From Kaistia geumhonensis (GTDB taxonomy: Bacteria > Pseudomonadota > Alphaproteobacteria > Rhizobiales > Kaistiaceae): a stretch of 64,000 nucleotides of DNA. A model generated the notes under the pieces. The model did no database searches and had not been told where the DNA came from. It was given only the letters and a program-made list of their open reading frames with translations. The position numbers and the translations under genes were made by a program. The stretch lies in contig NZ_JAUSWJ010000001.1 of assembly GCF_030815145.1 (NCBI RefSeq), forward strand, positions 1,922,001 to 1,986,000. Direction: 5' to 3'. Of the stretch, positions 1 through 64,000 are shown piece after piece; the first letter of the stretch is position 1, and the number at the start of each line of letters is the position of its first letter.

Positions 1-693
1 GTCTTCGTTGCCGGCCAGCATGAAGATCGGCGTGTTGGGCACGCCATGGTCGGTGGCGGCGATGAATTCGGGCTTCTGGCCGCCGGTGGTCGCCATGCCG
101 GTGCCCTCGGCATTGGTGATGCCGGTGATGGCGTCGACCCGCTTCTGCAGGAGGAGCGGCACGGTGTCGTCGGCGGCGGCGACCATCTCGACATCGTCGA
201 GCGTCAGCTTGGCGTCGGCGAGCATCATGCCGAGCTGGGCCTTGGTCCAGGCGTCGTTGTAGATGCCGATGCGCTTGCCCTTCAGATCGGCGACCGTGAG
301 CTTGTTGCCCTCGGAGCTGAGAATGCCCCAGTTGTTGCCGCGGCCATAGCGAGCGATCGCCACCACCGGCGCCTGCTCGCCGCGCGCGAAGATTACGTCC
401 ATGACGGTGGTGAAGGCGACATCGGCGCGGCCGGTGCCGAGAAACTTCATCGTGTCGGCGACCGTCGGCGGAACGACGATCTCGATCTCCATGCCTTCCT
501 CGGCATAGAAGCCCTTCTTGGAGCCGAGGATCCACGGGATCCAGAAGCCGTCCGGCGTCGGCCATTCCTGGACGAAGGTCACCTTCTTCAGTTCGGCGGC
601 CTCGCCGGGGACGGGGGCCGCAAGCGTCGCCGTAAAGGCCGCGGCGAGGGCAAGGCCCGCCACGACGCTCCGTCTCGTCAGCTTCATGCTCAT
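1..693 (-). CDS. NMT1/THI5-like ABC substrate-binding protein (C-terminus off the window)
   Basis: Probable periplasmic binding protein of an ABC importer. The first 231 residues are visible and the rest lies beyond the left edge. The N-terminus MSMKLTRRSVVAGLALAAA has a basic stretch and hydrophobic core ending near a VPGEAAE cleavage region. The mature part has the NMT1/THI5-like pattern (VQEWPTPDGFWIPW, GSKKGFYAEEGM, GRADVAF, DLKGKRIGIYND). The ATG at 693 overlaps the stop of the upstream M20 hydrolase gene as ATGA, so the two are translationally coupled; a second in-frame ATG lies at 687. Family members bind pyrimidines, nitrate/sulfonate-type or other small ligands. The coupled amidohydrolase suggests a ureide, carbamoyl or formylaminopyrimidine-like ligand, but this is inference. 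Confidence 0.85.
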   Translation of the reverse strand, partial: MSMKLTRRSVVAGLALAAAFTATLAAPVPGEAAELKKVTFVQEWPTPDGFWIPWILGSKKGFYAEEGMEIEIVVPPTVADTMKFLGTGRADVAFTTVMDVIFARGEQAPVVAIARYGRGNNWGILSSEGNKLTVADLKGKRIGIYNDAWTKAQLGMMLADAKLTLDDVEMVAAADDTVPLLLQKRVDAITGITNAEGTGMATTGGQKPEFIAATDHGVPNTPIFMLAGNED

Positions 694-2027
694 GCGCTGT
701 TCCTCTTGTCGCGTTGAAGTCGATCCGCGGAGCTGGCGCCGCGGGCCAGCCCTTGTGCAGCCTCGATCGCCGCCCCGAGCAGGACGTCGGCGCCGGCGAT
801 GCACTGCGCCGGCTCGACATGCTCCCGCTCGTTGTGGCTCACCCCGCCGCGGCAGGGCACGAAGATCATCGCCGCCGGGGCGAGCCCGGCGATCGGCAGC
901 GCGTCGTGGAACGCACCCGAAACCATGCGCATCGACCCGAGTCCGAGCCGCGCGGCGGCCCCCGCGATCGCGTCTGCCATCATCGGGTCGAAGGCCGTGG
1001 GCGGCGCCGAGAAGAGCGGGCGGATGTCGCCGGCGCAGCCATGGCCGGCGGCCGCCGCCGCGACCGCGGCCTCGACCTCGGCCCTCATCTGCGCGAGACG
1101 GCTGGCATCGGGATGGCGGAGGTCGATCGTGCAGCGGGCGAGCCGCGGCACGGCATTGATCGAATCCGGCTCGGAAGCGAGACGGCCGATGGTGAGCCGC
1201 GCGGCGGGGTCCGCTTCCATGACGGTCGCGCCGAGCCGCGCGAGCGCCTCGACCAGCGCCGCCACGGCATCGTGCCGGGCGGCAAGCGGCGTCGTTCCGG
1301 CATGCGCCGTCTCGCCCGTCACCGTGACTTCGAGCCAGAGCGCGCCCTGCACCGCCTCGACGACGCCGATCGGAAGGCCGGCCGCCTCCAAGATCGGCCC
1401 CTGCTCGATATGCAGTTCGAGATAGCCGGCGATGGGAAAGCCGAGCGGGCGCTCCGCGGCGCCGGGAAGCGCGTCCCTGGTCGCGGCCAGCGCCTCGCCG
1501 AGAGTCACGCCGTCGGCGTCGCGAAGGCCAGCGTCGGGCAATGCGCGGCGCGCAAAGGCCTGCGAGCCCATGGTGCCCGGCGAGAAGCGGCTGCCTTCCT
1601 CGTTCGCCCAGACCACCAGCTCGACGGGGACCCCGGTCGCGATCCGCTGGTCCTCGATCGCTTCGAGGGCCGAGAGCGCGGCCAGCGTTCCGAGCGCGCC
1701 GTCGAAGCGGCCGCCGGTCGGCTGGCTGTCGAGATGGCTGCCGATCAGCAGCGGCGGGAGATCGGGAGCGCCCGGCCGGGCGAGGAAGAGATTGGCGATC
1801 GGGTCCTGGAAGACGCGGAAGCCCCGCTCCGCCGCGATCGACGCGACGAGCGCGCGGGCGGCGCGGTCGGCCTGCGAGAAGGCGGGACGATTCACGCCGC
1901 CATTCGCGAGCCCGCCGAGGGCGGCGAAGGCCGCGATCCGCTCGATCAGCCGCGCGCCGTCGATCCGGGGAACGGACGCGCCGTCGCCACGCGCCGAGGC
2001 GTGAAACATGGTTGAAGCGGGCGACAT
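690..2027 (-). CDS. M20-family Zn-dependent amidohydrolase (hydantoinase/carbamoylase type)
   Basis: Cytoplasmic metal-dependent hydrolase of the N-carbamoyl-L-amino-acid hydrolase / allantoate amidohydrolase family, 445 residues, the usual length. Metal-site motifs are visible in order: GSHLDSQPTGGRFDGALG, WANEEGSRF, LELHIEQGPILE, then the dimerisation-domain stretch ETAHAGTTP and a C-terminal SGAFHDA histidine. These enzymes cleave carbamoyl, ureido or formyl C-N bonds. An AGGGG sequence precedes the ATG at 2027; an alternative ATG is at 2009. The gene is divergent from the XRE-cupin regulator, and the shared intergenic region carries a TCAAG/CTTGA operator. The stop overlaps the start of the binding-protein gene by 4 bases. 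The exact substrate cannot be told from sequence. Confidence 0.88.
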   Translation of the reverse strand: MSPASTMFHASARGDGASVPRIDGARLIERIAAFAALGGLANGGVNRPAFSQADRAARALVASIAAERGFRVFQDPIANLFLARPGAPDLPPLLIGSHLDSQPTGGRFDGALGTLAALSALEAIEDQRIATGVPVELVVWANEEGSRFSPGTMGSQAFARRALPDAGLRDADGVTLGEALAATRDALPGAAERPLGFPIAGYLELHIEQGPILEAAGLPIGVVEAVQGALWLEVTVTGETAHAGTTPLAARHDAVAALVEALARLGATVMEADPAARLTIGRLASEPDSINAVPRLARCTIDLRHPDASRLAQMRAEVEAAVAAAAAGHGCAGDIRPLFSAPPTAFDPMMADAIAGAAARLGLGSMRMVSGAFHDALPIAGLAPAAMIFVPCRGGVSHNEREHVEPAQCIAGADVLLGAAIEAAQGLARGASSADRLQRDKRNSA

Positions 2028-2096
2028 GGCCCCTGACCCCTGCTATCGTCCCGACCGGCGTCCAGCGCTTGCCCGGCTCTGCTTTTCCCGGCATCA

Positions 2097-2126
2097 TTCA
2101 AGAGACTTGAACGCTTGTCAATCAAG
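2097..2126. promoter_or_regulatory. Operator candidate 1 for the XRE-cupin regulator
   Basis: TTCAAG-AGA-CTTGAA (2097-2111) is a perfect 6+3+6 palindrome in the divergent region between the M20 hydrolase and the XRE-cupin gene. It is followed at once by a second dyad, CTTG-tcaat-CAAG (2114-2126). A near copy sits in front of the amidotransferase/nitrilase operon at 2792-2806. The repeat of the site in front of both units around a helix-turn-helix regulator is what suggests an operator; binding is inferred. Confidence 0.7.
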
Positions 2127-2179
2127 GTGCGTGAACCGACGTCCCCCGCCCCCGCGCCGGCCGTCGCCATCGGGATGGA

Positions 2180-2788
2180 ATGGACATGAGCAGGAAGGCG
2201 ATGCGCGCGGACGAAGTCGTGCTCACGGCCGAAATGCGGCTCGGCATGCGGCTGAAGCTGGCGCGGCAGATTCGCGGCATGACGCTGAAGGCGGTGGCGG
2301 AAGCGGCCAGCTGTTCGGAGAGCCTCCTCTCCAAGATCGAGAACGGCAAGGCCTCGCCCTCGCTGCCGATGCTCCACAGGCTGGTGCAGGTGCTGGAAAC
2401 CAATATCGGCTGGATGTTCGAGGAGGTCGACGGCGAGGAAGGCATCATCTTCCGCGCCGGCGCGCGGCCGCTGATCGCGCTCGATCCGCTGCGCCAGGGC
2501 GACGGCGTGACGCTGGAACGCGTGATCCCCTATTCCCCCGGCCACCTCCTCCAGTGCAACATCCACCATATCGAGGCGGGCGGCGAGAGCGCGGGCCCGA
2601 TCCGGCATGTCGGCGAGGAGGTGGGCTATCTCATTTGCGGCGAGGTCGAGCTCACCGTCGGCCAGCGCGCCTTCCGTCTGAAGGAGGGCGACAGCTTCGT
2701 CTTCGACTCCGATCTGCCGCACCACTACCGCAATCCGGGCAGCGTCCGGGCCAGCATCTTCTGGGTCAATACGCCGCCCACTTTCTAA
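2180..2788 (+). CDS. XRE-family transcriptional regulator with C-terminal cupin domain
   Basis: DNA-binding regulator of 202 residues. An N-terminal lambda-repressor-like HTH lies at about 20-75 (LKLARQIRGMTLKAVAEAAS, then SESLLSKIENGKASPSL). A cupin ligand-binding domain lies at about 110-195 (GGESAGPIRHVGEEVGYLICGE, EGDSFVFDSDLPHHYRNPG). This PuuR-like architecture usually senses a small metabolite and controls adjacent catabolic genes. The start ATG GAC ATG AGC at 2180 could also be the ATG at 2186. The gene lies between two transcription units that share TCAAGnnnCTTGA palindromes at 2097 and 2792, so I infer that it autoregulates and controls both the M20/binding-protein unit and the amidotransferase/nitrilase unit. 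Confidence 0.9.
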   Translation: MDMSRKAMRADEVVLTAEMRLGMRLKLARQIRGMTLKAVAEAASCSESLLSKIENGKASPSLPMLHRLVQVLETNIGWMFEEVDGEEGIIFRAGARPLIALDPLRQGDGVTLERVIPYSPGHLLQCNIHHIEAGGESAGPIRHVGEEVGYLICGEVELTVGQRAFRLKEGDSFVFDSDLPHHYRNPGSVRASIFWVNTPPTF

Positions 2789-2791
2789 TCA

Positions 2792-2806
2792 TTCAAGTCA
2801 CTTGAC
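2792..2806. promoter_or_regulatory. Operator candidate 2 for the XRE-cupin regulator
   Basis: TTCAAG-TCA-CTTGAC lies just after the XRE-cupin stop and 55 bases before the next ATG. Its core TCAAGT-C-ACTTGA is a perfect 13-base palindrome. It matches the site at 2097-2111 in both half-sites and spacing. It is placed to control the amidotransferase/nitrilase pair. Confidence 0.68.
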
Positions 2807-2860
2807 TTTGACTTCACCGCCGCCACTGTAGGCGCGGCAAAACAAGAGGGAGAACGACTG

Positions 2861-3631
2861 ATGGCGCGGCGCAAGATCCTGCTGGCGGGCGAATCGTGGG
2901 TGTCTTCGGCGACGCATGTCAAAGGCTTCGACCAGTTCCAGTCGGTCACCTATCACACCGGCGCCGATCCGCTGATCGCCGCGCTGAAGGGTCTCGGCTA
3001 CGACGTCACCTTCATGCCCTCGCACGAGGCGCAGCGCGATTTCCCGCAGACCGTCGAGGCGATCGGCGCCTATGACGCGGTCATCCTCTCCGATATCGGC
3101 GCCAACACGCTGCTGCTGCATCCCGACACCTGGCTCGCCTCGAAGCGGACGCCGAACCGGCTGAAGGCGCTCGCCGAATGGGTGAGCGAGGGCGGCGCGC
3201 TGCTGATGTTCGGCGGCTACTATTCGTTCCAGGGCATCAACGGCGCCGCGCGCTATCGCGGCACGGCCGTCGAGGCGGTGCTGCCCGTCACCTGCCATCC
3301 CTATGACGACCGCATCGAGGTGCCGGAGGGCTTCACGCCGGTGGTGACCGGCGCGTCCTCGCATCCGATCCTCGCGGGTCTCCCGGCCGAGTGGCCGCCG
3401 CTGCTCGGCTTCAACGAGGTCGTCGCCAAGGACGACGCCGAGGTGCTCGCGACCGTTTCGGGCGAATATGGCGCGCTGCCGCTCCTCGCCACCCGCCGCC
3501 ACGGCAAGGGGCGCAGCGTCGTCTGGACCTCCGATGTCGGTCCGCACTGGCTGCCGCCGGAATTCGTCGCCTGGCCCGATTACGGCAAGCTGTTCGCGCA
3601 GATGATCGACTGGGCGACCGCCCGCGACTGA
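2861..3631 (+). CDS. Class I glutamine-amidotransferase-like protein (DUF1355 / ThuA-like fold)
   Basis: Cytoplasmic protein of 256 residues with a flavodoxin-like GATase1 fold: KILLAGESWVSS at the N-terminus, YDAVILSDIGANTLLL in the middle, and GGALLMFGGYYSFQG at the expected nucleophile-elbow region. The elbow has no cysteine, reading FGGYYS, so it may not be a working amidotransferase. The C-terminal stretch GKGRSVVWTSDVGPHW is typical of the putative glutamine amidotransferase (GATase1_like) family. Its true reaction is unknown. GAGGGAGAAC precedes the ATG. The nitrilase-family gene follows after 10 bases, and the XRE-cupin operator at 2792 precedes it, so the pair probably works in the same amide pathway. 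Confidence 0.8.
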   Translation: MARRKILLAGESWVSSATHVKGFDQFQSVTYHTGADPLIAALKGLGYDVTFMPSHEAQRDFPQTVEAIGAYDAVILSDIGANTLLLHPDTWLASKRTPNRLKALAEWVSEGGALLMFGGYYSFQGINGAARYRGTAVEAVLPVTCHPYDDRIEVPEGFTPVVTGASSHPILAGLPAEWPPLLGFNEVVAKDDAEVLATVSGEYGALPLLATRRHGKGRSVVWTSDVGPHWLPPEFVAWPDYGKLFAQMIDWATARD

Positions 3632-3641
3632 GGAGACGCCG

Positions 3642-4523
3642 ATGCCAGCCACCCGCGTCAAGGAAGCGCCGCTCACGGTGGCGGCGATCCAGATGGAGCC
3701 GAGGATCGGCGAGGTCGAAGCCAACCTCGCCCGCTCCGTCGCGCTCATCGAGGAGGCGGCGGGGCATGGCGCGAAGCTGGTCGTTCTGCCCGAGCTCTGC
3801 AACACAGGCTATGTGTTCGAGAGCCGGGCGGAGGCGCGCGCGCTCGCCGAGAGCATTCCGGACGGGCGCTCGACGCAGCTCTGGATCGAGACGGCCCGCC
3901 GCCTCGGTCTCCACATCGTCGCCGGCATCACCGAGCGCGAGGGCGAGCTCCTCTACAATTCGGCCGTCATCCTCGGCCCGGACGGGCTGATCGGGCGCTA
4001 TCGCAAGGTGCATCTGTGGGGCGACGAGGCGCTGCATTTCGCGCCCGGCAATCTCGGCTTCCCCGTCTTCGACCTGCCCTTCGGGCGGATCGGCTGCCAC
4101 ATCTGCTACGATTGCTGGTTTCCCGAGAGCTTCCGCCTCGCGGCACTGCAGGGCGCCGAGATCGTCTGCGTGCCGACCAACTGGGTGCCGATCCCCGGCC
4201 AGGACCCCAACCGCGAGGCGATGGCCAACATCATCGCCATGGGCGCGGCGCACTGCAATTCCCTCTTCGTCGTCTGCGCCGACCGCGTCGGCACTGAGCG
4301 CGGCCAGCCCTTCATCGGCCAGAGCCTCGTCGTCGGCCACACCGGCTGGCCGGTCGCCGGCCCGGCGAGCCGCGACAGCGAAGAAGTCCTCGTCGCGACC
4401 ATCAACCTCGCCGACGCGCGCCGCAAGCGGAACTGGAACGACTTCAACCAGGTGATGCGCGACCGCCGCCGCGACGTCTATGACGAGATGCTGGGCAGCG
4501 GCGCGAAGCCCGGCTGGTACTGA
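3642..4523 (+). CDS. Nitrilase-superfamily carbon-nitrogen hydrolase
   Basis: Cytoplasmic amidase or N-carbamoylase-type enzyme of 293 residues. The Glu-Lys-Cys triad is visible: E51 in VVLPELCNTGY, K122 in GRYRKVHLW and C155 in GCHICYDCWFPE. The family hydrolyses nitriles, linear amides or N-carbamoyl amines; nothing here fixes the substrate. It starts 10 bases after the amidotransferase-like gene with GAGGAGACG ahead of the ATG, so the two are almost certainly co-transcribed. Together with the M20 hydrolase on the other side of the XRE-cupin gene, the locus looks built to strip nitrogen from a carbamoyl- or amide-containing compound. Confidence 0.9.
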   Translation: MPATRVKEAPLTVAAIQMEPRIGEVEANLARSVALIEEAAGHGAKLVVLPELCNTGYVFESRAEARALAESIPDGRSTQLWIETARRLGLHIVAGITEREGELLYNSAVILGPDGLIGRYRKVHLWGDEALHFAPGNLGFPVFDLPFGRIGCHICYDCWFPESFRLAALQGAEIVCVPTNWVPIPGQDPNREAMANIIAMGAAHCNSLFVVCADRVGTERGQPFIGQSLVVGHTGWPVAGPASRDSEEVLVATINLADARRKRNWNDFNQVMRDRRRDVYDEMLGSGAKPGWY

Positions 4524-4657
4524 ACAACACCGGCACCACGTAGCCGCACCGTCGCATTCGGCGTGGACAGCGGCCGGGGCGCGCCCTTAGCCTGCCGCCG
4601 CGCCGCGCTCTTCGGGCCGGCGACAGCGAGCGACGACGGAACGGGGGCCCGAGGCGG

Positions 4658-5599
4658 ATGGTTTCTTCGGAGAGGCTGGACGAGGCGTCCCGCGCCGCCT
4701 GGCTCTATTATGTCGGCGGCAACACGCAGGACCAGATCGCCGTGAAGCTCGGCGTCTCGCGCCAGGCCGCGCAGCGCCTCGTGTCGCTGGCGGTGTCCGA
4801 GGGCCTCGTCAAGATCCGCATCGATCACCCGATCGCCGCCTGCCTCGAGCTCGCCGCGCGGCTGACCGAACGCTATCGCCTCAGCTATTGCGAGATCGTC
4901 CCCTCGGACCCGGCTGCGCCCGGCGCCGTGGGCGGCATCGCCCGCGCGGCGGCGACGGAGATGGAGCGCTGGCTGCGCCGCGAGGCGCCGCTCGTGATGG
5001 CGATCGGCACCGGCCGCTCGCTGCAGGCCTCCGTCGAGGAAATGCTGCATATCGACTGTCCGCAGCATCGCATCGTCTCGCTCACCGGCTCGATCCTGCC
5101 CGACGGCTCGACCTCGCATCACAGCGTGATCTACTCGCTTGCCGGGCGCATCAGCGGCGCGACCTTTCCCCTGCCCTTCCCGGTCGTCGCCTCCTCGCGC
5201 GGCGAGCGCGAGACGCTGCATGCCCAGCCCATGATCCGTCCGACGCTCGCCCTCGCCGAGCGCGCCGAAGTGACCTTCCTTGGCATCGGCCACATGGCGA
5301 GCGACGCGGCGATGGTGCAGGACGGCTTCATCAGCGCCGATGAGCAGGCGGCGCTGGAAAAATCCGGCGCGGTCGGCGAGATCATTGGCTGGGCCTTCGA
5401 CGGCGAGGGACGAATCCTCGAGATCGGCAGCAATGCCCGCGTCGCCTCGGCGCCGATTCCCGACCGCGACCGCGGCCTGGTGATCGGCATCGCCGCCGGC
5501 GAGCGCAAGCGCCGCGCCATCGGCGCCGCCCTCGCCGGCCGCCTCGTGAACGGCCTCATCACTGACGAGGCCATGGCGACGATGCTGCTGGACGGCTGA
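4658..5599 (+). CDS. SorC-family sugar-binding transcriptional regulator
   Basis: Regulator of 313 residues. The N-terminal HTH at about 10-60 reads AAWLYYVGGNTQDQIAVKLG then SRQAAQRLVSLAVSEGLVKI. The rest is the SorC effector-binding domain, with GTGRSLQASVEEM, SLTGSILPDGSTSHHS and FLGIGHMASDAAM. Members bind phosphorylated sugars or polyols and control the adjacent transport operon. It lies directly upstream of the polyol operon in the same direction, separated by 304 bases that contain a perfect palindrome at 5809-5823, its most likely operator. GAGGCGG stands immediately before the ATG. Confidence 0.92.
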   Translation: MVSSERLDEASRAAWLYYVGGNTQDQIAVKLGVSRQAAQRLVSLAVSEGLVKIRIDHPIAACLELAARLTERYRLSYCEIVPSDPAAPGAVGGIARAAATEMERWLRREAPLVMAIGTGRSLQASVEEMLHIDCPQHRIVSLTGSILPDGSTSHHSVIYSLAGRISGATFPLPFPVVASSRGERETLHAQPMIRPTLALAERAEVTFLGIGHMASDAAMVQDGFISADEQAALEKSGAVGEIIGWAFDGEGRILEIGSNARVASAPIPDRDRGLVIGIAAGERKRRAIGAALAGRLVNGLITDEAMATMLLDG

Positions 5600-5808
5600 A
5601 GAGCCGACGGATGATCGAGCCCCATCTTTAGCCAGACCTCCGGTCATGGCGGCGCTCGTCTCCGCCAATGAAGGGCGCTCGTGGCGCCAGCATCGGGCAC
5701 GTCGTGCATGCCCCGACCGGGCCCGGGCAGGCGTCCCTTTTCCTCCTGTCGCACAGGAGACGGCGCTCGGCCTCGCCCTCAAGGACATCTCCGGCCGCAC
5801 CACAACCC

Positions 5809-5823
5809 TTGTGCGACGCACAA
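5809..5823. promoter_or_regulatory. Operator candidate for the SorC regulator
   Basis: TTGTGCG-A-CGCACAA is a perfect 15-base palindrome, 80 bases before the smoE start and just upstream of a promoter-like pair. It is the only strong dyad I see in the 5600-5903 spacer; the first 200 bases of that spacer show no supported gene or motif. Assignment to the adjacent SorC protein is inference. Confidence 0.65.
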
Positions 5824-5833
5824 TCGATTTTCG

Positions 5834-5862
5834 TTGACCGTGCGCGTCCAATTGTGAGTATT
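5834..5862 (+). promoter_or_regulatory. Possible promoter of the polyol operon
   Basis: TTGACC at 5834-5839 and AGTATT at 5857-5862 with a 17-base spacer, about 40 bases before smoE. The -10 match is weak. The SorC palindrome lies directly upstream, which would suit activation. Confidence 0.4.
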
Positions 5863-5903
5863 TTCCCGTCCGCCGGGCAAATGCTCGGCACAGGGAGGAT
5901 GCT

Positions 5904-7223
5904 ATGAGACATTACCGACACCTCGCGGGCGTCGCCTCGCTGCTCGCGCTCGTCGCGGCCGGACCGGCGATCGCCGAGACCACGCTGACGATCGCGACCG
6001 TCAACAATGGCGACATGGTCCGCATGCAGGGCCTGACCGAGGACTTCACCAAGGCCAATCCCGACATCAAGCTGCAGTGGGTCACGCTCGAGGAGAATGT
6101 CCTTCGCCAGAAGGTGACGACCGACATCGCCACCAAGGGCGGCCAGTACGACGTGCTGACCATCGGCACCTATGAGGTTCCGATCTGGGCCAAGAATGGC
6201 TGGCTGGTCGCGCTCGACAATCTCGGCGACGCCTACAAGGTCGACGACCTGCTGCCGGCGATCCGCGGCGGTCTTTCGGCCGACGGCAAGCTCTACGCCT
6301 CGCCCTTCTATGGCGAGTCGAGCTACGTCATGTACCGCAAGGACCTGATGGAGAAGGCCGGGCTGACCATGCCCGAGACGCCGACCTGGGACTTCATCCG
6401 CGAGGCCGCGGAGAAGATGACCGACCGCGCCAACGGCATCAACGGCGTGTGCCTGCGCGGCAAGGCCGGCTGGGGCGAGAACATGGCCTTCCTGACCGCC
6501 ATGTCGAACTCGTTCGGCGCGCGGTGGTTCGACGAACAGTGGAAGCCGCAGTTCGACCAGCCCGAATGGAAGAACACGCTTCAGTTCTATGTCGACCTGA
6601 TGAAGGCGGCCGGCCCGGCGGGCGCCTCGTCGAACGGATTCAACGAGAACCTGACCCTCTTCCAGCAGGGCAAGTGCGGCATGTGGATCGACGCCACGGT
6701 CGCCGGCTCGTTCGTGACCGATCCGAAGGCCTCGACGGTCAGCGACAAGGTCGGCTTCGCGCTCGCTCCCGACACCGGGCTCGGCAAGCGCGGCAACTGG
6801 CTGTGGGCCTGGTCGCTCGCCATCCCCGCCGGCTCGCAGAAGACCGAGGCGGCCGAGAAGTTCATCGCCTGGGCGACCGGCCCCGGCTATCTCGACCTCG
6901 TCGCCTCCAGGGACGGCTGGGCCAATGTCCCGCCCGGCACCCGCGCCTCGCTCTATGCCAACAAGGACTACACGAGCGCCGCGCCCTTCGCCGAGATGAC
7001 GCTGGCCTCGATCGAGGCCGCCGATCCGACGCATCCGACCGTGAAGCCGGTGCCCTATACCGGCGTCCAGTTCGTCGCCATCCCCGAGTTCCAGGGTCTC
7101 GGCGACACCGTCGGCAAGTTCTTCTCGGCGGCACTCGCCGGGCAGACCAGCGTCGACGACGCGCTCAAGCAGGCGCAGGACGCCTCGACGCGCACCATGA
7201 CCAGGGCCGGCTACATCAAGTAG
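5904..7223 (+). CDS. smoE: Polyol ABC transporter substrate-binding protein (SmoE type)
   Basis: Periplasmic binding protein of 439 residues for sorbitol/mannitol-like polyols. It has a signal peptide (MRHYRHLAGVASLLALVAA, cleavage near AIAET) and the extracellular solute-binding family 1 fold: QGLTEDFTKANPDIKLQWV, GGQYDVLTIGTYEVPIWAK, FYGESSYVMYRKDLMEKAGL, FQQGKCGMWIDATVAGSF. AGGGAGG at 5892 precedes the ATG. It heads an operon in the Smo order: binding protein, two permeases, ATPase, then mannitol dehydrogenase. A strong hairpin follows the stop and may lower expression of the downstream genes relative to this one. The symbol is by family and operon order, not by experiment. Confidence 0.88.
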   Translation: MRHYRHLAGVASLLALVAAGPAIAETTLTIATVNNGDMVRMQGLTEDFTKANPDIKLQWVTLEENVLRQKVTTDIATKGGQYDVLTIGTYEVPIWAKNGWLVALDNLGDAYKVDDLLPAIRGGLSADGKLYASPFYGESSYVMYRKDLMEKAGLTMPETPTWDFIREAAEKMTDRANGINGVCLRGKAGWGENMAFLTAMSNSFGARWFDEQWKPQFDQPEWKNTLQFYVDLMKAAGPAGASSNGFNENLTLFQQGKCGMWIDATVAGSFVTDPKASTVSDKVGFALAPDTGLGKRGNWLWAWSLAIPAGSQKTEAAEKFIAWATGPGYLDLVASRDGWANVPPGTRASLYANKDYTSAAPFAEMTLASIEAADPTHPTVKPVPYTGVQFVAIPEFQGLGDTVGKFFSAALAGQTSVDDALKQAQDASTRTMTRAGYIK

Positions 7224-7240
7224 GCCTCCCGACACCAACG

Positions 7241-7269
7241 GCCCGGGACCTCGGTCCCGGGCATCTTTT
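7241..7269 (+). terminator. Hairpin between smoE and smoF (attenuator or mRNA-stabilising stem)
   Basis: GCCCGGGACC (7241-7250) pairs with GGTCCCGGGC (7253-7262); as a hairpin this is nine pairs around a CTCG loop. A T run at 7266-7269 follows. It lies inside the operon, 17 bases after the smoE stop, where binding-protein genes often carry a partial terminator. Confidence 0.65.
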
Positions 7270-7379
7270 CAGGGCCCGACGGGAAGAAGAGCCGGCCTGG
7301 CCCGCCCGAGGAGGCGGGGCGCGAGGCGAGCCGCTCGCCGGGCATTCGGGACGGGAACGGAAGCGAGGGGAGGCAGGAA

Positions 7380-8255
7380 ATGGCTGCGACGGTGAATACG
7401 CGCCGGCTGGCGCGCGCCATGCTGACGCCGGCGGTGGTGATCCTCTTCATCTGGATGATCGTGCCGCTCGTCCTGACGCTCTGGTATTCGTTCCAGAACT
7501 ACAGCCTGCTCAATCCCGAGAATGTCGGCTTCGCCGGCTGGTCCAACTACCGCTACTTCCTGACCGACCCCGCCTTCTTCCAGGCCTTCGCCAACACGCT
7601 GATCCTCACGCTGTCGGTGCTGGCGATCACGGTCGTCGGCGGCATCCTGCTCGGCCTCCTGCTCGACCAGTTCATCTACGGGCAGGGCATCGTCCGCATC
7701 CTCGTCATCTCGCCGTTCTTCATCATGCCGACCGTCGCGGCGCTGGTGTGGAAGAACATGCTGATGAACCCGAACTACGGCATCTTCGCCTGGATCGCGA
7801 CGAGCCTCGGATTCCAGCCCGTCGCCTGGCTCGAGACCTACCCGCTGTTCTCGATCATCCTCATCGTCGCCTGGCAGTGGCTGCCCTTCGCGACGCTGAT
7901 CCTCCTGACCGCGCTGCAATCGCTCGACGAGGAGCAGAAGGAGGCGGCCGGCATGGACGGCGCCGGCTTCGCGAGCCTCTTCGTCTATATCACGCTGCCG
8001 CACCTCGCCCGCGCCATCACGGTCGTCATCCTGATCGAGACGATCTTCCTGCTCTCCGTCTTCGCCGAGATCCTCGTCACGACGGGCGGCGGGCCGGGCT
8101 ACGCCACCACCAACATCGCCTATCTCATCTATCACCTCGCGCTGCTCGACTACGACGTCGGCGGCGCTTCGGCCGGCGGTGTCGTGGCGGTCATCCTCGC
8201 CAATATCGTCGCCATCTTCCTCGTCCGCCTGGTCGGCAAGAACCTCGAAGCGTGA
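7380..8255 (+). CDS. smoF: Polyol ABC transporter permease (SmoF type)
   Basis: Inner-membrane permease of 291 residues, MalF-like family, with about six membrane segments starting at about residue 15 (MLTPAVVILFIWMIVPLVLT). The ABC-ATPase docking loop is clear: EEQKEAAGMDGAGFASLFVYITLP. GGGAGGCAGGAA precedes the ATG. It lies 156 bases after smoE, across the 7241 hairpin, and 12 bases before smoG. It pairs with SmoG to form the channel for a polyol delivered by SmoE. Confidence 0.9.
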   Translation: MAATVNTRRLARAMLTPAVVILFIWMIVPLVLTLWYSFQNYSLLNPENVGFAGWSNYRYFLTDPAFFQAFANTLILTLSVLAITVVGGILLGLLLDQFIYGQGIVRILVISPFFIMPTVAALVWKNMLMNPNYGIFAWIATSLGFQPVAWLETYPLFSIILIVAWQWLPFATLILLTALQSLDEEQKEAAGMDGAGFASLFVYITLPHLARAITVVILIETIFLLSVFAEILVTTGGGPGYATTNIAYLIYHLALLDYDVGGASAGGVVAVILANIVAIFLVRLVGKNLEA

Positions 8256-8267
8256 GGAGAGAGACCC

Positions 8268-9098
8268 ATGGCCCGCGCCGTCAGCCCGCAGAAGAAATGG
8301 ACCTTCACGATCCTCGCCTGGATCGTGGCGCTGATCCTCTTCTTCCCGATCCTGTGGACCATCCTCACGGCCTTCAAGACCGAGGGTGACGCGATCCTGT
8401 TCCCGCCGGCCTTCCTGCCGCCGCACTGGACGCTCGAGAACTTCTTCGAGGTGCAGGCGCGCTCCGACTATTTCCGCCACTTCTTCAATTCAGTGGTGAT
8501 CTCGGTCGGCTCGACGCTGATCGGCCTCCTGGTCGCGGTGCCGGCCGCCTGGTCGATGGCCTTTGCGCCGACCCGGCGGACCAAGGACATCCTGATGTGG
8601 ATGCTCTCGACCAAGATGATGCCGGCCGTCGGCGTGCTGGTGCCGATCTATCTCATCTTCAAGAATCTCGGCCTGCTCGATTCGCTCGCCGGCCTCACCG
8701 GCATCCTGATGCTGATCAACCTGCCGATCATGGTCTGGATGCTCTACACCTATTTCCGCGAGATCCCGGTCGACATCCTCGAAGCCTCGCGCATGGACGG
8801 CGCCGTGCTCTGGAAGGAGATCGTCTATGTGCTGCTGCCCATGGCGATCCCCGGCATCGCGTCGACGCTGCTGCTCAACATCATCCTGGCCTGGAACGAG
8901 GCGTTCTGGACGCTGAACCTGTCGGCCGCGAACGCCGCGCCGCTGACGGCCTTCATCGCCTCCTATTCGAGCCCCGAGGGGCTGTTCTGGGCCAAGCTTT
9001 CGGCGGCCTCGACGCTCGCCATCGCGCCGATCCTTGTGATCGGCTGGTTCAGCCAGAAGCAACTGGTCCGCGGCATGACATTCGGCGCCGTCAAGTAG
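8268..9098 (+). CDS. smoG: Polyol ABC transporter permease (SmoG type)
   Basis: Second inner-membrane permease, 276 residues, MalG-like. A first membrane segment lies at about 10-32 ([20 protein letters not shown]) and the docking loop is [23 protein letters not shown]. The C-terminus ends [13 protein letters not shown], typical of the family. GAGGAGAGAG lies ahead of the ATG, 12 bases after smoF. The ATPase gene follows after 20 bases. Confidence 0.9.
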
Positions 9099-9118
9099 CC
9101 GAGGGGGAGGAGAACAAG

Positions 9119-10126
<1,008 letters not shown>

Positions 10127-10208
10127 AACGGACATTGAAACTGCCGGCGCGGCTGTGGATGATCCGCCGCGACTCAACGAACCAAAGCCCGAACAGGAAG
10201 AGACCGCC

Positions 10209-11681
10209 ATGGCGATCAAGCTCAGCACCGAAGCACTGCCCGCCATCGCAGCGAAGGCGCGCGTGCCCGGCTATGACCGGTCGGCCCTCTCGGCCGGCAT
10301 CCTGCATTTCGGCATCGGCAATTTCCACCGCGCCCACCAGGCCGCCTATCTCGACGATCTCTTTTCGACCGGCCGCGACCATGACTTCGCGATCATCGGC
10401 ACCGGCGTCACCGAGCACGACACGCGCATCGCCTCCGTGCTCGCCGGCCAGGACCTGCTGACGACGCTGGTCGAGCAGGAGGCGCATCGCTCGGACGCCC
10501 GCGTCACCGGCTCGATGATCGCGACGATCCCGCCCGAGGACCGCGCGGCGATCCTGGACAAGCTCGCCGATCCGGCGATCCGCATCGTCTCGATGACGGT
10601 GACCGAGGGCGGCTATTTCGTGAACGCCGCGACCGGCGCCTTCGACCCGGCGCATCCGCAGATCGCTGCCGACGGGGCCAACCCCGCCGACCCGAAGACG
10701 GTGTTCGGCCTCATCGCCGCCGGCCTCCGCCGCCGCCGCGACGCCGGCATCGCGCCCTTCACCGTCATGAGCTGCGACAACCTTCCCCATAACGGCGCCG
10801 CCGCGCGCAACGCCGTCGTCGGCGTCGCCGCCCTTTCCGACCCCGGTTTCGCCGCCTGGATCCGCCAGAACGTCGCCTTCCCGAACGGCATGGTCGACCG
10901 CATCACGCCGGCGACCGGCGATCGCGAGCGGACACTGCTCGCCGCCGATTTCGGCATCGAAGACGCCTGGCCGGTGTTCTGCGAGGATTTCCGCCAATGG
11001 GTTCTGGAGGACAATTTCCCCGCCGGCCGGCCGCGCCTCGAAGAGGTCGGCGTCCAGTTCGTGCCGGACGTGACGCCGTTCGAGATGATGAAGATCCGCA
11101 TCCTGAACGGCGGCCATGCGGTCATCGCCTATCCGGCCGGTCTGATGGACATCCATTTCGTGCACGAGGCGATGGAGAATCCGCTCGTCGCCGCCTTCCT
11201 TGAGAAGATCGAGCGCGAGGAGATCGTGCCGGTGGTGCCGCCGGTGCCGGATACCGATACCAGCGCCTATTTCGCGCTGATCCAGCGCCGCTTCGCCAAT
11301 CCGAAGATCGGCGACACCGTGCGCCGCCTCTGCCTCGACGGATCGAACCGGCAGCCGAAATTCATCATCCCGACCATCGCCGACCGGCTCGATCAGGGCC
11401 TCCCGATCTCGGGCCTCGCGCTCGAATCGGCGCTGTGGTGCCGCTACTGCTTCGGCACCACCGAGAGCGGCGCCACCATCGCCCCGAACGATCCGAACTG
11501 GGAGCGGATGACCGAGACCGCGGCGGCAGCGAAGGACAACCCCGACGCCTGGCTCGCCATGGAGGACATCTATGGCGCCGTCGGCCGCAACGCCGTCTTC
11601 CGCGAGGCCTTCGCCGGCTGGCTGAACGCCCTGTGGCGCGACGGCACCAGGGCGACGCTCGAGCGCTATCTCGCGGGGTGA
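10209..11681 (+). CDS. mtlK: Mannitol 2-dehydrogenase (polyol-specific long-chain dehydrogenase)
   Basis: NAD-dependent oxidoreductase converting D-mannitol to D-fructose, and often D-arabinitol or sorbitol too, in the cytoplasm. It has 490 residues, the usual length. The N-terminal cofactor region ILHFGIGNFHRAHQAAYLDDL is diagnostic. Family motifs follow: TVTEGGYF, MSCDNLPHNGAAARNAVVG, MVDRITP and the catalytic KIRILNGGHAVIAYPAGL region with its lysine and histidine. I chose the ATG at 10209, preceded by AGGAAGAG. A longer frame from 10155 adds a low-complexity N-terminus without family match. The gene gives the imported polyol its first catabolic step. Confidence 0.92.
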   Translation: MAIKLSTEALPAIAAKARVPGYDRSALSAGILHFGIGNFHRAHQAAYLDDLFSTGRDHDFAIIGTGVTEHDTRIASVLAGQDLLTTLVEQEAHRSDARVTGSMIATIPPEDRAAILDKLADPAIRIVSMTVTEGGYFVNAATGAFDPAHPQIAADGANPADPKTVFGLIAAGLRRRRDAGIAPFTVMSCDNLPHNGAAARNAVVGVAALSDPGFAAWIRQNVAFPNGMVDRITPATGDRERTLLAADFGIEDAWPVFCEDFRQWVLEDNFPAGRPRLEEVGVQFVPDVTPFEMMKIRILNGGHAVIAYPAGLMDIHFVHEAMENPLVAAFLEKIEREEIVPVVPPVPDTDTSAYFALIQRRFANPKIGDTVRRLCLDGSNRQPKFIIPTIADRLDQGLPISGLALESALWCRYCFGTTESGATIAPNDPNWERMTETAAAAKDNPDAWLAMEDIYGAVGRNAVFREAFAGWLNALWRDGTRATLERYLAG

Positions 11682-11692
11682 CGGGAACGCCC

Positions 11693-12412
11693 ATGCGCGA
11701 CGAGCCCGCGCCGCTCGGCCCCGGACTGGTGATCTTCGACTGCGACGGCGTCGTGGTCGACAGCGAGCCCGTGGCCATCGCCGCGCTGGCGGAGTTCCTG
11801 CAGGGCATCGGCCTGCCGGTCGCGGAGGACTATGTCTACCGCAAGTTCCTCGGCCGCAGCTGGGCGACGGTGACCGCCCTGCTCGACCGCGACTACGCCA
11901 TCCGCCTCTCCGATGTCGAAGTCGCCGCCTACAAGGAACTGCTCCTGGAGCGCATCCGCCGCGACGTGCAGCCGATGCCGGGCGTGGTCGCGGCGCTCGC
12001 CGGGCTCGGCCGTCCGACCTGCATCGCCTCGTCCAGCGCCATCGAGCGCCTCGGAGTCGCGCTCGCCAAGGAGCGGATCGCCGACCGCTTCGCGCCCAAC
12101 ATCTTCAACGCCGCCATGGTCGCGCGCGGCAAGCCGGCGCCGGACCTCTTCCTCTTTGCGGCGGGGAAGATGGGCGCCGCACCCGAGGATTGCCTCGTGA
12201 TCGAGGACAGCCCCGCCGGGATCGAGGCGGGAAAGGCCGCCGGCATGATCGTCGCGGCCTTTCTCGGCGGCTCGCATGTCGCGCCCGGCAAGCTCAGGCC
12301 GGTCATCCTCGACCTGCAGCCGGAGATCGTCTTCGACCGCATGGACGACATGCCGGCCGTCCTCTCGCGCTTCGACGCGCTCCGCGCTCAGCGCGCGCGC
12401 TGTCCGGCATAG
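11693..12412 (+). CDS. HAD-superfamily hydrolase (beta-phosphoglucomutase/phosphatase-like)
   Basis: Cytoplasmic HAD subfamily IA enzyme of 239 residues. Motif I is DCDGVVVDSEP (nucleophile Asp), motif II the serine in CIASSSAIERL, motif III the lysine of RGKPAPDLFL and motif IV VIEDSPAGIEAGKAAGM. It probably acts on a sugar phosphate or clears misformed phosphates in polyol metabolism. The ATG at 11693 lies 11 bases after the dehydrogenase stop. An in-frame GTG at 11678 overlapping that stop as GTGA is an equally reasonable start and would add five residues. The 3' end overlaps the convergent aldolase gene by 25 bases. Confidence 0.88.
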   Translation: MRDEPAPLGPGLVIFDCDGVVVDSEPVAIAALAEFLQGIGLPVAEDYVYRKFLGRSWATVTALLDRDYAIRLSDVEVAAYKELLLERIRRDVQPMPGVVAALAGLGRPTCIASSSAIERLGVALAKERIADRFAPNIFNAAMVARGKPAPDLFLFAAGKMGAAPEDCLVIEDSPAGIEAGKAAGMIVAAFLGGSHVAPGKLRPVILDLQPEIVFDRMDDMPAVLSRFDALRAQRARCPA

Positions 12413-13047
12413 TTGCTGCCGAGCCCCTTGGCGAAGGTGTCCTTCATCTCCTCCGCCGTCAGCAGCACCGGCCCGCCGATCAGCAGCGCATTGAAATACT
12501 GCCGGGCGATCGTCTCCAGTTCGACCGCGCGCCAGAAGGCGTTGGCGAGGTCGTAGCCGGTCGCGATGGCGCCGTGATTGGCGAGAAGGCAGGCCGAGCG
12601 GTCCTCCAGCGCCTTCAGCACATTGGCCGAGAGCTGCTCGGTGCCGTAGGTGGCATAGTCGGCGCAGCGCACGTCGTCCCCGCCGAAGATCGCGATCATG
12701 TAGTGGCAGGCCGGGATCGAGCGACGCGCGATGGCGAGGCTGGTGCAATAGGTCGGGTGCGTGTGCACGATCGCGCCGACCTCGGGCCGCGAGCGCATGA
12801 TGTCGAGATGGAAGCGCCATTCGCTCGACGGCGGCTTCGGTCCCTCGAAGGCGCCGTCGTTGCCGGCGAGCGACATCGACGCGATGTCCTCCGGCAGGAG
12901 GCGGTCATAGGGGATCGAGGTCGGCGTGATCAGCATGCGCTCGCCGAAGCGCACGGAGATATTGCCCGAGACGCCCTGGTTGATCCCCGCCGCATTCATC
13001 CTGAGGCAATGGGCGATGATCTCCCGGCGGAGGTCGAGCTCGGTCAT
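12388..13047 (-). CDS. Class II aldolase/adducin-family protein (L-fuculose-phosphate-aldolase-like)
   Basis: Zinc aldolase-fold protein of 219 residues, close in length to FucA. Motifs: NQGVSGNISVR for phosphate binding, a TPTSIPYDRLLPEDI segment, the zinc histidines in VHTHPTYC, and LLANHGAIATG. It probably cleaves a ketose-1-phosphate or epimerises a sugar phosphate, and would suit the end of a polyol route. It faces the HAD gene tail to tail with a 25-base overlap. It lies 78 bases downstream of the SDR gene on the same strand. The exact substrate is not visible. Confidence 0.87.
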   Translation of the reverse strand: MTELDLRREIIAHCLRMNAAGINQGVSGNISVRFGERMLITPTSIPYDRLLPEDIASMSLAGNDGAFEGPKPPSSEWRFHLDIMRSRPEVGAIVHTHPTYCTSLAIARRSIPACHYMIAIFGGDDVRCADYATYGTEQLSANVLKALEDRSACLLANHGAIATGYDLANAFWRAVELETIARQYFNALLIGGPVLLTAEEMKDTFAKGLGSNYAGQRAR

Positions 13048-13125
13048 GGGCGTTCCTGAAAGATGGGCGGCTGCGAAATGGCCGGCCGCCTCATGGCAGC
13101 CGGTCCGCCGCCGGTCAATGCGGCG

Positions 13126-13899
13126 TCAGCGTGCCGTCCAGCCGCCATCCACCAGGAGCGTCTGGCCGGTGATCATGGAGGCGGCGTCGGAGGCGAGGAA
13201 GGCGACGACGCCGGAGACCTCGTGCGGCTCGCCGATCCGGTGCAGCGCCGCGATGCGATCGATGACGTCGGCGTGGAAATCCGGGTCCGAGAGCATCGCT
13301 TTGGTGCCGTCGGTGTGGATGAAGGTCGGCGCGACGCAGTTGACGCGGACATTGTGGCGGCCCCACTCGACCGCGAAGCACTTCGTCATATGGGCCACGG
13401 CTGCCTTGGAGAGGCAGTAGACGCCCTCCCCCGGCAGCGCGACCGCTCCGGCCTGCGAGCCGATATTGACGATGGCGCCGCGGCCGTTGGCGATCATGTG
13501 CCGGCCGGCATGCTGCGACAGGAAGAAGGTCGAGCGGACATTGACGTCGAGCACGGCGTCGAAATCCTCTTCGCCGACCGTCTCGATCGGCGCCATGGGA
13601 ATGCCGCCGCCGGCATTGTTGACGAGGATGTCGAGCCGGCCGAAGGCCTCGATCGTGGCATCGATCGCCGCGCGCCCCTCACCGAGATCGCGGACATCGA
13701 GCTGAAGCGACAACGCGCGGCGCCCGAGCGCCTCGATCTCGGCGACGAGCCCGCCATCCGACGACGCATCGCGAAGGCCGAGCGCGACATCGGCCCCGGC
13801 TGCGGCGAGTGCCAGCGCCGAGGCACGGCCGATGCCCCGCCCCGCCCCCGTCACCAGCGCCGCCCGTCCCGACAGGCTGAAATCCGGCAGCTTCGTCAT
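13126..13899 (-). CDS. Short-chain dehydrogenase/reductase (SDR)
   Basis: NAD(P)-dependent oxidoreductase of 257 residues. The cofactor motif TGAGRGIG is at about 17-24, NNAG is present, and the catalytic Ser is in NIGSQAG with the Tyr/Lys pair in YCLSK. The C-terminus GQTLLVDGGW is classical. GGGAGGATC precedes the ATG. The neighbours suggest oxidation or reduction of a sugar or polyol, in sequence with the class II aldolase downstream, but the substrate is unknown. The methyltransferase gene ends 20 bases upstream on the same strand, so all may share a transcript. Confidence 0.9.
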   Translation of the reverse strand: MTKLPDFSLSGRAALVTGAGRGIGRASALALAAAGADVALGLRDASSDGGLVAEIEALGRRALSLQLDVRDLGEGRAAIDATIEAFGRLDILVNNAGGGIPMAPIETVGEEDFDAVLDVNVRSTFFLSQHAGRHMIANGRGAIVNIGSQAGAVALPGEGVYCLSKAAVAHMTKCFAVEWGRHNVRVNCVAPTFIHTDGTKAMLSDPDFHADVIDRIAALHRIGEPHEVSGVVAFLASDAASMITGQTLLVDGGWTAR

Positions 13900-13919
13900 G
13901 ATCGATCCTCCCTCCTCGG

Positions 13920-14732
13920 TCAGCGCGCGGGTCGCGCGACGACCAGATAACCATAGCCCCGGTCGACCGGCAGGATCGCCGACAGACGGTCGTCCAGCCA
14001 GCCGGCGAGCGGATTGTGGGTCACCGCATATTCCGGCAGTACGCTCTCGATGGTGAGCCGCTCGAGTGCGAAGCCTGCCGCCGCCAGTTCGGCGCCGATC
14101 TCCTCGCGTTCATAGAGATGGTAGAAGAGCGCGATCGCGCGGCCGCCATCGTCGCGGCGATAGCGGATATCGCCGGGCTCGAGACCCGGGAGGCCAGCCG
14201 ACTCGGCCTGTGCGGCGCGGAAGCGCCGACGGCGGTTCGGAAGCCCCAGCACCAGCCGGCCCGAAGGCTTCAGGTTCCCTCGCAGTTCGTCCATCAGCGC
14301 GATGCGGTTCGCCCGCCCGGCGACATGGCCGAGCACACCGAAGCCGAGCAGCGCCACGTCGAAGCTCGCCCGACCGGGGAGCAGCGCCTCATAGGCGGCG
14401 CCCTCGGCATCGGTCACGGCGATCCGGTCCGAAAGCCCCTCGGCCGCGATCCGCTCCTGAAGATGGGCGCGCGCCACCGCGCTGATATCCACCGCCACGA
14501 CCCTCGCGGCGCGCGAGCGGGCGAGCGCCAGACAGTAGCGCCCCTCGCCGGCGCCATAGTCGATCAGCCGGCCACCCTGTGGCAGCAGCTTCTCGAGGAA
14601 GCGCAATGTGCGGCGGTTCGGCCGCGGATAACGGCGCTGATAGAGGCCCGACGAGAAATAGGCGTCGTAGCTCTCGGCCATGTCGGGCAGCAGTTCGCCG
14701 TCCCCGGCCTCCGGACCTCTCCCTGCGGACAT
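13920..14732 (-). CDS. Class I SAM-dependent methyltransferase
   Basis: Predicted methyltransferase of 270 residues. The SAM-binding motif RLIDYGAGEGRY lies at about 55-66, the acidic residue in VVAVDISAVARAHL follows, and FDVALLGFGVLGHV forms the next strand. The C-terminal half (YHLYEREEIGAELAAAGF) is family-typical. The methyl acceptor is unknown. The start could be the internal ATG at MAESYDAYF, since the first 17 residues are poorly conserved in character and the ribosome site at 14732 is weak. It lies 42 bases downstream of the NCS2 permease on the same strand. Confidence 0.78.
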   Translation of the reverse strand: MSAGRGPEAGDGELLPDMAESYDAYFSSGLYQRRYPRPNRRTLRFLEKLLPQGGRLIDYGAGEGRYCLALARSRAARVVAVDISAVARAHLQERIAAEGLSDRIAVTDAEGAAYEALLPGRASFDVALLGFGVLGHVAGRANRIALMDELRGNLKPSGRLVLGLPNRRRRFRAAQAESAGLPGLEPGDIRYRRDDGGRAIALFYHLYEREEIGAELAAAGFALERLTIESVLPEYAVTHNPLAGWLDDRLSAILPVDRGYGYLVVARPAR

Positions 14733-14774
14733 GGCGATGGGCAGCCTTTCGCAATCGCGGCGCGCGGGCTGCGC

Positions 14775-16532
14775 TCAGTGCTCGAAATGAAGGCGCAGCA
14801 TCGACGTGCCCGGGTCGGGGCCCGGACCGCTCGACAGGCGGTCGGCGAGACGGCGAAGGAGCGTCCCGGAAATGCTGGACATGGCGGCGTCGATCGCCGA
14901 ATCGTCGTCTCCGTCGAGGAGGCTGGCGAGATCCGCCGCCGCGACGTCGCCGACCGGCATCGGCGGCCCGGAATGGATCAGCACGATATCGAGGTTGAGC
15001 TCGTCGAAGCTGCCGCCGATGGCCTTCACTCGGCGGTCGGCACCGGCCGAATCGATCGCTTCGGCGGCCTCGACGGCGGCGAGCGCCGCGCGGCGGACCA
15101 CATCGCGCCGCGCCGCCCAGGCGCCGCCCATCTCCTCGACGAAATCGGTGATCTGGATCGAGACCGGCGGGCCGTCGGCGGTCAGCGCGACCTTGGCCTC
15201 GCGGCGTATGCCGAGACGGAAGAAGAGATTGAGGACGATGGCGATGACGCCGGTGACGATGAAGCCCGATCCGACCAGATGGCGGAGCGCGGGATGCGCC
15301 TTCTCGGCGAGGCCCGGCATCAGCAGGATCGTGACGCCGCCGAGCAGCGACAGGCCGACGACGAAGATGCCGCGCGTGTCGAGTTCACGCGAGGCGATGA
15401 GGTCGATGCCGGCGGCCATCAGGAAGGCGGCGGCGTAAAGCTCGATCGCGCCGATGACCGGCGTCGGGATCAGCGTCAGCGCCAGCGTCGCCTGCGGCAG
15501 GAAGGCGATCAGCATCAGGATGGCGGCGGTGGCGAGGCCGACGACGCGGCTGGTGACGCCGCTTGCGTGGCAGAGGCCGATATTGGCCGAGGAAGTCGCG
15601 GTCGGCATGGAGCCGAGCAGGCCGCCGATGAAATCGGCGACGCCGGCCGCGAACACGCCGCGGCTCGCCTGCTTCATGTCGGGCCGACGCCAATCGGCAT
15701 CGTCCATTCGGTCGAGCAGGATGAGGCTGCCGACGGTGTCGATTTGCGTCAGGATGGCGATGAAGGCGAGTCCGACGAGCAGGCTGATCGGCACGTCGAA
15801 GACCGGCGCGACGAGGCTCGGCACCGAAACGGGCGGCGCCGCGAGCAGCACGGCCCCGCCTTCGAGCCGCCCCATGGCCGCCGCGGCGGCGATGCCGCCG
15901 ATGACGCCGATGAGCAGCGCCAGCAGCTTCAGTCGCTTGTTGCCCCAGACGGAGAGGCCGACGATCAGCGCCAGCGTGACCGAGGACATCACGAGGCTCG
16001 GAACGTCGATGACGAAATCGTGGCCGAGACTCCAGGAATGCTCGACCGCCTCGCCGACCAGCGACATGCCGCCGATGAGGACGACGAGGCCGGCGACGAT
16101 CGGCGGGAACAGGCCGCGCAACCGCGGCAGCAGCGGCGCGATGCCGAGCGTCGCGAGCGCCGAGATGACCGTCATCGTCACCATGCCGCCCGGCCCGGTG
16201 ACCGCAATCACCGGCGTCGCCAGCGGCACCATGAACACCGAGGGCATGTGGATCATCAGCGATCCGGACCCGAATCGCCCACCCCAGGCCTGAAGCGCGG
16301 TGCCGATCGCCATGGTGATGATGGTGACGGCGAGCAGGTCGCGCGTCTGGTCGACGCTGAGCGAGGCGCTGCGGGCGAGCGCCAGCGTATAGGCGAGAAG
16401 GCCGAGCGCCATCACCGCATGCTGGAAACCCAGCGTCAGCGAGGTCGCGAGCGGGGGCTTCTCGTCGGCGGAAAAGGACAGCTCATGCGGCCGCCGGCGG
16501 GGCCGCGAGGGAGGCAGCTTCAGCGAGATCAT
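14775..16532 (-). CDS. NCS2 uracil/xanthine-type permease with C-terminal RsbW-like ATPase-fold domain
   Basis: Inner-membrane protein of 585 residues. Residues about 30-440 are a nucleobase-cation symporter-2 core: the QH motif in LGFQHAVMALG, and the NCS2 signature GSMPTATSSANIGL at 307-320. Residues about 450-585 form a soluble domain (ITDFVEEMGGAWAARRDVVR, GGSFDELNLDIVLI, LLRRLADRLSS, LRLHFEH) that resembles the HATPase/anti-sigma fold but lacks a clear N-box or glycine box. Ordinary NCS2 proteins stop after the membrane part. The ATG at 16532 is the likely start; an open frame runs to 16700 without family match. It diverges from the STAS gene and neighbours other partner-switch genes, so its transport may be regulated by, or report to, that switch. 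This is inference. Confidence 0.85.
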   Translation of the reverse strand: MISLKLPPSRPRRRPHELSFSADEKPPLATSLTLGFQHAVMALGLLAYTLALARSASLSVDQTRDLLAVTIITMAIGTALQAWGGRFGSGSLMIHMPSVFMVPLATPVIAVTGPGGMVTMTVISALATLGIAPLLPRLRGLFPPIVAGLVVLIGGMSLVGEAVEHSWSLGHDFVIDVPSLVMSSVTLALIVGLSVWGNKRLKLLALLIGVIGGIAAAAAMGRLEGGAVLLAAPPVSVPSLVAPVFDVPISLLVGLAFIAILTQIDTVGSLILLDRMDDADWRRPDMKQASRGVFAAGVADFIGGLLGSMPTATSSANIGLCHASGVTSRVVGLATAAILMLIAFLPQATLALTLIPTPVIGAIELYAAAFLMAAGIDLIASRELDTRGIFVVGLSLLGGVTILLMPGLAEKAHPALRHLVGSGFIVTGVIAIVLNLFFRLGIRREAKVALTADGPPVSIQITDFVEEMGGAWAARRDVVRRAALAAVEAAEAIDSAGADRRVKAIGGSFDELNLDIVLIHSGPPMPVGDVAAADLASLLDGDDDSAIDAAMSSISGTLLRRLADRLSSGPGPDPGTSMLRLHFEH

Positions 16533-16719
16533 TGCGGGACGAGCCTGCTCCCAACGCGGCGGACATTGCCGCGACAATCCGATCGATGCATGCTGTTCCT
16601 CGTCCCGGCTCGACGCCGCTCGCAGGATTGCCCGGTCGCGAAAAGGGTGCAAACGGTTTTTTGCGGATGGTGCGGCCCCCCGGCGTACCGTTACCGCCAA
16701 GCCTCATGAAATTGGAGTG

Positions 16720-17064
16720 ATGATGAACGTTACGTTCGAGAGCGTCGGATCGGCCCATATCATCGATCTGTTCGGCCGGCTCGACAGCGCGAATGCGTCT
16801 GCCGTCGAACAGCAGCTCCTCGGAAAGCTGGCGGAAGGAAGCGGCGGCGTGGTGATCGACTTCTCGCGCCTCGACTACATTTCCAGCGCCGGCCTCCGAA
16901 TCGTTCTGGTGGTCGCCAAGCGTATGAAGCAGGCTGGCCGCCGGCTGGTGCTGACCGGCTTCCAGCCCAACATCAAGGACGTGTTCGAGATCAGCGGCTT
17001 CCTGAACATCCTCGACGTGGCGCCGAACCGCGCCGAGGCCGTGAAGCGCAGCGAAGGCGCCTGA
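16720..17064 (+). CDS. STAS-domain anti-sigma factor antagonist (RsbV/SpoIIAA-like)
   Basis: Small cytoplasmic protein of 114 residues consisting of one STAS domain. Strand IIDLFGRLDSANASAVE is followed by VVIDFSRLDYISSAGLRIVL; the phosphorylatable serine should be the second Ser of ISSAGL (Ser56 from this start), and the C-terminal helix FEISGFLNIL is typical. Such proteins are phosphorylated by RsbW-type kinases and dephosphorylated by SpoIIE-type phosphatases. Both domains are encoded next door. TGGAG at 16713 suits either ATG (16720 or 16723). The gene is convergent with the phosphatase, with 8 bases between stops. Confidence 0.92.
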   Translation: MMNVTFESVGSAHIIDLFGRLDSANASAVEQQLLGKLAEGSGGVVIDFSRLDYISSAGLRIVLVVAKRMKQAGRRLVLTGFQPNIKDVFEISGFLNILDVAPNRAEAVKRSEGA

Positions 17065-17072
17065 GCCGCCGC

Positions 17073-18995
17073 CTACGAAGCGAGCGCCTCGGCCGGCGGG
17101 CCGAAATAGCGGACCACGAGGCAGGTGATGTCGTCGGATTGCGGGGCGCCGGCGACGAAGGCGCTGACCGCGCCGGTGACGGCGGTCAGCACCCGGTCGA
17201 CCGGCAGCAGCGCCGCCGAGCGCAGCGTCTCCTCGATGCGGCCTTCGCCGAACTCGCGGCCCTCGCCGTCCATCGCCTCCGAGATGCCGTCGGTATAGAG
17301 GAAGAGCGTGTCGCCGGCCCTCAGCATGGCGGACTTCTCCGCATAGGGCATGTCCGGCAGCACGCCGAGCGCCATGCCACCGGTGCGCGGCAGTTCGACC
17401 ACGTCGCCATCGGCCCGGCGGATCATCAGCGGCGGGTTGTGGCCGCCATTGGCATAGGCGAGTTCGCCGGTCTCGACATCGAGGATGCCGTAGAAGGCGG
17501 TGACGAACAGCTCCATCGGGTTGCGGGCGCAGAGCGCGGCATTGGCCCGGGCGAGACAGACGCCGGGCGTGCCGCCGTCCTGCGCGCTCGCCTGGAGGAC
17601 GGTACGCGAGATCGCCATGAAGAAGGCGGCGGGAACGCCCTTCCCCGACACGTCGGCGATGACGATGCCGAGCCTTTTGTCGTCGAGCGAGAAGAAGTCG
17701 TAGAAATCGCCGCCCATCTCGCGCGCCGGCACCATGGCAGCGGTCCCGGCATAGGCAGGGTTGGGCGGCAGGGCGGTCGGCAGCATCGCGGCCTGGAGCG
17801 TCTTCGCGGCCTGAAGCTCGGCTTCCACGCGGCGGGCCGAGGCCTCGAGCAGTTCGTTCTTCTGTTCGAGCTCCAGCGTGCGCGCCCTCACCTGCGCCTC
17901 GAGATCCTCCTCGCGGCGCTGCACTTCGACCGCCATGGCCTGGAACACGCGGGCGAGCGTGCCGACCTCGTCGGTGCGTCGCGCCACGGTGTCGAGGCTG
18001 CCGGTCTCGAAGCTGCGCGCCTCCATCGCATGCGCGGCCTCGGTCATGGCGGCGACCGGCCGTGCGATCCGCCGCGCCGAGAGCGCCGCGATGCCGGCGC
18101 CGACCGCGAAGACGAGCGCCGCCGCGCCGATGCCGTAGAGGAGCAGGTTGTTGAGCAGTTCCTCCAGCCGCTGGCCCGACATCTCGATCGTCACCGAGCC
18201 GATGACGATGCCCGCCGTGTCGCGGATCGGCGCCGCGACCCAGAGATGGCGACCATGCAGCTCCGAGGCGGGATTGCCGCTTGCGACGACGTCGGCCGCG
18301 AGATCGGCGAGATCGGGCGGCGTCTTCTCCGCGCCGACCTGGCCAAGCGATTTCTGCTGGTCGTCGCGCACCTCGATCGAGATGATGTCGTTGCGGTCGA
18401 GCAGCGCTTCCATCAGCACGGGGACGCTGTTCGCCGCCCGCACGGCGTCGAGCACCGCGACCGGTTGGCCGACGATGACGGCATGGCCTTTCCCCGCGCG
18501 GACGCCGACATAGCGGACGCCGTCGACGGCGGGCCCGAAATCGACGCTGAAGCGGCGGCCGCTCACGAGCGCTTGCAGCGCCTCGGGCGAGAGGTGCTCG
18601 GGCAGCCTCTGCCCGCTGATCACCGCGTCATAGTCGCCGACCGAGGAAGCGAGGATGCGCAGGTTCGAATCGATCAGCCAGATCGCGTCGAGATTGCCGC
18701 GCGCGACGATCTCCGCGAAGCGGTCGCTGAGATCGGGCAGCGACGACTGCTCGACATGGTCGGCGGTGAGCGCGGTCGTCGTGAGGACGTCCGTCACCAC
18801 CTCCTGCGCCTCCTCGAGCGCCACCTCGGAGAGGCGGGCGCTCTCGGCGATGATCCGCGCCACAACCGTCGCCTGCGCCTCCGCCTGCGAGATCAGCGCG
18901 TTGCGGCCGAGCAGGCCGAACACCACGGAGACGACGATGATGGCGAAGGCGATGCAGCTCGCCACCATGACGACGAGGCGGCTGGTGAGGGTCAC
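17073..18995 (-). CDS. SpoIIE/PP2C-family phosphatase with periplasmic sensor and HAMP domain
   Basis: Membrane-bound serine phosphatase of 640 residues. Order: TM1 about 7-29, a predicted periplasmic sensor about 30-285, TM2 about 286-305, HAMP about 306-358, coiled coil about 358-400, and a SpoIIE catalytic domain about 425-630. The metal aspartates are visible in MGGDFYDFF (D430, D433), ADVSGKG (D448), YTDGISEAMDG (D569) and QSDDITCLVV. The GTG start at 18995 overlaps the stop of the permease-RsbW fusion as GTGA, so the two are made together. The likely target is the phospho-STAS protein encoded convergently at 16720. This is the RsbU/RsbP logic of a partner switch, with the input sensed outside the cytoplasm. 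Confidence 0.92.
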   Translation of the reverse strand: MTLTSRLVVMVASCIAFAIIVVSVVFGLLGRNALISQAEAQATVVARIIAESARLSEVALEEAQEVVTDVLTTTALTADHVEQSSLPDLSDRFAEIVARGNLDAIWLIDSNLRILASSVGDYDAVISGQRLPEHLSPEALQALVSGRRFSVDFGPAVDGVRYVGVRAGKGHAVIVGQPVAVLDAVRAANSVPVLMEALLDRNDIISIEVRDDQQKSLGQVGAEKTPPDLADLAADVVASGNPASELHGRHLWVAAPIRDTAGIVIGSVTIEMSGQRLEELLNNLLLYGIGAAALVFAVGAGIAALSARRIARPVAAMTEAAHAMEARSFETGSLDTVARRTDEVGTLARVFQAMAVEVQRREEDLEAQVRARTLELEQKNELLEASARRVEAELQAAKTLQAAMLPTALPPNPAYAGTAAMVPAREMGGDFYDFFSLDDKRLGIVIADVSGKGVPAAFFMAISRTVLQASAQDGGTPGVCLARANAALCARNPMELFVTAFYGILDVETGELAYANGGHNPPLMIRRADGDVVELPRTGGMALGVLPDMPYAEKSAMLRAGDTLFLYTDGISEAMDGEGREFGEGRIEETLRSAALLPVDRVLTAVTGAVSAFVAGAPQSDDITCLVVRYFGPPAEALAS

Positions 18996-20146
18996 GCGAC
19001 GATCCCGCCCTTGACGGCGCCGGCGCGCATCATGACGAGGCGCAGCACGTTCCTGTCCCCCTCGCGCCGATAAAAGGCGCGGTCGATCATCTGCGAGACG
19101 AGATGCACGCCGAGGCCGCCGATCGGCCGCGTCTCCACCGAGGCGCCGAGATCGGGAGGCGGCGCGTCGCGGAACGGGTCGAAACCCTCGCCGCCATAGG
19201 TGAGCTCGACCGTCACGTCGTCCGGCCGGCGATAGATGCCGACCTGCAGCCGGCCGTCGGCCGCGCCGCCATATTTGACGACATTGGTGACCAGTTCCTC
19301 CACCGCGAGGGTGAGCCGGAAGACGGCCGCCGGATCGAGCACGCCCTCGCCCGCCTCCTCGACGCCCGACTGGATGACGGCGATCGAATCGTTCGAGACC
19401 GGCAGGTCTAGGGCAAGGTCCAGCACCGGTTCGCCGCTCAAGGGTTCGTCTCCTTCGGGCATGGCCATCAAGGCGTCCTCGGCGAGGCGCGTCGTCTCGC
19501 CGAGATCGGCGCGCGTCCCGGTGGCCGAGCCGGCCCGCCGGCTGAGCCGCAGCTTGGCATAGCCCATCAGCCGGGCCAACGGCCAGCAGAGCGCCAGGAA
19601 CCACAGCATCGTATAGAGATAGATCCAGAGGATCACCCCCGGATCGCCGATCGCGGCGATGACCGTGTTGGCGCGGTGGACGATTTCCGGGACGCCGATC
19701 ACCGAGGCGGTCGAGGACGCCATCACGATGATGAGCAGGTAGGTCGTCCAGGCCGGGATGAAGTAGAGCGCCTCGATCCGCTCGCCGCGTTCCAGATGGC
19801 GCAACGCCGACAGCGCATTGTCGGAGACGAAGCCCGTGACCGCCACGGCGAGCGCCACCGAGGCCTTGAGCCAGTCGGGGATCGGCAGCGCCACGCTCCC
19901 GAGCGTCACCTGCGGCGGGACGACATAGGCGAGATAATAGATGAGCACGAAGGTCGGCGGGACGCGCGCCGCGGCGGTGAGCGCGCCGGCGAGCCGCGAG
20001 CCGCGCTGGCGGCCGCGCGCCAGCAGCATGCCGAGCGGCGTACCGATCGCCATGGTCAGCAGCGAGATGCCGATATTGATCAGGAATCCGACGCCGAGAT
20101 AGGGCGTCCACGCCCACAGCATCGCGAGGATTTCGGATGGGCTCAT
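18992..20146 (-). CDS. ABC-type permease fused to an RsbW-like anti-sigma/kinase ATPase domain
   Basis: Single reading frame of 384 residues with two unrelated halves. Residues 1-200 are a polar-amino-acid ABC permease with about five membrane segments (LGVGFLINIGISLLTMAIG, MASSTASVIGVPEIV). Residues about 225-375 are a GHKL domain: N-box LAVEELVTNVVKYGG at 280-294, YGGEGFDPF at 317-325 in place of the G1 box, and PIGGLGVHLV at 341-350 as G2. No stop or start break separates them; the linker is about 201-228. The permease EAA loop region (LSALRHLERG) lacks the Glu and Gly that dock an ABC ATPase. ATGA overlaps with the binding-protein/permease gene upstream and GTGA with the phosphatase downstream. 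I infer a membrane-tethered kinase/antisigma protein that may respond to ligand binding. Confidence 0.88.
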   Translation of the reverse strand: MSPSEILAMLWAWTPYLGVGFLINIGISLLTMAIGTPLGMLLARGRQRGSRLAGALTAAARVPPTFVLIYYLAYVVPPQVTLGSVALPIPDWLKASVALAVAVTGFVSDNALSALRHLERGERIEALYFIPAWTTYLLIIVMASSTASVIGVPEIVHRANTVIAAIGDPGVILWIYLYTMLWFLALCWPLARLMGYAKLRLSRRAGSATGTRADLGETTRLAEDALMAMPEGDEPLSGEPVLDLALDLPVSNDSIAVIQSGVEEAGEGVLDPAAVFRLTLAVEELVTNVVKYGGAADGRLQVGIYRRPDDVTVELTYGGEGFDPFRDAPPPDLGASVETRPIGGLGVHLVSQMIDRAFYRREGDRNVLRLVMMRAGAVKGGIVA

Positions 20147-21729
20147 CGCGAGAGCATCCGCCGCTCGACGAGCGTGAAGAGATGCGCCACCGCGAGCACG
20201 ATCAGCACATAGACGGCGAGCAGGATGTTCATCATCACCGCGCCATTGCCATAGTCGGCGGCGATCGCCGCGCTGGCATGGACGAGTTCGGGAACCGCGA
20301 TGGCGCTTGCCATGGCCGTCGCCTTCACGATGTTGATGCAGGAGCCCATCACGGCCGGATGGGCGAGCCGCAGCACGCGCTTCATGCGGTGCGCGGAGCC
20401 CGGCGCGATCGTCTCCCATGCCTCGGCGAGCACGGCGGCGTTGGCGGCGCCGGAATAGAATGAGAGAACCGCGACGGCGGTCCAGAAGGCGGAGAGCGTC
20501 AGCCCATGCACGGCGACGAGGCCGCCGATGCCGAAGAAAACCAGATAGAGCTGGAGCAGCGGCGGGGTCATCCGCATCACCGCGAGGACGCCATAGAGCA
20601 GCGGCGTCGCCAGCGGCAGGCGGCGGGCGAGCAGGAAGGCGCCGCCCGCGCCGACGGCGAGGCTGCCGACGAGCACCGAGGCGGCGAGTGCCAGCGTGGT
20701 CAGAAGTCCGTGCAGCAGGCCAGCGCGGTGATAGGGGTCGTAGAAGGGCGTGACGTCGAGGCCGAGGCGGTCGCGCAGGGCCAGCGCAAGGCCGGCGAGG
20801 CCGACCACCTGCTGAGCTTCGATGAGGTTCAGTTCGCGGCAGGCGAGCGGCCAGCTGCCATCCGCGCCCCGGCGGCAGACATAGTCGCCCGAGGCGTCGC
20901 GTGCCGACCAGAGCGCCCCCGCCTCGACGAGATAGGCCGAGGGCGGCAGCTTCCACTTCGCCTCGAGCGCCTTCAGATGACCGTCGCGCAGCCATGCGGC
21001 GACCTGATCCTCGAACGCCGTGGCGAGACGACCGTCGCCGGCGACCGCGATGGCCCAGGGCGAGACGAAATCCGGCGTCAGCAGGCGATAGCCCGGCCAT
21101 TCGCCGCTCTCGACGCGATGCTGCAACGCCGCCTCGTCATAGAGCCAGCCCTCGCAGGCGCCGTCCCGCAGCGCCAGTTCGGCGTCGCGAACGCTGCCGA
21201 AGGCCTCGATGTGACCATTGAGGCGCGTGGCGATCAGGCGGTTCCACAGCGCGCCCTGGACCGCGCAGAGCGAGCGGTTGCGGAGATCCGTCCAGGTCCG
21301 GATCGGGCTTTGCTGCGGCACCATCACGCTGGCGCCGCCGCCGTAATAGCCGGGCTCGATCATGCGCACGATGCGGCGGCGGTCGATCGTGTCGCCGAGC
21401 GTCGCCACCACCGCGTCGACCTCGCCGCCGGTGAGCTTCTGCAACCGGTTGGCGCTCGTCACCGGCACGAGCTTCAGCCCGACGCCGAGCGAATCGGCGA
21501 GGCCCCTGGCGACATCGACGTCGAATCCGACCGTCTCGCCGCTCGCATCGCGGAAGCCGAAGGGCTCGTAGTCCGTCTTGACGCCAACGACGAGCGTGCC
21601 GCGGGCGCGGATTTCGTCGAGCCGGTCGGCCCGTGCCGGCAGCGCGCCCGTGACGAGGGTCACGATGCCGAGCAAAAGGGCGCAAAGCAGCAGCGCCGGG
21701 CCGCCCGCCTGCCGCTTCGCCTTCGCCAA
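20143..21729 (-). CDS. Amino-acid-type ABC binding protein fused to permease
   Basis: Protein of 528 residues. A signal or anchor segment covers about 12-34. A periplasmic SBP_bac_3 domain lies at about 36-270 (GTLVVGVKTDYEPFGFRDAS, NRLQKLTGGEVDAVVATLGD). A polar-amino-acid permease domain lies at about 325-525 (INIVKATAMASAIAVPELV). Such fusions exist in true importers, but here the EAA loop reads AEAWETIAPGSAHRMKRVLR and aligns only partly with EAAxxxG, and no matching ABC ATPase gene is near. It heads the operon that continues with the permease-RsbW fusion (ATGA overlap) and the SpoIIE phosphatase. It may be a ligand receptor rather than a transporter; that is inference. Confidence 0.85.
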   Translation of the reverse strand: MAKAKRQAGGPALLLCALLLGIVTLVTGALPARADRLDEIRARGTLVVGVKTDYEPFGFRDASGETVGFDVDVARGLADSLGVGLKLVPVTSANRLQKLTGGEVDAVVATLGDTIDRRRIVRMIEPGYYGGGASVMVPQQSPIRTWTDLRNRSLCAVQGALWNRLIATRLNGHIEAFGSVRDAELALRDGACEGWLYDEAALQHRVESGEWPGYRLLTPDFVSPWAIAVAGDGRLATAFEDQVAAWLRDGHLKALEAKWKLPPSAYLVEAGALWSARDASGDYVCRRGADGSWPLACRELNLIEAQQVVGLAGLALALRDRLGLDVTPFYDPYHRAGLLHGLLTTLALAASVLVGSLAVGAGGAFLLARRLPLATPLLYGVLAVMRMTPPLLQLYLVFFGIGGLVAVHGLTLSAFWTAVAVLSFYSGAANAAVLAEAWETIAPGSAHRMKRVLRLAHPAVMGSCINIVKATAMASAIAVPELVHASAAIAADYGNGAVMMNILLAVYVLIVLAVAHLFTLVERRMLSR

Positions 21730-21783
21730 CCCCGCCTCCCTGCCCGCCGGTCGATTGTCCGAACCGATGATAAAGGCTATCCG

Positions 21784-21822
21784 ATGAAGAAGGGCTTCTC
21801 CATCGGGAGCATCGCGGCGTGA
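21784..21822 (+). CDS. Possible 12-residue leader peptide
   Basis: ATG at 21784 opens a frame reading MKKGFSIGSIAA whose TGA overlaps the next gene's ATG (bases TGATG at 21820-21824). The arrangement would couple translation of the following binding-protein gene to this leader. It could also be chance, or a remnant of an earlier start. Confidence 0.3.
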   Translation: MKKGFSIGSIAA

Positions 21823-22721
21823 TGGTTCTCTTTTTCTCGGCTCGGCGGCCTCGCCTCGGCCGGCGCGTTCTGTCGGCGCTCCTCGCCCTCTTCGCAGTCC
21901 TGCAGGTTGCGTCCGCCGGAACGCTGGACCGGCTGAAGGAAACGGGCGTGCTGCGCGCAGGGACCCGCGCCGACGCGATCCCCTTCGCCTATGACGACGG
22001 CAGCGGCAAGCCGGTCGGCTTCTCGGTCGACCTGATCGAGGAGATTCGCGCCGCCGCCGAGGCGTCGCTCGGCCGGCCGGTCACGCTCGACCTCTCGGTG
22101 ATCACGCCGGCCAACCGCATCCAGCAGGTCGCGGAAGGCAAGCTCGATATCGTCTGCGAGATCACGACGCCGACCTGGGAACGGGAGAAGCAGGTCGATT
22201 TCTCGGTGCCGATCTTCCGCGACGGCACGCGCATCCTCGCCTTCCGCGACACGCTGCGCACGACGCCCAACCCGAAGGACATGCTGATCGGCGTCGCCGA
22301 AGGCACGACGACCGCCACGATCCTGGAAGAGGCGCTGCCGGGCGTCCGCATCAAGAGCTTCCCCACCATGGACGCGGCGTTCGCCGCGCTCGGCAAGGGC
22401 GAGGTGCAGGGCGTCGCCAATATCGGCGTCGTGCTGCTCGGCCTGTCGCGCAAGTTCGAGCCGGGTCGCAGCGTCGTGCTGCTGCCACGCGCCGCGCCCT
22501 TCGGCAACGAGACCATGGCCTGCATCCTCCCGCAGGACGACAGCCACTGGCGCGACTTCGTCAATCACACCATCGTCAAGCTCGAGGACGGGCTCGCCGA
22601 CTATCGCGGCCGCTACATGGAACTGCACGACAAGTGGTTCGGCCGCGGCGGCGTCATGGTCTATCCGCTCGACCGCTCGACCCGCGACTATCTTCTGCAG
22701 TCCAATATCTGGGCCCGATGA
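21822..22721 (+). CDS. Amino-acid-type ABC substrate-binding protein (SBP_bac_3)
   Basis: Periplasmic protein of 299 residues. A signal peptide (RRVLSALLALFAVLQVASA, cleavage before GTL) is followed by the SBP_bac_3 fold: TGVLRAGTRADAIPFAYDDG, GKPVGFSVDLIEEI, ITPANRIQQVAEGKLDIVCE. It has no permease attached and no transporter partner beside it. It is transcribed away from the binding-protein/permease-RsbW-phosphatase operon, 92 bases apart. Its stop overlaps the APH-like kinase start as ATGA. A GTG at 21819 is an alternative start. It may supply ligand to the divergent receptor-like operon, or act as a sensor. Confidence 0.87.
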   Translation: MVLFFSARRPRLGRRVLSALLALFAVLQVASAGTLDRLKETGVLRAGTRADAIPFAYDDGSGKPVGFSVDLIEEIRAAAEASLGRPVTLDLSVITPANRIQQVAEGKLDIVCEITTPTWEREKQVDFSVPIFRDGTRILAFRDTLRTTPNPKDMLIGVAEGTTTATILEEALPGVRIKSFPTMDAAFAALGKGEVQGVANIGVVLLGLSRKFEPGRSVVLLPRAAPFGNETMACILPQDDSHWRDFVNHTIVKLEDGLADYRGRYMELHDKWFGRGGVMVYPLDRSTRDYLLQSNIWAR

Positions 22722-23596
22722 CGGAGTCGGATCCGGACGCCCTGATGGAGCGGGTGGCGAAGGTCTTCCCGGACCTCGCCGGCCTGCCGCACCGCATCCT
22801 CGGTGCCGGCTTCGACAGCGTGGCGCTCGATGTCGATGACCGTTTCGTCTTCAGGTTTCCCCGCCATCAGGAGGCCGAGCAGGCTCTGCTGCGCGAGGCC
22901 GCGCTGCTCGGCGCGATCCGCGCCCGCCTGACGATGACGGTGCCCGATCTCGTGCTCGTCGCCAGCAACCCGCTCTTCTCGCGCCACCACAAGATCGCCG
23001 GAGACCACCTGCTCGCCACGGACTACGACCGGCTGGATGAAGCGACCCGCGCGAGGCTCGCGGCCGACCTCGCCCTCTTCTATGCCGAGATGCACGCCCT
23101 CGACCGCGCGGCGATGCGGCTGTCCGGTGGCCGGCCGGTCAAGCCCTGGCTGCCGGCCGATGCCATCCGTGCCGGCGCGGACGCGCTGCCCGACGCCCTG
23201 CGGGACTGGGCGGTCGCGGTGATCGCCGCCGTTGCCGCCCTGCCGCCCGATCCGCATGGCGAGGTCTTCGGCATGTTCGACACCCATGGCTGGAACATGG
23301 CCTTCGACCACGCGGCGGGACAGCTGAACGGCCTCTACGACTTCGCCGATTCCGGCTTCGGCCCGCTGCACCAGGATTTCGTCTATCCGGGCTGGATCTC
23401 CGCCGATCTCGTGGCCCGCATCATCGACGCCTACGAGACCCGCACCGGCCTGTCGATCGACCGCCGGCGCGTTCATCTCCTCGCCGCCATGCTGCGGCTC
23501 TCCGAATTCGCCGAATTCAGCGCAATCGGCGACGACGGAGCGGCGGCAATGGCAGCGGAGATCGAGCGGTTCTCGGCGCTTCCGGTACCGGCCTGA
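22718..23596 (+). CDS. Aminoglycoside-phosphotransferase-fold kinase (APH family)
   Basis: Cytoplasmic protein of 292 residues with the APH/choline-kinase fold: nucleotide-binding ILGAGFDSVALDVDDRFVFRF, catalytic-loop equivalent FGMFDTHGWNMAFD, and the DFG-like LYDFADSGFGPLHQDF. The usual HGD is replaced by DTHGWN, with Asp two residues before the His. The substrate is unknown; family members phosphorylate small molecules such as choline, thiamine, homoserine, hydroxyurea-like drugs or aminoglycosides. Resistance is not implied by the fold alone. The ATG lies in the ATGA overlap with the binding-protein stop, so a bound ligand and its kinase may be co-produced. Confidence 0.82.
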   Translation: MTESDPDALMERVAKVFPDLAGLPHRILGAGFDSVALDVDDRFVFRFPRHQEAEQALLREAALLGAIRARLTMTVPDLVLVASNPLFSRHHKIAGDHLLATDYDRLDEATRARLAADLALFYAEMHALDRAAMRLSGGRPVKPWLPADAIRAGADALPDALRDWAVAVIAAVAALPPDPHGEVFGMFDTHGWNMAFDHAAGQLNGLYDFADSGFGPLHQDFVYPGWISADLVARIIDAYETRTGLSIDRRRVHLLAAMLRLSEFAEFSAIGDDGAAAMAAEIERFSALPVPA

Positions 23597-23686
23597 GAGG
23601 GCGCGTCGCGACGGCACGCCTGGCGGATCGGCTGCGGTCGGCACCTCTCGGACCGTCGATTCCCCTCACGACAAGACCGCAGCGCG

Positions 23687-24823
23687 TCACGCCGCGCTGG
23701 CGCGGCCTTTGGCGGCGCCGTAATCCTCGCGCCACGAGCGGAGCGGCGGCAGCGCGAGACCGTCTTCGCCGAACACATGCACATAGCCGGGCGGCGCCGC
23801 ATAGCCGACGATCGCGCCCTCGGCGATGTCGTGGATACCGCGCAGCGAGGCGGTGATGCGCTCGCCGCTCTGAAGCTGCGAGAACAGGATCGTCTCCGCG
23901 CCGAGCAGCTCCCGCGCCGACAGGCGGCAGCGCAGCGGGCCGTCATCGGTATGGACGAGGTGCTCGGGACGGATGCCGATCGTCACCGGTTTGCCGACAA
24001 GCCCGGCATTGCCGGCGACGGCGGCGAGGATCGTGCCTCGCCCCTCGTCGACGGTGAGCCGCAGCCCGTCCGGCGTCGCCGCCTCGATCCGGGCCGCAAG
24101 GAAGTTCATCTGCGGCGCGCCGAGGAAGCCGGCGACGAAGCGGTTCTTCGGCCGCGCATAGAGTTCGATCGGCGCGCCGGCCTGCTCGACGACGCCGTCG
24201 CGCAGCACGACGATCCGGTCGGCCATGGTCATGGCCTCGACCTGATCATGCGTCACATAGATCATGGTCGACTTCAGCCGCCGGTGCAGCGCGACGATCT
24301 CGCTGCGCATCTTCACGCGCAATTCGGCGTCGAGATTGGAGAGCGGCTCGTCGAACAGGAACGCCTCCGGCTCCTTGACGATCGCGCGGCCGATGGCGAC
24401 GCGCTGGCTCTGGCCGCCCGACAGCTGCGAGGGCTTGCGCTGCAGGAGATGTCCGATCTGCAGGATCTCCGCCGCCTCGTTGATCCGCCGCTCGATCTCC
24501 GCCTTGGGCGTCTTCTGGTTGACGAGGCCGAAGCGGAGATTCTCGTAGACGCTCATATGCGGGTAGAGCGCATAGGACTGGAACACCATCGCCATGCCGC
24601 GCGCCGACGGAAGAAGGTGGTCGCAGCGCCGGCCGCCGATATGGACCTCGCCGGAGGTCACCTCCTCGAGGCCGGCGATCATGCGCAGGAGCGTCGACTT
24701 CCCGCAGCCGGACGGCCCGACAAAGACGGTGAAGGACTGGTCCTCCACCGACAGATCGATGCCATGGATCACCTCGACCGCCTGGTAGCTCTTGCGGACG
24801 GCCTTGAGTTCCAGCCTTGCCAT
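23687..24823 (-). CDS. Sugar ABC transporter ATPase (UgpC/MsmK type)
   Basis: Cytoplasmic ATPase of 378 residues. Walker [10 protein letters not shown] is at 36-44, followed by [18 protein letters not shown], signature [14 protein letters not shown] (Ser where most relatives have Arg), Walker [25 protein letters not shown], and a TOBE-type C-terminal part with TIGIRPEHLVHTDDG. It is the last gene of the minus-strand glycoside operon, 10 bases after the GH116 gene, and should drive the two permeases encoded upstream. GAGAGGACG precedes the ATG. Confidence 0.92.
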   Translation of the reverse strand: MARLELKAVRKSYQAVEVIHGIDLSVEDQSFTVFVGPSGCGKSTLLRMIAGLEEVTSGEVHIGGRRCDHLLPSARGMAMVFQSYALYPHMSVYENLRFGLVNQKTPKAEIERRINEAAEILQIGHLLQRKPSQLSGGQSQRVAIGRAIVKEPEAFLFDEPLSNLDAELRVKMRSEIVALHRRLKSTMIYVTHDQVEAMTMADRIVVLRDGVVEQAGAPIELYARPKNRFVAGFLGAPQMNFLAARIEAATPDGLRLTVDEGRGTILAAVAGNAGLVGKPVTIGIRPEHLVHTDDGPLRCRLSARELLGAETILFSQLQSGERITASLRGIHDIAEGAIVGYAAPPGYVHVFGEDGLALPPLRSWREDYGAAKGRASAA

Positions 24824-24833
24824 CGTCCTCTCC

Positions 24834-27467
24834 TCAGCCCGCCCGCAACGTCAGCGTCTCGCCGGCGCCGAGACGCACCGCCTGCGGCAGGACGACGACA
24901 TCGCCCTCCCGCGCCGTCGCCGTGCCGTCCACCGTCACCTCTCCGGCGAGGAAGGGCAGCGACAGGCGGCCGATCTCGAGCGAGCCGCCCTTCACCGTGA
25001 GCCGCGCCTCGCCGCCTTCGACGACCAGTTCGCCCCAGCCCTTGCCGGCCGACCAGAAATGCCGGCCCTCGACGGCGCCCTTCGGCGCGAAGCCGATGAT
25101 GCCATCGCGCTGGTCGAAGGAAAGGCCGGTCCAGGCCTTGACCAGCGCATAGCTCGACAGCGAACGGGCATAGTAGCTTCCGCATTCGATGTCGTTCCAC
25201 GGGCTGCGATTGCCGCCATTGTGGCGGTCGCGGGCGGCGCGGACGATGGTGAGCCCCTCTTCGGTGAGGCCGCGCAGGATCATGTGGGAGGCGATCATGT
25301 ACTCTAGACCGGTCCACACCTCCTCGGCATAGGGCGCGGGAACCGCCGGCTCATGCGCGCCATCCGGATAGGAGCAGAGCAGCGTGCCGCCCTCGTTCTC
25401 ATAGGCATAGACGCGGCAGGGGTTGAAGTGATCGACGAGCGAGGGCCGGAAGCTCTCGTCAAAGATCGTCTTCAGCGCCGTCGCGACCTTGGCCGGATCG
25501 AGGATGTCGCCGATGCCGGACAGATCGGCGTGCCACTGGCCGAGGATCTGGTCGGTGAGGCAGCCGTCGCCGATCTGGTACTTGATCTCGCTGTATTCCT
25601 CCGACCAGTAGGCATCCATGAAGCTGTCGGCGAGAACGCCGGCGGCGCGGCCCTTGTCGAAGGGCTCGATGAACGACTTGTCGGAGAGATCGAGCGCCTG
25701 GGCGAACCAGCGGCCATTGAAGAGCGTCTCGTCGATCGTGGCGCCGCCGCGCTTCGCCATCTCGGCGAGTTCGGCCGCGAAGTCCGTTTCGCCCATCACC
25801 GCCGCCATCTCGGAGGCCGCCTTCAGCGCCGCGACATAGATCGAGGACAGCCAGGAGTTGGGCCCGAACAGCTCCATGTCGAGCGTGTGGTGCTGGCGTC
25901 CCCAGAGGATGCCGGTCTTCTCGGGGTCCCAGAGATCGGGATTGTCCTTCGACCAGGCATAGTCGAGCGCCCGGCGGATGCTCGGCCAGTGCCCGGCCAG
26001 CCACGCATCGTCGCCCGACTGCCGCCATTCGCGGAAGGTCTTGATGATGGCGCCGAAATGGCCGTCGGCGCAGGGCCCGATGATGTCGAAGCCCGAGCCG
26101 AGCGGCAGGCGCTGCCGGAAGGTCAGCCCGCCATTCGGCAGCTGGTTGTAGCGCCATTCGGTGTCGCGGAGGCTCCTCTCCAGCGCCGGAAACAGCGAGG
26201 CGAGCGCCTGCTGGTAGTTCCAGACATGGGTGCAGGATCCCTCGCAGGAGCCCTCGCGCTCGTGCTGCCCCTCCCAGCCCCAGAGTTCGCCGCCTTCGAG
26301 GCGGATCACCGTCGCGGTGCGCAGCAGGCCCATGGTGCCGGTCGCGGCATCGATGATCTCGGCCGGCATCGCGGCGCCGAACATCGCGTCGCGGAAGGCC
26401 ATGGTCTCGCCCGAAAGGCTGTCCCAGCGCGCAAAGGCGTCGTTCGCCGAGGCGAGCGAATCCGCCCACTCGGTCGCATAATAGTTCTTCCAGGTCGGCT
26501 TCGAGCCCTCGGTCTCGAGACTGTCCGGCTTGTCGCGGCGGTACCAGTAGATCGAGCCGAGCGGGTAGTTCCAGGCGATGACGAAGCGCACCGTCTTCTT
26601 CTCGCCGGGCTGCACCGTGACGCGCGCTGCGAGCGTGCCGTGCTCGGGCTGCGCGAACATGTTCCTCACCTGCCGCGGCTTGTCGTAGTGACGCTCGGGC
26701 ATGCGGCCGGCGCGGGCGAATTCGCGCCAGTAGAGCGAGAGGCTGTCGAACCACTGGCCGCGGAAGTGATAGTCGACATGCTCGACATCCTCGGCGTCGG
26801 TCATGATCGTGAGATCGCCGCGCTGCTCGGGCGGCCGGTTCTCGTCGGCCGAGGTCAGGTGCAGCGCCGAGGTGCCGTCCGCCTGCACGAAGCGGTGGAT
26901 GCCGCTGTCGCAGCCGAAATTGCCGAGCGTGCCGGCGATGACATAGGTGATCGGCGCGTCGGTGGTGTTCTCGACCTCGAAGGCGAACATCGCCGCCGGC
27001 AGCGAGGAATCGCGGTCGTTGTGCGGGATGAAGGGCGAGAGCGCCCGCATCGTCACGTCGCCCGGGAAGCGCTCGTCGTGGAAGGCGTATTCAGCAACGG
27101 GAAAGCGCCCGACGAACGTCACGTCCGAGAAATGCGGCACGCCGGCCATCGAGTCTCGATTGGCGCCGAAGCCGAAGCCGTCGAACTTGCGGATCGAGGG
27201 CGAGCCGGTCGGCGTCCCCTCATAGGGTCCGTTCAGCACCAGCGCCTTCAGGAGCTTGCCGTCCTGCTCCGCCTTGATGGCGAAATGGCTGTAGCCGTTG
27301 AACTGGTGCAGCTCCGGGCGGTTGCGGATCGACCAGTCGACCATCCGGCCGGCGCCGGTCAGCGAGAAGCCGCCGGATCCGATGCCGCCGAGCGGGAACA
27401 CGGCATAGCGGCGGCGGGCGCCGCGGAAGACGAAGCGGTCGTCGATCCGGTCGAGATCGTCCAGCAT
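24834..27467 (-). CDS. GH116-family glycosidase (glucosylceramidase-like)
   Basis: Large glycoside hydrolase of 877 residues related to bacterial GH116 beta-glucosidases/xylosidases and mammalian GBA2. The N-terminal domain carries FPLGGIGSGGFSLTGAGRM and WSIRNRPELHQF. The catalytic (alpha/alpha)6 domain carries GSCTHVWNYQQALASLFPAL at about 411-428 and QHHTLDMELFGPNSW at 525-539, where the T-x-D (D530) matches the family acid/base position. No signal peptide is visible, so it should act inside on an imported glycoside. AGAGGG lies 10 bases before the ATG at 27467; an ATG at 27476 is alternative. It sits between the permease and ATPase genes of one operon. Confidence 0.9.
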   Translation of the reverse strand: MLDDLDRIDDRFVFRGARRRYAVFPLGGIGSGGFSLTGAGRMVDWSIRNRPELHQFNGYSHFAIKAEQDGKLLKALVLNGPYEGTPTGSPSIRKFDGFGFGANRDSMAGVPHFSDVTFVGRFPVAEYAFHDERFPGDVTMRALSPFIPHNDRDSSLPAAMFAFEVENTTDAPITYVIAGTLGNFGCDSGIHRFVQADGTSALHLTSADENRPPEQRGDLTIMTDAEDVEHVDYHFRGQWFDSLSLYWREFARAGRMPERHYDKPRQVRNMFAQPEHGTLAARVTVQPGEKKTVRFVIAWNYPLGSIYWYRRDKPDSLETEGSKPTWKNYYATEWADSLASANDAFARWDSLSGETMAFRDAMFGAAMPAEIIDAATGTMGLLRTATVIRLEGGELWGWEGQHEREGSCEGSCTHVWNYQQALASLFPALERSLRDTEWRYNQLPNGGLTFRQRLPLGSGFDIIGPCADGHFGAIIKTFREWRQSGDDAWLAGHWPSIRRALDYAWSKDNPDLWDPEKTGILWGRQHHTLDMELFGPNSWLSSIYVAALKAASEMAAVMGETDFAAELAEMAKRGGATIDETLFNGRWFAQALDLSDKSFIEPFDKGRAAGVLADSFMDAYWSEEYSEIKYQIGDGCLTDQILGQWHADLSGIGDILDPAKVATALKTIFDESFRPSLVDHFNPCRVYAYENEGGTLLCSYPDGAHEPAVPAPYAEEVWTGLEYMIASHMILRGLTEEGLTIVRAARDRHNGGNRSPWNDIECGSYYARSLSSYALVKAWTGLSFDQRDGIIGFAPKGAVEGRHFWSAGKGWGELVVEGGEARLTVKGGSLEIGRLSLPFLAGEVTVDGTATAREGDVVVLPQAVRLGAGETLTLRAG

Positions 27468-27517
27468 CAAAGGCATTCCCTCTTGAAAGACGTGTCTGTT
27501 GGCAGCGCGGGGCCGCG

Positions 27518-28372
27518 TCAGTGCTTGATGCCGCTCATGGTGACGCCCTCGATCACCAGCTTCTGCGCGACAAGGAAGATGAGGATCACGGGCAGCACGG
27601 CCATGCTCATGGCGGCCATGACCATGGAGAGGTTCCCCTGCCCCATGAAGCCGCGCAGCATGTCCATCGCCACGGGCAGCGTCATGGCGTCCTGCGGCTC
27701 GAGCAGCACGCGGGCCTGGAAATAGTAGTTCCAGGTCTGCGTGAAGGTGATGATGCCGAGCGCGGAGAGCGCGGGCCGCAATTGCGGCAGCGAGATGCGC
27801 CAGAAGATCTTGAAATAGCCGGCGCCATCCATCAGCGCCGCCTCTTCCAGCGCCTTCGGCTGCGAGCGCATGAACTGGCGCACGAGGAAGACGCCGAAGG
27901 ACGAGGTCAGATACATGAGCGCGAGGCCGAGTGGCTGGTTGAGGAGCCCCGTCTGCGCATAGCCGAGATAGATCGGGATGATCGTCACCTGGGCCGGGAA
28001 CATCAGCCCGATCAGCATCACGAAGAAGAGGCTGTCGCGGCCGGGAAAGGAGAGGCGCGCGAAGGCGAAGGCGGCGAGCGTGCAGGTCACCAGCTGGCCG
28101 ACCGTGACGAGCACGGCGATCTGGACCGAATTCCAGTAGATGCGCAGGAACGGCACGTCGGAGGCGAGCACCGCGCGGTAATTGGTGAAGTCGAGCGTCG
28201 GCGGGATGAAGCTCGGCGGCATCTTGTAGGCGTCCGCCACCGGGCGGAACGACATCGAGAACAGCCACAGGAACGGCATCAGCATGAAGACGCCGATCAC
28301 CGCCATCACCGCGATGATGCCCCAGTCGACCCAGCGGGCCGTCGCTCTTGTCTGCAATCCCTTGGAGAACAT
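27518..28372 (-). CDS. Carbohydrate ABC transporter permease (MalG-like)
   Basis: Inner-membrane permease of 284 residues with about six segments. The first lies at about 18-40 (GIIAVMAVIGVFMLMPFLWL). The docking loop ALEEAALMDGAGYFKIFWRISLP is intact, and the C-terminus QKLVIEGVTMSGIKH is family-typical. It starts 12 bases after the partner permease and precedes the GH116 gene by 50 bases. It imports the sugar recognised by the binding protein at 29543. Confidence 0.92.
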   Translation of the reverse strand: MFSKGLQTRATARWVDWGIIAVMAVIGVFMLMPFLWLFSMSFRPVADAYKMPPSFIPPTLDFTNYRAVLASDVPFLRIYWNSVQIAVLVTVGQLVTCTLAAFAFARLSFPGRDSLFFVMLIGLMFPAQVTIIPIYLGYAQTGLLNQPLGLALMYLTSSFGVFLVRQFMRSQPKALEEAALMDGAGYFKIFWRISLPQLRPALSALGIITFTQTWNYYFQARVLLEPQDAMTLPVAMDMLRGFMGQGNLSMVMAAMSMAVLPVILIFLVAQKLVIEGVTMSGIKH

Positions 28373-28384
28373 GGCTGGCGCGCC

Positions 28385-29290
28385 TCAGTAGCTGACCCAG
28401 CGCCGCGAGGCGATGAGCTGCAGCGAGGTGATGACGAGGATGACGAGGGTGAGCACGACCGAGACCGAGGCCGCATAGCCGATCTCGAAGGAGCCGAACG
28501 CTTCCTCGACGATGAGGATCGACATCGAGCGGGTGGAATCGCCCGGCCCGCCCTGCGTCAGGATCACGATCGACTCGTAGACCTGCATGGCGCCGATCGA
28601 GGCATAGACGATGTTGAAGAAGATCACCGGCGAGATGAACGGCAGGATGATCCTGGAGAAGCGCCGCCACCAGTTGGCGCCGTCCATCACCGCCGCGTCC
28701 ATGATGTTCTTCGGCACGCCCTGCAATGCGGCGATGAAGATGATCATGAAGAAGCCGGTGTTCTTCCAGACATCCATGATGATGATCGACATCATGGCCG
28801 TCGAGGACGAGGTCAGCCAGCGCACCGGGGCGAAGCCGAGGCGGATCAGGTAGTAATTGATGACGCCGAGATCATCGCCATAGAAATAGCCCCAGACGAT
28901 CGACACGAAGGCGGCGGCGATGATCACCGGCAGGAAGAAGGCGAGGCGGAAGAAATAGAGCAGGAAGGCCGGCATGGCGCGGTTCAGCGCCATCGCGAGC
29001 GCCAGACCGACGCCGACATTGAAGGTGACGGCGAAGAAGGTGAAGCGCAGCGTGTTCCAGAAAATCTGCAGCGAGCGCTCGTCGGTCAGGAAGCGCACGA
29101 AATTGTCGAGCCCGACAAAGCTCGCGCCGTCGATCGCGTCGTAATAAGTGAAGGAAAGCAGGAAGGTGACGATCACCGGCGCGAGCACGAAGGTCAGGTA
29201 CAGCACGAAGCTCGGCAGGATGAAGAGATAGCCGGCGCGCGCCTGCGCCCTTCTCAGTTCCGACGGCCGATTGGCGGCGATCGTGGTCAT
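28385..29290 (-). CDS. Carbohydrate ABC transporter permease (MalF-like)
   Basis: Inner-membrane permease of 301 residues. Membrane segments start at about 18 (GYLFILPSFVLYLTFVLAPV). The docking loop is NIMDAAVMDGANWWRRFSRIILP. It lies downstream of the binding-protein gene across a 252-base spacer with a palindromic repeat, and 12 bases ahead of the second permease. GACGAGAGCC precedes the ATG, a modest ribosome site. Confidence 0.92.
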   Translation of the reverse strand: MTTIAANRPSELRRAQARAGYLFILPSFVLYLTFVLAPVIVTFLLSFTYYDAIDGASFVGLDNFVRFLTDERSLQIFWNTLRFTFFAVTFNVGVGLALAMALNRAMPAFLLYFFRLAFFLPVIIAAAFVSIVWGYFYGDDLGVINYYLIRLGFAPVRWLTSSSTAMMSIIIMDVWKNTGFFMIIFIAALQGVPKNIMDAAVMDGANWWRRFSRIILPFISPVIFFNIVYASIGAMQVYESIVILTQGGPGDSTRSMSILIVEEAFGSFEIGYAASVSVVLTLVILVITSLQLIASRRWVSY

Positions 29291-29471
29291 GGCTCTCGTC
29301 CGTGAATGACAGTGACAGGCGGCATGCGCCCTTCACCCCTCGCTTAAGGAGAGGTCGACGTGCTCGAAACGTGCGGCGGGCGAGGGTTTTCGGACCGTCC
29401 GGCGATGCCGCCCACCCGGACCTTCGCTGCGGACTCTCCCCGTGAGACGGCGAAGAACGCCCTCGTTCCGG

Positions 29472-29496
29472 CCCTCTCCCGCGCGGCGGGAGAGGG
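29472..29496. repeat. Dispersed-type intergenic palindrome (CCCTCTCCCGC element)
   Basis: CCCTCTCCCGC and GCGGGAGAGGG form an 11-base perfect stem around GCG, in the spacer between the binding-protein stop and the first permease start of the operon. A related CCCCTCGC...GAGAGG piece lies at about 29335-29356. Such elements are common between genes in Hyphomicrobiales and may form a stem in mRNA that protects the upstream transcript. Confidence 0.65.
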
Positions 29497-29542
29497 GGAA
29501 GGTCAGCTCCGCGACCGGCGAACGCCGCCGGACGCGTCGCCC

Positions 29543-30811
29543 CTAGCCGCCCTTGGCGGCCAGGCGCTTGAAGGAGGCTTCGAGCTCTTCATGCGTCTTC
29601 TTCACGCCGTCGGCGATCGAGATCTCGTCCGCCATCATGGCCTGATAGTTGCGGATGAAGATCTTCTCGACTTCCTGGAAGTTGGCCGGCGAGGGAACGG
29701 GCTTGGTATTGGGCAGCGACTGGTAATAGAGCGCGGCGCTCGGCGGGAAGGCGAGGAACGCCTCGGTATCGGCCGCCGACTTGCGGCCCGGAACGCCGCC
29801 GCCGCCCTCGCCTTCCTCCTTCTGCGTCTCGAAGGAGGTCAGCTCGGTGACCAGCGCCTTGGCGAGCTCGGGATGTTCCGAGGTGCGCGACACGGCATAG
29901 CCGCCGAAGCCGATCACGGTGATGCCGGTCTCCTTCTGCGGCGGGAAGGTCACGTCCATGTCGAGCTTGGCGCGTTTGGCGTTCTCGATGATCCAGTGGC
30001 CGCGCGAGATCATGGCGACCTGGCCGGCATTGAACTGGTTGTCCATCGTATCCTTGCCGGGGATCGGCGAGACCTTGTCGACATGGATCAGGTCTTTGAG
30101 GAACTGCAGCGATTCCGCGACCTTCGGATCGAGCATGTTCGAATGGCTCCAGTCGTCGGTCAGGATCGACGTGCCGTTCGAGAAGAACCAGGGCTGGACG
30201 AAGAAGAACTGGTTCGGCACCTCATAGCCGAACTGCACGGCATTGCCGGCCGAGTCGCGCTTGGTCAGCTTCTTCGCCGTCTCGCGGAACTGGTCCCAGG
30301 TCCAGTCCGGCTTCGGATAATCGAGCCCCGCATCCTTGAACAGGGTGCGGTTGTAGTTGATCATGATGTTGTTCCAGCCGATCGGGATGAAATAGGTCTT
30401 CCCTTCCCAGGAGGACTGCTGGAACAGGCTGGGCGCGAAATCCGAATAGCCCGGATTCTGCGCGATGTAGTCGTCGAGCGGGATGAAGAGCTTCCTCGTC
30501 TCGAAGGTGCGGAAGGTCTCGATCGCCGTGCCGTAGACATCGGCGGCGTTGCGCGCGTTGAACTGGCTGAGAACGCGGGTGACATAGTCGCCCCAGCCGG
30601 TCGAGATGGGATCCATCGTCAGCTCGACCTTGACGTTCGGATAGTTCTTGTTGAAGCGCGCGATGGCGTTCTTGATCGCTGTCGTCTGCGCCTCGCCGCC
30701 GAAGGACATCAGCTTCAGCGTCGCCGTCTCGTCGGACTGGGCGCTCGCCGCCGACACAGCGGCAAGGCCGAGCGCGGCCGACAGCGCATATTTCGCAAGT
30801 TTCCTGAGCAC
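29543..30811 (-). CDS. Sugar ABC transporter substrate-binding protein
   Basis: Periplasmic binding protein of 422 residues, solute-binding family 1. The signal peptide MLRKLAKYALSAALGLAAVS is followed by a cleavage region near ASAQS. Further motifs: FNKNYPNVKVELTMDP, YGTAIETFRTF, QVAMISRGHWIIENAKRA. The start is GTG at 30811 with GAGGAGAGGAAC ahead; no better ATG matches the signal peptide. It heads the glycoside operon, and its promoter region holds two CGAAACGTTTCG sites shared with the divergent LacI gene. The ligand is probably a glycoside or oligosaccharide cleaved by the operon's GH116 enzyme (inference). Confidence 0.9.
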   Translation of the reverse strand: MLRKLAKYALSAALGLAAVSAASAQSDETATLKLMSFGGEAQTTAIKNAIARFNKNYPNVKVELTMDPISTGWGDYVTRVLSQFNARNAADVYGTAIETFRTFETRKLFIPLDDYIAQNPGYSDFAPSLFQQSSWEGKTYFIPIGWNNIMINYNRTLFKDAGLDYPKPDWTWDQFRETAKKLTKRDSAGNAVQFGYEVPNQFFFVQPWFFSNGTSILTDDWSHSNMLDPKVAESLQFLKDLIHVDKVSPIPGKDTMDNQFNAGQVAMISRGHWIIENAKRAKLDMDVTFPPQKETGITVIGFGGYAVSRTSEHPELAKALVTELTSFETQKEEGEGGGGVPGRKSAADTEAFLAFPPSAALYYQSLPNTKPVPSPANFQEVEKIFIRNYQAMMADEISIADGVKKTHEELEASFKRLAAKGG

Positions 30812-30873
30812 GTTCCTCTCCTCCGCTCGCACCAGCCTCGGGGGCCGGCGTCCGATGGCTGCCCCATCGTTGT

Positions 30874-30885
30874 CGAAACGTTTCG
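30874..30885. promoter_or_regulatory. LacI-type operator 1
   Basis: CGAAACGTTTCG is a perfect 12-base palindrome with the central CG typical of LacI-family sites. It lies 63 bases upstream of the binding-protein start. A second identical copy is at 30954-30965; the centres are 80 bases apart, which would allow looping. Confidence 0.8.
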
Positions 30886-30953
30886 TGCCGCGTGAGCCCA
30901 ATGGCCGGCGATCAGCCCTCCTCGGCGGATCGTCTTGCGTCATGGCGCTTGCA

Positions 30954-30965
30954 CGAAACGTTTCG
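30954..30965. promoter_or_regulatory. LacI-type operator 2
   Basis: A second exact CGAAACGTTTCG palindrome lies 39 bases before the lacI-family start at 31005, placed for autoregulation and for loop formation with the copy at 30874. Confidence 0.8.
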
Positions 30966-31004
30966 AGTAATACACTGGCGACCTGAGAACGCAAGTGAGG
31001 AATC

Positions 31005-32027
31005 GTGCCTACCATCAAGGATGTCGCCCAGCGCGCCGGCGTCGCCATATCGACCGTCTCGGCGGTGATCAACCGTTCGGCGCCGGTCAGCGAGGAGGTG
31101 ATCCAGCGGGTCGAGGACGCGATCGCCGCGATCGGCTATCTCCCCCACGGCGCCGCGAAAGCGCTTCGGAGCGGCGATTCCCGGCTGATCGGGCTGATCC
31201 TGCCGGACATCACCAACCCGTTCTTCTCGACGGTCGCGCGCGTCATCGAGACGGTCTGCATGCGGGCCGGCTACATGACCTTCGTCTACAATACCGACGA
31301 GGACGTGGACCACGAGATGCGCATCCTGAAGATGATGCGCGCGCAGCGGGTCGCCGGCATGATCCTGATCTCGACGCGGTCTGACGCCGAGCATGGTCAG
31401 CGCCTCATGAGCGAAATCAATGTGCCGACCGTGCTCTTCAGCAGCAATGTCCCGGCGACGCCCTATGACGCCATCACCCTCAACGAGGCGAAGGCCAGCC
31501 GGATCGCGATCGATTATCTCGCCGGCCTCGGCCATCGCCGGATCGGTGTGCTCAGCGGGCGGCCGCATGTCTCGACCCATGAGGAGCGGCTGGAGGCCTG
31601 CCTCGATGCGCTGCGCGCACATGGAATCGAGCCTCAGGCGGAATTGATCGTGGCCGCCAATTTCGACCAGAGCCAGGCCTTCGAGGCCTGCCGCGCGCTG
31701 CTCGCGCTCCCCGAGCCGCCGAGCGCCATCTTCGCCTTCAGCAACCTCATGATGGTGGGCATGATGCGAGCCGTCGTGTCGTCGGGCCTCGCATGTCCGC
31801 GCGACATATCCCTCGTCGGAATCGGTGATTTCGAGTGGCCGGAGATCATGAACCCGCAGATGACGGTCGTCTCGATGCCGGCGGCCGAAATGGCCGAATG
31901 CGCCATCGAAACCCTTCTGGACCAAATCGCCAGCAAGCGCCCGCCAACGGGACGACGAATCATGTTCGATCCGAGGCTCGTCATTCGCGAATCGACCGCT
32001 GCCCCTCTCGTGCCGCTTCCCGCCTGA
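31005..32027 (+). CDS. LacI-family transcriptional regulator
   Basis: Repressor-type regulator of 340 residues. The N-terminal HTH reads TIKDVAQRAGVAISTVSAVI, followed by the hinge region AAKALRSGDSRLIGLILPD and a periplasmic-binding-protein-like effector domain (NPFFSTVARVIE, HRRIGVLSGRPHVSTHEERL, VGIGDFEWPEIMNPQMTVV). Start GTG at 31005 with GTGAGG upstream. It diverges from the sugar importer/GH116 operon, and two CGAAACGTTTCG sites lie between them, so it almost certainly controls both. The M24 gene follows in the same direction after 69 bases and may share the control. Confidence 0.93.
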   Translation: MPTIKDVAQRAGVAISTVSAVINRSAPVSEEVIQRVEDAIAAIGYLPHGAAKALRSGDSRLIGLILPDITNPFFSTVARVIETVCMRAGYMTFVYNTDEDVDHEMRILKMMRAQRVAGMILISTRSDAEHGQRLMSEINVPTVLFSSNVPATPYDAITLNEAKASRIAIDYLAGLGHRRIGVLSGRPHVSTHEERLEACLDALRAHGIEPQAELIVAANFDQSQAFEACRALLALPEPPSAIFAFSNLMMVGMMRAVVSSGLACPRDISLVGIGDFEWPEIMNPQMTVVSMPAAEMAECAIETLLDQIASKRPPTGRRIMFDPRLVIRESTAAPLVPLPA

Positions 32028-32096
32028 TCGCCGCTCGACAGCCCCGCGCCGATCGGGCAGCCTGACGGGAAGAGCCGAGAAGCCAGAGGAAACGTC

Positions 32097-33461
32097 ATGA
32101 CCATTTCGCTGCGGACCGTCCGAATCCCCGATTTCGGCGTGCCGCTCGACCGTCCGGCCATTCCGGCCGCGACCTATGAAGCCCGTGCGCGGGCGCTGAC
32201 GGAGCGCGCCGGGACCGACTGGGTCGTCGTCTATGCCGACCGGGAGCATAACGCCAATATCGCTTTCCTCACCGGCTTCGAGCCGCGTTTCGAGGAGGCG
32301 CTGCTGCTGCTCGGACCGGGCGACCGGCGCATCCTCGTCGTCGGCAACGAGTGCCAGTCCTACGCGCCGCTTGCGGGCCTGGCGGGAATCGAGATCGTGC
32401 TCTGCCAGACCCTCAGCCTCATGGGCCAGGATCGGAGCCGGAAACCCAATCTCGCGGCAGTGCTGCGCGACTGCGGCATCGGCCGCGGCGCCACGATCGG
32501 TCTCGCCGGCTGGAAGTATCTCGGCGCCGAGGAATGGGAAGGGCCGCTGCCGAGCTTCCAGGCGTCGGCGCTGGTGGTCGATACGCTTCGCCTCGTCGTC
32601 GGCGATCCGGCTGCGGTGAGCGACGTCACACCCGTGCTGATGCATCCCGAGACGGGCCTGAGAGCCGTCGTCGACGTGCACCAGATCGCCGCCGGCGAAT
32701 GGGGCGCCGCCCGCGCCTCCGCCGCCGTCTGGCGCATCGTCTCCGGCCTTCGCGACGGCGACAGCGAATATGCCGCCACGGCGCGGATGGGCTATGCCGG
32801 CGAGGCTCTGAACGCCCATGTCATGTTCGCCTCGGCCCGCGCCGGCGAGCCGGTCGTCGGTTTGCGCAGCCCGACGGGGCGGATCGTGCGGCGCGGCGAC
32901 GGCGTCACCACGGCGGTCAGCTACTGGGGCGGCCTCTCCTCGCGCGCCGGCCTCGCCAATGATGGCGACGACGCCTTCCTCGACGTCGCGAAGGCTTATT
33001 TCGCCGGCTTGCTATCGTGGTACGAGACCGCCGATATCGGCGTCGCCGGCGGCGACCTCTTCGAGGAGGTCACGGCGACGCTCGCCCGCGGCGGGCTCGG
33101 CTCGGCCCTCAATCCGGGCCATCTCGTCGGCCACGACGAATGGGTGCATTCGCCCGTCCGCCCCGGCTCGACCGAGCGACTTACTTCGGGCATGCCGTTC
33201 CAGATCGATGTGATCCCGGTGCCGATGCCCGACGGCTGGGCGCTCAACTGCGAGGACGCCGTCACCTTCGCCGACGCCTCGCTGCGCGCCGAACTCGCCG
33301 CTCTCTATCCCGAGGTGGCGGCGCGGATCGAGGCCCGGCGCGCCTTCATGGCGGACGAGATCGGCGTTGCCCTGAAGCCGTCGATCCTTCCGCTCTCCTC
33401 GACTCCGCTCTGCCTGCCGCCCTTCTGGCTGGCGTCGGACCGGCTGCTGGCGCGCGACTGA
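32097..33461 (+). CDS. M24 (pita-bread) family protein with degenerate metal site
   Basis: Protein of 454 residues with the aminopeptidase P/creatinase layout: N-terminal domain up to about 200 (VVVYADREHNANIAFLTGF, LLLLGPGDRRILVVGNE) and C-terminal pita-bread domain. By-eye comparison with M24 peptidases finds both metal Asp positions replaced (region TTAVSYWGGLSSRAGL) and one Glu changed to Asp (QIDVIPVPM). The His (GHLVGHDEWVH) and last Glu (NCEDAVTF) are kept. It could be a metal-free hydrolase like creatinase rather than a peptidase. No signal peptide is seen. AGAGGAAACGTC precedes the ATG. It lies downstream of the LacI gene and convergent with DUF983. Confidence 0.8.
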   Translation: MTISLRTVRIPDFGVPLDRPAIPAATYEARARALTERAGTDWVVVYADREHNANIAFLTGFEPRFEEALLLLGPGDRRILVVGNECQSYAPLAGLAGIEIVLCQTLSLMGQDRSRKPNLAAVLRDCGIGRGATIGLAGWKYLGAEEWEGPLPSFQASALVVDTLRLVVGDPAAVSDVTPVLMHPETGLRAVVDVHQIAAGEWGAARASAAVWRIVSGLRDGDSEYAATARMGYAGEALNAHVMFASARAGEPVVGLRSPTGRIVRRGDGVTTAVSYWGGLSSRAGLANDGDDAFLDVAKAYFAGLLSWYETADIGVAGGDLFEEVTATLARGGLGSALNPGHLVGHDEWVHSPVRPGSTERLTSGMPFQIDVIPVPMPDGWALNCEDAVTFADASLRAELAALYPEVAARIEARRAFMADEIGVALKPSILPLSSTPLCLPPFWLASDRLLARD

Positions 33462-33465
33462 GCGC

Positions 33466-33921
33466 TCAGTCGGCGCCTCGCGACGAGGGCGGGTCGGCGA
33501 GGCGCCCTTCCTCGGCCTTGTAATAATACTGGCTGGCGATCAGCCAGCCCTTCAGCGGCCTCAGCGGGGGAATGCAGGTCAGCAGCATGAAGGGCAGGCT
33601 GGTGAAGAGATGCACCCAGTAGGGAGCGGAGAATGCCGTCTCGATCCACAGCGCCATGACCACGCTCGGGATGCAGCCGAAGCAGATGACGAAGAAGGCA
33701 GGACCGTCCGCCGGGTCGGCGAAGGAATAGTCGAGACCGCAGACCTCGCATGAGGGTCGAAGCTTGAGGAACCCGTCGAACAGGCGACCCTCCCCGCATC
33801 GCGGGCAGCGGCAACGAAGACCGGCGCGCATCGGACTGATGGGCGGCCATTCGGAACGTCTGAAAACGTCGCGATTCGTTGAATCCTGTTGATCGGACGT
33901 TGAATCCTGTCGATCGGACAT
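33466..33921 (-). CDS. DUF983 small membrane protein
   Basis: Protein of 151 residues. After a variable N-terminus comes a zinc-ribbon-like part, CRCPRCGEGRLFDGFLKL then CEVCGLDYSFADPADGPAF, and two membrane segments (FFVICFGCIPSVVMALWI, FTSLPFMLLTCIPPLRPLKG). This is the DUF983 pattern; function is unknown. The start at 33921 is uncertain: the first residues contain a seven-residue repeat (SDRQDST, SDQQDST) encoded by a 21-base tandem repeat, and an ATG at MRAGLRCRCP is a credible alternative. A TTGTATG/CATACA motif lies 42 bases upstream, like the operator of the neighbouring MocR gene. Confidence 0.85.
   Translation of the reverse strand: MSDRQDSTSDQQDSTNRDVFRRSEWPPISPMRAGLRCRCPRCGEGRLFDGFLKLRPSCEVCGLDYSFADPADGPAFFVICFGCIPSVVMALWIETAFSAPYWVHLFTSLPFMLLTCIPPLRPLKGWLIASQYYYKAEEGRLADPPSSRGAD
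33879..33920. repeat. 21-base direct tandem repeat, two copies
   Basis: Two adjacent 21-base units (33879-33899 and 33900-33920) differ at two positions; each begins TTGAATCCTGT and ends ATCGGAC plus one variable base. They lie at the 5' end of the DUF983 frame and encode two seven-residue units on the minus strand. Confidence 0.85.
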
Positions 33922-33962
33922 TGACGAAAACCCTCTCGCTCCGGGGAGCCGGACGGGCGTAA

Positions 33963-33977
33963 TGTATGCATACAATT
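33963..33977. promoter_or_regulatory. Possible second MocR site upstream of DUF983
   Basis: TGTATGCATACA is a 12-base palindrome followed by ATT, so on the minus strand it reads TTGTATGCATACA. The half-sites match those of the dyad at 35416-35438. It lies 42 bases before the DUF983 ATG and 40 bases after the mocR-like stop. Confidence 0.5.
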
Positions 33978-34016
33978 TGCCCTGCGGAAGCCTGACAATG
34001 CGCCGCAGCCGGTCTG

Positions 34017-35384
34017 TCACACAACCAGGGCCTCGTCGGCCTGTTCCTCGGCGAGGAGGGCGGCGATACGGGCGAGGCCCTCCGTGAAGCGTTCGCGGTC
34101 CGGCGCGACGCCGAAGCCGAGGCGGAGCGCCTCGGGCGCGGGCCCGAGCGCGAAGGCCTCGCTCGGAACGGCGCCGATCGCGAGGCCGCCCAGCCGGGCC
34201 AGGAATTCGCCGCGCCGCCAGCGCGGCGGCAGGGTCAGCCAGCCATGGAAGGCGGCGGGGTCCGCACGCAGCAGCCCGGGCGGCAGCATCGAGGTCGCGA
34301 GCGCGTGCCGGGCGACCGTCTCTGCGCGGATCGCCTCCAGCATGGCGGCGGCCGTCCCGTCGCCGATCCAGCGTGTCGCGATCGCCGCGGCGAGCGGCGA
34401 AGCCATGGTCGCGACCGCGCGGATGGCGCCAGCGAGACGCTCGCCGGAACGCTCGTCCGGCGCGACGCAATAGGCGATGCGCAGCGCCGGAGACAGACAT
34501 TTGGCAAGGCCGGCGACATGCCAGGCGAGATCGGGCGCCAGCGCTGCGAAGGGCGGCGGCGGCGAGGCCGGCAGCGCGCCATAGGCATCGTCCTCGACGA
34601 TCACGAGACCGCGACGCCGCGCCACCGCCACGATGGCAGCGCGGCGGGCGGTGCCGATCGTCGCGGTCGTCGGATTGGCGAGCGTGGGGTTGATATAGAG
34701 TACTTTCGCGGCCGTCGTGCCGGCGAGCGCGTCGAGCGCGGCGGGGTCCATGCCCTCCTCGTCCGCCGGAACGCCCGCGAGGGCGAGGCCGAGCCGCGCC
34801 GCAAGCGCCCGGAAGCCGGGATAGGTGAACGTGTCGGCGAGGACGGTCTCGCCCGGCGCGGCGACGAGCGGCATCAGCGCGGCGAGCGCTCCCTGCGCCC
34901 CCGGCGCGACCAGAACGCGGGCCGGATCGAGGCCCGGCAGCCGGGGCGCGAGGAAGGCGGCGCCGGCCGCGCGATCCTCCGCCGTCCCGCCCGGTGCCTG
35001 GTAGCGCATCAGCAGGTCGATGCCGCGTTCGTCGCCGAGCTCCGTCATGCTCCGCCACAGCCGCCGCGCGAGCCGCGGATCGACGGGGCGCGGCGGCAGG
35101 TTCATCGCGAGGTCGATGCGGCCGGACGGCAGCGGCGCGGCGCGGCGGCGCACGAAGGTTCCCCGCCCGACCCGGGCCTCGACGAGCCCCTGGCGCTGCG
35201 CCTCCGCATAGGCGCGGGTCACCGTGGTGAAATCGATGCCGAGCGCGGCGGCGAGCTGGCGCTGCGGCGGCAGCCGCTCGCCCTCCGCGATGCGGCCGGC
35301 GGCGATATCGTCGCCGAGCGCATCGACGATCGCCCGATAGACCGGACCGGAGCGGCCGCTCACCTTCGGAACCCAGTCGGCCAA
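34017..35384 (-). CDS. MocR/PdxR-type GntR regulator with aminotransferase domain
   Basis: Regulator of 455 residues. The N-terminal winged HTH reads GPVYRAIVDALGDDIAAGRI, GERLPPQRQLAAALG and TTVTRAYAEAQRQGLVEA. A fold-type I aminotransferase domain binds PLP, with VEDDAY at 264-269 and the Schiff-base lysine K295 in AGLAKCLSPALRI. I chose the TTG at 35384 with GAGGGCGCG ahead, because family members begin a few residues before the WVPKVSGRSGP-like stretch. The frame is open further upstream, but across the operator. It diverges from the HlyD/FUSC efflux pair, with the CCATACAA/TTGTATGG dyad between them, so it probably regulates that pair and itself. Confidence 0.9.
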   Translation of the reverse strand: MADWVPKVSGRSGPVYRAIVDALGDDIAAGRIAEGERLPPQRQLAAALGIDFTTVTRAYAEAQRQGLVEARVGRGTFVRRRAAPLPSGRIDLAMNLPPRPVDPRLARRLWRSMTELGDERGIDLLMRYQAPGGTAEDRAAGAAFLAPRLPGLDPARVLVAPGAQGALAALMPLVAAPGETVLADTFTYPGFRALAARLGLALAGVPADEEGMDPAALDALAGTTAAKVLYINPTLANPTTATIGTARRAAIVAVARRRGLVIVEDDAYGALPASPPPPFAALAPDLAWHVAGLAKCLSPALRIAYCVAPDERSGERLAGAIRAVATMASPLAAAIATRWIGDGTAAAMLEAIRAETVARHALATSMLPPGLLRADPAAFHGWLTLPPRWRRGEFLARLGGLAIGAVPSEAFALGPAPEALRLGFGVAPDRERFTEGLARIAALLAEEQADEALVV

Positions 35385-35415
35385 CGCGCCCTCGCCTGTT
35401 TCGAATGCCGAATAT

Positions 35416-35438
35416 CCATACAAAATGGCATTGTATGG
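35416..35438. promoter_or_regulatory. MocR operator candidate
   Basis: CCATACAA (35416-35423) and TTGTATGG (35431-35438) form a perfect 8+7+8 inverted repeat in the divergent region between the MocR-type gene and the HlyD gene. It lies about 31 bases before the regulator start and 47 bases before the HlyD ATG. Confidence 0.75.
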
Positions 35439-35485
35439 AAGACATTTGTCAACATTCGTCAACGTTTCTCGACGAAAGAGAGGCA

Positions 35486-36535
35486 ATGGACAGGCCCGGC
35501 CCGGCGCGGCAGATTGCAGCGACCGGTCCTCCCACGAACCGCAGAGACGACAGCATGCTGCGACGGCTGCTCGACCACCCCGTCCGCCTCATCGTGGGCG
35601 TGGTGATCCTGTTCTTCGCCCTCTACGAACTCTCGGTGCAGTTCTTCGCCTATACCGGCGACGCCTATGTCACGACCGACGTGGTGGTCCTCTCTGCCGA
35701 GGTCGACGGACCGATCGCGGCCATCGCGGTCGAGAACAACCAGGCCGTCAAGACGGGCGACCCGCTGTTCACCATCGAGACGACGCCCTATGCGCTCGAC
35801 GTGACCGAGGCCGAGGCGACGCTGGCGCAGGCCAGGGCCGGGCTCGCGCTGGCTACAGACCAGGTGGCGGCGGCGAAGGCGACCGTCGTGTCGGCCGAGG
35901 CGGTGCTGAGCAACGCCAATGCGGCGCTGTCGCGCTCGCGCGCCCTGAGCGGCGAAGGCTTCTCGACCGATGCGACCCTCGACGAGGCCGTCCGCGACGC
36001 AGCGACGGCGAGCGCCAACCTTTCCGTCGCGCAGTCCGATCTCGGCGTCGCCAACCAGCGCGTGACCGTCGCCAATGCCGATCTCAGCGCAGCCGAGGCC
36101 GCGCTCGGCAAGGCGCGCTATCGGCTTTCGAAGACCGACATAGCGGCCCCTGTGGACGGACGGATTGCCCCCTTCACCCGGCGGAGGGGCGACTCGCTCG
36201 CGGCCGGCGACGAGGTGATGGCCATCGTCACCGCCGAGCGGCCGCGGATCGTCGCCAATGTCGCGGAGCGGCATCTCTCCCATCTGAAGCTCGGGCAGGA
36301 TGTCTGGGTCACCATCGGCTCGCGCCCCTGGCGGATCGTCGGCGGCCATGTCAGCGGCATCGCGGCGGGAATCGCGCGCTCGCCCGACGCGCAGCGGATC
36401 ATCCCCTATGTCGATCCCTCGACGGACTGGGTGCGACTGCCGCGCCGCTTCCCGGTGGAGATCACGCTGGACGACCTGCCCGCCGGGGAGGCGCTGCCGC
36501 TCGGCGCCGATGCCCGCGCGCTGATCTGGTTCTGA
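35486..36535 (+). CDS. HlyD-family efflux periplasmic adaptor
   Basis: Inner-membrane-anchored adaptor of 349 residues. One membrane segment is at about 33-53 (LIVGVVILFFALYELSVQFF). Then come a biotinyl-lipoyl half (VVLSAEVDGPIAAIAVENNQ), a long helical hairpin rich in Ala (about 115-225), and the second half DIAAPVDGRI followed by a beta-barrel. The ATG at 35486 has GAGAGG close ahead; an ATG at 35555 just before the membrane segment is also possible. It pairs with the FUSC permease 10 bases downstream in the AaeA/AaeB manner for export of aromatic acids or similar. Regulation by the divergent MocR protein is inferred. Confidence 0.9.
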   Translation: MDRPGPARQIAATGPPTNRRDDSMLRRLLDHPVRLIVGVVILFFALYELSVQFFAYTGDAYVTTDVVVLSAEVDGPIAAIAVENNQAVKTGDPLFTIETTPYALDVTEAEATLAQARAGLALATDQVAAAKATVVSAEAVLSNANAALSRSRALSGEGFSTDATLDEAVRDAATASANLSVAQSDLGVANQRVTVANADLSAAEAALGKARYRLSKTDIAAPVDGRIAPFTRRRGDSLAAGDEVMAIVTAERPRIVANVAERHLSHLKLGQDVWVTIGSRPWRIVGGHVSGIAAGIARSPDAQRIIPYVDPSTDWVRLPRRFPVEITLDDLPAGEALPLGADARALIWF

Positions 36536-36545
36536 GGCGCCAGGC

Positions 36546-37568
36546 GTGGCCGCGCCAACGGAAAGCAGCGGGATCGATCCGCTGACGCGGCGCGCCTTCG
36601 CGACCATGGTCGGCGTCGTCGGGGCCGTCCTCGTCGCGCTCGCGGCCGGCTTCGAGAATCCCTACTGGGCCGGCCTCAGCGCCGTCGTCATCGCGCATGC
36701 CGACCGCGACGAACTCTTCACGAAGGGGATATTGCGCATCGCAGGGACATTCGCAGGCGTGTTCGTCGGCTATTACGGCGCGCAGCTGCTGGAGGGCCTG
36801 CCGGTGGCGCAGGCGCTCGCCTCCATGCTCGCTGCCGGGTTCGGAATCTATGCCCGCCAGCGCAGCGCCTATGCCTATGCCTGGTTCTACGGCGCCGTCA
36901 CCTTCCTGATCGTGATCGTGTCCAGCATGGTCTCGCCGGCGGAGCTCCACGCCTTCGCCGAGAACCGCTGCTTCGAGATCATGACCGGCGTGGTCGTGGC
37001 GACGCTCGCACGCTGGGCGCTGGGCGGCGACGAACGCAAGGGCGCGCATCTGGTCGCGCATCCGCCGACCATCCGGCCGGAAGACGCGATGCGGCTCGCC
37101 GTCGCCGCGGGCCTCGGAACGCTGGCGATCCTCGTGTGCTGGACGCAGTTCCAGCTGCCGCAATTGACGCAGGTCGTGATCTCCAGCCTCATCGTCGTCG
37201 ATATCGACGCGGGCGCCACCCGCCGGCGCGGCTTGCAGCGCGTGCTCGGCTGCATCATCGGCGGCATCACGGGCCTGGTGGTCATCGGGATCGACGCGAC
37301 CAATTTCCTTTGGTGGCTGATGTGCCTCGCGATCGGCCTCTTCGTCTTCGCGCGCATCCATCTCGCCGGCTCGCCCAACGCCTATGTCGGCACCCAGTCG
37401 GCCATCGCCTATCTCGTGACGCTCGTGGATACGGGGCCGCCCTCCTCGATCGGCCCGCCCTTCGGCAGGCTGGTCGGTATCGTTCTCGGGGTCTCGCTGA
37501 TGTCTCTGGTGACCTGGGCCATCACCAGGAAGAAGCCGACCGCCGACGCCGTCAGGCCGCCGGCGTGA
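36546..37568 (+). CDS. FUSC-family aromatic-acid-type exporter
   Basis: Inner-membrane protein of 340 residues with two groups of membrane segments, typical of FUSC/AaeB-like exporters (FATMVGVVGAVLVALAAGFE, GTFAGVFVGYYGAQL, LGCIIGGITGLVVIGI). The cytoplasmic domain of long AaeB proteins is mostly absent, so this is the short form. The start is GTG at 36546, 10 bases after the HlyD stop. Its last 17 bases overlap the convergent EAL gene. With the HlyD adaptor it would form an efflux pump; the substrate is unknown. Confidence 0.87.
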   Translation: MAAPTESSGIDPLTRRAFATMVGVVGAVLVALAAGFENPYWAGLSAVVIAHADRDELFTKGILRIAGTFAGVFVGYYGAQLLEGLPVAQALASMLAAGFGIYARQRSAYAYAWFYGAVTFLIVIVSSMVSPAELHAFAENRCFEIMTGVVVATLARWALGGDERKGAHLVAHPPTIRPEDAMRLAVAAGLGTLAILVCWTQFQLPQLTQVVISSLIVVDIDAGATRRRGLQRVLGCIIGGITGLVVIGIDATNFLWWLMCLAIGLFVFARIHLAGSPNAYVGTQSAIAYLVTLVDTGPPSSIGPPFGRLVGIVLGVSLMSLVTWAITRKKPTADAVRPPA

Positions 37569-39375
37569 GGACGCTTTCCGAGAGTCGCACCAGCGTCGTC
37601 GCGGCATCGGCCGCGCGGGCATAAAGGAAGCCCTGGCCGAGGCGGCACCCCATCTCGGCAAGCCGCTCGGCCTGCGCCCGCGTCTCGATGCCCTCGGCGA
37701 CGATGCGCCGGTCGAGCTGCTGCGCGATATCGATCATCGCCGCGACGATCACGGCGCTGTCATGGTCGATCAGCAGCCGGTCGATGAACGACCGGTCGAT
37801 CTTGATGACGTCGGTCTTCAGCGCCATCAGATGCGTCAGCGAGGCGAAGCCGGTGCCGAAATCGTCGAGCGCGACGAGGAAGCCGCTCCGGCGCAGACTG
37901 CCGACCGTGTCCGCGACGTCGCGGAATGGATCGTCCATCGCCACCAGTTCCGTGATCTCGAGCACGACGCGACCAGGCGGAACTCCGGCAGAGGCAAAGG
38001 CGCCCACGAGGCGCTCCGCCAGACCCTCCTCGGCGAAATCGGCCATCGAGAGATTGACGCCGACATGGCCGAAATCGATGCCGGCATCGAGCCACGCCGC
38101 CATGTCGCGGGCAACCTCCGCCAGCATGCGATCCGTCATGGCGCGAGCGAGGCCGGGGTCGGCGAAGGCCGCCTGGAAATCGCCCGCCGTCACGATGGCA
38201 CCGTCTCGCCGGCGCATGCGCAGCAAGGCCTCGAGACCGATGATACGGCCGCTGTCGAGGCGCACCAATGGCTGGTAGAAGGGCAGGATGCGATCTTCGT
38301 CAAGGGCCGTCGCCACCTGGCGCAGCAAGGCACGGCGCCGCTCCGCAACCTCCCCCATGGAAGGCTCGTAGCGGAGATAGCCGCGCCGTCCGCTGCGCCG
38401 CGACGCAGCGAGCGCCAGTTCCGCGTTGAGGCGCAGGAACTCCGGCGCAATGCCATCAGGCCCAAACAGCGCGCCGCCGATGGCGACCCCCTGGTCCAGG
38501 GGGCCGAAGCGCGATCGTCCGGCGGGGCCATGCAGCGCTGCCATCACGGACTCGCCGGCCTCCTTCAGCGAGGCGTGATCGAGGCAGGGATCGACGATGA
38601 CGGCGAAGCGGTCGCCTCCGAGGCTGGCCGGCCAGAAGCCGCGATCGAGGCGGGACAAACGCTCGGCCATTTCCGCGACGAGCCGATCCGAGCCGGGATC
38701 ATCGATGGCCGGCACGAAGGTTTCCACCCTGTCGAGGCCGAGGAGAAGCAGGCCAAAATGCGAGGCCGGATCGGCGCAGAGATCGCCGAGCACCGTCTCG
38801 AAGGAGCGACGGTTGGGCAGATTGGTGAGGGGATCGAAGCGGGAGAGGCGCTGGCGGATCTCTTCGCCATCGCTCCGCTCGATGGCAATGGCGCCGAGAT
38901 GCACCACAGCCTCCACCAATTGCTTCTCCAACCGAGACGGGCCGCGCGTCTCGCGGAAGTAAAGGGCGAAGGTCGCGATCACCGTTCCGTCCGTGGCGAG
39001 CAGCGGACTTGACCAGCAGGCGGCGAGGCCGAGGGGAAGTGCCAGCGCGCGGTAATCGTCCCACAGCGGGTCAGCGGCGATGTCGCGGACCGTCACCGGA
39101 CGAGCAAGCCATGCCGCGGTTCCACAGGAGCCGACGGTCGGACCGATCGCAAGCCCCTCGAGCGCCTGCGAATAGGACGCGGGCAGACTCGGCGCAGCGA
39201 GCGGATGGAGCGCGCCGCCACGGATCCGGACCAGCGTGCAGATTGCGCCGGGCGCGAGCGTCTCGACGCGGCGGCAGACGAGGTTCGCGACATCGTCCAG
39301 GGGCGTCCCGAGCGCGATCGCCTCCAGAATCTCATTCTGAAACTGCTGGACGACGCTCCCGATCGGTTCGCTCAT
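37552..39375 (-). CDS. GAF - degenerate GGDEF - EAL cyclic-di-GMP phosphodiesterase
   Basis: Soluble signalling protein of 607 residues. A GAF domain covers about 10-168 (VGSCGTAAWLARPVTVRDIA). A diguanylate-cyclase-like domain covers about 178-335 whose active-site motif is GGDRF (253-257) rather than GGDEF, so it is probably inactive or regulatory. An EAL domain covers about 350-590 with EALLR (382-386), NLSMADF, EITELVAM, DDFGTGF (504-510), KIDRSFI and AEGIET (560-565). The EAL residues look intact, so it should cleave cyclic di-GMP under GAF control. Start ATG at 39375 with GGGGAGGGGCGCC upstream. No chemotaxis or polysaccharide genes are beside it. Confidence 0.93.
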   Translation of the reverse strand: MSEPIGSVVQQFQNEILEAIALGTPLDDVANLVCRRVETLAPGAICTLVRIRGGALHPLAAPSLPASYSQALEGLAIGPTVGSCGTAAWLARPVTVRDIAADPLWDDYRALALPLGLAACWSSPLLATDGTVIATFALYFRETRGPSRLEKQLVEAVVHLGAIAIERSDGEEIRQRLSRFDPLTNLPNRRSFETVLGDLCADPASHFGLLLLGLDRVETFVPAIDDPGSDRLVAEMAERLSRLDRGFWPASLGGDRFAVIVDPCLDHASLKEAGESVMAALHGPAGRSRFGPLDQGVAIGGALFGPDGIAPEFLRLNAELALAASRRSGRRGYLRYEPSMGEVAERRRALLRQVATALDEDRILPFYQPLVRLDSGRIIGLEALLRMRRRDGAIVTAGDFQAAFADPGLARAMTDRMLAEVARDMAAWLDAGIDFGHVGVNLSMADFAEEGLAERLVGAFASAGVPPGRVVLEITELVAMDDPFRDVADTVGSLRRSGFLVALDDFGTGFASLTHLMALKTDVIKIDRSFIDRLLIDHDSAVIVAAMIDIAQQLDRRIVAEGIETRAQAERLAEMGCRLGQGFLYARAADAATTLVRLSESVLTPAA

Positions 39376-39617
39376 GGCGCCCCTCCCCGGCCGGAGCAGC
39401 GGCTCGCGACCGATCGAAACCTGAATGTCCGATCCGGCATCCGGTTCCCCGGCTCCGGCCCCGCGTAACGACACCGATGATCGCGCCAGCCCGAAGGACG
39501 CGCAATCGTCCCAGCATGCGTCGATCCGGATTAACGTTTCACGACGGCTTGACGCCGTGACAAGCGGCCGCGACAAGACTTCAGGCGCCACCCGAAGCGC
39601 CGTCGGAGGAGATCGCG

Positions 39618-39821
39618 ATGCACAGCAACGACCGGACATTCTTCGCGCCGCTGTGGCGACGCATCCTGCTGGTCGCCATCGTCGCCGCCTGGTTCGCCTA
39701 TGAGGCGCTCGTCGTGGGCGAGCAGATGTGGATGGTCATCGTCGGCGGCCTGCTCGCCTATGCGGTGTGGACCTATCTGCTGCGCTGGGACGCAGCGGGC
39801 AAGAGCGGCGACGCCGCCTGA
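39618..39821 (+). CDS. Small membrane protein (DUF3329-like)
   Basis: Protein of 67 residues with two membrane segments (WRRILLVAIVAAWFAYEALV and MVIVGGLLAYAVWTYLL) separated by GEQMW. It resembles DUF3329 proteins, whose function is unknown. GGAGGAGATCGCG precedes the ATG. The 288 bases after it contain no supported gene; the second half (about 39950-40020) is clearly AT-richer and likely carries the promoter for the amidohydrolase gene. Confidence 0.75.
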   Translation: MHSNDRTFFAPLWRRILLVAIVAAWFAYEALVVGEQMWMVIVGGLLAYAVWTYLLRWDAAGKSGDAA

Positions 39822-40109
39822 CGCCTGGCGAACGGGAGCGCCCGCTCGAGAGCAGGCGGGCCGGCCGCGCGACAGAGCCGCGGCAAGGGGCCTTTTCAGG
39901 CGCGGAGGGACGATATCCCCCGCGAGGCCCTAATCTGACTCCTGTCCGACCCCTAAAAAACAGAAAAGTCTTCGATCTTTTCTCAACGCAATATTAGCAT
40001 CCCCTGTCTGCAAATCGACCTGACTTTCGGGGCGAATGATTTCACGTCGGCCTGATCATCAATTTACGGCCGGTGCGCCCGGCGCTCATACATCTTCTGG
40101 GAGGAATCC

Positions 40110-41927
40110 ATGTGTATTGCCTGCGATTGGGCGCCCCATTTCGAAGCGTTCGGCCAGAGGCGGACGCTCAGTCGCCGGTCGATCCTGCGCGGCGGGGCGG
40201 CCCTCACGGCCACGGCCGCGTTTGCGCCGGCATTCCTCGCGACCGATGTCTCGGCACAGGAAACGGCATCGGCCGCTGACGGCCCGGCCGATTTCATCTT
40301 CCGCAACGGCTCCATCTACACGGTCTCCAGCGCGGCGCCCTCGGCCGAGGCGGTCGCGATCCGCGGCAAGACCATCGTCCATGTCGGCGACGAGGCCGGT
40401 GCCATGGCGATGGCCGGGCCGAAGACCGAGATCATCGACCTGAATGGCCGGCTGCTGATGCCGGGCTTCGTCGAGGGGCACACCCATCCGTTCCTCGGCG
40501 CGTTCCTGACTTCGGGCGTCGATCTCCAGCTCGCCAACAGCGCCGAGGCGCTCGCGGCGATCGAGGAATATGCGAAGGCGCATCCGACCGGCCCGATCCG
40601 CGGCTTCGGCTGGCGCGTCGACATGTTCCCGGCCGAGGGGCCGACGCGTGCCGATCTCGACCGCATCCTGCCCGACCGCCCGGCCTTCTTCTTCGCCATC
40701 GACGGCCACAGCCTCTGGGCGAACTCGAAGGCGCTGGAGATGGCCGGCGTCAGCCGCGAGACGCCCGACCCCATTCCGGGCTTCAGCTACTACGCCCGCG
40801 ACCAGAAGGGCGATCCGACCGGCTATGTGCTCGAGGTCAACGCGGTGCTCGGGCTGGTCAACGCGGTCGAGCCGATCACCGCCGAGACGATGGCGAAGCT
40901 GCTCGAGACCTGGCTGCCCAAGGCGGCGGCCGCCGGCATCACCACGGTGTTCGACGCCGGCGTCCCGCCGGTCGGCAGCGACCAGGGCGGGATCATCGAG
41001 CGCTATATCGATGCCGAGAAGCGGGGAGTCCTGCCCTTCCGCGTGTCGTGCTCCTATTCCGTGAAGTCGATGCCGATCGACAACACCGTCGAGACGATGA
41101 AGGACCTCAACAAGCGCATGGCGAGCGAGCTCGTGCATGTCGACGTGGTCAAGATCGTCGGCGACGGCTCGCAGGGTGGTTACACGGCCTGGCTCATCGA
41201 ACCCTATGCCGACAAGCCGGATTCGACGGGTGGTTCGCCTTTCACGGAAGAGCAGTGGCACGAGCTGATCGGCATGGTCGACGCCGCCGGCTTCGACGTG
41301 CATGTCCATGCCTGCGGCGAACGGACGGCACGCGTTGCGCTCGACGCGATCGAAAAGGCGATCGCGACCAATCCGCCGCGCGACCGGCGCAACGCGATCG
41401 CCCATCTCGTCTATGTCGAGGATTCCGACGCGCCCCGCTTCGCCAAGCTCAACGTCACGGCGGAGTTCTCGGCCAACTGGTCGTCGGCCGATCCCGACAC
41501 GCTCGGCAACATGGTCGTCCGCTACGGCCAGCCGCGCGCGAGCAAGCTCTACCGCACCAAGACGATCCTCAACCAGGGCGGACGCGTCTCGTTCGGCACG
41601 GACTGGCCGGCGGCGGGCTATTTCTCGACCTACGAGCCGCTCAAGTCCATCCAGGTCGGCGTCACCCGCCAGTTGATCGGGCAGCCGGACGCGCCTGTGC
41701 TCAGCCCCGCGGACGAGCGCCTCACCGTCGAAGAGGCGATCCACGCCAACACGATGGGCGCCGCCTACCAGCTGCGCATGGAAGACCAGATCGGCTCGAT
41801 CGAGGTGGGCAAGATGGCCGATCTGATCGTGCTGGACCGCAACATCCTCACGATCGACCCGCACGAGATCCACAAGACCAGGGTCGATCTCGGGATGATG
41901 AACGGCGTCGTCCGCCACAAGGCCTAG
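40110..41927 (+). CDS. Tat-exported amidohydrolase (family 3, YtcJ-like)
   Basis: Metal-dependent hydrolase of 605 residues. The unusual N-terminus MCIACDWAP carries a CxxC before a twin-arginine signal (LSRRSILRGG at 20-29, hydrophobic stretch to about 45, cleavage near VSAQE). The amidohydrolase-3 fold follows: ADFIFRNGSIYTVSS, MPGFVEGHTHPFLGAF with metal histidines, DVHVHACGERTARVALDAIE, FGTDWPAAGYF, and C-terminal GKMADLIVLDRN. Relatives hydrolyse formamide or N-acyl bonds. GGGAGGA lies 4 bases before the ATG. With the Tat sulfatase and barrel gene downstream it suggests periplasmic processing of an unknown compound. Confidence 0.9.
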   Translation: MCIACDWAPHFEAFGQRRTLSRRSILRGGAALTATAAFAPAFLATDVSAQETASAADGPADFIFRNGSIYTVSSAAPSAEAVAIRGKTIVHVGDEAGAMAMAGPKTEIIDLNGRLLMPGFVEGHTHPFLGAFLTSGVDLQLANSAEALAAIEEYAKAHPTGPIRGFGWRVDMFPAEGPTRADLDRILPDRPAFFFAIDGHSLWANSKALEMAGVSRETPDPIPGFSYYARDQKGDPTGYVLEVNAVLGLVNAVEPITAETMAKLLETWLPKAAAAGITTVFDAGVPPVGSDQGGIIERYIDAEKRGVLPFRVSCSYSVKSMPIDNTVETMKDLNKRMASELVHVDVVKIVGDGSQGGYTAWLIEPYADKPDSTGGSPFTEEQWHELIGMVDAAGFDVHVHACGERTARVALDAIEKAIATNPPRDRRNAIAHLVYVEDSDAPRFAKLNVTAEFSANWSSADPDTLGNMVVRYGQPRASKLYRTKTILNQGGRVSFGTDWPAAGYFSTYEPLKSIQVGVTRQLIGQPDAPVLSPADERLTVEEAIHANTMGAAYQLRMEDQIGSIEVGKMADLIVLDRNILTIDPHEIHKTRVDLGMMNGVVRHKA

Positions 41928-41936
41928 CCGGAGCCG

Positions 41937-41960
41937 GGCCGTCGGTTGCACCCGACGGTC
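41937..41960 (+). terminator. Hairpin after the amidohydrolase gene
   Basis: CCGTCGG (41939-41945) pairs with CCGACGG (41952-41958) around a six-base loop, extendable by a G-T and a G-C pair. No T run follows, so termination is uncertain. The rest of the 245-base spacer to the sulfatase is AT-rich near 42050-42130 and may hold a separate promoter. Confidence 0.4.
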
Positions 41961-42172
41961 CGGAACGACCGGCCGGATCGGCCGAATAGCCACACCGGGC
42001 AGGATTTGCAGCCGTCATCTCCTGATGCGCCATTGCGGCACAGGAGTAACTCGGCAAAGAATGCTCACGGAAACACCCGTTAAACTCCAATAATTTCAGC
42101 GTTTTGCAGCCGCCTAAGTATCTTTCTATCGGGGTAACAGCGCTCGGCGCCATCCTTTGCGAGAGTTAGTCG

Positions 42173-43972
42173 ATGTCTGAAAACAATTCCTCCAACGGCA
42201 TTTCTCGTCGGGATCTGCTCGGCAAGGCCCCGGCAACGCTGGTCGGCGCAACCATGCTCGGCTCCGCGACGCCCGCGCCGGCCAAGGCCGACACGGTTCA
42301 GGCGCAGCCGATCAAGGCGCCGGTCTCGCCGCCCGGCGGCTACAACATTCTCTTCATCCTGGTGGACCAGGAGCACTTCTTCCCGAAATGGCCGTTCCCG
42401 GTTCCGGCGCGTGAGTGGCTCAAGGAACGCGGCATCACCTTCACCAACCACCAGTCGGCGTCCTGCGTCTGCTCGCCGGCCCGCTCCGTCATCTATACCG
42501 GCCAGCACATCCAGCATTCCGGCATCTTCGACAACCTCAACTACCTCTGGCAGCCGGACATGGAGACGTCGGTCACGACGATCGGCAGCCGCATGAGCGA
42601 GCTCGGCTACCACTCGACCTATCAGGGCAAGTGGCACATGAGCGCCAATCTCGACCAGACGACGAACCCGATCGACGCGCCGATGTCGGATTATCGCGAC
42701 ATCATCAAGAGTTACGGCTTCGACGATTTCTTCGGCGTCGGCGACCTGATCGATAGCGGCCTTGGCGGCTATACGTTCGACGGTTTCACGGCCGACCGCG
42801 TCAGGAGCTGGATGCGGCGCGAGGGTCAGGCGCTGCAGGCCAAGGGGCAGCCCTGGTTCCTCGCCGTCAATTTCGTCAATCCCCACGACGTCATGTATAT
42901 CAACTCGGATCTTCCGGGGCATGTCGTCCAGGGGAAGAACGCGGCGATCAAGATCTTCCCGACGCCCGAAGACCAGCTCTACCAGGAGCGCTGGGATGAT
43001 CTTCCGCTGCCTTTCAGCCGCAGCCAGCCGCTCGATGCGCCGGGCCGGCCGAAGGCGCATGCCATCTACCAGGAAATCCAGGACATGATGGTGGGCGCGT
43101 GGCCCGACGAAGATCGCCGCTGGCACGTGCTGCGCAACTACTATTACAACTGCATCCGCGACTGCGACCGCCAGATCATGCATGTCCTCAAGACGCTCGA
43201 GGACAACAACATGGACAAGAACACCATCATCGTGTTCAACGCGGATCATGGCGAACTCGGCGGCCATCACCAGATGCGCGGCAAGGGCAACTGCACCTAC
43301 AAGGAGCAGAACCATGTGCCGCTGATCATCTATCATCCGGCCTATCCGGGCGGCGTGAGCTGCGAGGCGATCACCTCGCAGCTCGATCTTGCGCCGACGC
43401 TGATCGCGCTGACCGGCGCGGATCCGTCGCTGCAGGCCAAGGCCGCCGACGGTCTCAAGGGACACGACTTTTCCGGCCTGCTGACGTCGCCGACGACCGC
43501 CAAGGTCGATGCGATCAGGCCGGCCTCGCTGTTCAACTACAACATGCTCTCCTACCAGGACGTCACCTGGGCCGAGCATTTCGTCAAGATGACCTTCTCC
43601 GGCAGCGTCAGCAATGACGAGAAGATCCAGACTTATCTGAAGAACGATCCGGACTTCTCGGAGCGCGTGGGGATCCGGAGCATCTTCGACGGGCGCTATC
43701 GCTTCTCCCGCTATTTCGGGCAGACCGACTTCAACACGCCGACGACCCTCGAGGACCTGATCGCCAAGAACGATCTGGAGCTCTACGACCTTCAGGAAGA
43801 TCCAGAGGAGATGAACAATCTCGCCATGGATACCAAGACGAATGGCGATCTGCTGGTGTCGCTGAACAAGGTCATGAACGATCTCATCGCTGCGGAAGTC
43901 GGCGTGGATGACGGGTCCTTCCTCCCGATCAAGGATGGCAAGTGGTACTTCCCGACCAAGAGTGAGCGTTAG
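42173..43972 (+). CDS. Tat-exported sulfatase (Cys-type formylglycine enzyme)
   Basis: Alkaline-phosphatase-superfamily sulfatase or phosphonate monoesterase, 599 residues. The twin-arginine signal ISRRDLLGK is at 10-18 with cleavage near APAKAD. The metal-site start reads ILFILVDQEHFF. The sulfatase signature CSPAR at 100-104 means Cys100 must become formylglycine. Later motifs are YQGKWHMS, NADHGELGGHHQMRGKG and the C-terminal LYDLQEDPEEMNNLAMD. No formylglycine-generating enzyme is in the window, so maturation relies on a gene elsewhere. CGAGAGTTAG precedes the ATG. The barrel gene follows after 8 bases, so they are co-transcribed. Confidence 0.93.
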   Translation: MSENNSSNGISRRDLLGKAPATLVGATMLGSATPAPAKADTVQAQPIKAPVSPPGGYNILFILVDQEHFFPKWPFPVPAREWLKERGITFTNHQSASCVCSPARSVIYTGQHIQHSGIFDNLNYLWQPDMETSVTTIGSRMSELGYHSTYQGKWHMSANLDQTTNPIDAPMSDYRDIIKSYGFDDFFGVGDLIDSGLGGYTFDGFTADRVRSWMRREGQALQAKGQPWFLAVNFVNPHDVMYINSDLPGHVVQGKNAAIKIFPTPEDQLYQERWDDLPLPFSRSQPLDAPGRPKAHAIYQEIQDMMVGAWPDEDRRWHVLRNYYYNCIRDCDRQIMHVLKTLEDNNMDKNTIIVFNADHGELGGHHQMRGKGNCTYKEQNHVPLIIYHPAYPGGVSCEAITSQLDLAPTLIALTGADPSLQAKAADGLKGHDFSGLLTSPTTAKVDAIRPASLFNYNMLSYQDVTWAEHFVKMTFSGSVSNDEKIQTYLKNDPDFSERVGIRSIFDGRYRFSRYFGQTDFNTPTTLEDLIAKNDLELYDLQEDPEEMNNLAMDTKTNGDLLVSLNKVMNDLIAAEVGVDDGSFLPIKDGKWYFPTKSER

Positions 43973-43980
43973 GCGCTGCG

Positions 43981-44964
43981 ATGCGTGATCGCGCGATGGT
44001 GACGCAGCGCCCGCGGCTTCGGCCGCGGACGCTCCTGGCCATTCTCGCCGCGGTGTCGTCGGGTTGCGCCGTCGAGCACGCGGCCGCGCAATCGGCCCCG
44101 TGCGGGACCTGTACGTCCCGGAGCACGACGGCCGAGGCACCGGCGACGCAGCCGATGACGAACTTCTTCGGCAATCCGCGTCATCTGCAGGCGACGAGCG
44201 ACCAGGTCGATCTCAGCCGTCAGGGCGGGCCGCTTCCGGTGACGATCTCCGGCAATGTGCAGGCGTGGACGAGCGGTCCCGCACAGCCCGATCTCTACAC
44301 CGAGATCGCGCAGCTCTCTTTCAAGCTGACGGATGACTGGTCCCTGCTCGGACAGCAGCTCTACCAGCGGCAATCGTCCATCGAACTGTGGAATTTCGTC
44401 GGAGGCTTCGGCTACCACCCGAACGATGAGTTCAGCCTGAACATGATGGCCGGCTTCGGCCTCGGCACGCTCTACACCTATCAGTGGGCGGCTTACGTCT
44501 CGCCGCAATATACGCTTCCGCTGGTCATCGCCGACCAGAAGCGGATCGCGCTCGGCGCCAATTTCACCATGGAGCAGTACGAGTTCGGCACGTTCCGGCA
44601 GGTTCAGCCCCGGGTCAGCGTAAACGTGGCGCCGTGGCTGCCGCAGCTTCAGGTCGGCTATTCGCTGGGCGAGTTCAGCAATTCGACCGACCAGACGCAG
44701 ACCCAGTATTACCAGCCGCAACCCGTCAACGGCCTTACGATGACGGCTGTCCTGCATCCGGCCGAGCCGCTGTATGCGGTTCTTTCCTATCTGCCCGAGA
44801 ACCGCAACTACATCGCAGGCAACTATGTCGTGCAGAATACCGTGAGCGGCACGCTCCACCTGAACATCACGCAGTCGGTTCGGACGTCGATCTTCTATCA
44901 GGACAACTGGTATGACGGCGGCGCCGACCAGGCGGTCGGCGGCAGTCTCAGCGTGGCCTTCTAG
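43981..44964 (+). CDS. Predicted outer-membrane beta-barrel protein
   Basis: Protein of 327 residues with an N-terminal hydrophobic export segment (LLAILAAVSSGCAVEHAAA) and then many alternating amphipathic strands rich in Tyr, Gln and Phe (LYTEIAQLSFKLTDDWSLL, YTLPLVIADQKRIALGANFT, VRTSIFYQDNWYDGG). It ends GGSLSVAF; a terminal Phe preceded by alternate hydrophobics is the usual signal for barrel insertion. I do not recognise a named family, though it recalls YaiO-like barrels. The SGC at the end of the hydrophobic stretch could be a lipobox instead of a peptidase I site. It lies 8 bases after the sulfatase, so it may admit the sulfatase substrate. Confidence 0.72.
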   Translation: MRDRAMVTQRPRLRPRTLLAILAAVSSGCAVEHAAAQSAPCGTCTSRSTTAEAPATQPMTNFFGNPRHLQATSDQVDLSRQGGPLPVTISGNVQAWTSGPAQPDLYTEIAQLSFKLTDDWSLLGQQLYQRQSSIELWNFVGGFGYHPNDEFSLNMMAGFGLGTLYTYQWAAYVSPQYTLPLVIADQKRIALGANFTMEQYEFGTFRQVQPRVSVNVAPWLPQLQVGYSLGEFSNSTDQTQTQYYQPQPVNGLTMTAVLHPAEPLYAVLSYLPENRNYIAGNYVVQNTVSGTLHLNITQSVRTSIFYQDNWYDGGADQAVGGSLSVAF

Positions 44965-44978
44965 GCCGGCACGCGGTG

Positions 44979-45000
44979 GCCTCGAGCCGCGAGGCGGTTT
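44979..45000 (+). terminator. Hairpin after the barrel gene
   Basis: GCCTCG (44979-44984) and CGAGGC (44990-44995) form a 6-base stem around AGCCG, followed by GG and TTT at 44998-45000, 15 bases past the stop. The stem is short. Confidence 0.42.
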
Positions 45001-45166
45001 GCACTGTCATTTGGTCTCCGGCCGCGTCAGCGCCGAGCAAAGGGAGGAATTTCGGCGACTGCGCATCGCGAAGAGCGACGCGGCCTTGCCGATCGAAGGA
45101 CCGGACCCTCGCCGCACCATTCCCCGAGGCGGCCGGGTGGCGGTGTGAATTATCATCGGGAACGGG

Positions 45167-45355
45167 ATGGTTTTAATGCGCGTAATGCTTCTTTCGCTCG
45201 CGGTCATATCGAGCGTATCGGCGATCTGCGGCCTGTCGGGCTGCGCCAGCAGCGGCAACAATGCGGCCGCTGTTCAGATGATGGATGTCCCCGTGAACGC
45301 CTGCGGCAGCGACGGTCGGAGCAACATCAACGACTGCGGCGGCGGCCGTCGGTGA
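45167..45355 (+). CDS. Small predicted lipoprotein
   Basis: Peptide of 62 residues. A hydrophobic N-terminus (MLLSLAVISSVSAICGLSGC) ends in a good lipobox, LSGC; the mature chain would be about 37 residues with further Cys (NACGSDG, NDCGGGRR). Function is unknown. An ATG at 45176 is an alternative start. Two strong hairpins follow it. Its AT-rich codons near the start and lack of a family resemble an accessory gene. Confidence 0.6.
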   Translation: MVLMRVMLLSLAVISSVSAICGLSGCASSGNNAAAVQMMDVPVNACGSDGRSNINDCGGGRR

Positions 45356-45361
45356 CCTCCC

Positions 45362-45394
45362 GACCATCCGGTCGAGCAATCTGTCCGGATGGTC
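45362..45394. terminator. Strong hairpin after the lipoprotein gene
   Basis: GACCATCCGG (45362-45371) pairs perfectly with CCGGATGGTC (45385-45394), a 10-base stem with a 13-base loop, just after the stop. No T run follows. Confidence 0.6.
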
Positions 45395-45440
45395 AATGCA
45401 CGGTCTGAGGCGGCGGAGACGTCCGCCGTGATGTCATGCT

Positions 45441-45471
45441 CTGCCCGGCGAGCCTTCAGCGCGCCGGGCAG
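45441..45471. terminator. Hairpin between convergent genes
   Basis: CTGCCCGGCG (45441-45450) pairs with CGCCGGGCAG (45462-45471), ten base pairs around an 11-base loop, 21 bases past the stop of the minus-strand esterase. With the stem at 45362 it separates the two convergent genes. Confidence 0.6.
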
Positions 45472-45491
45472 GCTCGGCTCAGAGCGAGCTG

Positions 45492-46460
45492 TCAGCGAAG
45501 TCGGTCCATCAGCCAGGGCATCGCGCGATCGAACACGGCGTCCACCTCGGGAAGGCCGAGATCGCTGCCGATGAAGCCGTGATTGACGCCCGTGACCTGA
45601 ACGAACTCGACCTCGACACCCGCCTCGGCGAGCTTTCGCGCGAGCGCGACGCCCTCGTCCCTGAGCACGTCATATTCGGCGACGGCGATGAAGGCAGGCG
45701 GCAGCGATGCGAGATCGGCACGGATGGGCGAGGCCGTGGGCTCGGCGCGCAAGGCCGGATCGGGGCAGTACTGCGCCGCGAACCAGGCGACGTCGCGGGT
45801 GGTGAGGCCGGTCGAGCCATCGCCATGGCGCTCATAGCTCGGCCACAGCCCGATATCGACGAGATCGGCCATCGGATAGATCGGAAACAGGGCACGGATC
45901 GCCGGACCGCCGCGGTCGCGGGCCATCAGCGCGGTGGCGAGCGTCAGCATGCCGCCGGCGCTGTCGCCCGAGACCGCGATGCGGGCCGGGTCGCCGCCAA
46001 GCTCGGCGCCGAACCGCGCCGCATGGACGAGGCCCGCATAGGCGTCCTCCGTGGCGGCGGGATAGGGATGCTCGGGCGCGAGACGGTAATCGACGGACAT
46101 CACGAGGATATCGGCGCGCTCCGCCTGGCGGCGGCAGACGAGATCGTGCGAATCGAGATTGCCGAGCACCATGCCGCCGCCGTGGAAATAAACGAGGATC
46201 GGCAGAGGACCCTCGGCGCCGGCGCGGCGATAGAGGCGGACCGGAATCGGACCGGCGGGACCCGGGATGGTGCGATCTTCGGTGACGATGCCGTCGCCGC
46301 TCCGGAGCGGCAATCGTGCTTCGACGAACTGGCGGCGGGAGAGCGCCACGTCGCGCTCGTCGAGTTGCGGCCCCTCCGCCCTGAGGCGCGCGGCCTCGAC
46401 GAGCGGCGCGGCAAGCGGCCGCGACAGGGCTCCCGAAGGAATGACGTCGTCTTCTCGCAT
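45492..46460 (-). CDS. Alpha/beta hydrolase, hormone-sensitive-lipase family esterase
   Basis: Carboxylesterase of 322 residues. The oxyanion motif HGGG is at 93-96, the nucleophile S167 in GDSAGG, D264 in AEYDVLRDEG and H294 in GVNHGF, giving a complete triad. No signal peptide, so cytoplasmic. YRLAPEHPYPAATEDAY is family-typical. It likely hydrolyses short acyl esters. ATG at 46460 with GAGAGACGAA ahead. It is divergent from the acyltransferase gene at 46639 and convergent with the lipoprotein gene. Confidence 0.92.
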   Translation of the reverse strand: MREDDVIPSGALSRPLAAPLVEAARLRAEGPQLDERDVALSRRQFVEARLPLRSGDGIVTEDRTIPGPAGPIPVRLYRRAGAEGPLPILVYFHGGGMVLGNLDSHDLVCRRQAERADILVMSVDYRLAPEHPYPAATEDAYAGLVHAARFGAELGGDPARIAVSGDSAGGMLTLATALMARDRGGPAIRALFPIYPMADLVDIGLWPSYERHGDGSTGLTTRDVAWFAAQYCPDPALRAEPTASPIRADLASLPPAFIAVAEYDVLRDEGVALARKLAEAGVEVEFVQVTGVNHGFIGSDLGLPEVDAVFDRAMPWLMDRLR

Positions 46461-46638
46461 TTCGTCTCTCGCGCTTCCGGCCGGCCGATCGGCCGGCCGC
46501 GCCGTACATAGCAGGCGGAGCGGGCGGATGGCGATATCGGCGGCATGACCAGCCGGTGGCCCGGCTGCCGCAGGCTTGCGAGCGCGCGGCCGCTGACGCA
46601 TAAGGCGGCGTCCTTCTCCCCAGTGCGGGGTCTACCGC

Positions 46639-48771
46639 ATGCGCCTCGGCGCCGATGCCCACCCTGGCGAAAGCCGATCACCCGGCAGGCCCGTCACCGC
46701 GGCCGAGAGCGGCTACAAGCCCCATGTCGACGGCCTTCGCGCCATCTCGATCGTGGCCGTGGTTGCCTATCACGCCGGCGTGCCGGGCGTCGGCGGCGGT
46801 TTCGTCGGCGTCGACATCTTCTTCGTCATCTCCGGCTTCCTGATCATCAACCAGATCGTGGCCGGCCTCGAGGCCGGGCGCTTCGGCATCTTCGATTTCT
46901 ATGCCCGGCGCGCGCTGCGCATCCTGCCGGCCTATTTCGTGATGCTGGCCGTCACGGTCGCGATCGCCGCGATCCTCCTGCGCTCGCCAGCGGACCTACG
47001 CGGCCTCGCCCGATCGGCCGTGTTCGCGCCGACCTTTCTCAGCAATGTCTATTTCTGGCTGAGCAGCGGCTATTTCGACACGAGCGCCGATCTGAAGCCG
47101 CTTCTGCACACCTGGTCGCTGGCGGTCGAGGAACAGTTCTACCTCGTCGTCCCGCTGCTGATGGCCGGGCTGTTCGCCCTCGCCCGCCGGCGCTCGTGGC
47201 GCCCTCGCCGCCTGCTCGGGCTCGCCGCCACGATCATCGCGATCGCCAGCCTGATCGGCTGCATCCTCTTCACGCCGCCCGATGTCGACCTGCGCGTCGC
47301 CGAGCGTAACCCGGCCTTCTTCCTGGCCTGGTGGCGCGTCTGGGAATTCGTCGCCGGCGGCGTCATCGCCGCTGCCGCCGCGACGCCCTGGCTGCGCAGC
47401 TCGCGCCTCATGGCTGGCCTTGCCGGGCTCGCCGGCCTCGCCATGATCGCTCTGGCCGTCGGCTTCGTCGGCCTCGGCTGGCTGGGCGTCGGGACCGGCA
47501 CCGAGGATCGCGTGCTCGGCTATCCCGGCTATGCGGCGCTGCTGCCGGTTCTCGGCGCCATGCTGGTCATCCTGTCCGGCCTCGTCGATCCTCGGTCGCC
47601 GTCGAGCCGGCTGCTGTCGCTGGCACCGGTCGTCTTCGTCGGCCAGATCTCCTATGCGCTCTATCTCTGGCACTGGCCGCTGCTCGTCTTCGGCCGCCTG
47701 CTGCCGACCGATGCGCCGCCCGCCCTGGTGAGCGCCGTAGCGGTCGCCCTCGCAGTGCTGCTGGCCGTGGCGACGCGCATCCTCATCGAGCTGCCGATCC
47801 TCGCCTGGCGCCGCCGCTCCACGCTCGCACCGGGAAGCCGCCTCGCCTTGCGCATCACGCTTGGCGGCGTCGCCGCCTCCGTATTCATGGCGCTCGCGGG
47901 CACCGGGATCGCCGAGCTCGGCTATCACCGCGCGCGTACCGACCCGACGACGGCCCGCATCGACGCGGCCGATGTCGCCGGCCGCAGCGGCTGCCTTTCG
48001 ACATCGCTCGACGCGCAGTTGGCCTGTCTCGCCGAGCCGGGGTCGCTCGGAGTTCTCTTCGGCGATTCGCATGCGCTGGCGATGCAGCCCCGCCTCGGCT
48101 TCGAGGCCGAGCGGAACGGGACGCGGCTGCTGCAGATCACCGGCCCCGGCTGCAATCTTCAGAACCTGATGCTCGATCCCGCTGCCAGCCGCGACGATGC
48201 TGCCTGCGGGCCGATGGCCGAACGGCTCGACCGCTTCCTGCCGCAGCTCGGGACCGAGGCGGGCTTCGCGATCTTCGACGGCTATTGGGAAGCCGTTCCG
48301 AGCTTCTATCACGGGCCGGACACGGCCTGGGCCGAGGAGCGCTTCGGCTCCGCCCTCCGCGCCATGCTCCAGCGCTTCACGGCCGATGGCACGCGGCGGA
48401 TGCTCGTGCTCGGACCGCTGCCGAAGTTCGAGCGCACCGACCCGCTGAACTGCATCGATCTCAGCGAGGCGCTCGGCTTCTCGACCGACCGCTGCGGCGT
48501 TCCCCGCGCGGAGGAAGACGCGCGGCGCGCCAAGACGGTGGCGATCATGCGCGGCATCGTCGGCGAATTCGCCAACGCCCGGTTCGTCGACCCGATCGAC
48601 GTCTTCTGCGATGCGCGCCTCTGCATGCCGCAGAAGAACGGGGCGATCGCGTTCTTCGACGACCACCATGTCAACGCGATCGGCGCCAAGGCGGTCTATG
48701 ACGCCTTTCCGGCCGACTTCGCCTGGGCGTTCGGAACCGCGGCGGCGACGGCGAGCCAGCCGGCGCCGTAG
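46639..48771 (+). CDS. OafA/YrhL-type acyltransferase with C-terminal SGNH domain
   Basis: Inner-membrane enzyme of 710 residues. An acyltransferase-3 membrane domain covers about 25-430, beginning KPHVDGLRAISIVAVVAYHA with the catalytic His and GGFVGVDIFFVISGFLI, and later LHTWSLAVEEQFYLVVPLL. A periplasmic SGNH domain covers about 450-700 with LFGDSHALAM (nucleophile Ser) and FDDHHVNAIGA (Asp/His pair). Proteins of this layout O-acetylate lipopolysaccharide, exopolysaccharide or peptidoglycan sugars. No polysaccharide genes lie beside it. The start at 46639 is the first ATG; an initiation nearer the KPHVDGLR stretch is possible. Confidence 0.92.
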   Translation: MRLGADAHPGESRSPGRPVTAAESGYKPHVDGLRAISIVAVVAYHAGVPGVGGGFVGVDIFFVISGFLIINQIVAGLEAGRFGIFDFYARRALRILPAYFVMLAVTVAIAAILLRSPADLRGLARSAVFAPTFLSNVYFWLSSGYFDTSADLKPLLHTWSLAVEEQFYLVVPLLMAGLFALARRRSWRPRRLLGLAATIIAIASLIGCILFTPPDVDLRVAERNPAFFLAWWRVWEFVAGGVIAAAAATPWLRSSRLMAGLAGLAGLAMIALAVGFVGLGWLGVGTGTEDRVLGYPGYAALLPVLGAMLVILSGLVDPRSPSSRLLSLAPVVFVGQISYALYLWHWPLLVFGRLLPTDAPPALVSAVAVALAVLLAVATRILIELPILAWRRRSTLAPGSRLALRITLGGVAASVFMALAGTGIAELGYHRARTDPTTARIDAADVAGRSGCLSTSLDAQLACLAEPGSLGVLFGDSHALAMQPRLGFEAERNGTRLLQITGPGCNLQNLMLDPAASRDDAACGPMAERLDRFLPQLGTEAGFAIFDGYWEAVPSFYHGPDTAWAEERFGSALRAMLQRFTADGTRRMLVLGPLPKFERTDPLNCIDLSEALGFSTDRCGVPRAEEDARRAKTVAIMRGIVGEFANARFVDPIDVFCDARLCMPQKNGAIAFFDDHHVNAIGAKAVYDAFPADFAWAFGTAAATASQPAP

Positions 48772-48782
48772 CGCGCGGCCGC

Positions 48783-49874
48783 TCAGGCGACCGGCGGCAG
48801 CGGCGCGATCGACAGTTCCCCGGCCAAGGTGTCGAAGGCCTCCTTCAGCGCCGGCGCGACCGGAATTCCGTTCGCGCTCCGCTCGGCCTCGACCTTCCAC
48901 TCACGATCGCCGGGCGCCATGACGCTCTTGCCGTCCCGCGCCGGAGAGGCGCGAAGATTGGCGAGATAGGCGGCCATGCCGGCGTCGTAGAGCGCGCGCG
49001 GAACGAAGCGCTCCGGATCGATGACGATGAAGAAATGGCCGAGGCGACGCGGGGTGGTCCAGTCCGGGCCGACCATGCCGAGCAGGTCGGCGCAATGCGG
49101 CATGCCGGTCATGACGGCGGACAGGATCTCCATCACCGAGGCGAGGCCGGCGCCCTTGTGTCCGAAGGCGAGGCCGCCGAGCGGCAGCAGCGCCGCCGAT
49201 TCGAGCGGCTCGACGGTCGGCTTGCCGGTCGCGTCCACCGCGACATCGGCCGGAAGCTTCAGCCCCTTCGCAGCCATGTCCTGAACGCGGTTCCAGGGAA
49301 CCATGCTGGTGGCCATGTCGAAGAGATAGGGGCGGTTGCCCGTCACCGGGGCGGCGAAGGACAGCGGATTGGTGCCGTGGAACGGCGCGACTCCGTCATG
49401 CGGCAGCACGAAGCTGTCCGAATTGCAGAAGGCGAACGACACCAGGCCGGCCGCCGCCGCGCGCATCGGATAGCAGCCGGCGGCGCCGAAATGCGAGGAG
49501 TTGACGACCGCCGCCGCCGCGATGCCGGTCTCGCGCGCAAGGCGCATGGCCTCGTCGATGGCGAAGAAGCTCGCGTGATGGCCAAAGCCGTTGTCGCCGT
49601 CGACGATGACGGTCGAGGGACCGGTGAGCTTGGCGCCGAGTGCCGGGGAAGGGTTGATGCGGCCGGTGCGCACGACCTTGGCGTAGTGGACGAGCAGCCG
49701 GCATCCATGACTGTCGACGCCGCGGAGCGACGCCTGCGTCAGCGCATCGGCGACCGAGGCGGCCTGAGTCGCCTCGCTGCCGGCAGCGCTGAGCGCCGTC
49801 TCGATGAAGCCGCGAACGGCCGCGCCGCTCGCCCTGAATTCCGCCGCCGGAGCCGCGCCCGATGCTGCCGTCAT
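48783..49874 (-). CDS. Ldh2/MDH2-family NAD(P)-dependent oxidoreductase
   Basis: Malate/L-lactate dehydrogenase-like enzyme of 363 residues. Motifs: the catalytic RGVDSHG region with LLVHYAKVVRTGRINPSP, VVNSSHFGAAGCYP, PFHGTNPLSFAAP, and the cofactor-related FGHKGAGLASVMEILSAVMTG. The family reduces 2-oxoacids such as sulfopyruvate, ureidoglycolate-derived or 2,3-diketogulonate, or imines; substrate unknown. It diverges from the AceE-like gene at 50016. Both handle 2-oxoacid chemistry and may be linked. The stop lies 11 bases from that of the acyltransferase. Confidence 0.9.
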   Translation of the reverse strand: MTAASGAAPAAEFRASGAAVRGFIETALSAAGSEATQAASVADALTQASLRGVDSHGCRLLVHYAKVVRTGRINPSPALGAKLTGPSTVIVDGDNGFGHHASFFAIDEAMRLARETGIAAAAVVNSSHFGAAGCYPMRAAAAGLVSFAFCNSDSFVLPHDGVAPFHGTNPLSFAAPVTGNRPYLFDMATSMVPWNRVQDMAAKGLKLPADVAVDATGKPTVEPLESAALLPLGGLAFGHKGAGLASVMEILSAVMTGMPHCADLLGMVGPDWTTPRRLGHFFIVIDPERFVPRALYDAGMAAYLANLRASPARDGKSVMAPGDREWKVEAERSANGIPVAPALKEAFDTLAGELSIAPLPPVA

Positions 49875-50015
49875 GTTTCTCGTCCTCGCCGGCCGCCGCG
49901 CCGGGGCCTTACCGGGCAAGCCGAGTATCACGGACCGGCGCCTCGCGTCATCTTCGTTCGACGTCGGCGCAAAGCGGCGATAATCTCTCGTTCGCGACGA
50001 GCAAGGGAGGTTGCC

Positions 50016-52439
50016 GTGCCGATGGATGTCCTGACCGAGACCGGGCGGCCCGCCGCCATCCTCGCCGAGCTGGAGAAGAAGGTCCTGTGGCTCTCCGCCT
50101 GGATGATCCACAACGCCAACCACCTGCGCCCCAACGACGAGGGCATCAAGATCGGCGGCCATCAGGCGTCGTCCGCCTCGCTCGCCACCATCATGACGGC
50201 ACTCTATTTCGAGGCGCTGCGGCCGGAGGATCGCGTCGCGGTGAAGCCGCATGCGAGCCCGGCCTTCCATGCCATCCAATATCTCCTCGGTCGCCAGAGC
50301 CGCGAGAAGATCGAGGCCTTCCGCGCCTTCAAGGGCGCGCAGAGCTATCCCTCCCGCACCAAGGACACCGACGACGTCGATTTTTCGACCGGCTCGGTCG
50401 GCCTCGGCGCGGCCCAGACGCTGTTCTCGGCGCTGGTGCAGGACTATGTCCGCGCCAAGGGCTGGACCGGCGGGCGCAAGGCGGGTCGCATGGTGGCGCT
50501 CGTCGGCGACGCCGAGATGGACGAGGGCAACATCTTCGAGGCGCTGCTCGAGGGCTGGAAGCACGGCCTGCGGAACTGCTGGTGGATCGTCGACTACAAC
50601 CGCCAGAGCCTCGATGCCGTCGTCCGCGAGGGCCTGTGGGAGCGCTTCGAGGCGATCTTCGGCAATTTCGGCTGGGACGTCGTGATCCTGAAATATGGCC
50701 GCCTGCTCGAGGCCGCCTTCGCGGAGCCGGGCGGCGAGCGCCTGCGCGACTGGATCGACAACTGCCCCAACCAGCTCTATTCCGCGCTCTGCTTCCAGGG
50801 CGGCGCAGCGTGGCGCAGGCGCCTCCTCGACGAGATCGGCGACCAGGGGGCGGTGACGGCGCTCGTCGAGCGGCGGAGCGACGCCGAACTCGCGAGCCTG
50901 ATGACCAATCTCGCCGGCCACGACCTGCCGAGCCTCACCGAGGCCTTCGCCAGGGCGCGCACGCATGAGCGGCCGACCTGCTTCATCGCCTACACGATCA
51001 AGGGCTTCGGCCTGCCGCTCGCCGGTCACAAGGACAACCATGCCGGGTTGATGACCCCGGCGCAGGTCGAGCAGCTTCGCGAGGCGATGCATGTGCGGCC
51101 CGGCCATGAATGGGACCGCTTCGAGGGCCTCGCGACGCCGGCGGCGGAGATCGAGGCGTTCCTCGCCGAGGTGCCCTTCGCCACGAGAGAGAAGAGCGGT
51201 CCCGCGCCGGTCGTCGCGGTTCCCGATCAATTGCCGGTACCGCCGGCAGCCGGGCGGCAGCTTTCCACTCAGGCGGGCTTCGGCCAGATCCTCAACGAGA
51301 TCGCGCGGGAGGACAGCGACCTCGCCCGCCGCATCGTGACCACCTCGCCCGACGTCACCGTCTCGACCAATCTCGGGCCTTTCGTGAACCGCCGCGGGCT
51401 GTTCGCGCGCGAGAACATGGCCGATCTCTTCAAGGCCGAGCGGATCCCCTCGACCTTCAACTGGGACTTCTCGCCCTCCGGCCAGCACATGGAACTCGGC
51501 ATCGCCGAGATGAACCTCTTCCTGATGCTCTCGGCGCTCGGCCTCTCGCATGCCATCAACGGCGAGCGGCTGCTGCCGATCGGCACGCTCTACGACCCGT
51601 TCATCTATCGCGGCGCCGACGCGCTCAACTATGCCTGCTACCAGGATGCCCGCTTCATCCTCGTCGCGACGCCGTCCGGCATCACGCTGGCGCCCGAGGG
51701 CGGCGCGCACCAGTCGATCGGCACGCCGCTGGTCGGCCTCGCGCAGGACGGGCTCGCGGCCTTCGAGCCGGCCTTCGTCGACGAACTCACGACCATCCTC
51801 GCCTTCGGCTTCGACTATATCCAGCGCGCCAAGGCGGATGGCGAGCCCGACGAGCGCACCTGGTTGCGCGATGAAACCGGCGGCTCGCTCTATCTCCGCC
51901 TTTCGACGCGGCCGATCGAGCAGCCGCCGCGGCCGCTGACGCCGGAGCTTTCCCGCGCCATCGTCGACGGCGCCTACTGGCTGCGCGAGCCGGGGCCGAA
52001 CGCCGAACTCGTCATCGCCTATCAGGGCGCGGTCGCGCCGGAGGCGATCGCGGCGACCGGGCTCCTCGCCGAGGACCGGCGCGACATCGGCCTCCTCGCC
52101 GTGACCTCGGCCGACCGCCTCAACGCCGGATGGACGGCGGCGGGACGGGCGCGCGAGCGCGGGCTCGTCCATGCCCGCTCGCATGTCGAGCGGCTGTTCG
52201 AGCCGCTGCCGGCGCATTGCGGCCTCGTCACCGTCATCGACGGCCATCCGGCGACGCTCGGCTGGCTCGGCTCCGTCGCGGGCCACCGCACTCGCTCGCT
52301 CGGCGTCGAGCATTTCGGCCAGACGGGCACGATCGCCGATCTCTACCGCCATCACGGCATCGACGCCGAGGCGATCGCCCGCGCCGCATCGGCGCTCGCC
52401 CCCGCCCGCCCCGTCCGCCACCTGAAGCCAGCCTCCTGA
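50016..52439 (+). CDS. Thiamine-diphosphate enzyme, AceE/transketolase-like
   Basis: Protein of 807 residues with the homodimeric pyruvate-dehydrogenase E1/transketolase layout. The TPP motif GDAEMDEGN lies at 164-172 and runs to WWIVDYNRQSLD (190-201). GYTIKGFG-like TIKGFGLPLAGHKDNHAG follows, then the pyrimidine-binding domain (STNLGPFVNRRGLF, SGQHMELGIAEMNLFLMLSALG) and a C-terminal transketolase domain. It is shorter than AceE (about 880-900), and no E2 or E3 gene adjoins, so it may be a stand-alone 2-oxoacid decarboxylase or transketolase variant. AGGGAGG at 50004 suits GTG at 50016; an ATG at 50022 is alternative. Confidence 0.87.
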   Translation: MPMDVLTETGRPAAILAELEKKVLWLSAWMIHNANHLRPNDEGIKIGGHQASSASLATIMTALYFEALRPEDRVAVKPHASPAFHAIQYLLGRQSREKIEAFRAFKGAQSYPSRTKDTDDVDFSTGSVGLGAAQTLFSALVQDYVRAKGWTGGRKAGRMVALVGDAEMDEGNIFEALLEGWKHGLRNCWWIVDYNRQSLDAVVREGLWERFEAIFGNFGWDVVILKYGRLLEAAFAEPGGERLRDWIDNCPNQLYSALCFQGGAAWRRRLLDEIGDQGAVTALVERRSDAELASLMTNLAGHDLPSLTEAFARARTHERPTCFIAYTIKGFGLPLAGHKDNHAGLMTPAQVEQLREAMHVRPGHEWDRFEGLATPAAEIEAFLAEVPFATREKSGPAPVVAVPDQLPVPPAAGRQLSTQAGFGQILNEIAREDSDLARRIVTTSPDVTVSTNLGPFVNRRGLFARENMADLFKAERIPSTFNWDFSPSGQHMELGIAEMNLFLMLSALGLSHAINGERLLPIGTLYDPFIYRGADALNYACYQDARFILVATPSGITLAPEGGAHQSIGTPLVGLAQDGLAAFEPAFVDELTTILAFGFDYIQRAKADGEPDERTWLRDETGGSLYLRLSTRPIEQPPRPLTPELSRAIVDGAYWLREPGPNAELVIAYQGAVAPEAIAATGLLAEDRRDIGLLAVTSADRLNAGWTAAGRARERGLVHARSHVERLFEPLPAHCGLVTVIDGHPATLGWLGSVAGHRTRSLGVEHFGQTGTIADLYRHHGIDAEAIARAASALAPARPVRHLKPAS

Positions 52440-52494
52440 GGCCGGCGGAGGCGCCGGCCAGGCAGCGGCGGCACCCCCGACCTGCCGAGGGGGT
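52440..52494 (+). terminator. Two hairpins after the AceE-like gene
   Basis: GGCCGGCG (52440-52447) pairs with CGCCGGCC (52452-52459) around GAGG, directly at the stop codon. ACCCCC (52473-52478) pairs with GGGGGT (52489-52494), followed by CTTG. T runs are poor. They would separate this gene from the Rrf2 promoter. Confidence 0.45.
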
Positions 52495-52495
52495 C

Positions 52496-52534
52496 TTGAC
52501 GCACGCACTACCATGTAACATATGAAATTACATG
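52496..52534 (+). promoter_or_regulatory. Promoter and Rrf2 operator overlapping the start codon
   Basis: TTGACG at 52496-52501 and CATATG at 52519-52524 with a 17-base spacer form a good -35/-10 pair. The inverted repeat CATGTAA (52512-52518) / TTACATG (52528-52534) spans the -10 and includes the ATG at 52532. Transcription would start at about 52531, giving a leaderless mRNA, and a repressor on the dyad would block RNA polymerase. Confidence 0.72.
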
Positions 52535-52999
52535 AAACGCGATAGTCGGCTCTCGGGCGTGCTGCACGTCCTCCTTCACATGGCGGAAATCACCGGGCCC
52601 GTGACGTCGGAAACGATGGCGCGCGCCATGCAGACCAATCCGGTCGTCGTCCGGCGGATCATGGCCGGGCTGCGCGAGGCGGGGCTCGTGCGCTCGGAGA
52701 AGGGGCATGGCGGCGGCTGGACCATCGGCCGCCCGCTCTCGGCGATCACGCTCCGCGACATCTACGACGCGCTCGGGCGGCCGGACCTCTTCGCCATCGG
52801 CAACCGGACGGAATCGCCCGGATGCCTGGTCGAGCAGGCGGTGAACGCCGCGCTCGACGACAGCCTCGCCGAGGCCGAGGCGCTGCTCATCGCCCGCTTC
52901 GGCACCGTGACGCTCGCCGCGCTCAGCGCAGACTTCCACGCGCGGATGGTGGCCAGCGGCCGCTCCGTCGATCTGGAGACCAATCATGCCCCCATTTGA
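52532..52999 (+). CDS. Rrf2-family transcriptional regulator
   Basis: Regulator of 155 residues. The N-terminus [19 protein letters not shown] and the winged HTH ([33 protein letters not shown]) match Rrf2 proteins of the YwnA/IscR group. It has Cys only at [10 protein letters not shown], not the three-cysteine cluster of IscR, so redox or thiol sensing by one Cys is possible but an iron-sulfur cluster is unlikely. The start overlaps its own presumed operator and lacks a ribosome-binding site, as in leaderless genes. Its 3' end overlaps the flavoprotein gene by 14 bases, so both are co-expressed and autoregulated. Confidence 0.92.
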
Positions 53000-53897
53000 C
53001 GCCATCATCATCGGCGGCAGCTTCGCCGGTCTCTCGGCCGCGCTGCAGCTCGCGCGGACCGCCCGTCCCGTCCTCGTGATCGACGCCGGCCGGCCGCGCA
53101 ACCGCTTCGCCGCGGCTTCACATGGCTTCTTCACGCAGGACGGCAACAATCCGCTCGCCATGATCGCGGCGGCGCGCGAGCAGTTGCTGTGCTATCCCAA
53201 TGCTCGCCTGATCGAGGGCGAGGTGACTGAAGTCGCGGGCGGCGACGGCGCCTTCGAGGTCACGACCGGCGCCGGCGATGCGTTCCGCGCCCGCAAGCTG
53301 GTGCTCGCCTATGGCGTTTCGGACCGGCTGCCGGATGTCCCCGGGCTCGCCGAGCGCTGGGGCAAGACCGTGCTGCATTGCCCCTATTGCCATGGCTACG
53401 AGTTCGCCGGCCGCCGGATCGCCGTGCTGCAGTCGCATCCGATGGCGTCCCATCAGGCGCTGCTCGTGGCAGATTGGGGGCCGACGACGCTTCTCGTCAA
53501 CGGCGGCACGGAGCCCGATGCAGAGACCGCGGCAAAGCTCGCCGCGCGCGGCATCGCTATCGAGACCGCCGCCGTGCTCGGCCTTCGCGGCGAGGGCGAG
53601 GGGCTCGAGGCGGTCCTGCTCGCCGATGGCCGCACGCTGCCGGTCGACGCGCTCTATGTCGGGCCACAGCCGCGTTCCAACAGCGATCTCGCCGAACGGC
53701 TCGGCTGCGCGATGGACGAGACGCCGCTCGGCTCGATCATCCGCACCGACGAGCGCAAGCACACCACGGTCGCGGGCGTCTTCGCGGCCGGCGACATCGC
53801 GCGGGTGCCGCACAATGCGACCTGGGCCTCCGCGGACGGGGTGGCGGCCGGCGTCTTCCTCCACCAATCGCTCGTCTTCGAGCCGCTGGCGGCCTGA
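52986..53897 (+). CDS. Thioredoxin-reductase-like NAD(P)/FAD oxidoreductase
   Basis: Soluble flavoprotein of 303 residues. The FAD site [17 protein letters not shown] is at about 7-23, the redox pair C132/C135 in [10 protein letters not shown], and the second FAD motif in [20 protein letters not shown]. The NADPH-binding domain between them lacks a clear GxGxxG ([19 protein letters not shown]), so the electron donor may differ from that of classic TrxB. Relatives partner with Rrf2 regulators in thiol or nitric-oxide stress loci. ATCATG start inside the Rrf2 gene end, 14-base overlap. Confidence 0.9.
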
Positions 53898-53975
53898 CGT
53901 CGCGCAAGGCCATGGACGGCGGCGCCGCGGCGATGCAGACTCCCGTGATCTTGCCTCATGCAGCGGGGAGCGATC

Positions 53976-55574
53976 ATGGGTCTCGCATTCGTCAGGAGAG
54001 GTTTCGGAGCGGCCGTTGTCGCCGCCTTGCTGGCCACGACACCGGCTCTCGCCGCCACACCGAAGGACACGCTCGTCCAGGCCTGGATGATCGACGACAT
54101 CATCTCGCTCGACCCGGCCGAGATCTTCGAGATCTCGACCACGGAGATCGCCGGCAACACCTATGAGCGGCTGATCGGCTACGATCTCGACGACGTCTCC
54201 AAGATCTTCGGCGTCGTCGCCGAGAGCTGGACCGTCTCGGACGACGGCAAGACGATCACCTTCAAGATCCGCGAAGGGCGGAAATTCGCCTCGGGCAATC
54301 CGATCACCGCCGCCGATGTCGAATTCTCGCTTCAGCGCGCGGTGCTGCTCGACAAGTCGCCCGCCTTCATCATCAACCAGTTCGGCATCACCAAGGACAA
54401 TGTGAAGACCGCCATCAAGGCGACGGGCGACTACACGCTCGACTTCACCATGGACCGTCCCTATGCGCCGAGCTTCGCGCTCTACGCGCTCACCTCGTCG
54501 GTCGCCTCGGTCGTCGACAAGAAGCTCGTCATGGAGCACGAGGCGAATGGCGACTTCGGCTATGAATGGCTGAAGACGCATTATGCCGGCTCCGGCCCGT
54601 TCACGATCCGCGACTGGCGCGCCAACGAAGTGGCGGTGCTGGAGCGCAACCCGAACTATTCCGGCACGCCGGCCCCGCTCGCCCGCGTCATCTACCGCCA
54701 CATTCCCGAGACGGCGACGCAGCGCATCCTTCTCGAGAAGGGCGATGTCGACATCGCCCGCAATCTCGGACCGGAAGAGATCGCCGCGGTCTCGACCAAT
54801 CCCGACATCAAGATCCAGTCGGCGCCGAAGGGGACGCTCTATTATCTCGGGCTCAACCAGAAGAACCCCGAACTCGCCAAGCCCGAGGTGCGCGAGGCGC
54901 TCAAATATCTGGTCGATTACGAGGCGATCGCCGACACGATCATGAAGAACCAGGCGAGCGTGCACCAGGCGTTCCTGCCCAAGGGCTTCCTCGGCGCCGT
55001 CAACGACAACCCGTACAAGCTGGACGTCGACAAGGCGAAGGCGCTGCTGGCAAAGGCCGGCCTGCCGGACGGCTTCACCGTGACCATGGATGTGCGCTCG
55101 GCCCAGCCGATCACCGGCGTCGCCGAAGCGATCCAGTCGACATTTGCCAAGGCCGGCGTCAAGCTCGAGATCATCCCGGGCGATGGCAAGCAGACGCTGA
55201 CGAAGTACCGCGCCCGCACCCATGACATCTATATCGGCGTCTGGGGACCGGACTATCAGGACCCGCATACCAACGCGCAGACCTTCGCGTCCAATCCCGA
55301 CAACAAGGACGACGCCTCCTCCAAGACACTCGCCTGGCGCAACGCCTGGCCGACGCCCGAACTCGGCAAGGAGGTGGACGCCGCGATCCTCGAACGCGAT
55401 CCGGCCAAGCGCGCCGCGCTCTACGAGGCCATGCAGCGCGAGGTGATGGCGGACGGCCCCTTCGTCATCATGTTCCAGCAGACGGAGAACGCCGCCGAGC
55501 GGGCCAATGTGAAGGGCTTCATCATGGGCCCGTCCTTCGACAACAATCTGGCCACGGCGACGAGCAAGGAGTGA
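53976..55574 (+). CDS. Peptide/opine-type ABC substrate-binding protein (family 5)
   Basis: Periplasmic binding protein of 532 residues, SBP_bac_5 family. The signal peptide GFGAAVVAALLATTPALA is cleaved before ATPKD. The fold features DDIISLDPAEIFEISTTEIAG, EGRKFASGNPITAADVEFSL, GSGPFTIRDWRANEVAVLERN, and RVIYRHIPETATQRILLEKG are typical. I chose the ATG at 53976 with GGGGAG five bases before it; an ATG at 53958 adds six residues. It heads a compact five-gene importer operon with 1 to 4 base overlaps. The ligand is a short peptide or similar. Confidence 0.92.
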   Translation: MGLAFVRRGFGAAVVAALLATTPALAATPKDTLVQAWMIDDIISLDPAEIFEISTTEIAGNTYERLIGYDLDDVSKIFGVVAESWTVSDDGKTITFKIREGRKFASGNPITAADVEFSLQRAVLLDKSPAFIINQFGITKDNVKTAIKATGDYTLDFTMDRPYAPSFALYALTSSVASVVDKKLVMEHEANGDFGYEWLKTHYAGSGPFTIRDWRANEVAVLERNPNYSGTPAPLARVIYRHIPETATQRILLEKGDVDIARNLGPEEIAAVSTNPDIKIQSAPKGTLYYLGLNQKNPELAKPEVREALKYLVDYEAIADTIMKNQASVHQAFLPKGFLGAVNDNPYKLDVDKAKALLAKAGLPDGFTVTMDVRSAQPITGVAEAIQSTFAKAGVKLEIIPGDGKQTLTKYRARTHDIYIGVWGPDYQDPHTNAQTFASNPDNKDDASSKTLAWRNAWPTPELGKEVDAAILERDPAKRAALYEAMQREVMADGPFVIMFQQTENAAERANVKGFIMGPSFDNNLATATSKE

Positions 55575-56638
55575 GCCTCGACCAGAGCGCCCTCGCGGCG
55601 CGGCCGGAGCGGCGCGGCGCAGCCGCGCTCGGTCTTCTCGGCGGCATCGCCGGATTCCTGCTGACGCTGGCGATCACTCTGCTCGGCCTCGTGGTGGTGA
55701 CCTTCGTGATCGGCCGGGTCGTGCCGATCGATCCGGTGCTGGCAGTGGTCGGCGACCGCGCCTCGGGCGACGTCTATGCGCGGGTCAGGGCCGAGATGGG
55801 GCTCGACCTGCCCCTTCTCGAACAGTTCCGCATCTATCTCGTGAAGGCGGTGACGGGCGATTTCGGCCGCTCGGTGCTGACGACCAATCCGGTCATCGAC
55901 GACATCCGGACCTATTTCCCGGCAACCATCGAGCTCGCCACGCTCGGCACGCTGATCGGCACCGTGATCGGCATCCCGCTCGGCGTCTTCGCGGCGGTGC
56001 GCTCCGGCAGCTTCCTCGACCAGGTGGTGCGCATCGTCGGGCTCGTCGGCTATTCGGTGCCGATCTTCTGGCTCGGCCTGATGGCGCTGCTGCTCTTCTA
56101 TGCGCGGCTCGATTGGGTGGCGGGGCCCGGCCGGCTCGACATCGCCTATGACTACATGGTGACGCCGGTGACCGGCATGATCACCGTTGATGCGCTGATG
56201 CAGGGTCAGACGGAGGTGTTCTGGAACGCCGTCTCGCATCTCGTGCTGCCGGCCTGCCTGCTCGGCTATTTCTCGCTCGCCTATATCAGCCGCATGACCC
56301 GCGCCCTGCTCCTCAACGAACTCGGGCAGGAATATGTGATCACCGCGCGCGTGAAGGGCCTCTCCGAGACGCGGGTGATCTGGCGACACGCGCTGAGGAA
56401 CGCCGCCGTGCCGCTCCTGACCGTGGTCGTGCTCTCCTATGCGACGCTGCTGGAGGGGTCGGTGCTCACCGAGACGGTCTTCGCCTGGCCGGGCATCGGC
56501 TCCTACATCACGAACTCGCTGCAGAACGCCGACATGAACGCCGTGCTCGGCGGGACGCTGGTCGTCGGCGCGGCCTTCGTGACGCTCAACCTTCTCTCCG
56601 ACCTGCTCTACCGCCTGCTCGATCCGAGGACGCGCTGA
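55571..56638 (+). CDS. Peptide-type ABC permease (DppB/OppB-like)
   Basis: Inner-membrane permease of 355 residues. The first membrane segment is at about 20-45 (FLLTLAITLLGLVVVTFVIG), DPVLAVVGDRAS and the periplasmic loop follow, and the docking loop is YVITARVKGLSETRVIWRHALRNA. GTG start at 55571 in a GTGA overlap with the binding-protein stop. The C-terminal NLLSDLLYRLLDPRTR is diagnostic of the family. Confidence 0.94.
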   Translation: MSLDQSALAARPERRGAAALGLLGGIAGFLLTLAITLLGLVVVTFVIGRVVPIDPVLAVVGDRASGDVYARVRAEMGLDLPLLEQFRIYLVKAVTGDFGRSVLTTNPVIDDIRTYFPATIELATLGTLIGTVIGIPLGVFAAVRSGSFLDQVVRIVGLVGYSVPIFWLGLMALLLFYARLDWVAGPGRLDIAYDYMVTPVTGMITVDALMQGQTEVFWNAVSHLVLPACLLGYFSLAYISRMTRALLLNELGQEYVITARVKGLSETRVIWRHALRNAAVPLLTVVVLSYATLLEGSVLTETVFAWPGIGSYITNSLQNADMNAVLGGTLVVGAAFVTLNLLSDLLYRLLDPRTR

Positions 56639-57552
56639 TGGCCGCCGCTTCCTCGCTCCGTCTCTGGCTGACGACGTCGGAGCCGCGCTCGCGGGCGCAG
56701 GCGCGGCTCGGCGGGCTCTATCAGGGCTTTCGCCGCCTTGCCCGCAACCCGACGGCCATGGTCGGCCTCGCGGTGGTGGTGCTGCTCGTTGTCGTCGCCG
56801 CCTTCGCGCCGCTTCTCGCCACCCATTCCCCGACGGCCGGCGGCGATCTGCGCACCGAGCGGCTGTTGCCGCCGGGTCCGGTGTTCTGGCTCGGCACCGA
56901 CGACCAGGCGCGCGACATCAATTCGCGCATCATCTACGGCTCGCGGCTGACGCTCGCGGTGGTCGTTCTGGTCACGGTCATCGCGACGCCGATCGGGCTC
57001 GCGATCGGCACGATCTCCGGCTATTTCGGCGGCTGGATCGACCGCATCCTGATGCGGATCACCGACATCTTCCTGGCCTTCCCCCGGCTCGTGCTGGCGC
57101 TCGCCTTCGTCGCGGCGCTCGGGCCGGGCATCGAGAATGCGATCATCGCCATCGCCATCACGGCCTGGCCGCCCTATGCGAGGCTTGCCCGCGCGGAAAC
57201 GCTCACCATCCGCAACAGCGACTTCATCCACGCCGTGCGCCTGCAGGGCGGCTCGTCGGCGCGCATCCTCCTGAAGCATGTGGTGCCGCTCTGCCTCTCC
57301 TCCGTGACCGTCCGCGTGACGCTCGACATGGCCGGCATCATCCTCACCGCCGCCGGGCTCGGCTTTCTCGGCCTCGGCGCGCAGCCGCCGACGCCCGAAT
57401 GGGGCACGATGATCGCGCAGGGGCGCCGTTTCCTGATCGACCAGTGGTGGGTCGCGGCCATGCCGGGCATCGCGATCTTCGTCGTCTCGCTCGGCTTCAA
57501 CCTGCTCGGCGACGGCCTCCGCGACGTGCTCGACCCGAGGAGCGTGCGATGA
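56638..57552 (+). CDS. Peptide-type ABC permease (DppC/OppC-like)
   Basis: Inner-membrane permease of 304 residues. The N-terminal part RRLARNPTAMVGLAVVVLLV leads to the first segment, LGTDDQARDINSRIIYGSR is the usual periplasmic motif, with ARDI where most read GRDV, and the docking loop is DFIHAVRLQGGSSARILLKHVVP. It ends LRDVLDPRSVR. ATG at 56638 shares one base with the preceding stop (TGATG). Confidence 0.94.
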   Translation: MAAASSLRLWLTTSEPRSRAQARLGGLYQGFRRLARNPTAMVGLAVVVLLVVVAAFAPLLATHSPTAGGDLRTERLLPPGPVFWLGTDDQARDINSRIIYGSRLTLAVVVLVTVIATPIGLAIGTISGYFGGWIDRILMRITDIFLAFPRLVLALAFVAALGPGIENAIIAIAITAWPPYARLARAETLTIRNSDFIHAVRLQGGSSARILLKHVVPLCLSSVTVRVTLDMAGIILTAAGLGFLGLGAQPPTPEWGTMIAQGRRFLIDQWWVAAMPGIAIFVVSLGFNLLGDGLRDVLDPRSVR

Positions 57553-58385
57553 CGACGCCGCTCGTCGAGGTCGAGGATCTCTCGGTCGGCTTCGACCTGC
57601 CGGACGGGCGGGTCGAGGCGGTACGCGGCGTCTCCTTCACCCTCGGCCGCGAGCGGCTCGGCATCGTCGGCGAGAGCGGCTCGGGCAAATCGCAGACCGG
57701 GCGCGCGCTGCTCGGTCTCACGGCGAAGAACGGGACCGTGACCGCGAAGCGGCTCGCCTTCGACGGCATCGACCTCCTTCGCGCTTCCGAGCGGGAGCGG
57801 CGGGCGCTGCGCGGCAGCCGCATGACCATGGTGATGCAGGATCCGCGCTATTCGCTGAACCCGGTGATGACCGTGGAGCAGCAGATCGTCGAGGCCTATC
57901 GCGCGCACCGCCGCGTCTCCCGCGCCGAGGCGCGCGACGCGGCGCTCGCCATGCTCCAGTCGGTGCGGATCGATCAGCCGCAGCGCGTGCTGGCGCTCTA
58001 TCCGCACGAGCTTTCGGGCGGCATGGGCCAGCGGGTGATGATCGCCATGATGCTGATCACCGGGCCGGAGCTGCTCATCGCCGACGAGCCGACCTCGGCG
58101 CTCGACGTCACCGTGCGCGGCGACGTGCTGCGCATTCTGGATGCGCTGGTCGCCGAGCGCGGCATGGGCCTCATCCTCATCAGCCACGATCTCGAGCTGG
58201 TCGCCTCGTTCTGCGACTGCGTGCTCGTGATGTATGCCGGCCGGATCGTCGAGGAACTGCGCGCCGATGCGCTGCATGACGCGAAACACCCCTATACGCG
58301 CGGGCTGATCGGCTGTCTGCCAAGGCTGGATCGCGACCGCCATCCGCTGCCAGTGCTCGACCGCGACCCGGCCTGGGCGCTGTGA
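57549..58385 (+). CDS. Peptide-type ABC ATPase (DppD/OppD-like)
   Basis: Cytoplasmic ATPase of 278 residues. Walker A GESGSGKS at 41-48, MVMQDPRYSLNPVMTVEQQI, signature ELSGGMGQRVMIAMML, Walker [14 protein letters not shown] and switch ISHDLELVASFCD. The C-terminal HPYTRGLIGCLPRL belongs to the oligopeptide subfamily, but the chain is shorter than usual (about 320) and lacks the Cys-rich iron-sulfur tail of DppD. ATGA overlap with the permease stop. Confidence 0.93.
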   Translation: MTTPLVEVEDLSVGFDLPDGRVEAVRGVSFTLGRERLGIVGESGSGKSQTGRALLGLTAKNGTVTAKRLAFDGIDLLRASERERRALRGSRMTMVMQDPRYSLNPVMTVEQQIVEAYRAHRRVSRAEARDAALAMLQSVRIDQPQRVLALYPHELSGGMGQRVMIAMMLITGPELLIADEPTSALDVTVRGDVLRILDALVAERGMGLILISHDLELVASFCDCVLVMYAGRIVEELRADALHDAKHPYTRGLIGCLPRLDRDRHPLPVLDRDPAWAL

Positions 58386-59179
58386 AAATGGCCGAAACGC
58401 TCCTCGCCATCGACGATCTCCGCGTCACCTTCGGTGTGGGCCGGTTGCATGTCGCCGCCGTGGAGGGCGTCTCGCTGCGGCTCGAAGCGGGCGAATCGCT
58501 CGGCCTCGTCGGCGAATCCGGCTCGGGAAAATCGACCGTGCTGCGCGCCGTCACCGGCCTCGCGCCGGTCGCGGGCGGCTCGATCCGCCTCGCGGGCGAA
58601 CCGGTACGCCTGCCGCGCGGCATGGACTTCTACCGGACGGTGCAGATGGTCTTCCAGGACCCGTTCGCTTCGCTGCATCCCCGCCACACGGTCGACCAGA
58701 TCCTCGCCGAGCCGCTCGCCATCCACCGCGTCGCCGATGCCGACGCCCGCATCGTCACCGCGCTCGCCGAGGTCGGGCTCGGCCCGTCCTACCGATTCCG
58801 CTATCCGCACCAGCTCTCGGGCGGCCAGCGGCAGCGCGTCGCCATCGCCCGCGCGCTCGTGCTGCGGCCGCGCCTCGTGCTGCTCGATGAGCCGACCTCG
58901 GCGCTCGACGCCTCGGTACAGGCGGAAATCCTCAATCTCCTGGAGACGCTTCGCCGCGAACTCGGCCTCTCCTATGTGCTGGTGAGCCACGACCTCGCCG
59001 TCGTGGCGCATCTCTGCGAGCGGCTCGTGGTCATGCGCCGGGGCCGCATCGTCGAGGAAACGACCGCCGACGCGCTGCGGAGCGGAACGGTGCGCGACGC
59101 CTATACGCGAGAGATGCTGCGGGCGAGCAAGGGCTTCACCCGCGAACCGCCCGCTGGGAGCGGCCTTCAGCCGTCCTAG
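58382..59179 (+). CDS. Peptide-type ABC ATPase (DppF/OppF-like)
   Basis: Second cytoplasmic ATPase, 265 residues. Walker [10 protein letters not shown] at 44-52, [20 protein letters not shown], signature [16 protein letters not shown], Walker [17 protein letters not shown] and [14 protein letters not shown]. Start GTG at 58382 in a GTGA overlap, or ATG at 58388. Its TAG stop shares the bases CTAG (59176-59179) with the TAG of the convergent dipeptidase gene. Confidence 0.93.
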
Positions 59180-60228
59180 CCGATCGTCTTCTCGAGAACG
59201 CGCAGCCAGTTCCCGGTGCCGAGCTTCCTCAGCAGCGGCTCGTCATAGCCATGCGCGCGCATCGCCGCCACGAGGGCGGGAAGCCCGGCGGCCGAGCCGA
59301 TGGCGGACGGGATCATCGCGCCGTCGAAATCGGAGCCGAAGCCGACGCGGTCCTCGCCGAGACGGGAGATCAGGTGGTCAAGATGGCGCAGCATCGTGTC
59401 GAGCGGCGTGTCGGCATCCATGCGCCCGTCCTCGCGCAGGAAGCAGGTGGCGAAGTTGAGCCCGACCATGCCGTCGCTGTCGCGGATGGCGTCTAGCTGC
59501 CGATCGGTGAGATTGCGCGCCGACGCCGTCACGGCATGGGCATTCGAATGGGTCGCGACCAGCGGCGCATCCGACAGCGCGGCGACGTCCCAGAAGCCGG
59601 CCTTGTTCAGATGCGACAGGTCGATCATGATGCGAAGCGCGTTGCACGCTGCCACGAGCGCCTTGCCGGCATCGGTGAGGCCGGGGCCCGTGTCGGGCGA
59701 GCCGGGAAAGCGGAACGGCACGCCATGGCCGAAGGCGTTCGGCCGGCTCCAGACCGGGCCGATGGAACGCAGCCCCGCGGCATGGAACACGTCGAGCGAT
59801 TCGAGCGAGGGCTCGATCGCCTCGGCGCCTTCCATGTGCAGAACGGCCGCGAGCGCGCCGCGCGCCATCGCCGCGCGGATCTCGGCGGCGCTGCGGCAGA
59901 TCGCGACGGCGCCGGCCGCCTCCCGCTCGATGCGGAAAAGGAGCGAGGCCATCGCCATGGCCGGGCCGCGCGCATCCTTCGTCGGCAGCGGATCGGGCAG
60001 CGGAACGTCATAGCTGCCCGCCATCATCGAATCGGCATAGGCGAAGCCGCCGGGCGAGGGAACGAACACGGCGAACAGTCCGCCGGTGAGACCGCCCTGC
60101 CCCGCGCGCGGCAGGTCGAGCTGGCCGTCCTCCGTCCCCGCGACGAAGGCGCGGGCGCCGTCCACCCGCCCGTACAGGCGTAGCAGGACATCGTTGTGTC
60201 CGTCGAAGATCGGCAGGAGATCGGCCAT
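59176..60228 (-). CDS. M19-family (renal-type) dipeptidase
   Basis: Zinc dipeptidase of 350 residues. Metal and structural motifs: IFDGHNDVLLRL (H11, D13), AVLHMEGAEAIEP (bridging Glu), IDLSHLNKAGF, ATHSNAHAV and GFGSDFDGAM. The family cleaves dipeptides, including D-containing ones, or related amides. No signal peptide, so cytoplasmic. It is the last gene of the minus-strand liv-like operon, 23 bases after livM, and also ends against the Opp-type importer, so it could serve peptides brought by either system. Confidence 0.92.
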   Translation of the reverse strand: MADLLPIFDGHNDVLLRLYGRVDGARAFVAGTEDGQLDLPRAGQGGLTGGLFAVFVPSPGGFAYADSMMAGSYDVPLPDPLPTKDARGPAMAMASLLFRIEREAAGAVAICRSAAEIRAAMARGALAAVLHMEGAEAIEPSLESLDVFHAAGLRSIGPVWSRPNAFGHGVPFRFPGSPDTGPGLTDAGKALVAACNALRIMIDLSHLNKAGFWDVAALSDAPLVATHSNAHAVTASARNLTDRQLDAIRDSDGMVGLNFATCFLREDGRMDADTPLDTMLRHLDHLISRLGEDRVGFGSDFDGAMIPSAIGSAAGLPALVAAMRAHGYDEPLLRKLGTGNWLRVLEKTIG

Positions 60229-60251
60229 TTCGGGTCCTTCGGTCCGGGTCT

Positions 60252-61262
60252 TCAGGTCTTGTCGGCGGGCATGCCGGTGCGCTCGCGCGCACCCGGGTCG
60301 GCCCCCGCGCCAGGCACGCTCTCGACATCGCGCGAGACGGTGGCGCGCTCGCCGATGAGGCCGCGCGGGCGGATAAGCAGGATCAGCGCCAGCGCGACGC
60401 CGATGGCCACGATCTGAAGCGCCGCGGCGCGGGCCTGGTAGGACGGCGCGACGAGGCTGCCGACCGCGAGGCTCGAGAGGCTCCACAGCGCCCAGACGAC
60501 GAGCGCGCCGATGAGCGCGCCGCGATTGTTGCCGGAGCCGCCGACGATCAGCATGGCCCAGACCTGGAAGGTCAGGATCGAGAGATAATTGTCCGGGGCG
60601 ATGAAGCCGATGAAATGCGCCTGCATGGCGCCGGCGAGGCCCATGATGGCACCGCCCAGCGCAAAGGCCTGCAGGCGGTAGGCGTTGACGTTCTTGCCGA
60701 GTGAGGCCGCGGCCGCCTCGTCCTCGCGGATGGCCCGAAGAACGCGGCCGAAGGGGCTGCGCGTCAGCGTCTCGAGCATCAGGAAGAGGCCGAGCGTCAC
60801 CGCGCCGGTCAGCGCGAGATTGGCGACATTGAAGGCGAGCGGATTCTCGGCAAGGCCGGCGAAGGGGCGCGGGATGAAGGCGATGCCGAACGGCCCGCCG
60901 GTCAGCGCCGTCGCGTTCAATGCCACGACCTGGATGGTGACCGCGATGCCGAATGTGGTCATGGCGAGATAATCGGCGCGCAGCCGCAATGTCGCGATGC
61001 CGACGACCAGCGCCGCGCCGCCGGCGAGCACCATCGCCAGCAGCCAGCCGGCGGCGATCGGCCAGCCGAAGCCGCCGAACCGGTCGGCCGCATCGGGCGT
61101 CGTCACCAGCGCCGAGGCATAGGCGCCGATCGCCGCGAAGCCGGCGACGCCGACATTGAAGAGCCCCGTCTGGCCCCATTGCAGATTGAGGCCGAGCGCC
61201 AGCACGCCGAAGATCAGCGCCGTGACGAGGAAGAAGGCGCCGTAGCCGATGAGGTCGATCAT
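60252..61262 (-). CDS. livM: Branched-chain-amino-acid-type ABC permease LivM
   Basis: Inner-membrane permease of 336 residues. LNLQWGQTGLFNVGVAGFAAIG is the characteristic N-terminal motif. Then come TTFGIAVTIQVVALNATALTGG, FGRVLRAIREDEAAAASLGKNV (ATPase docking loop) and VGGSGNNRGALIGALVVWAL. The C-terminal tail of about 35 residues is polar. ATG in an ATGA overlap with the LivH stop. With LivH, LivF and LivG it forms an importer whose binding protein is not in the window. Confidence 0.93.
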   Translation of the reverse strand: MIDLIGYGAFFLVTALIFGVLALGLNLQWGQTGLFNVGVAGFAAIGAYASALVTTPDAADRFGGFGWPIAAGWLLAMVLAGGAALVVGIATLRLRADYLAMTTFGIAVTIQVVALNATALTGGPFGIAFIPRPFAGLAENPLAFNVANLALTGAVTLGLFLMLETLTRSPFGRVLRAIREDEAAAASLGKNVNAYRLQAFALGGAIMGLAGAMQAHFIGFIAPDNYLSILTFQVWAMLIVGGSGNNRGALIGALVVWALWSLSSLAVGSLVAPSYQARAAALQIVAIGVALALILLIRPRGLIGERATVSRDVESVPGAGADPGARERTGMPADKT

Positions 61263-62167
61263 CCCTCGCGCACTCCGAAGAAGCCGCGCGGGCGGAAGAG
61301 CAGCATCGCGATCAGCAGCAGGAAGGCGACCGCGGCGCGATATTCCGAACCGACGAACTGCACCGCCGCCGCCTCGCCGATGCCGACGACGAGGCCGCCG
61401 AGGATGGCGCCCCAGACGCTGCCGATGCCGCCGAGGATCGCGGCGGCGAAGAGCGGCAGGAGCAGGTCGAAGCCCATCTGCGGCCGGATCTGCACCGTGA
61501 GGCCGAGCATGATCCCCGAGACACAGGCAAGCGCGCCGCCGATGAGCCAGGTGGCGCGGATGACGGCGGCGACATCGATGCCCACGACGCGGGCGAGCGC
61601 CGGGTTCTCGCTCACCGCCCGCATCGAGCGGCCGACATGGGTGCGCGTCAGAAGGAGATGCATCGCCGCGACCACGATCACGGCGAGGCCCATCATCGCC
61701 GCCTGGTCCGGCGTCACGCGGATGCCGAGCCCGATGGGCATCGCGATCTGGATGGCGCGGCTGAAATAGGCCGGCTCCGAGGTGAAGAGGAATTCGAGCA
61801 GCGCCCGCAGCGCCAGCGAGGCGCCGAAGCTGGCGATCACCATGACGATGCCGTGGCCGGTGCGGCGAAGCGGGCGGAACAGGGCGAGGTCGAGCGCGAG
61901 AGCGAGGAGACCGGTGAGCGCCATGGCGACGACCGCCCCGACGACGAGCGGCCAGCCGAAGGAGAAGGGCACGAAGCGCGCCGCCGGGAGCAGCGTTCCG
62001 GCCAGCGCGCCGGTCACGGTCAACGCGAGATAGGCGCCCCAGCTGATGAAATCGCCATGGGTGAAGTTGGAGAAGCGCAGGATCGAATAGGTCAGCGTCA
62101 GGCCGACCGCGCCGAGGCCGATCAGCGCGCCGGCGAAGATGCCGTCTGCGAGGAACTGGAGGCTCAA
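61259..62167 (-). CDS. livH: Branched-chain-amino-acid-type ABC permease LivH
   Basis: Inner-membrane permease of 302 residues. Motifs: FLADGIFAGALIGLGAVGLT, FSNFTHGDFISWGAYLAL, VGRSMRAVSENPALARVVGID (docking loop), LGGIGSVWGAILGGLVVGI and the end LFRPRGFFGVREG. The only fitting start is TTG at 62167, which overlaps the LivF stop as TTGA and has AAGGA ahead. The open frame upstream belongs to no permease. Confidence 0.92.
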   Translation of the reverse strand: MSLQFLADGIFAGALIGLGAVGLTLTYSILRFSNFTHGDFISWGAYLALTVTGALAGTLLPAARFVPFSFGWPLVVGAVVAMALTGLLALALDLALFRPLRRTGHGIVMVIASFGASLALRALLEFLFTSEPAYFSRAIQIAMPIGLGIRVTPDQAAMMGLAVIVVAAMHLLLTRTHVGRSMRAVSENPALARVVGIDVAAVIRATWLIGGALACVSGIMLGLTVQIRPQMGFDLLLPLFAAAILGGIGSVWGAILGGLVVGIGEAAAVQFVGSEYRAAVAFLLLIAMLLFRPRGFFGVREG

Positions 62168-62916
62168 CGGCGCGTCCTTTCGAGATCGTCGGCGCCGCCG
62201 AGGCCGAGATAATGCGCGGCGATCTCCGGATCGGCGGCGAGCGTCGCGGCCGGCCCCTCGTGGCGGTTGCGCCCGTCGGCCAGGATATAGGCGCGGTCGG
62301 CGATGGCGAGCGCCGCGCGGGCGTTCTGCTCGACGAGCAGGATGGTGACGCCGGTGCGGCGGATCTCGGCGAGCTTGGCGAAGACCTCGCCGGTGAGCTT
62401 CGGCGAGAGGCCGGCCGAGGGCTCGTCGAGCATCAGCACGGTCGGGCTGATCATCAGCGCGCGGGCGACGGCCAGCATCTGGCGCTGGCCACCGGAGAGC
62501 CGGCCCGCGGCAAGGCGGCGGCGGGCGGAAAGATCGGGGAAGAGCGCGAACATCGCCTCGACGCGCGCACGGCGCTCTGCCGGCGCCACGACATGACCGG
62601 CCAGCACGAGGTTCTCCTCGATGCTCATGGTGGTGAAGATGTTCTCCGTCTGCGGCACGAAGGCGAGGCCGAGCCGGACCATGCGATGGGCCGGGCTGCG
62701 GGTGATGTCGCTGCCGGAAAGGCGCACGGCGCCGCGCGAGACCGGCACGAGGCCGGCCATGGCCTTCATGAGCGTCGACTTGCCGGCGCCGTTCGGGCCG
62801 AGGAGGACGACGATCTCGCCGCGCCCGACCGTGATCGAGGCGCCCTTCACGATGGGAAGGCCCGGCTCGTAGCCGGCCTCGATGTCGGTTGCCGACAGGA
62901 CGGGGGCCTCGCTCAC
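62164..62916 (-). CDS. livF: Branched-chain-amino-acid-type ABC ATPase LivF
   Basis: ATPase of 250 residues. Walker A GPNGAGKST at 40-48, FVPQTENIFTTMSIEENLVL (Q-loop), signature RLSGGQRQMLAVARALM, Walker B VLMLDEPSAGLSP and LLVEQNARAALAIAD (the LivF-type QN switch). GTG start at 62916 in a GTGA overlap with the LivG stop. Confidence 0.93.
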   Translation of the reverse strand: MSEAPVLSATDIEAGYEPGLPIVKGASITVGRGEIVVLLGPNGAGKSTLMKAMAGLVPVSRGAVRLSGSDITRSPAHRMVRLGLAFVPQTENIFTTMSIEENLVLAGHVVAPAERRARVEAMFALFPDLSARRRLAAGRLSGGQRQMLAVARALMISPTVLMLDEPSAGLSPKLTGEVFAKLAEIRRTGVTILLVEQNARAALAIADRAYILADGRNRHEGPAATLAADPEIAAHYLGLGGADDLERTRR

Positions 62917-63671
62917 GCGGCGACCCCGCCGAGATAGGCCTCGACGACACGCGGATCGCGCGCCATCTCGGCCGGCCGGCCGCGGCCGAGGACGCGCCCT
63001 TCCGCCATCACGACGACTTCGCCGCACAGGCGGGCGACGAGGTCCATATTGTGTTCGATGATCAGGAAGGTGATGCCGCGGGCATTGATCTCCTCGATCC
63101 GGGCCATGATCGTCTCGAGCAGAGCCGGATTGACGCCCGCCGCCGGCTCGTCGAGCAGGATGAGTTTCGGCCCCGCCATCAGCACGCGGGCAAGTTCGAG
63201 CAGCTTGCGCTGGCCGCCGGAAAGCACGCGCGCCGGCTCGCGCTCGACGCGCGACAATTCGAGGAAGGCGATGATGTCGCGGGCGCGTTCGATGTTGCGC
63301 CGCTCCTGCGCCCGGACGGCGCCGCGCGCGAAGAGCGCCGGCAGGAGCCGCTCGCCCGGCTGGTCCTGCGCCGCCGCCAGAACATTCTCGAGCACCGTCA
63401 TCGCCGCGAAGGGCTTCGGGATCTGGAAGGTGCGCGCGAGGCCGGCCGCGATCCGCCGATGCGCCGGCTCGTGCTCGATCGCCCGGCCATCGACGCGAAT
63501 CGACCCGGCATCGGGGGCCAGCGTGCCGGCGATCAGGTTGAAGGTCGTCGTCTTGCCGGCCCCGTTCGGCCCGATCAACCCCGTGATCGCGCCGCGCGCG
63601 ACCGCGAAGCTGACGCCATCGACGGCGCGAAAGCCGTCGAAGGACTTGGAAACCGATTGAACTTCAAGCAT
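62913..63671 (-). CDS. livG: Branched-chain-amino-acid-type ABC ATPase LivG
   Basis: ATPase of 252 residues. Walker A GPNGAGKT at 34-41, ARTFQIPKPFAAMTVLENVL, signature VLSGGQRKLLELARVLM, Walker B LILLDEPAAGVNP and FLIIEHNMDLV (LivG-type EHN switch). I chose the ATG at 63671 (MLEVQSVSK), where family homology should begin; the frame stays open to an ATG at 63734, which overlaps the head of the opposite gene's upstream region. First gene of a tightly overlapped livGFHM-dipeptidase operon. Confidence 0.92.
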   Translation of the reverse strand: MLEVQSVSKSFDGFRAVDGVSFAVARGAITGLIGPNGAGKTTTFNLIAGTLAPDAGSIRVDGRAIEHEPAHRRIAAGLARTFQIPKPFAAMTVLENVLAAAQDQPGERLLPALFARGAVRAQERRNIERARDIIAFLELSRVEREPARVLSGGQRKLLELARVLMAGPKLILLDEPAAGVNPALLETIMARIEEINARGITFLIIEHNMDLVARLCGEVVVMAEGRVLGRGRPAEMARDPRVVEAYLGGVAA

Positions 63672-63783
63672 GCCTGCGCCAGACCAAGGCGGGTGGACCG
63701 GATCGGGCCCTGCGGCCCAAGCCCGTTTCACCATGGCTCAGGCGAGTTCTCAAGGGGCGGCGCCTGCGTTCGAGGAGATGGCA

Positions 63784-64000
63784 ATGGCCGACGAGCCGGC
63801 CCGCGAGGCCGATGACGCGTTCTCGCTCTACGACCTGAGGGTCGAGGTGGTGGCCCCGCCTGGGGCGAAGCTCTATTGCGGCGCCGAAGTCGGCGATCAT
63901 TTCGAGCTTCGCGGCGAGATGCTGCATCTGCCGCCCGGCCAGGGCATTTCGATCTATTCGCTCGCCTCCGTCCTTCCGCTCCTCGCGGCCAAGCAGCGGC
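63784..64000 (+). CDS. TIGR04076-family protein (C-terminus off the window)
   Basis: The first 72 residues are visible and the frame is open at the right edge. SLYDLRVEVVAPPGAKLYCG, VGDHFELRGEMLHLPPGQGI and IYSLASVLPLLAAKQR match the short TIGR04076 proteins, whose function is unknown. The ATG at 63784 is favoured because GAGGAG lies six bases before it; in-frame ATGs at 63778 and 63733 are possible. It is divergent from livG, with 112 bases between. Confidence 0.78.
   Translation, partial: MADEPAREADDAFSLYDLRVEVVAPPGAKLYCGAEVGDHFELRGEMLHLPPGQGISIYSLASVLPLLAAKQR

Follow-up and report, generated by a model that had tools for sequence, protein, structure and literature searches.

The window analysed here, a stretch of 64,000 nucleotides from Kaistia geumhonensis, contains three adjacent genes, two of whose products appear to have been assembled from the membrane and binding parts of an importer and turned to sensing. 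We hold, with a probability of roughly 0.6, that the proteins P0001 and P0002 form a heterodimer descended from a type I polar-amino-acid (PAAT) importer, that this pair no longer transports, and that it feeds a partner switch. The receptor half of this reading is strongly supported, because the docking loop for an ABC ATPase has been lost from both permeases in all 19 relatives that lack the ATPase and not in the four that keep it, and the membrane parts, in Kaistia and related bacteria, most probably serve to detect a nutrient and not to take it up. For this system we infer the ligand, the controlled enzyme, the target, the signalling itself and the absence of transport. The features of the locus are the following.

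P0001, 20143..21729, minus strand: signal peptide, SBP_bac_3 domain and first PAAT-type permease in a single protein, conserved in 7/7 aligned loci
SBP_bac_3 solute-binding domain of P0001, about 20953-21594, minus strand
Position in permease 1 from which the EAA loop is missing, 20335..20445, minus strand
P0002, 18992..20146, minus strand: second PAAT-type permease (PERM2) fused to an RsbW-like GHKL (HATPase_c_2) domain
Position in permease 2 from which the EAA loop is missing, 19721..19828, minus strand
Candidate internal start for a free RsbW, 19439..19455, minus strand: AAGGAG at 19450-19455 and TTG at 19439-19441, in frame
GHKL domain of P0002 (HATPase_c_2), about 19034-19387, minus strand
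G1-box position of that domain, 19196..19198, minus strand: Tyr in place of the adenine-anchoring Asp
P0003, 17073..18995, minus strand: transmembrane helix, periplasmic sensor of about 255 aa, transmembrane helix, HAMP, linker and SpoIIE/PPM phosphatase
P0005, 16720..17064, plus strand: STAS antagonist, encoded convergently to P0003, whose motif YISSAGLR contains the phosphorylatable Ser
P0004, 14775..16532, minus strand: permease of the NCS2 family (xanthine-type), with a degenerate GHKL-like domain at its C-terminus (14778-15200)
Class I SAM methyltransferase, 13920..14732, minus strand
P0006, 21822..22721, plus strand: divergent orphan SBP_bac_3 protein, GrrP-like

A sequence-only reading of this DNA had described the three-gene layout, a binding-protein/permease fusion followed by a permease fused to RsbW and then a sensor phosphatase of SpoIIE type, with an ATGA overlap between P0001 and P0002 and a GTGA overlap between P0002 and P0003; its coordinates are exact, and the domains are matched by profile searches. 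P0001 matches SBP_bac_3 (E=4e-25) and, weakly and below that model's cut-off, the PAAT permease family TIGR01726 (E=7e-9); P0002 matches HATPase_c_2 (E=3e-15) and TIGR01726 (E=3.5e-4); P0003 matches SpoIIE (E=4e-50) and HAMP, and its periplasmic sensor has weak similarity to Cache/DcuS domains (E 0.017-0.77). The importer-family parts of the locus match PDB 4YMS (E=9.7e-11), and membership of the PAAT family is borne out by the permease and solute-binding domains of the P0001 and P0002 proteins. The parts of a partner switch, namely a SpoIIE/PPM phosphatase, a Ser-bearing STAS protein and an RsbW-type domain, all lie inside 16720-20146. The STAS gene, the NCS2 permease, the methyltransferase, the orphan binding protein and the missing EAA loops had gone unmentioned by the earlier reader.

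The EAA loop, or coupling helix, is the site on an importer permease at which the ABC ATPase docks. In the first permease the loop segment measures 37 residues, as compared to 53 both in relatives that have an ATPase and in ordinary PAAT permeases; in the second it measures 36 residues in 19/19 ATPase-less relatives, as compared to 56 in all four ATPase-keeping relatives (group f186) and in 33 ordinary loci. An alignment to PDB 4YMS places the stretch lost from permease 2 at the EAA region of ArtQ. In this comparison permease 2 of genome G690 is a partial read, loci L119 (partial) and L148 (PERM2 not called) contribute no loop segment, and L124, at a contig end with a partial PERM2 in which the loop region is present, was excluded from both trees. 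Of the features of a functional PAAT importer, the locus thus has the permease and solute-binding domains and has neither the EAA loops nor the ATPase. As in a transceptor, a transporter fold is present here without its energising module, and what links it to signalling is fusion and gene neighbourhood only.

The observation in the sequence-only reading that no PAAT-type ATPase gene lies within the cluster is confirmed, both for the three genes and for the locus. A conserved, dedicated ATPase elsewhere would have spoken against a receptor, and we looked for one in the organism's own genome. Two PAAT-type ATPases were found there, with 54% and 49% identity to the PAAT ATPase query (150 of 212 candidates scored; the next has 38%), one encoded together with two large permeases and a binding protein in a single operon, the other as a permease-ATPase fusion beside a binding protein. 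As both have permeases and binding proteins of their own, neither is a spare partner, and the idea of a dedicated ATPase among the scored candidates of this genome was rejected. Within the stretches examined, which contig ends cut short in G690 and G510, no PAAT-type ATPase adjoins the permease pair in any of the 19 loop-less genomes. The lack of a neighbouring ATPase is by itself little proof, since L110 and L147, ordinary loci whose loops are complete, likewise have none nearby. PAAT-type ATPases do accompany these genes in one lineage, f186, whose four genomes (G538, G638, G719 and G1119) have intact docking loops. Of their ATPases, those of G638 and G719 were read for motifs; Walker A, Walker B, the H-loop and a signature-like LSAGQ are all retained, and STAS, SpoIIE and RsbW lie in the same region.

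These results also bear on whether the pair might still be a transporter, acting as a facilitator or borrowing a non-cognate ATPase through some other contact. The permease and binding-protein parts are well conserved (65-92% identity over seven loci), and there are precedents: solitary S-components of ECF transporters are able to transport in the absence of their module (PMC11109136), and CbrA combines transport with signalling (PMC7918813). Against this stand the absence of a spare PAAT ATPase in the organism's own genome and the distribution of the loops, both gone from 19/19 ATPase-less members and from 0/4 members with an ATPase, and we regard continued transport as unlikely.

In a tree from which the loop columns had been removed, the loop-less proteins form a single clade (support 94) whose sister is f186 (support 100), the group whose genomes encode SpoIIE, STAS and RsbW in addition to the ATPase. 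Because the loop-less clade is single and sister to these ATPase-bearing relatives, the receptor most likely arose one time, from an importer already linked to a partner switch. The phylogeny suggests an order of steps in which a complete importer was first accompanied by a partner switch, the ATPase and docking loop were then lost, and a kinase-type domain was fused to the permease thereafter. In the RsbW tree a split with a support of 97 separates the f186 proteins from the fused ones, and RsbW must therefore have joined the gene set at least twice or have been replaced; RsbW as an ancestral companion of the loop-less clade is rejected by the same split. Genome G037 carries an unfused RsbW, and permease trees place it inside the fused clade (98, 96), whereas the RsbW tree places it outside (86); the unfused state could reflect fission or more than one fusion event, and G037 as the ancestral state is not upheld.

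The full fusion occurs in 6/28 genomes of the family to which the window belongs and in 6/14 of its genus, and altogether in nine genomes of two groups (six Kaistia and three f94). In a class sample of 385 genomes, 22 gave matches, and the gene set, with variations, is found in eight of them (the SpoIIE-type cluster of G000, G572, G551, G663, G690, G538, G638 and G719); three more are loop-less with a nucleotide cyclase (G510, G682, G759), and 11 have full loops, among them G770, which shows no ATPase beside one of its two loci. Since both fusion and gene set recur across family and class genomes, the three-gene arrangement is not a matter of chance. The spread is patchy elsewhere as well (1/20 genomes in the family of G037; 2/17 in that of G551). 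Among 46 plasmid records, none has a match covering 80% of P0002. The gammaproteobacterial matches L006-L008 and L010-L013 have an ABC ATPase gene downstream of the permeases, and in L009 just a short ATPase fragment was called.

A patchy presence in the genus, together with the G1-box substitutions described below, might be taken as signs of an importer operon in decay that has undergone an accidental gene fusion. We consider this very improbable, as protein identity is about 60-96% among the fused group and G037, the frames are open in the copies read, the metal-binding Asp motifs of SpoIIE are invariant in 7/7 aligned proteins, and nine genomes have kept the fusion, as 19 have kept the loop loss. 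The STAS Ser is conserved in 7/7.

The fused domain of P0002 is RsbW-like. Its profile matches RsbW 6m36 (E=1.4e-15), RsbW structures lead its Foldseek matches, and SpoIIAB is matched both by sequence and by Foldseek; the AF2 model is moderately confident (mean pLDDT 72, pTM 0.48). The N-box Glu/Asn (EELVTN) and the G2 glycines (GGLG) are kept in 9/9 fused copies, so that of the hallmarks of the RsbW/SpoIIAB kinases the GHKL fold, N-box and G2 are present and the G1-box Asp is missing. In GHKL kinases this Asp binds the adenine of ATP. It is replaced by Tyr or Phe in 6/6 Kaistia fusions and retained in 3/3 f94 fusions, in the one G037 protein and in 4/4 f186 proteins, a count that leaves out two other RsbW copies (L208, L210) which the motif search did not read. 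Because all six Kaistia domains are without the G1 Asp, the kinase step may differ from that of RsbW, and the Kaistia domain may be a platform that holds STAS rather than an active kinase.

The P0002 gene might also yield a free RsbW. A candidate internal TTG start coincides in position with the start of the unfused G037 protein, and an NTG or ATG codon is found near the ancestral RsbW start in 9/9 fused genes, preceded by a GGAG core in 6/6 Kaistia genes and by GGGGA-type sequences only in the three f94 genes. The background for a GGAG-type core is 162 of 3356 in-frame NTG codons, in the Kaistia loci 5.1% of the codons for Gly are GGA, and further SD-like NTG sites are present in the same fused genes; the internal start is suggestive only.

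How the signal would leave the receptor is less certain. We picture the binding-protein/permease fusion and the permease-RsbW fusion as a heterodimer of importer origin in which ligand would close the tethered binding domain and the permease pair would move as it does in an importer. This movement could travel along the final helix of P0002 into its GHKL domain and also laterally to the sensor phosphatase P0003. Between them, domain and phosphatase would determine how far the STAS protein P0005 is phosphorylated or captured, and free P0005 would then act on a downstream target; a candidate for it is the tail of the NCS2 permease, with its pseudo-GHKL domain. The earlier reading had the importer parts controlling the kinase half of the switch; the receptor part of that claim stands on the docking loops lost from both permeases, and control of the kinase half is not established, given the loss of the G1 Asp in Kaistia and the distribution of outputs. 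SpoIIE with the same sensor occurs in 18/21 genomes of the class and a dCache nucleotide cyclase takes its place in the other three (f118/f158), whereas RsbW lies in the cluster in just 14/21; in f67 genomes SpoIIE follows PERM2, and RsbW is found elsewhere only. Together with the G1 Asp lost in Kaistia and a second STAS-RsbW-SpoIIE set in the organism's own genome, these counts speak for an account in which the receptor drives the adjoining Cache-type effector, SpoIIE or cyclase, the fused RsbW is a secondary docking platform for STAS (a pseudokinase in the case of Kaistia), and phosphorylation is carried out by a different RsbW (e.g., at C1:461879-462229). The fusion itself, in nine genomes of two groups, argues that GHKL is a direct output; the N-box and G2 residues are kept in every fused copy and the G1 Asp in f94, and the matching SpoIIE sensor was not found (E<=1e-4) in the genomes of G914 and G1018, which are loop-less and lie outside the class. 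We regard control through the neighboring effector as possible but doubtful. RsbW was likewise not found genome-wide in G914 and G1018 (E<=1e-6), and neither SpoIIE nor RsbW is present in the stretch examined in G510, G682 and G759, which belong to the class; the receptor is therefore not always tied to a partner switch.

Several neighbors travel with the receptor genes. The methyltransferase family is present in 16/18 genomes with the SpoIIE-type cluster and P0006, which matches TIGR04262 below its cut-off, in 18/18. For the tail of the NCS2 permease, a profile comparison with RsbW gives a probability of 33% only, and no Pfam match or meaningful PDB sequence match was found; its AF2 topology and its Foldseek matches (best E-value 0.002) are those of GHKL, and the modeled tail is likely, though not proven, to be a GHKL-like domain.

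No such system was found in the open-access literature in the one library searched. RsbU/RsbV/RsbW and SpoIIE/SpoIIAA/SpoIIAB are partner switches that share with this locus a GHKL kinase-type domain, a STAS antagonist and a SpoIIE/PPM-type phosphatase; their RsbW is soluble, whereas that of P0002 forms the C-terminal end of an ABC permease whose partner is a fusion of binding protein and permease, and no sigma factor was noticed in the locus. A partner switch of the same composition, RbaVWY, is described for Rhodobacter capsulatus (PMC3999984). HisQMP, ArtQN and importers of the GlnP type, whose binding domains are fused, resemble P0001 and P0002 in the binding-protein/permease fusion or in the PAAT permease fold, but keep their EAA loops and ATPase. 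In BceAB-BceS, too, an ABC membrane protein is co-sensor for a kinase, but there the ABC transporter is a complete one that requires its ATPase. The Bce system is named in PMC11109136. In CbrA and MxtR/CrbS, as in P0002, a transporter domain is fused to a GHKL-containing part, there a kinase; CbrA is an SLC5 symporter joined to a histidine kinase and still transports histidine (PMC7918813). The methyltransferase invites analogy, and analogy only, with RsbM, which methylates RsbK, a sensor upstream of SigB in Bacillus cereus (PMC4574943). A further parallel is that of the S-components and 5TMR sensor kinases, in which a transporter membrane fold serves as receptor and in which, according to a section heading, assembly with the energising module is tied to a conserved motif, much as the EAA loop is here (PMC11109136). 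That relation rests on fold, the authors stating that conclusive trees could not be built (PMC11109136), and it concerns ECF S-components, unlike the type I importer permeases of this locus, for which the direction of change is suggested by sequence phylogeny.

Tentatively, and at slightly less than even odds, we would go further and recognize a new class of receptor, in which type I ABC importer permeases with a tethered binding protein lost the ATPase and both coupling loops at once. Its outputs would be at least two, the SpoIIE/STAS/RsbW switch and the dCache nucleotide cyclase; the methyltransferase may serve adaptation, and in Kaistia and its kin the switch may act in the end on a genuine transporter, with STAS shuttling between two partners, the GHKL domain of the receptor and the pseudo-GHKL domain that forms the tail of the purine-type NCS2 permease. 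Transporters and receptors are usually treated as unrelated. The large bacterial link between them that is in print, that of the S-components and 5TMR kinases, is one of fold similarity without a conclusive tree (PMC11109136). The locus is a warning that sensors can be found among genes annotated as amino-acid ABC permeases, and the 20-residue gap is a simple diagnostic for finding further such receptors; the present locus offers a testable one, with ligand domain, membrane part and output within three adjacent genes.

The cluster and the genes that lie near it are listed below.

Positions 20143-21729, minus strand: P0001, SBP_bac_3 domain plus the first PAAT-type permease (PERM1)
Positions 18992-20146, minus strand: P0002, the second PAAT-type permease (PERM2) plus an RsbW-like HATPase_c_2 domain
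Positions 17073-18995, minus strand: P0003, periplasmic domain, HAMP and SpoIIE
Positions 16720-17064, plus strand: P0005, STAS gene, convergent
Positions 14775-16532, minus strand: P0004, NCS2 permease with an additional C-terminal domain
Positions 13920-14732, minus strand: class I methyltransferase
Positions 21822-22721, plus strand: P0006, orphan SBP, divergent

The positions that the sequence-only reading had assigned to P0001, P0002 and P0003 were borne out, with their ATGA and GTGA overlaps, on the single contig that makes up this genome. Aligned with 4YMX and judged by eye, the SBP retains the Arg found at the carboxylate site of PAAT binding proteins, as well as two acidic residues close to the amino site, so that its ligand is likely to be amino-acid-like. 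The methyltransferase has a motif resembling SYDxYxxSGLYxxRYP, accompanies the cluster in most lineages and is possibly an adaptation enzyme.

When aligned with ordinary PAAT permeases, both cluster permeases lack the EAA cytoplasmic loop, which is the coupling helix that docks the ATPase. Loop length was taken as the residues of the permease segment between fixed anchors. For PERM2 this segment is 36 residues long in all 19 ATPase-less genomes (the 16 members of the first measurement plus G510, G682 and G759), and 56 residues long in 4/4 genomes of f186, the relatives keeping an ATPase, in 13/13 ordinary importers and in 26/26 distinct full-loop loci (the last two sets share 6, giving 33 distinct); for PERM1 it is 35-44 residues in loop-less proteins as compared to 53. 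A PAAT ATPase gene lies within ~1.5 kb of 24 of the 26 full-loop loci (the exceptions are L110 and L147) as compared to none of 5 loop-less loci, and a search of the Kaistia geumhonensis genome for a spare PAAT ATPase found none. The PERM2 profile matches ArtQ of PDB 4YMS (E=9.7e-11), and the stretch of ArtQ that is inserted relative to PERM2 in this alignment is its EAA region.

Full-length fusions were found in 6 of 28 family genomes, all from the genus of the window (6/14). Broader samples consisted of 397 genomes of the order, 385 of the class and 398 of the phylum. The order sample added G037, in which RsbW is encoded separately and which gave the only strong match in its family (1/20). 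At E<=1e-20, 22 genomes of the class sample matched, of which 8 carry the SpoIIE-type cluster, 3 a loop-less pair with a cyclase and 11 full loops; follow-up gave G1111 in the family of G551 (2/17), G1116 and G1117 in the order of G572 (3/7) and G1119 in the order of G719 (4/4), and the phylum sample added G914 and G1018. The class total among the genomes found is 21, i.e., 17 loop-less and 4 f186. SpoIIE with the same sensor, together with an orphan SBP, occurs in 18 of these 21 (6 Kaistia, G037, 3 of family f94, 2 of f67, G663, G690 and the 4 f186); of the 18, 14 have RsbW as part of the cluster, 15 have STAS within the stretch fetched and 16 have the methyltransferase. Nine genomes (6 Kaistia, 3 f94) carry RsbW as a fusion to PERM2. 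At L207 (2315-5324) and L209, from G551 and G1111, genes for STAS, a putative protein kinase of 693 aa, and RsbW are consecutive. Within f186, G719 and G1119 encode STAS, SpoIIE, methyltransferase, SBP, SBP-permease, permease, ATPase and RsbW as a single co-directional run, G638 has the same gene set as two groups facing each other, and in G538 ~9 kb separate the permeases from the genes for the ATPase and RsbW. GPSGTGKTT, LSAGQ, DEVTAALDP and SSHD occur in the ATPases of both G638 and G719.

In a tree built without the loop columns, the loop-less proteins group together as a single clade (ultrafast bootstrap 94) that joins f186 at 100, separate from 16 ordinary importers; a permease tree with fewer taxa gave 100 and 100 for the same two groupings. 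The simplest reading is that the EAA loop was lost once, and an importer whose genes stood with those of a partner switch would have lost its ATPase and loops and been retained as a receptor. A split of 97 in the RsbW tree separates the RsbW of f186 from the fused RsbW, which means that RsbW was gained or exchanged on more than one occasion. The permease and RsbW trees place G037 differently, so that fusion followed by fission and late fusion are both possible.

The GHKL domain of P0002 is RsbW-like by profile against 6m36 (E=1.4e-15), and RsbW and SpoIIAB structures rank top in Foldseek with its AF2 model (mean pLDDT 72), the permease part of which retrieves MetNI at E=0.08. N-box and G2 residues are retained. 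Because the G1 Asp, present in the three f94 fusions, G037 and f186, is replaced by Tyr or Phe in 6/6 Kaistia copies, Kaistia P0002 may hold STAS without phosphorylating it, or its mode of nucleotide binding may differ. Each of the nine fused genes has an in-frame start codon near the ancestral RsbW start site, with an SD-like core in the 6 Kaistia copies; production of free RsbW from the fused gene is a possibility.

An AF2 model (mean pLDDT 77) of the last 141 residues of P0004 (14778-15200) shows the GHKL element order, and nearly all of the 50 Foldseek matches listed are GHKL proteins, with weak E-values. On visual inspection, the N-box Asn and the glycines are missing from the tail, and we regard it as a degenerate GHKL-like domain. 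It is a candidate STAS target because tailed NCS2 permeases recur near a STAS gene in all 9 genomes in which they were noticed (6 Kaistia, G1116, G1117 and G102); in G102 NCS2-tail, STAS and RsbW adjoin each other and the receptor is absent. The same architecture adjoins STAS and RsbW, with no ABC-derived receptor, at L075 (6770-9414).

Other partner-switch loci were also seen. The K. geumhonensis genome encodes a second one (L074 9470-11423; C1:461469-463422) consisting of STAS, RsbW and a 391-aa SpoIIE protein, which possibly cross-talks with the receptor system. Another genome of the order has a Guanylate_cyc-RsbW fusion adjoining a STAS gene (L073 8980-10644). A different recurrent locus (L069 8953-13561, L070, L072) has RsbW-STAS pairs near a gene for a putative exported protein that resembles a binding protein, and near what look like large membrane proteins.

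No description of a comparable system was found in the one open-access library searched, and novelty is provisional because preprints and most subscription papers lay outside the search. The nearest concept in the passages available is the S-component/5TMR transceptor (PMC11109136), which its authors present as the first prokaryotic transceptor and for which they could not obtain conclusive trees. RbaVWY (PMC3999984) is an alphaproteobacterial partner switch whose abstract mentions no such receptor; CbrA (PMC7918813) joins a transporter to a kinase and has kept its transport activity; and the word "permease" is absent from the available passages of a review of STAS-only proteins (PMC8256260).

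At the level of sequence, the cluster is a permease pair devoid of ATPase and docking loops, fused to a GHKL domain and adjacent to SpoIIE and STAS. Ligand would move the permease pair and so alter the grip of the GHKL domain on P0005, or the phosphorylation of P0005 by it; this movement would perhaps also alter P0003 activity, and the methyltransferase may tune either the P0002 GHKL/P0005 step or P0003.

Loop-less SBP-permease pairs also adjoin a dCache-Guanylate_cyc protein in G682, G759 and G510 (Pfam was run for the latter two), at L214 4500-9603, L213 4498-9609 and L212 1606-6678. A methyltransferase-like gene intervenes between pair and cyclase in G682 and G759 (Pfam run for that of G759), at L214 and L213. 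The loop-less pair of G914 is preceded by genes for a methyltransferase and an NMT1-like membrane protein, and genome-wide searches of G914 and G1018 found no RsbW at E<=1e-6 and no P0003-type sensor at E<=1e-4. Because of the cyclase loci and of these two genomes, the receptor is of wider use than the partner switch, its most frequent theme being a receptor with a Cache-like effector.
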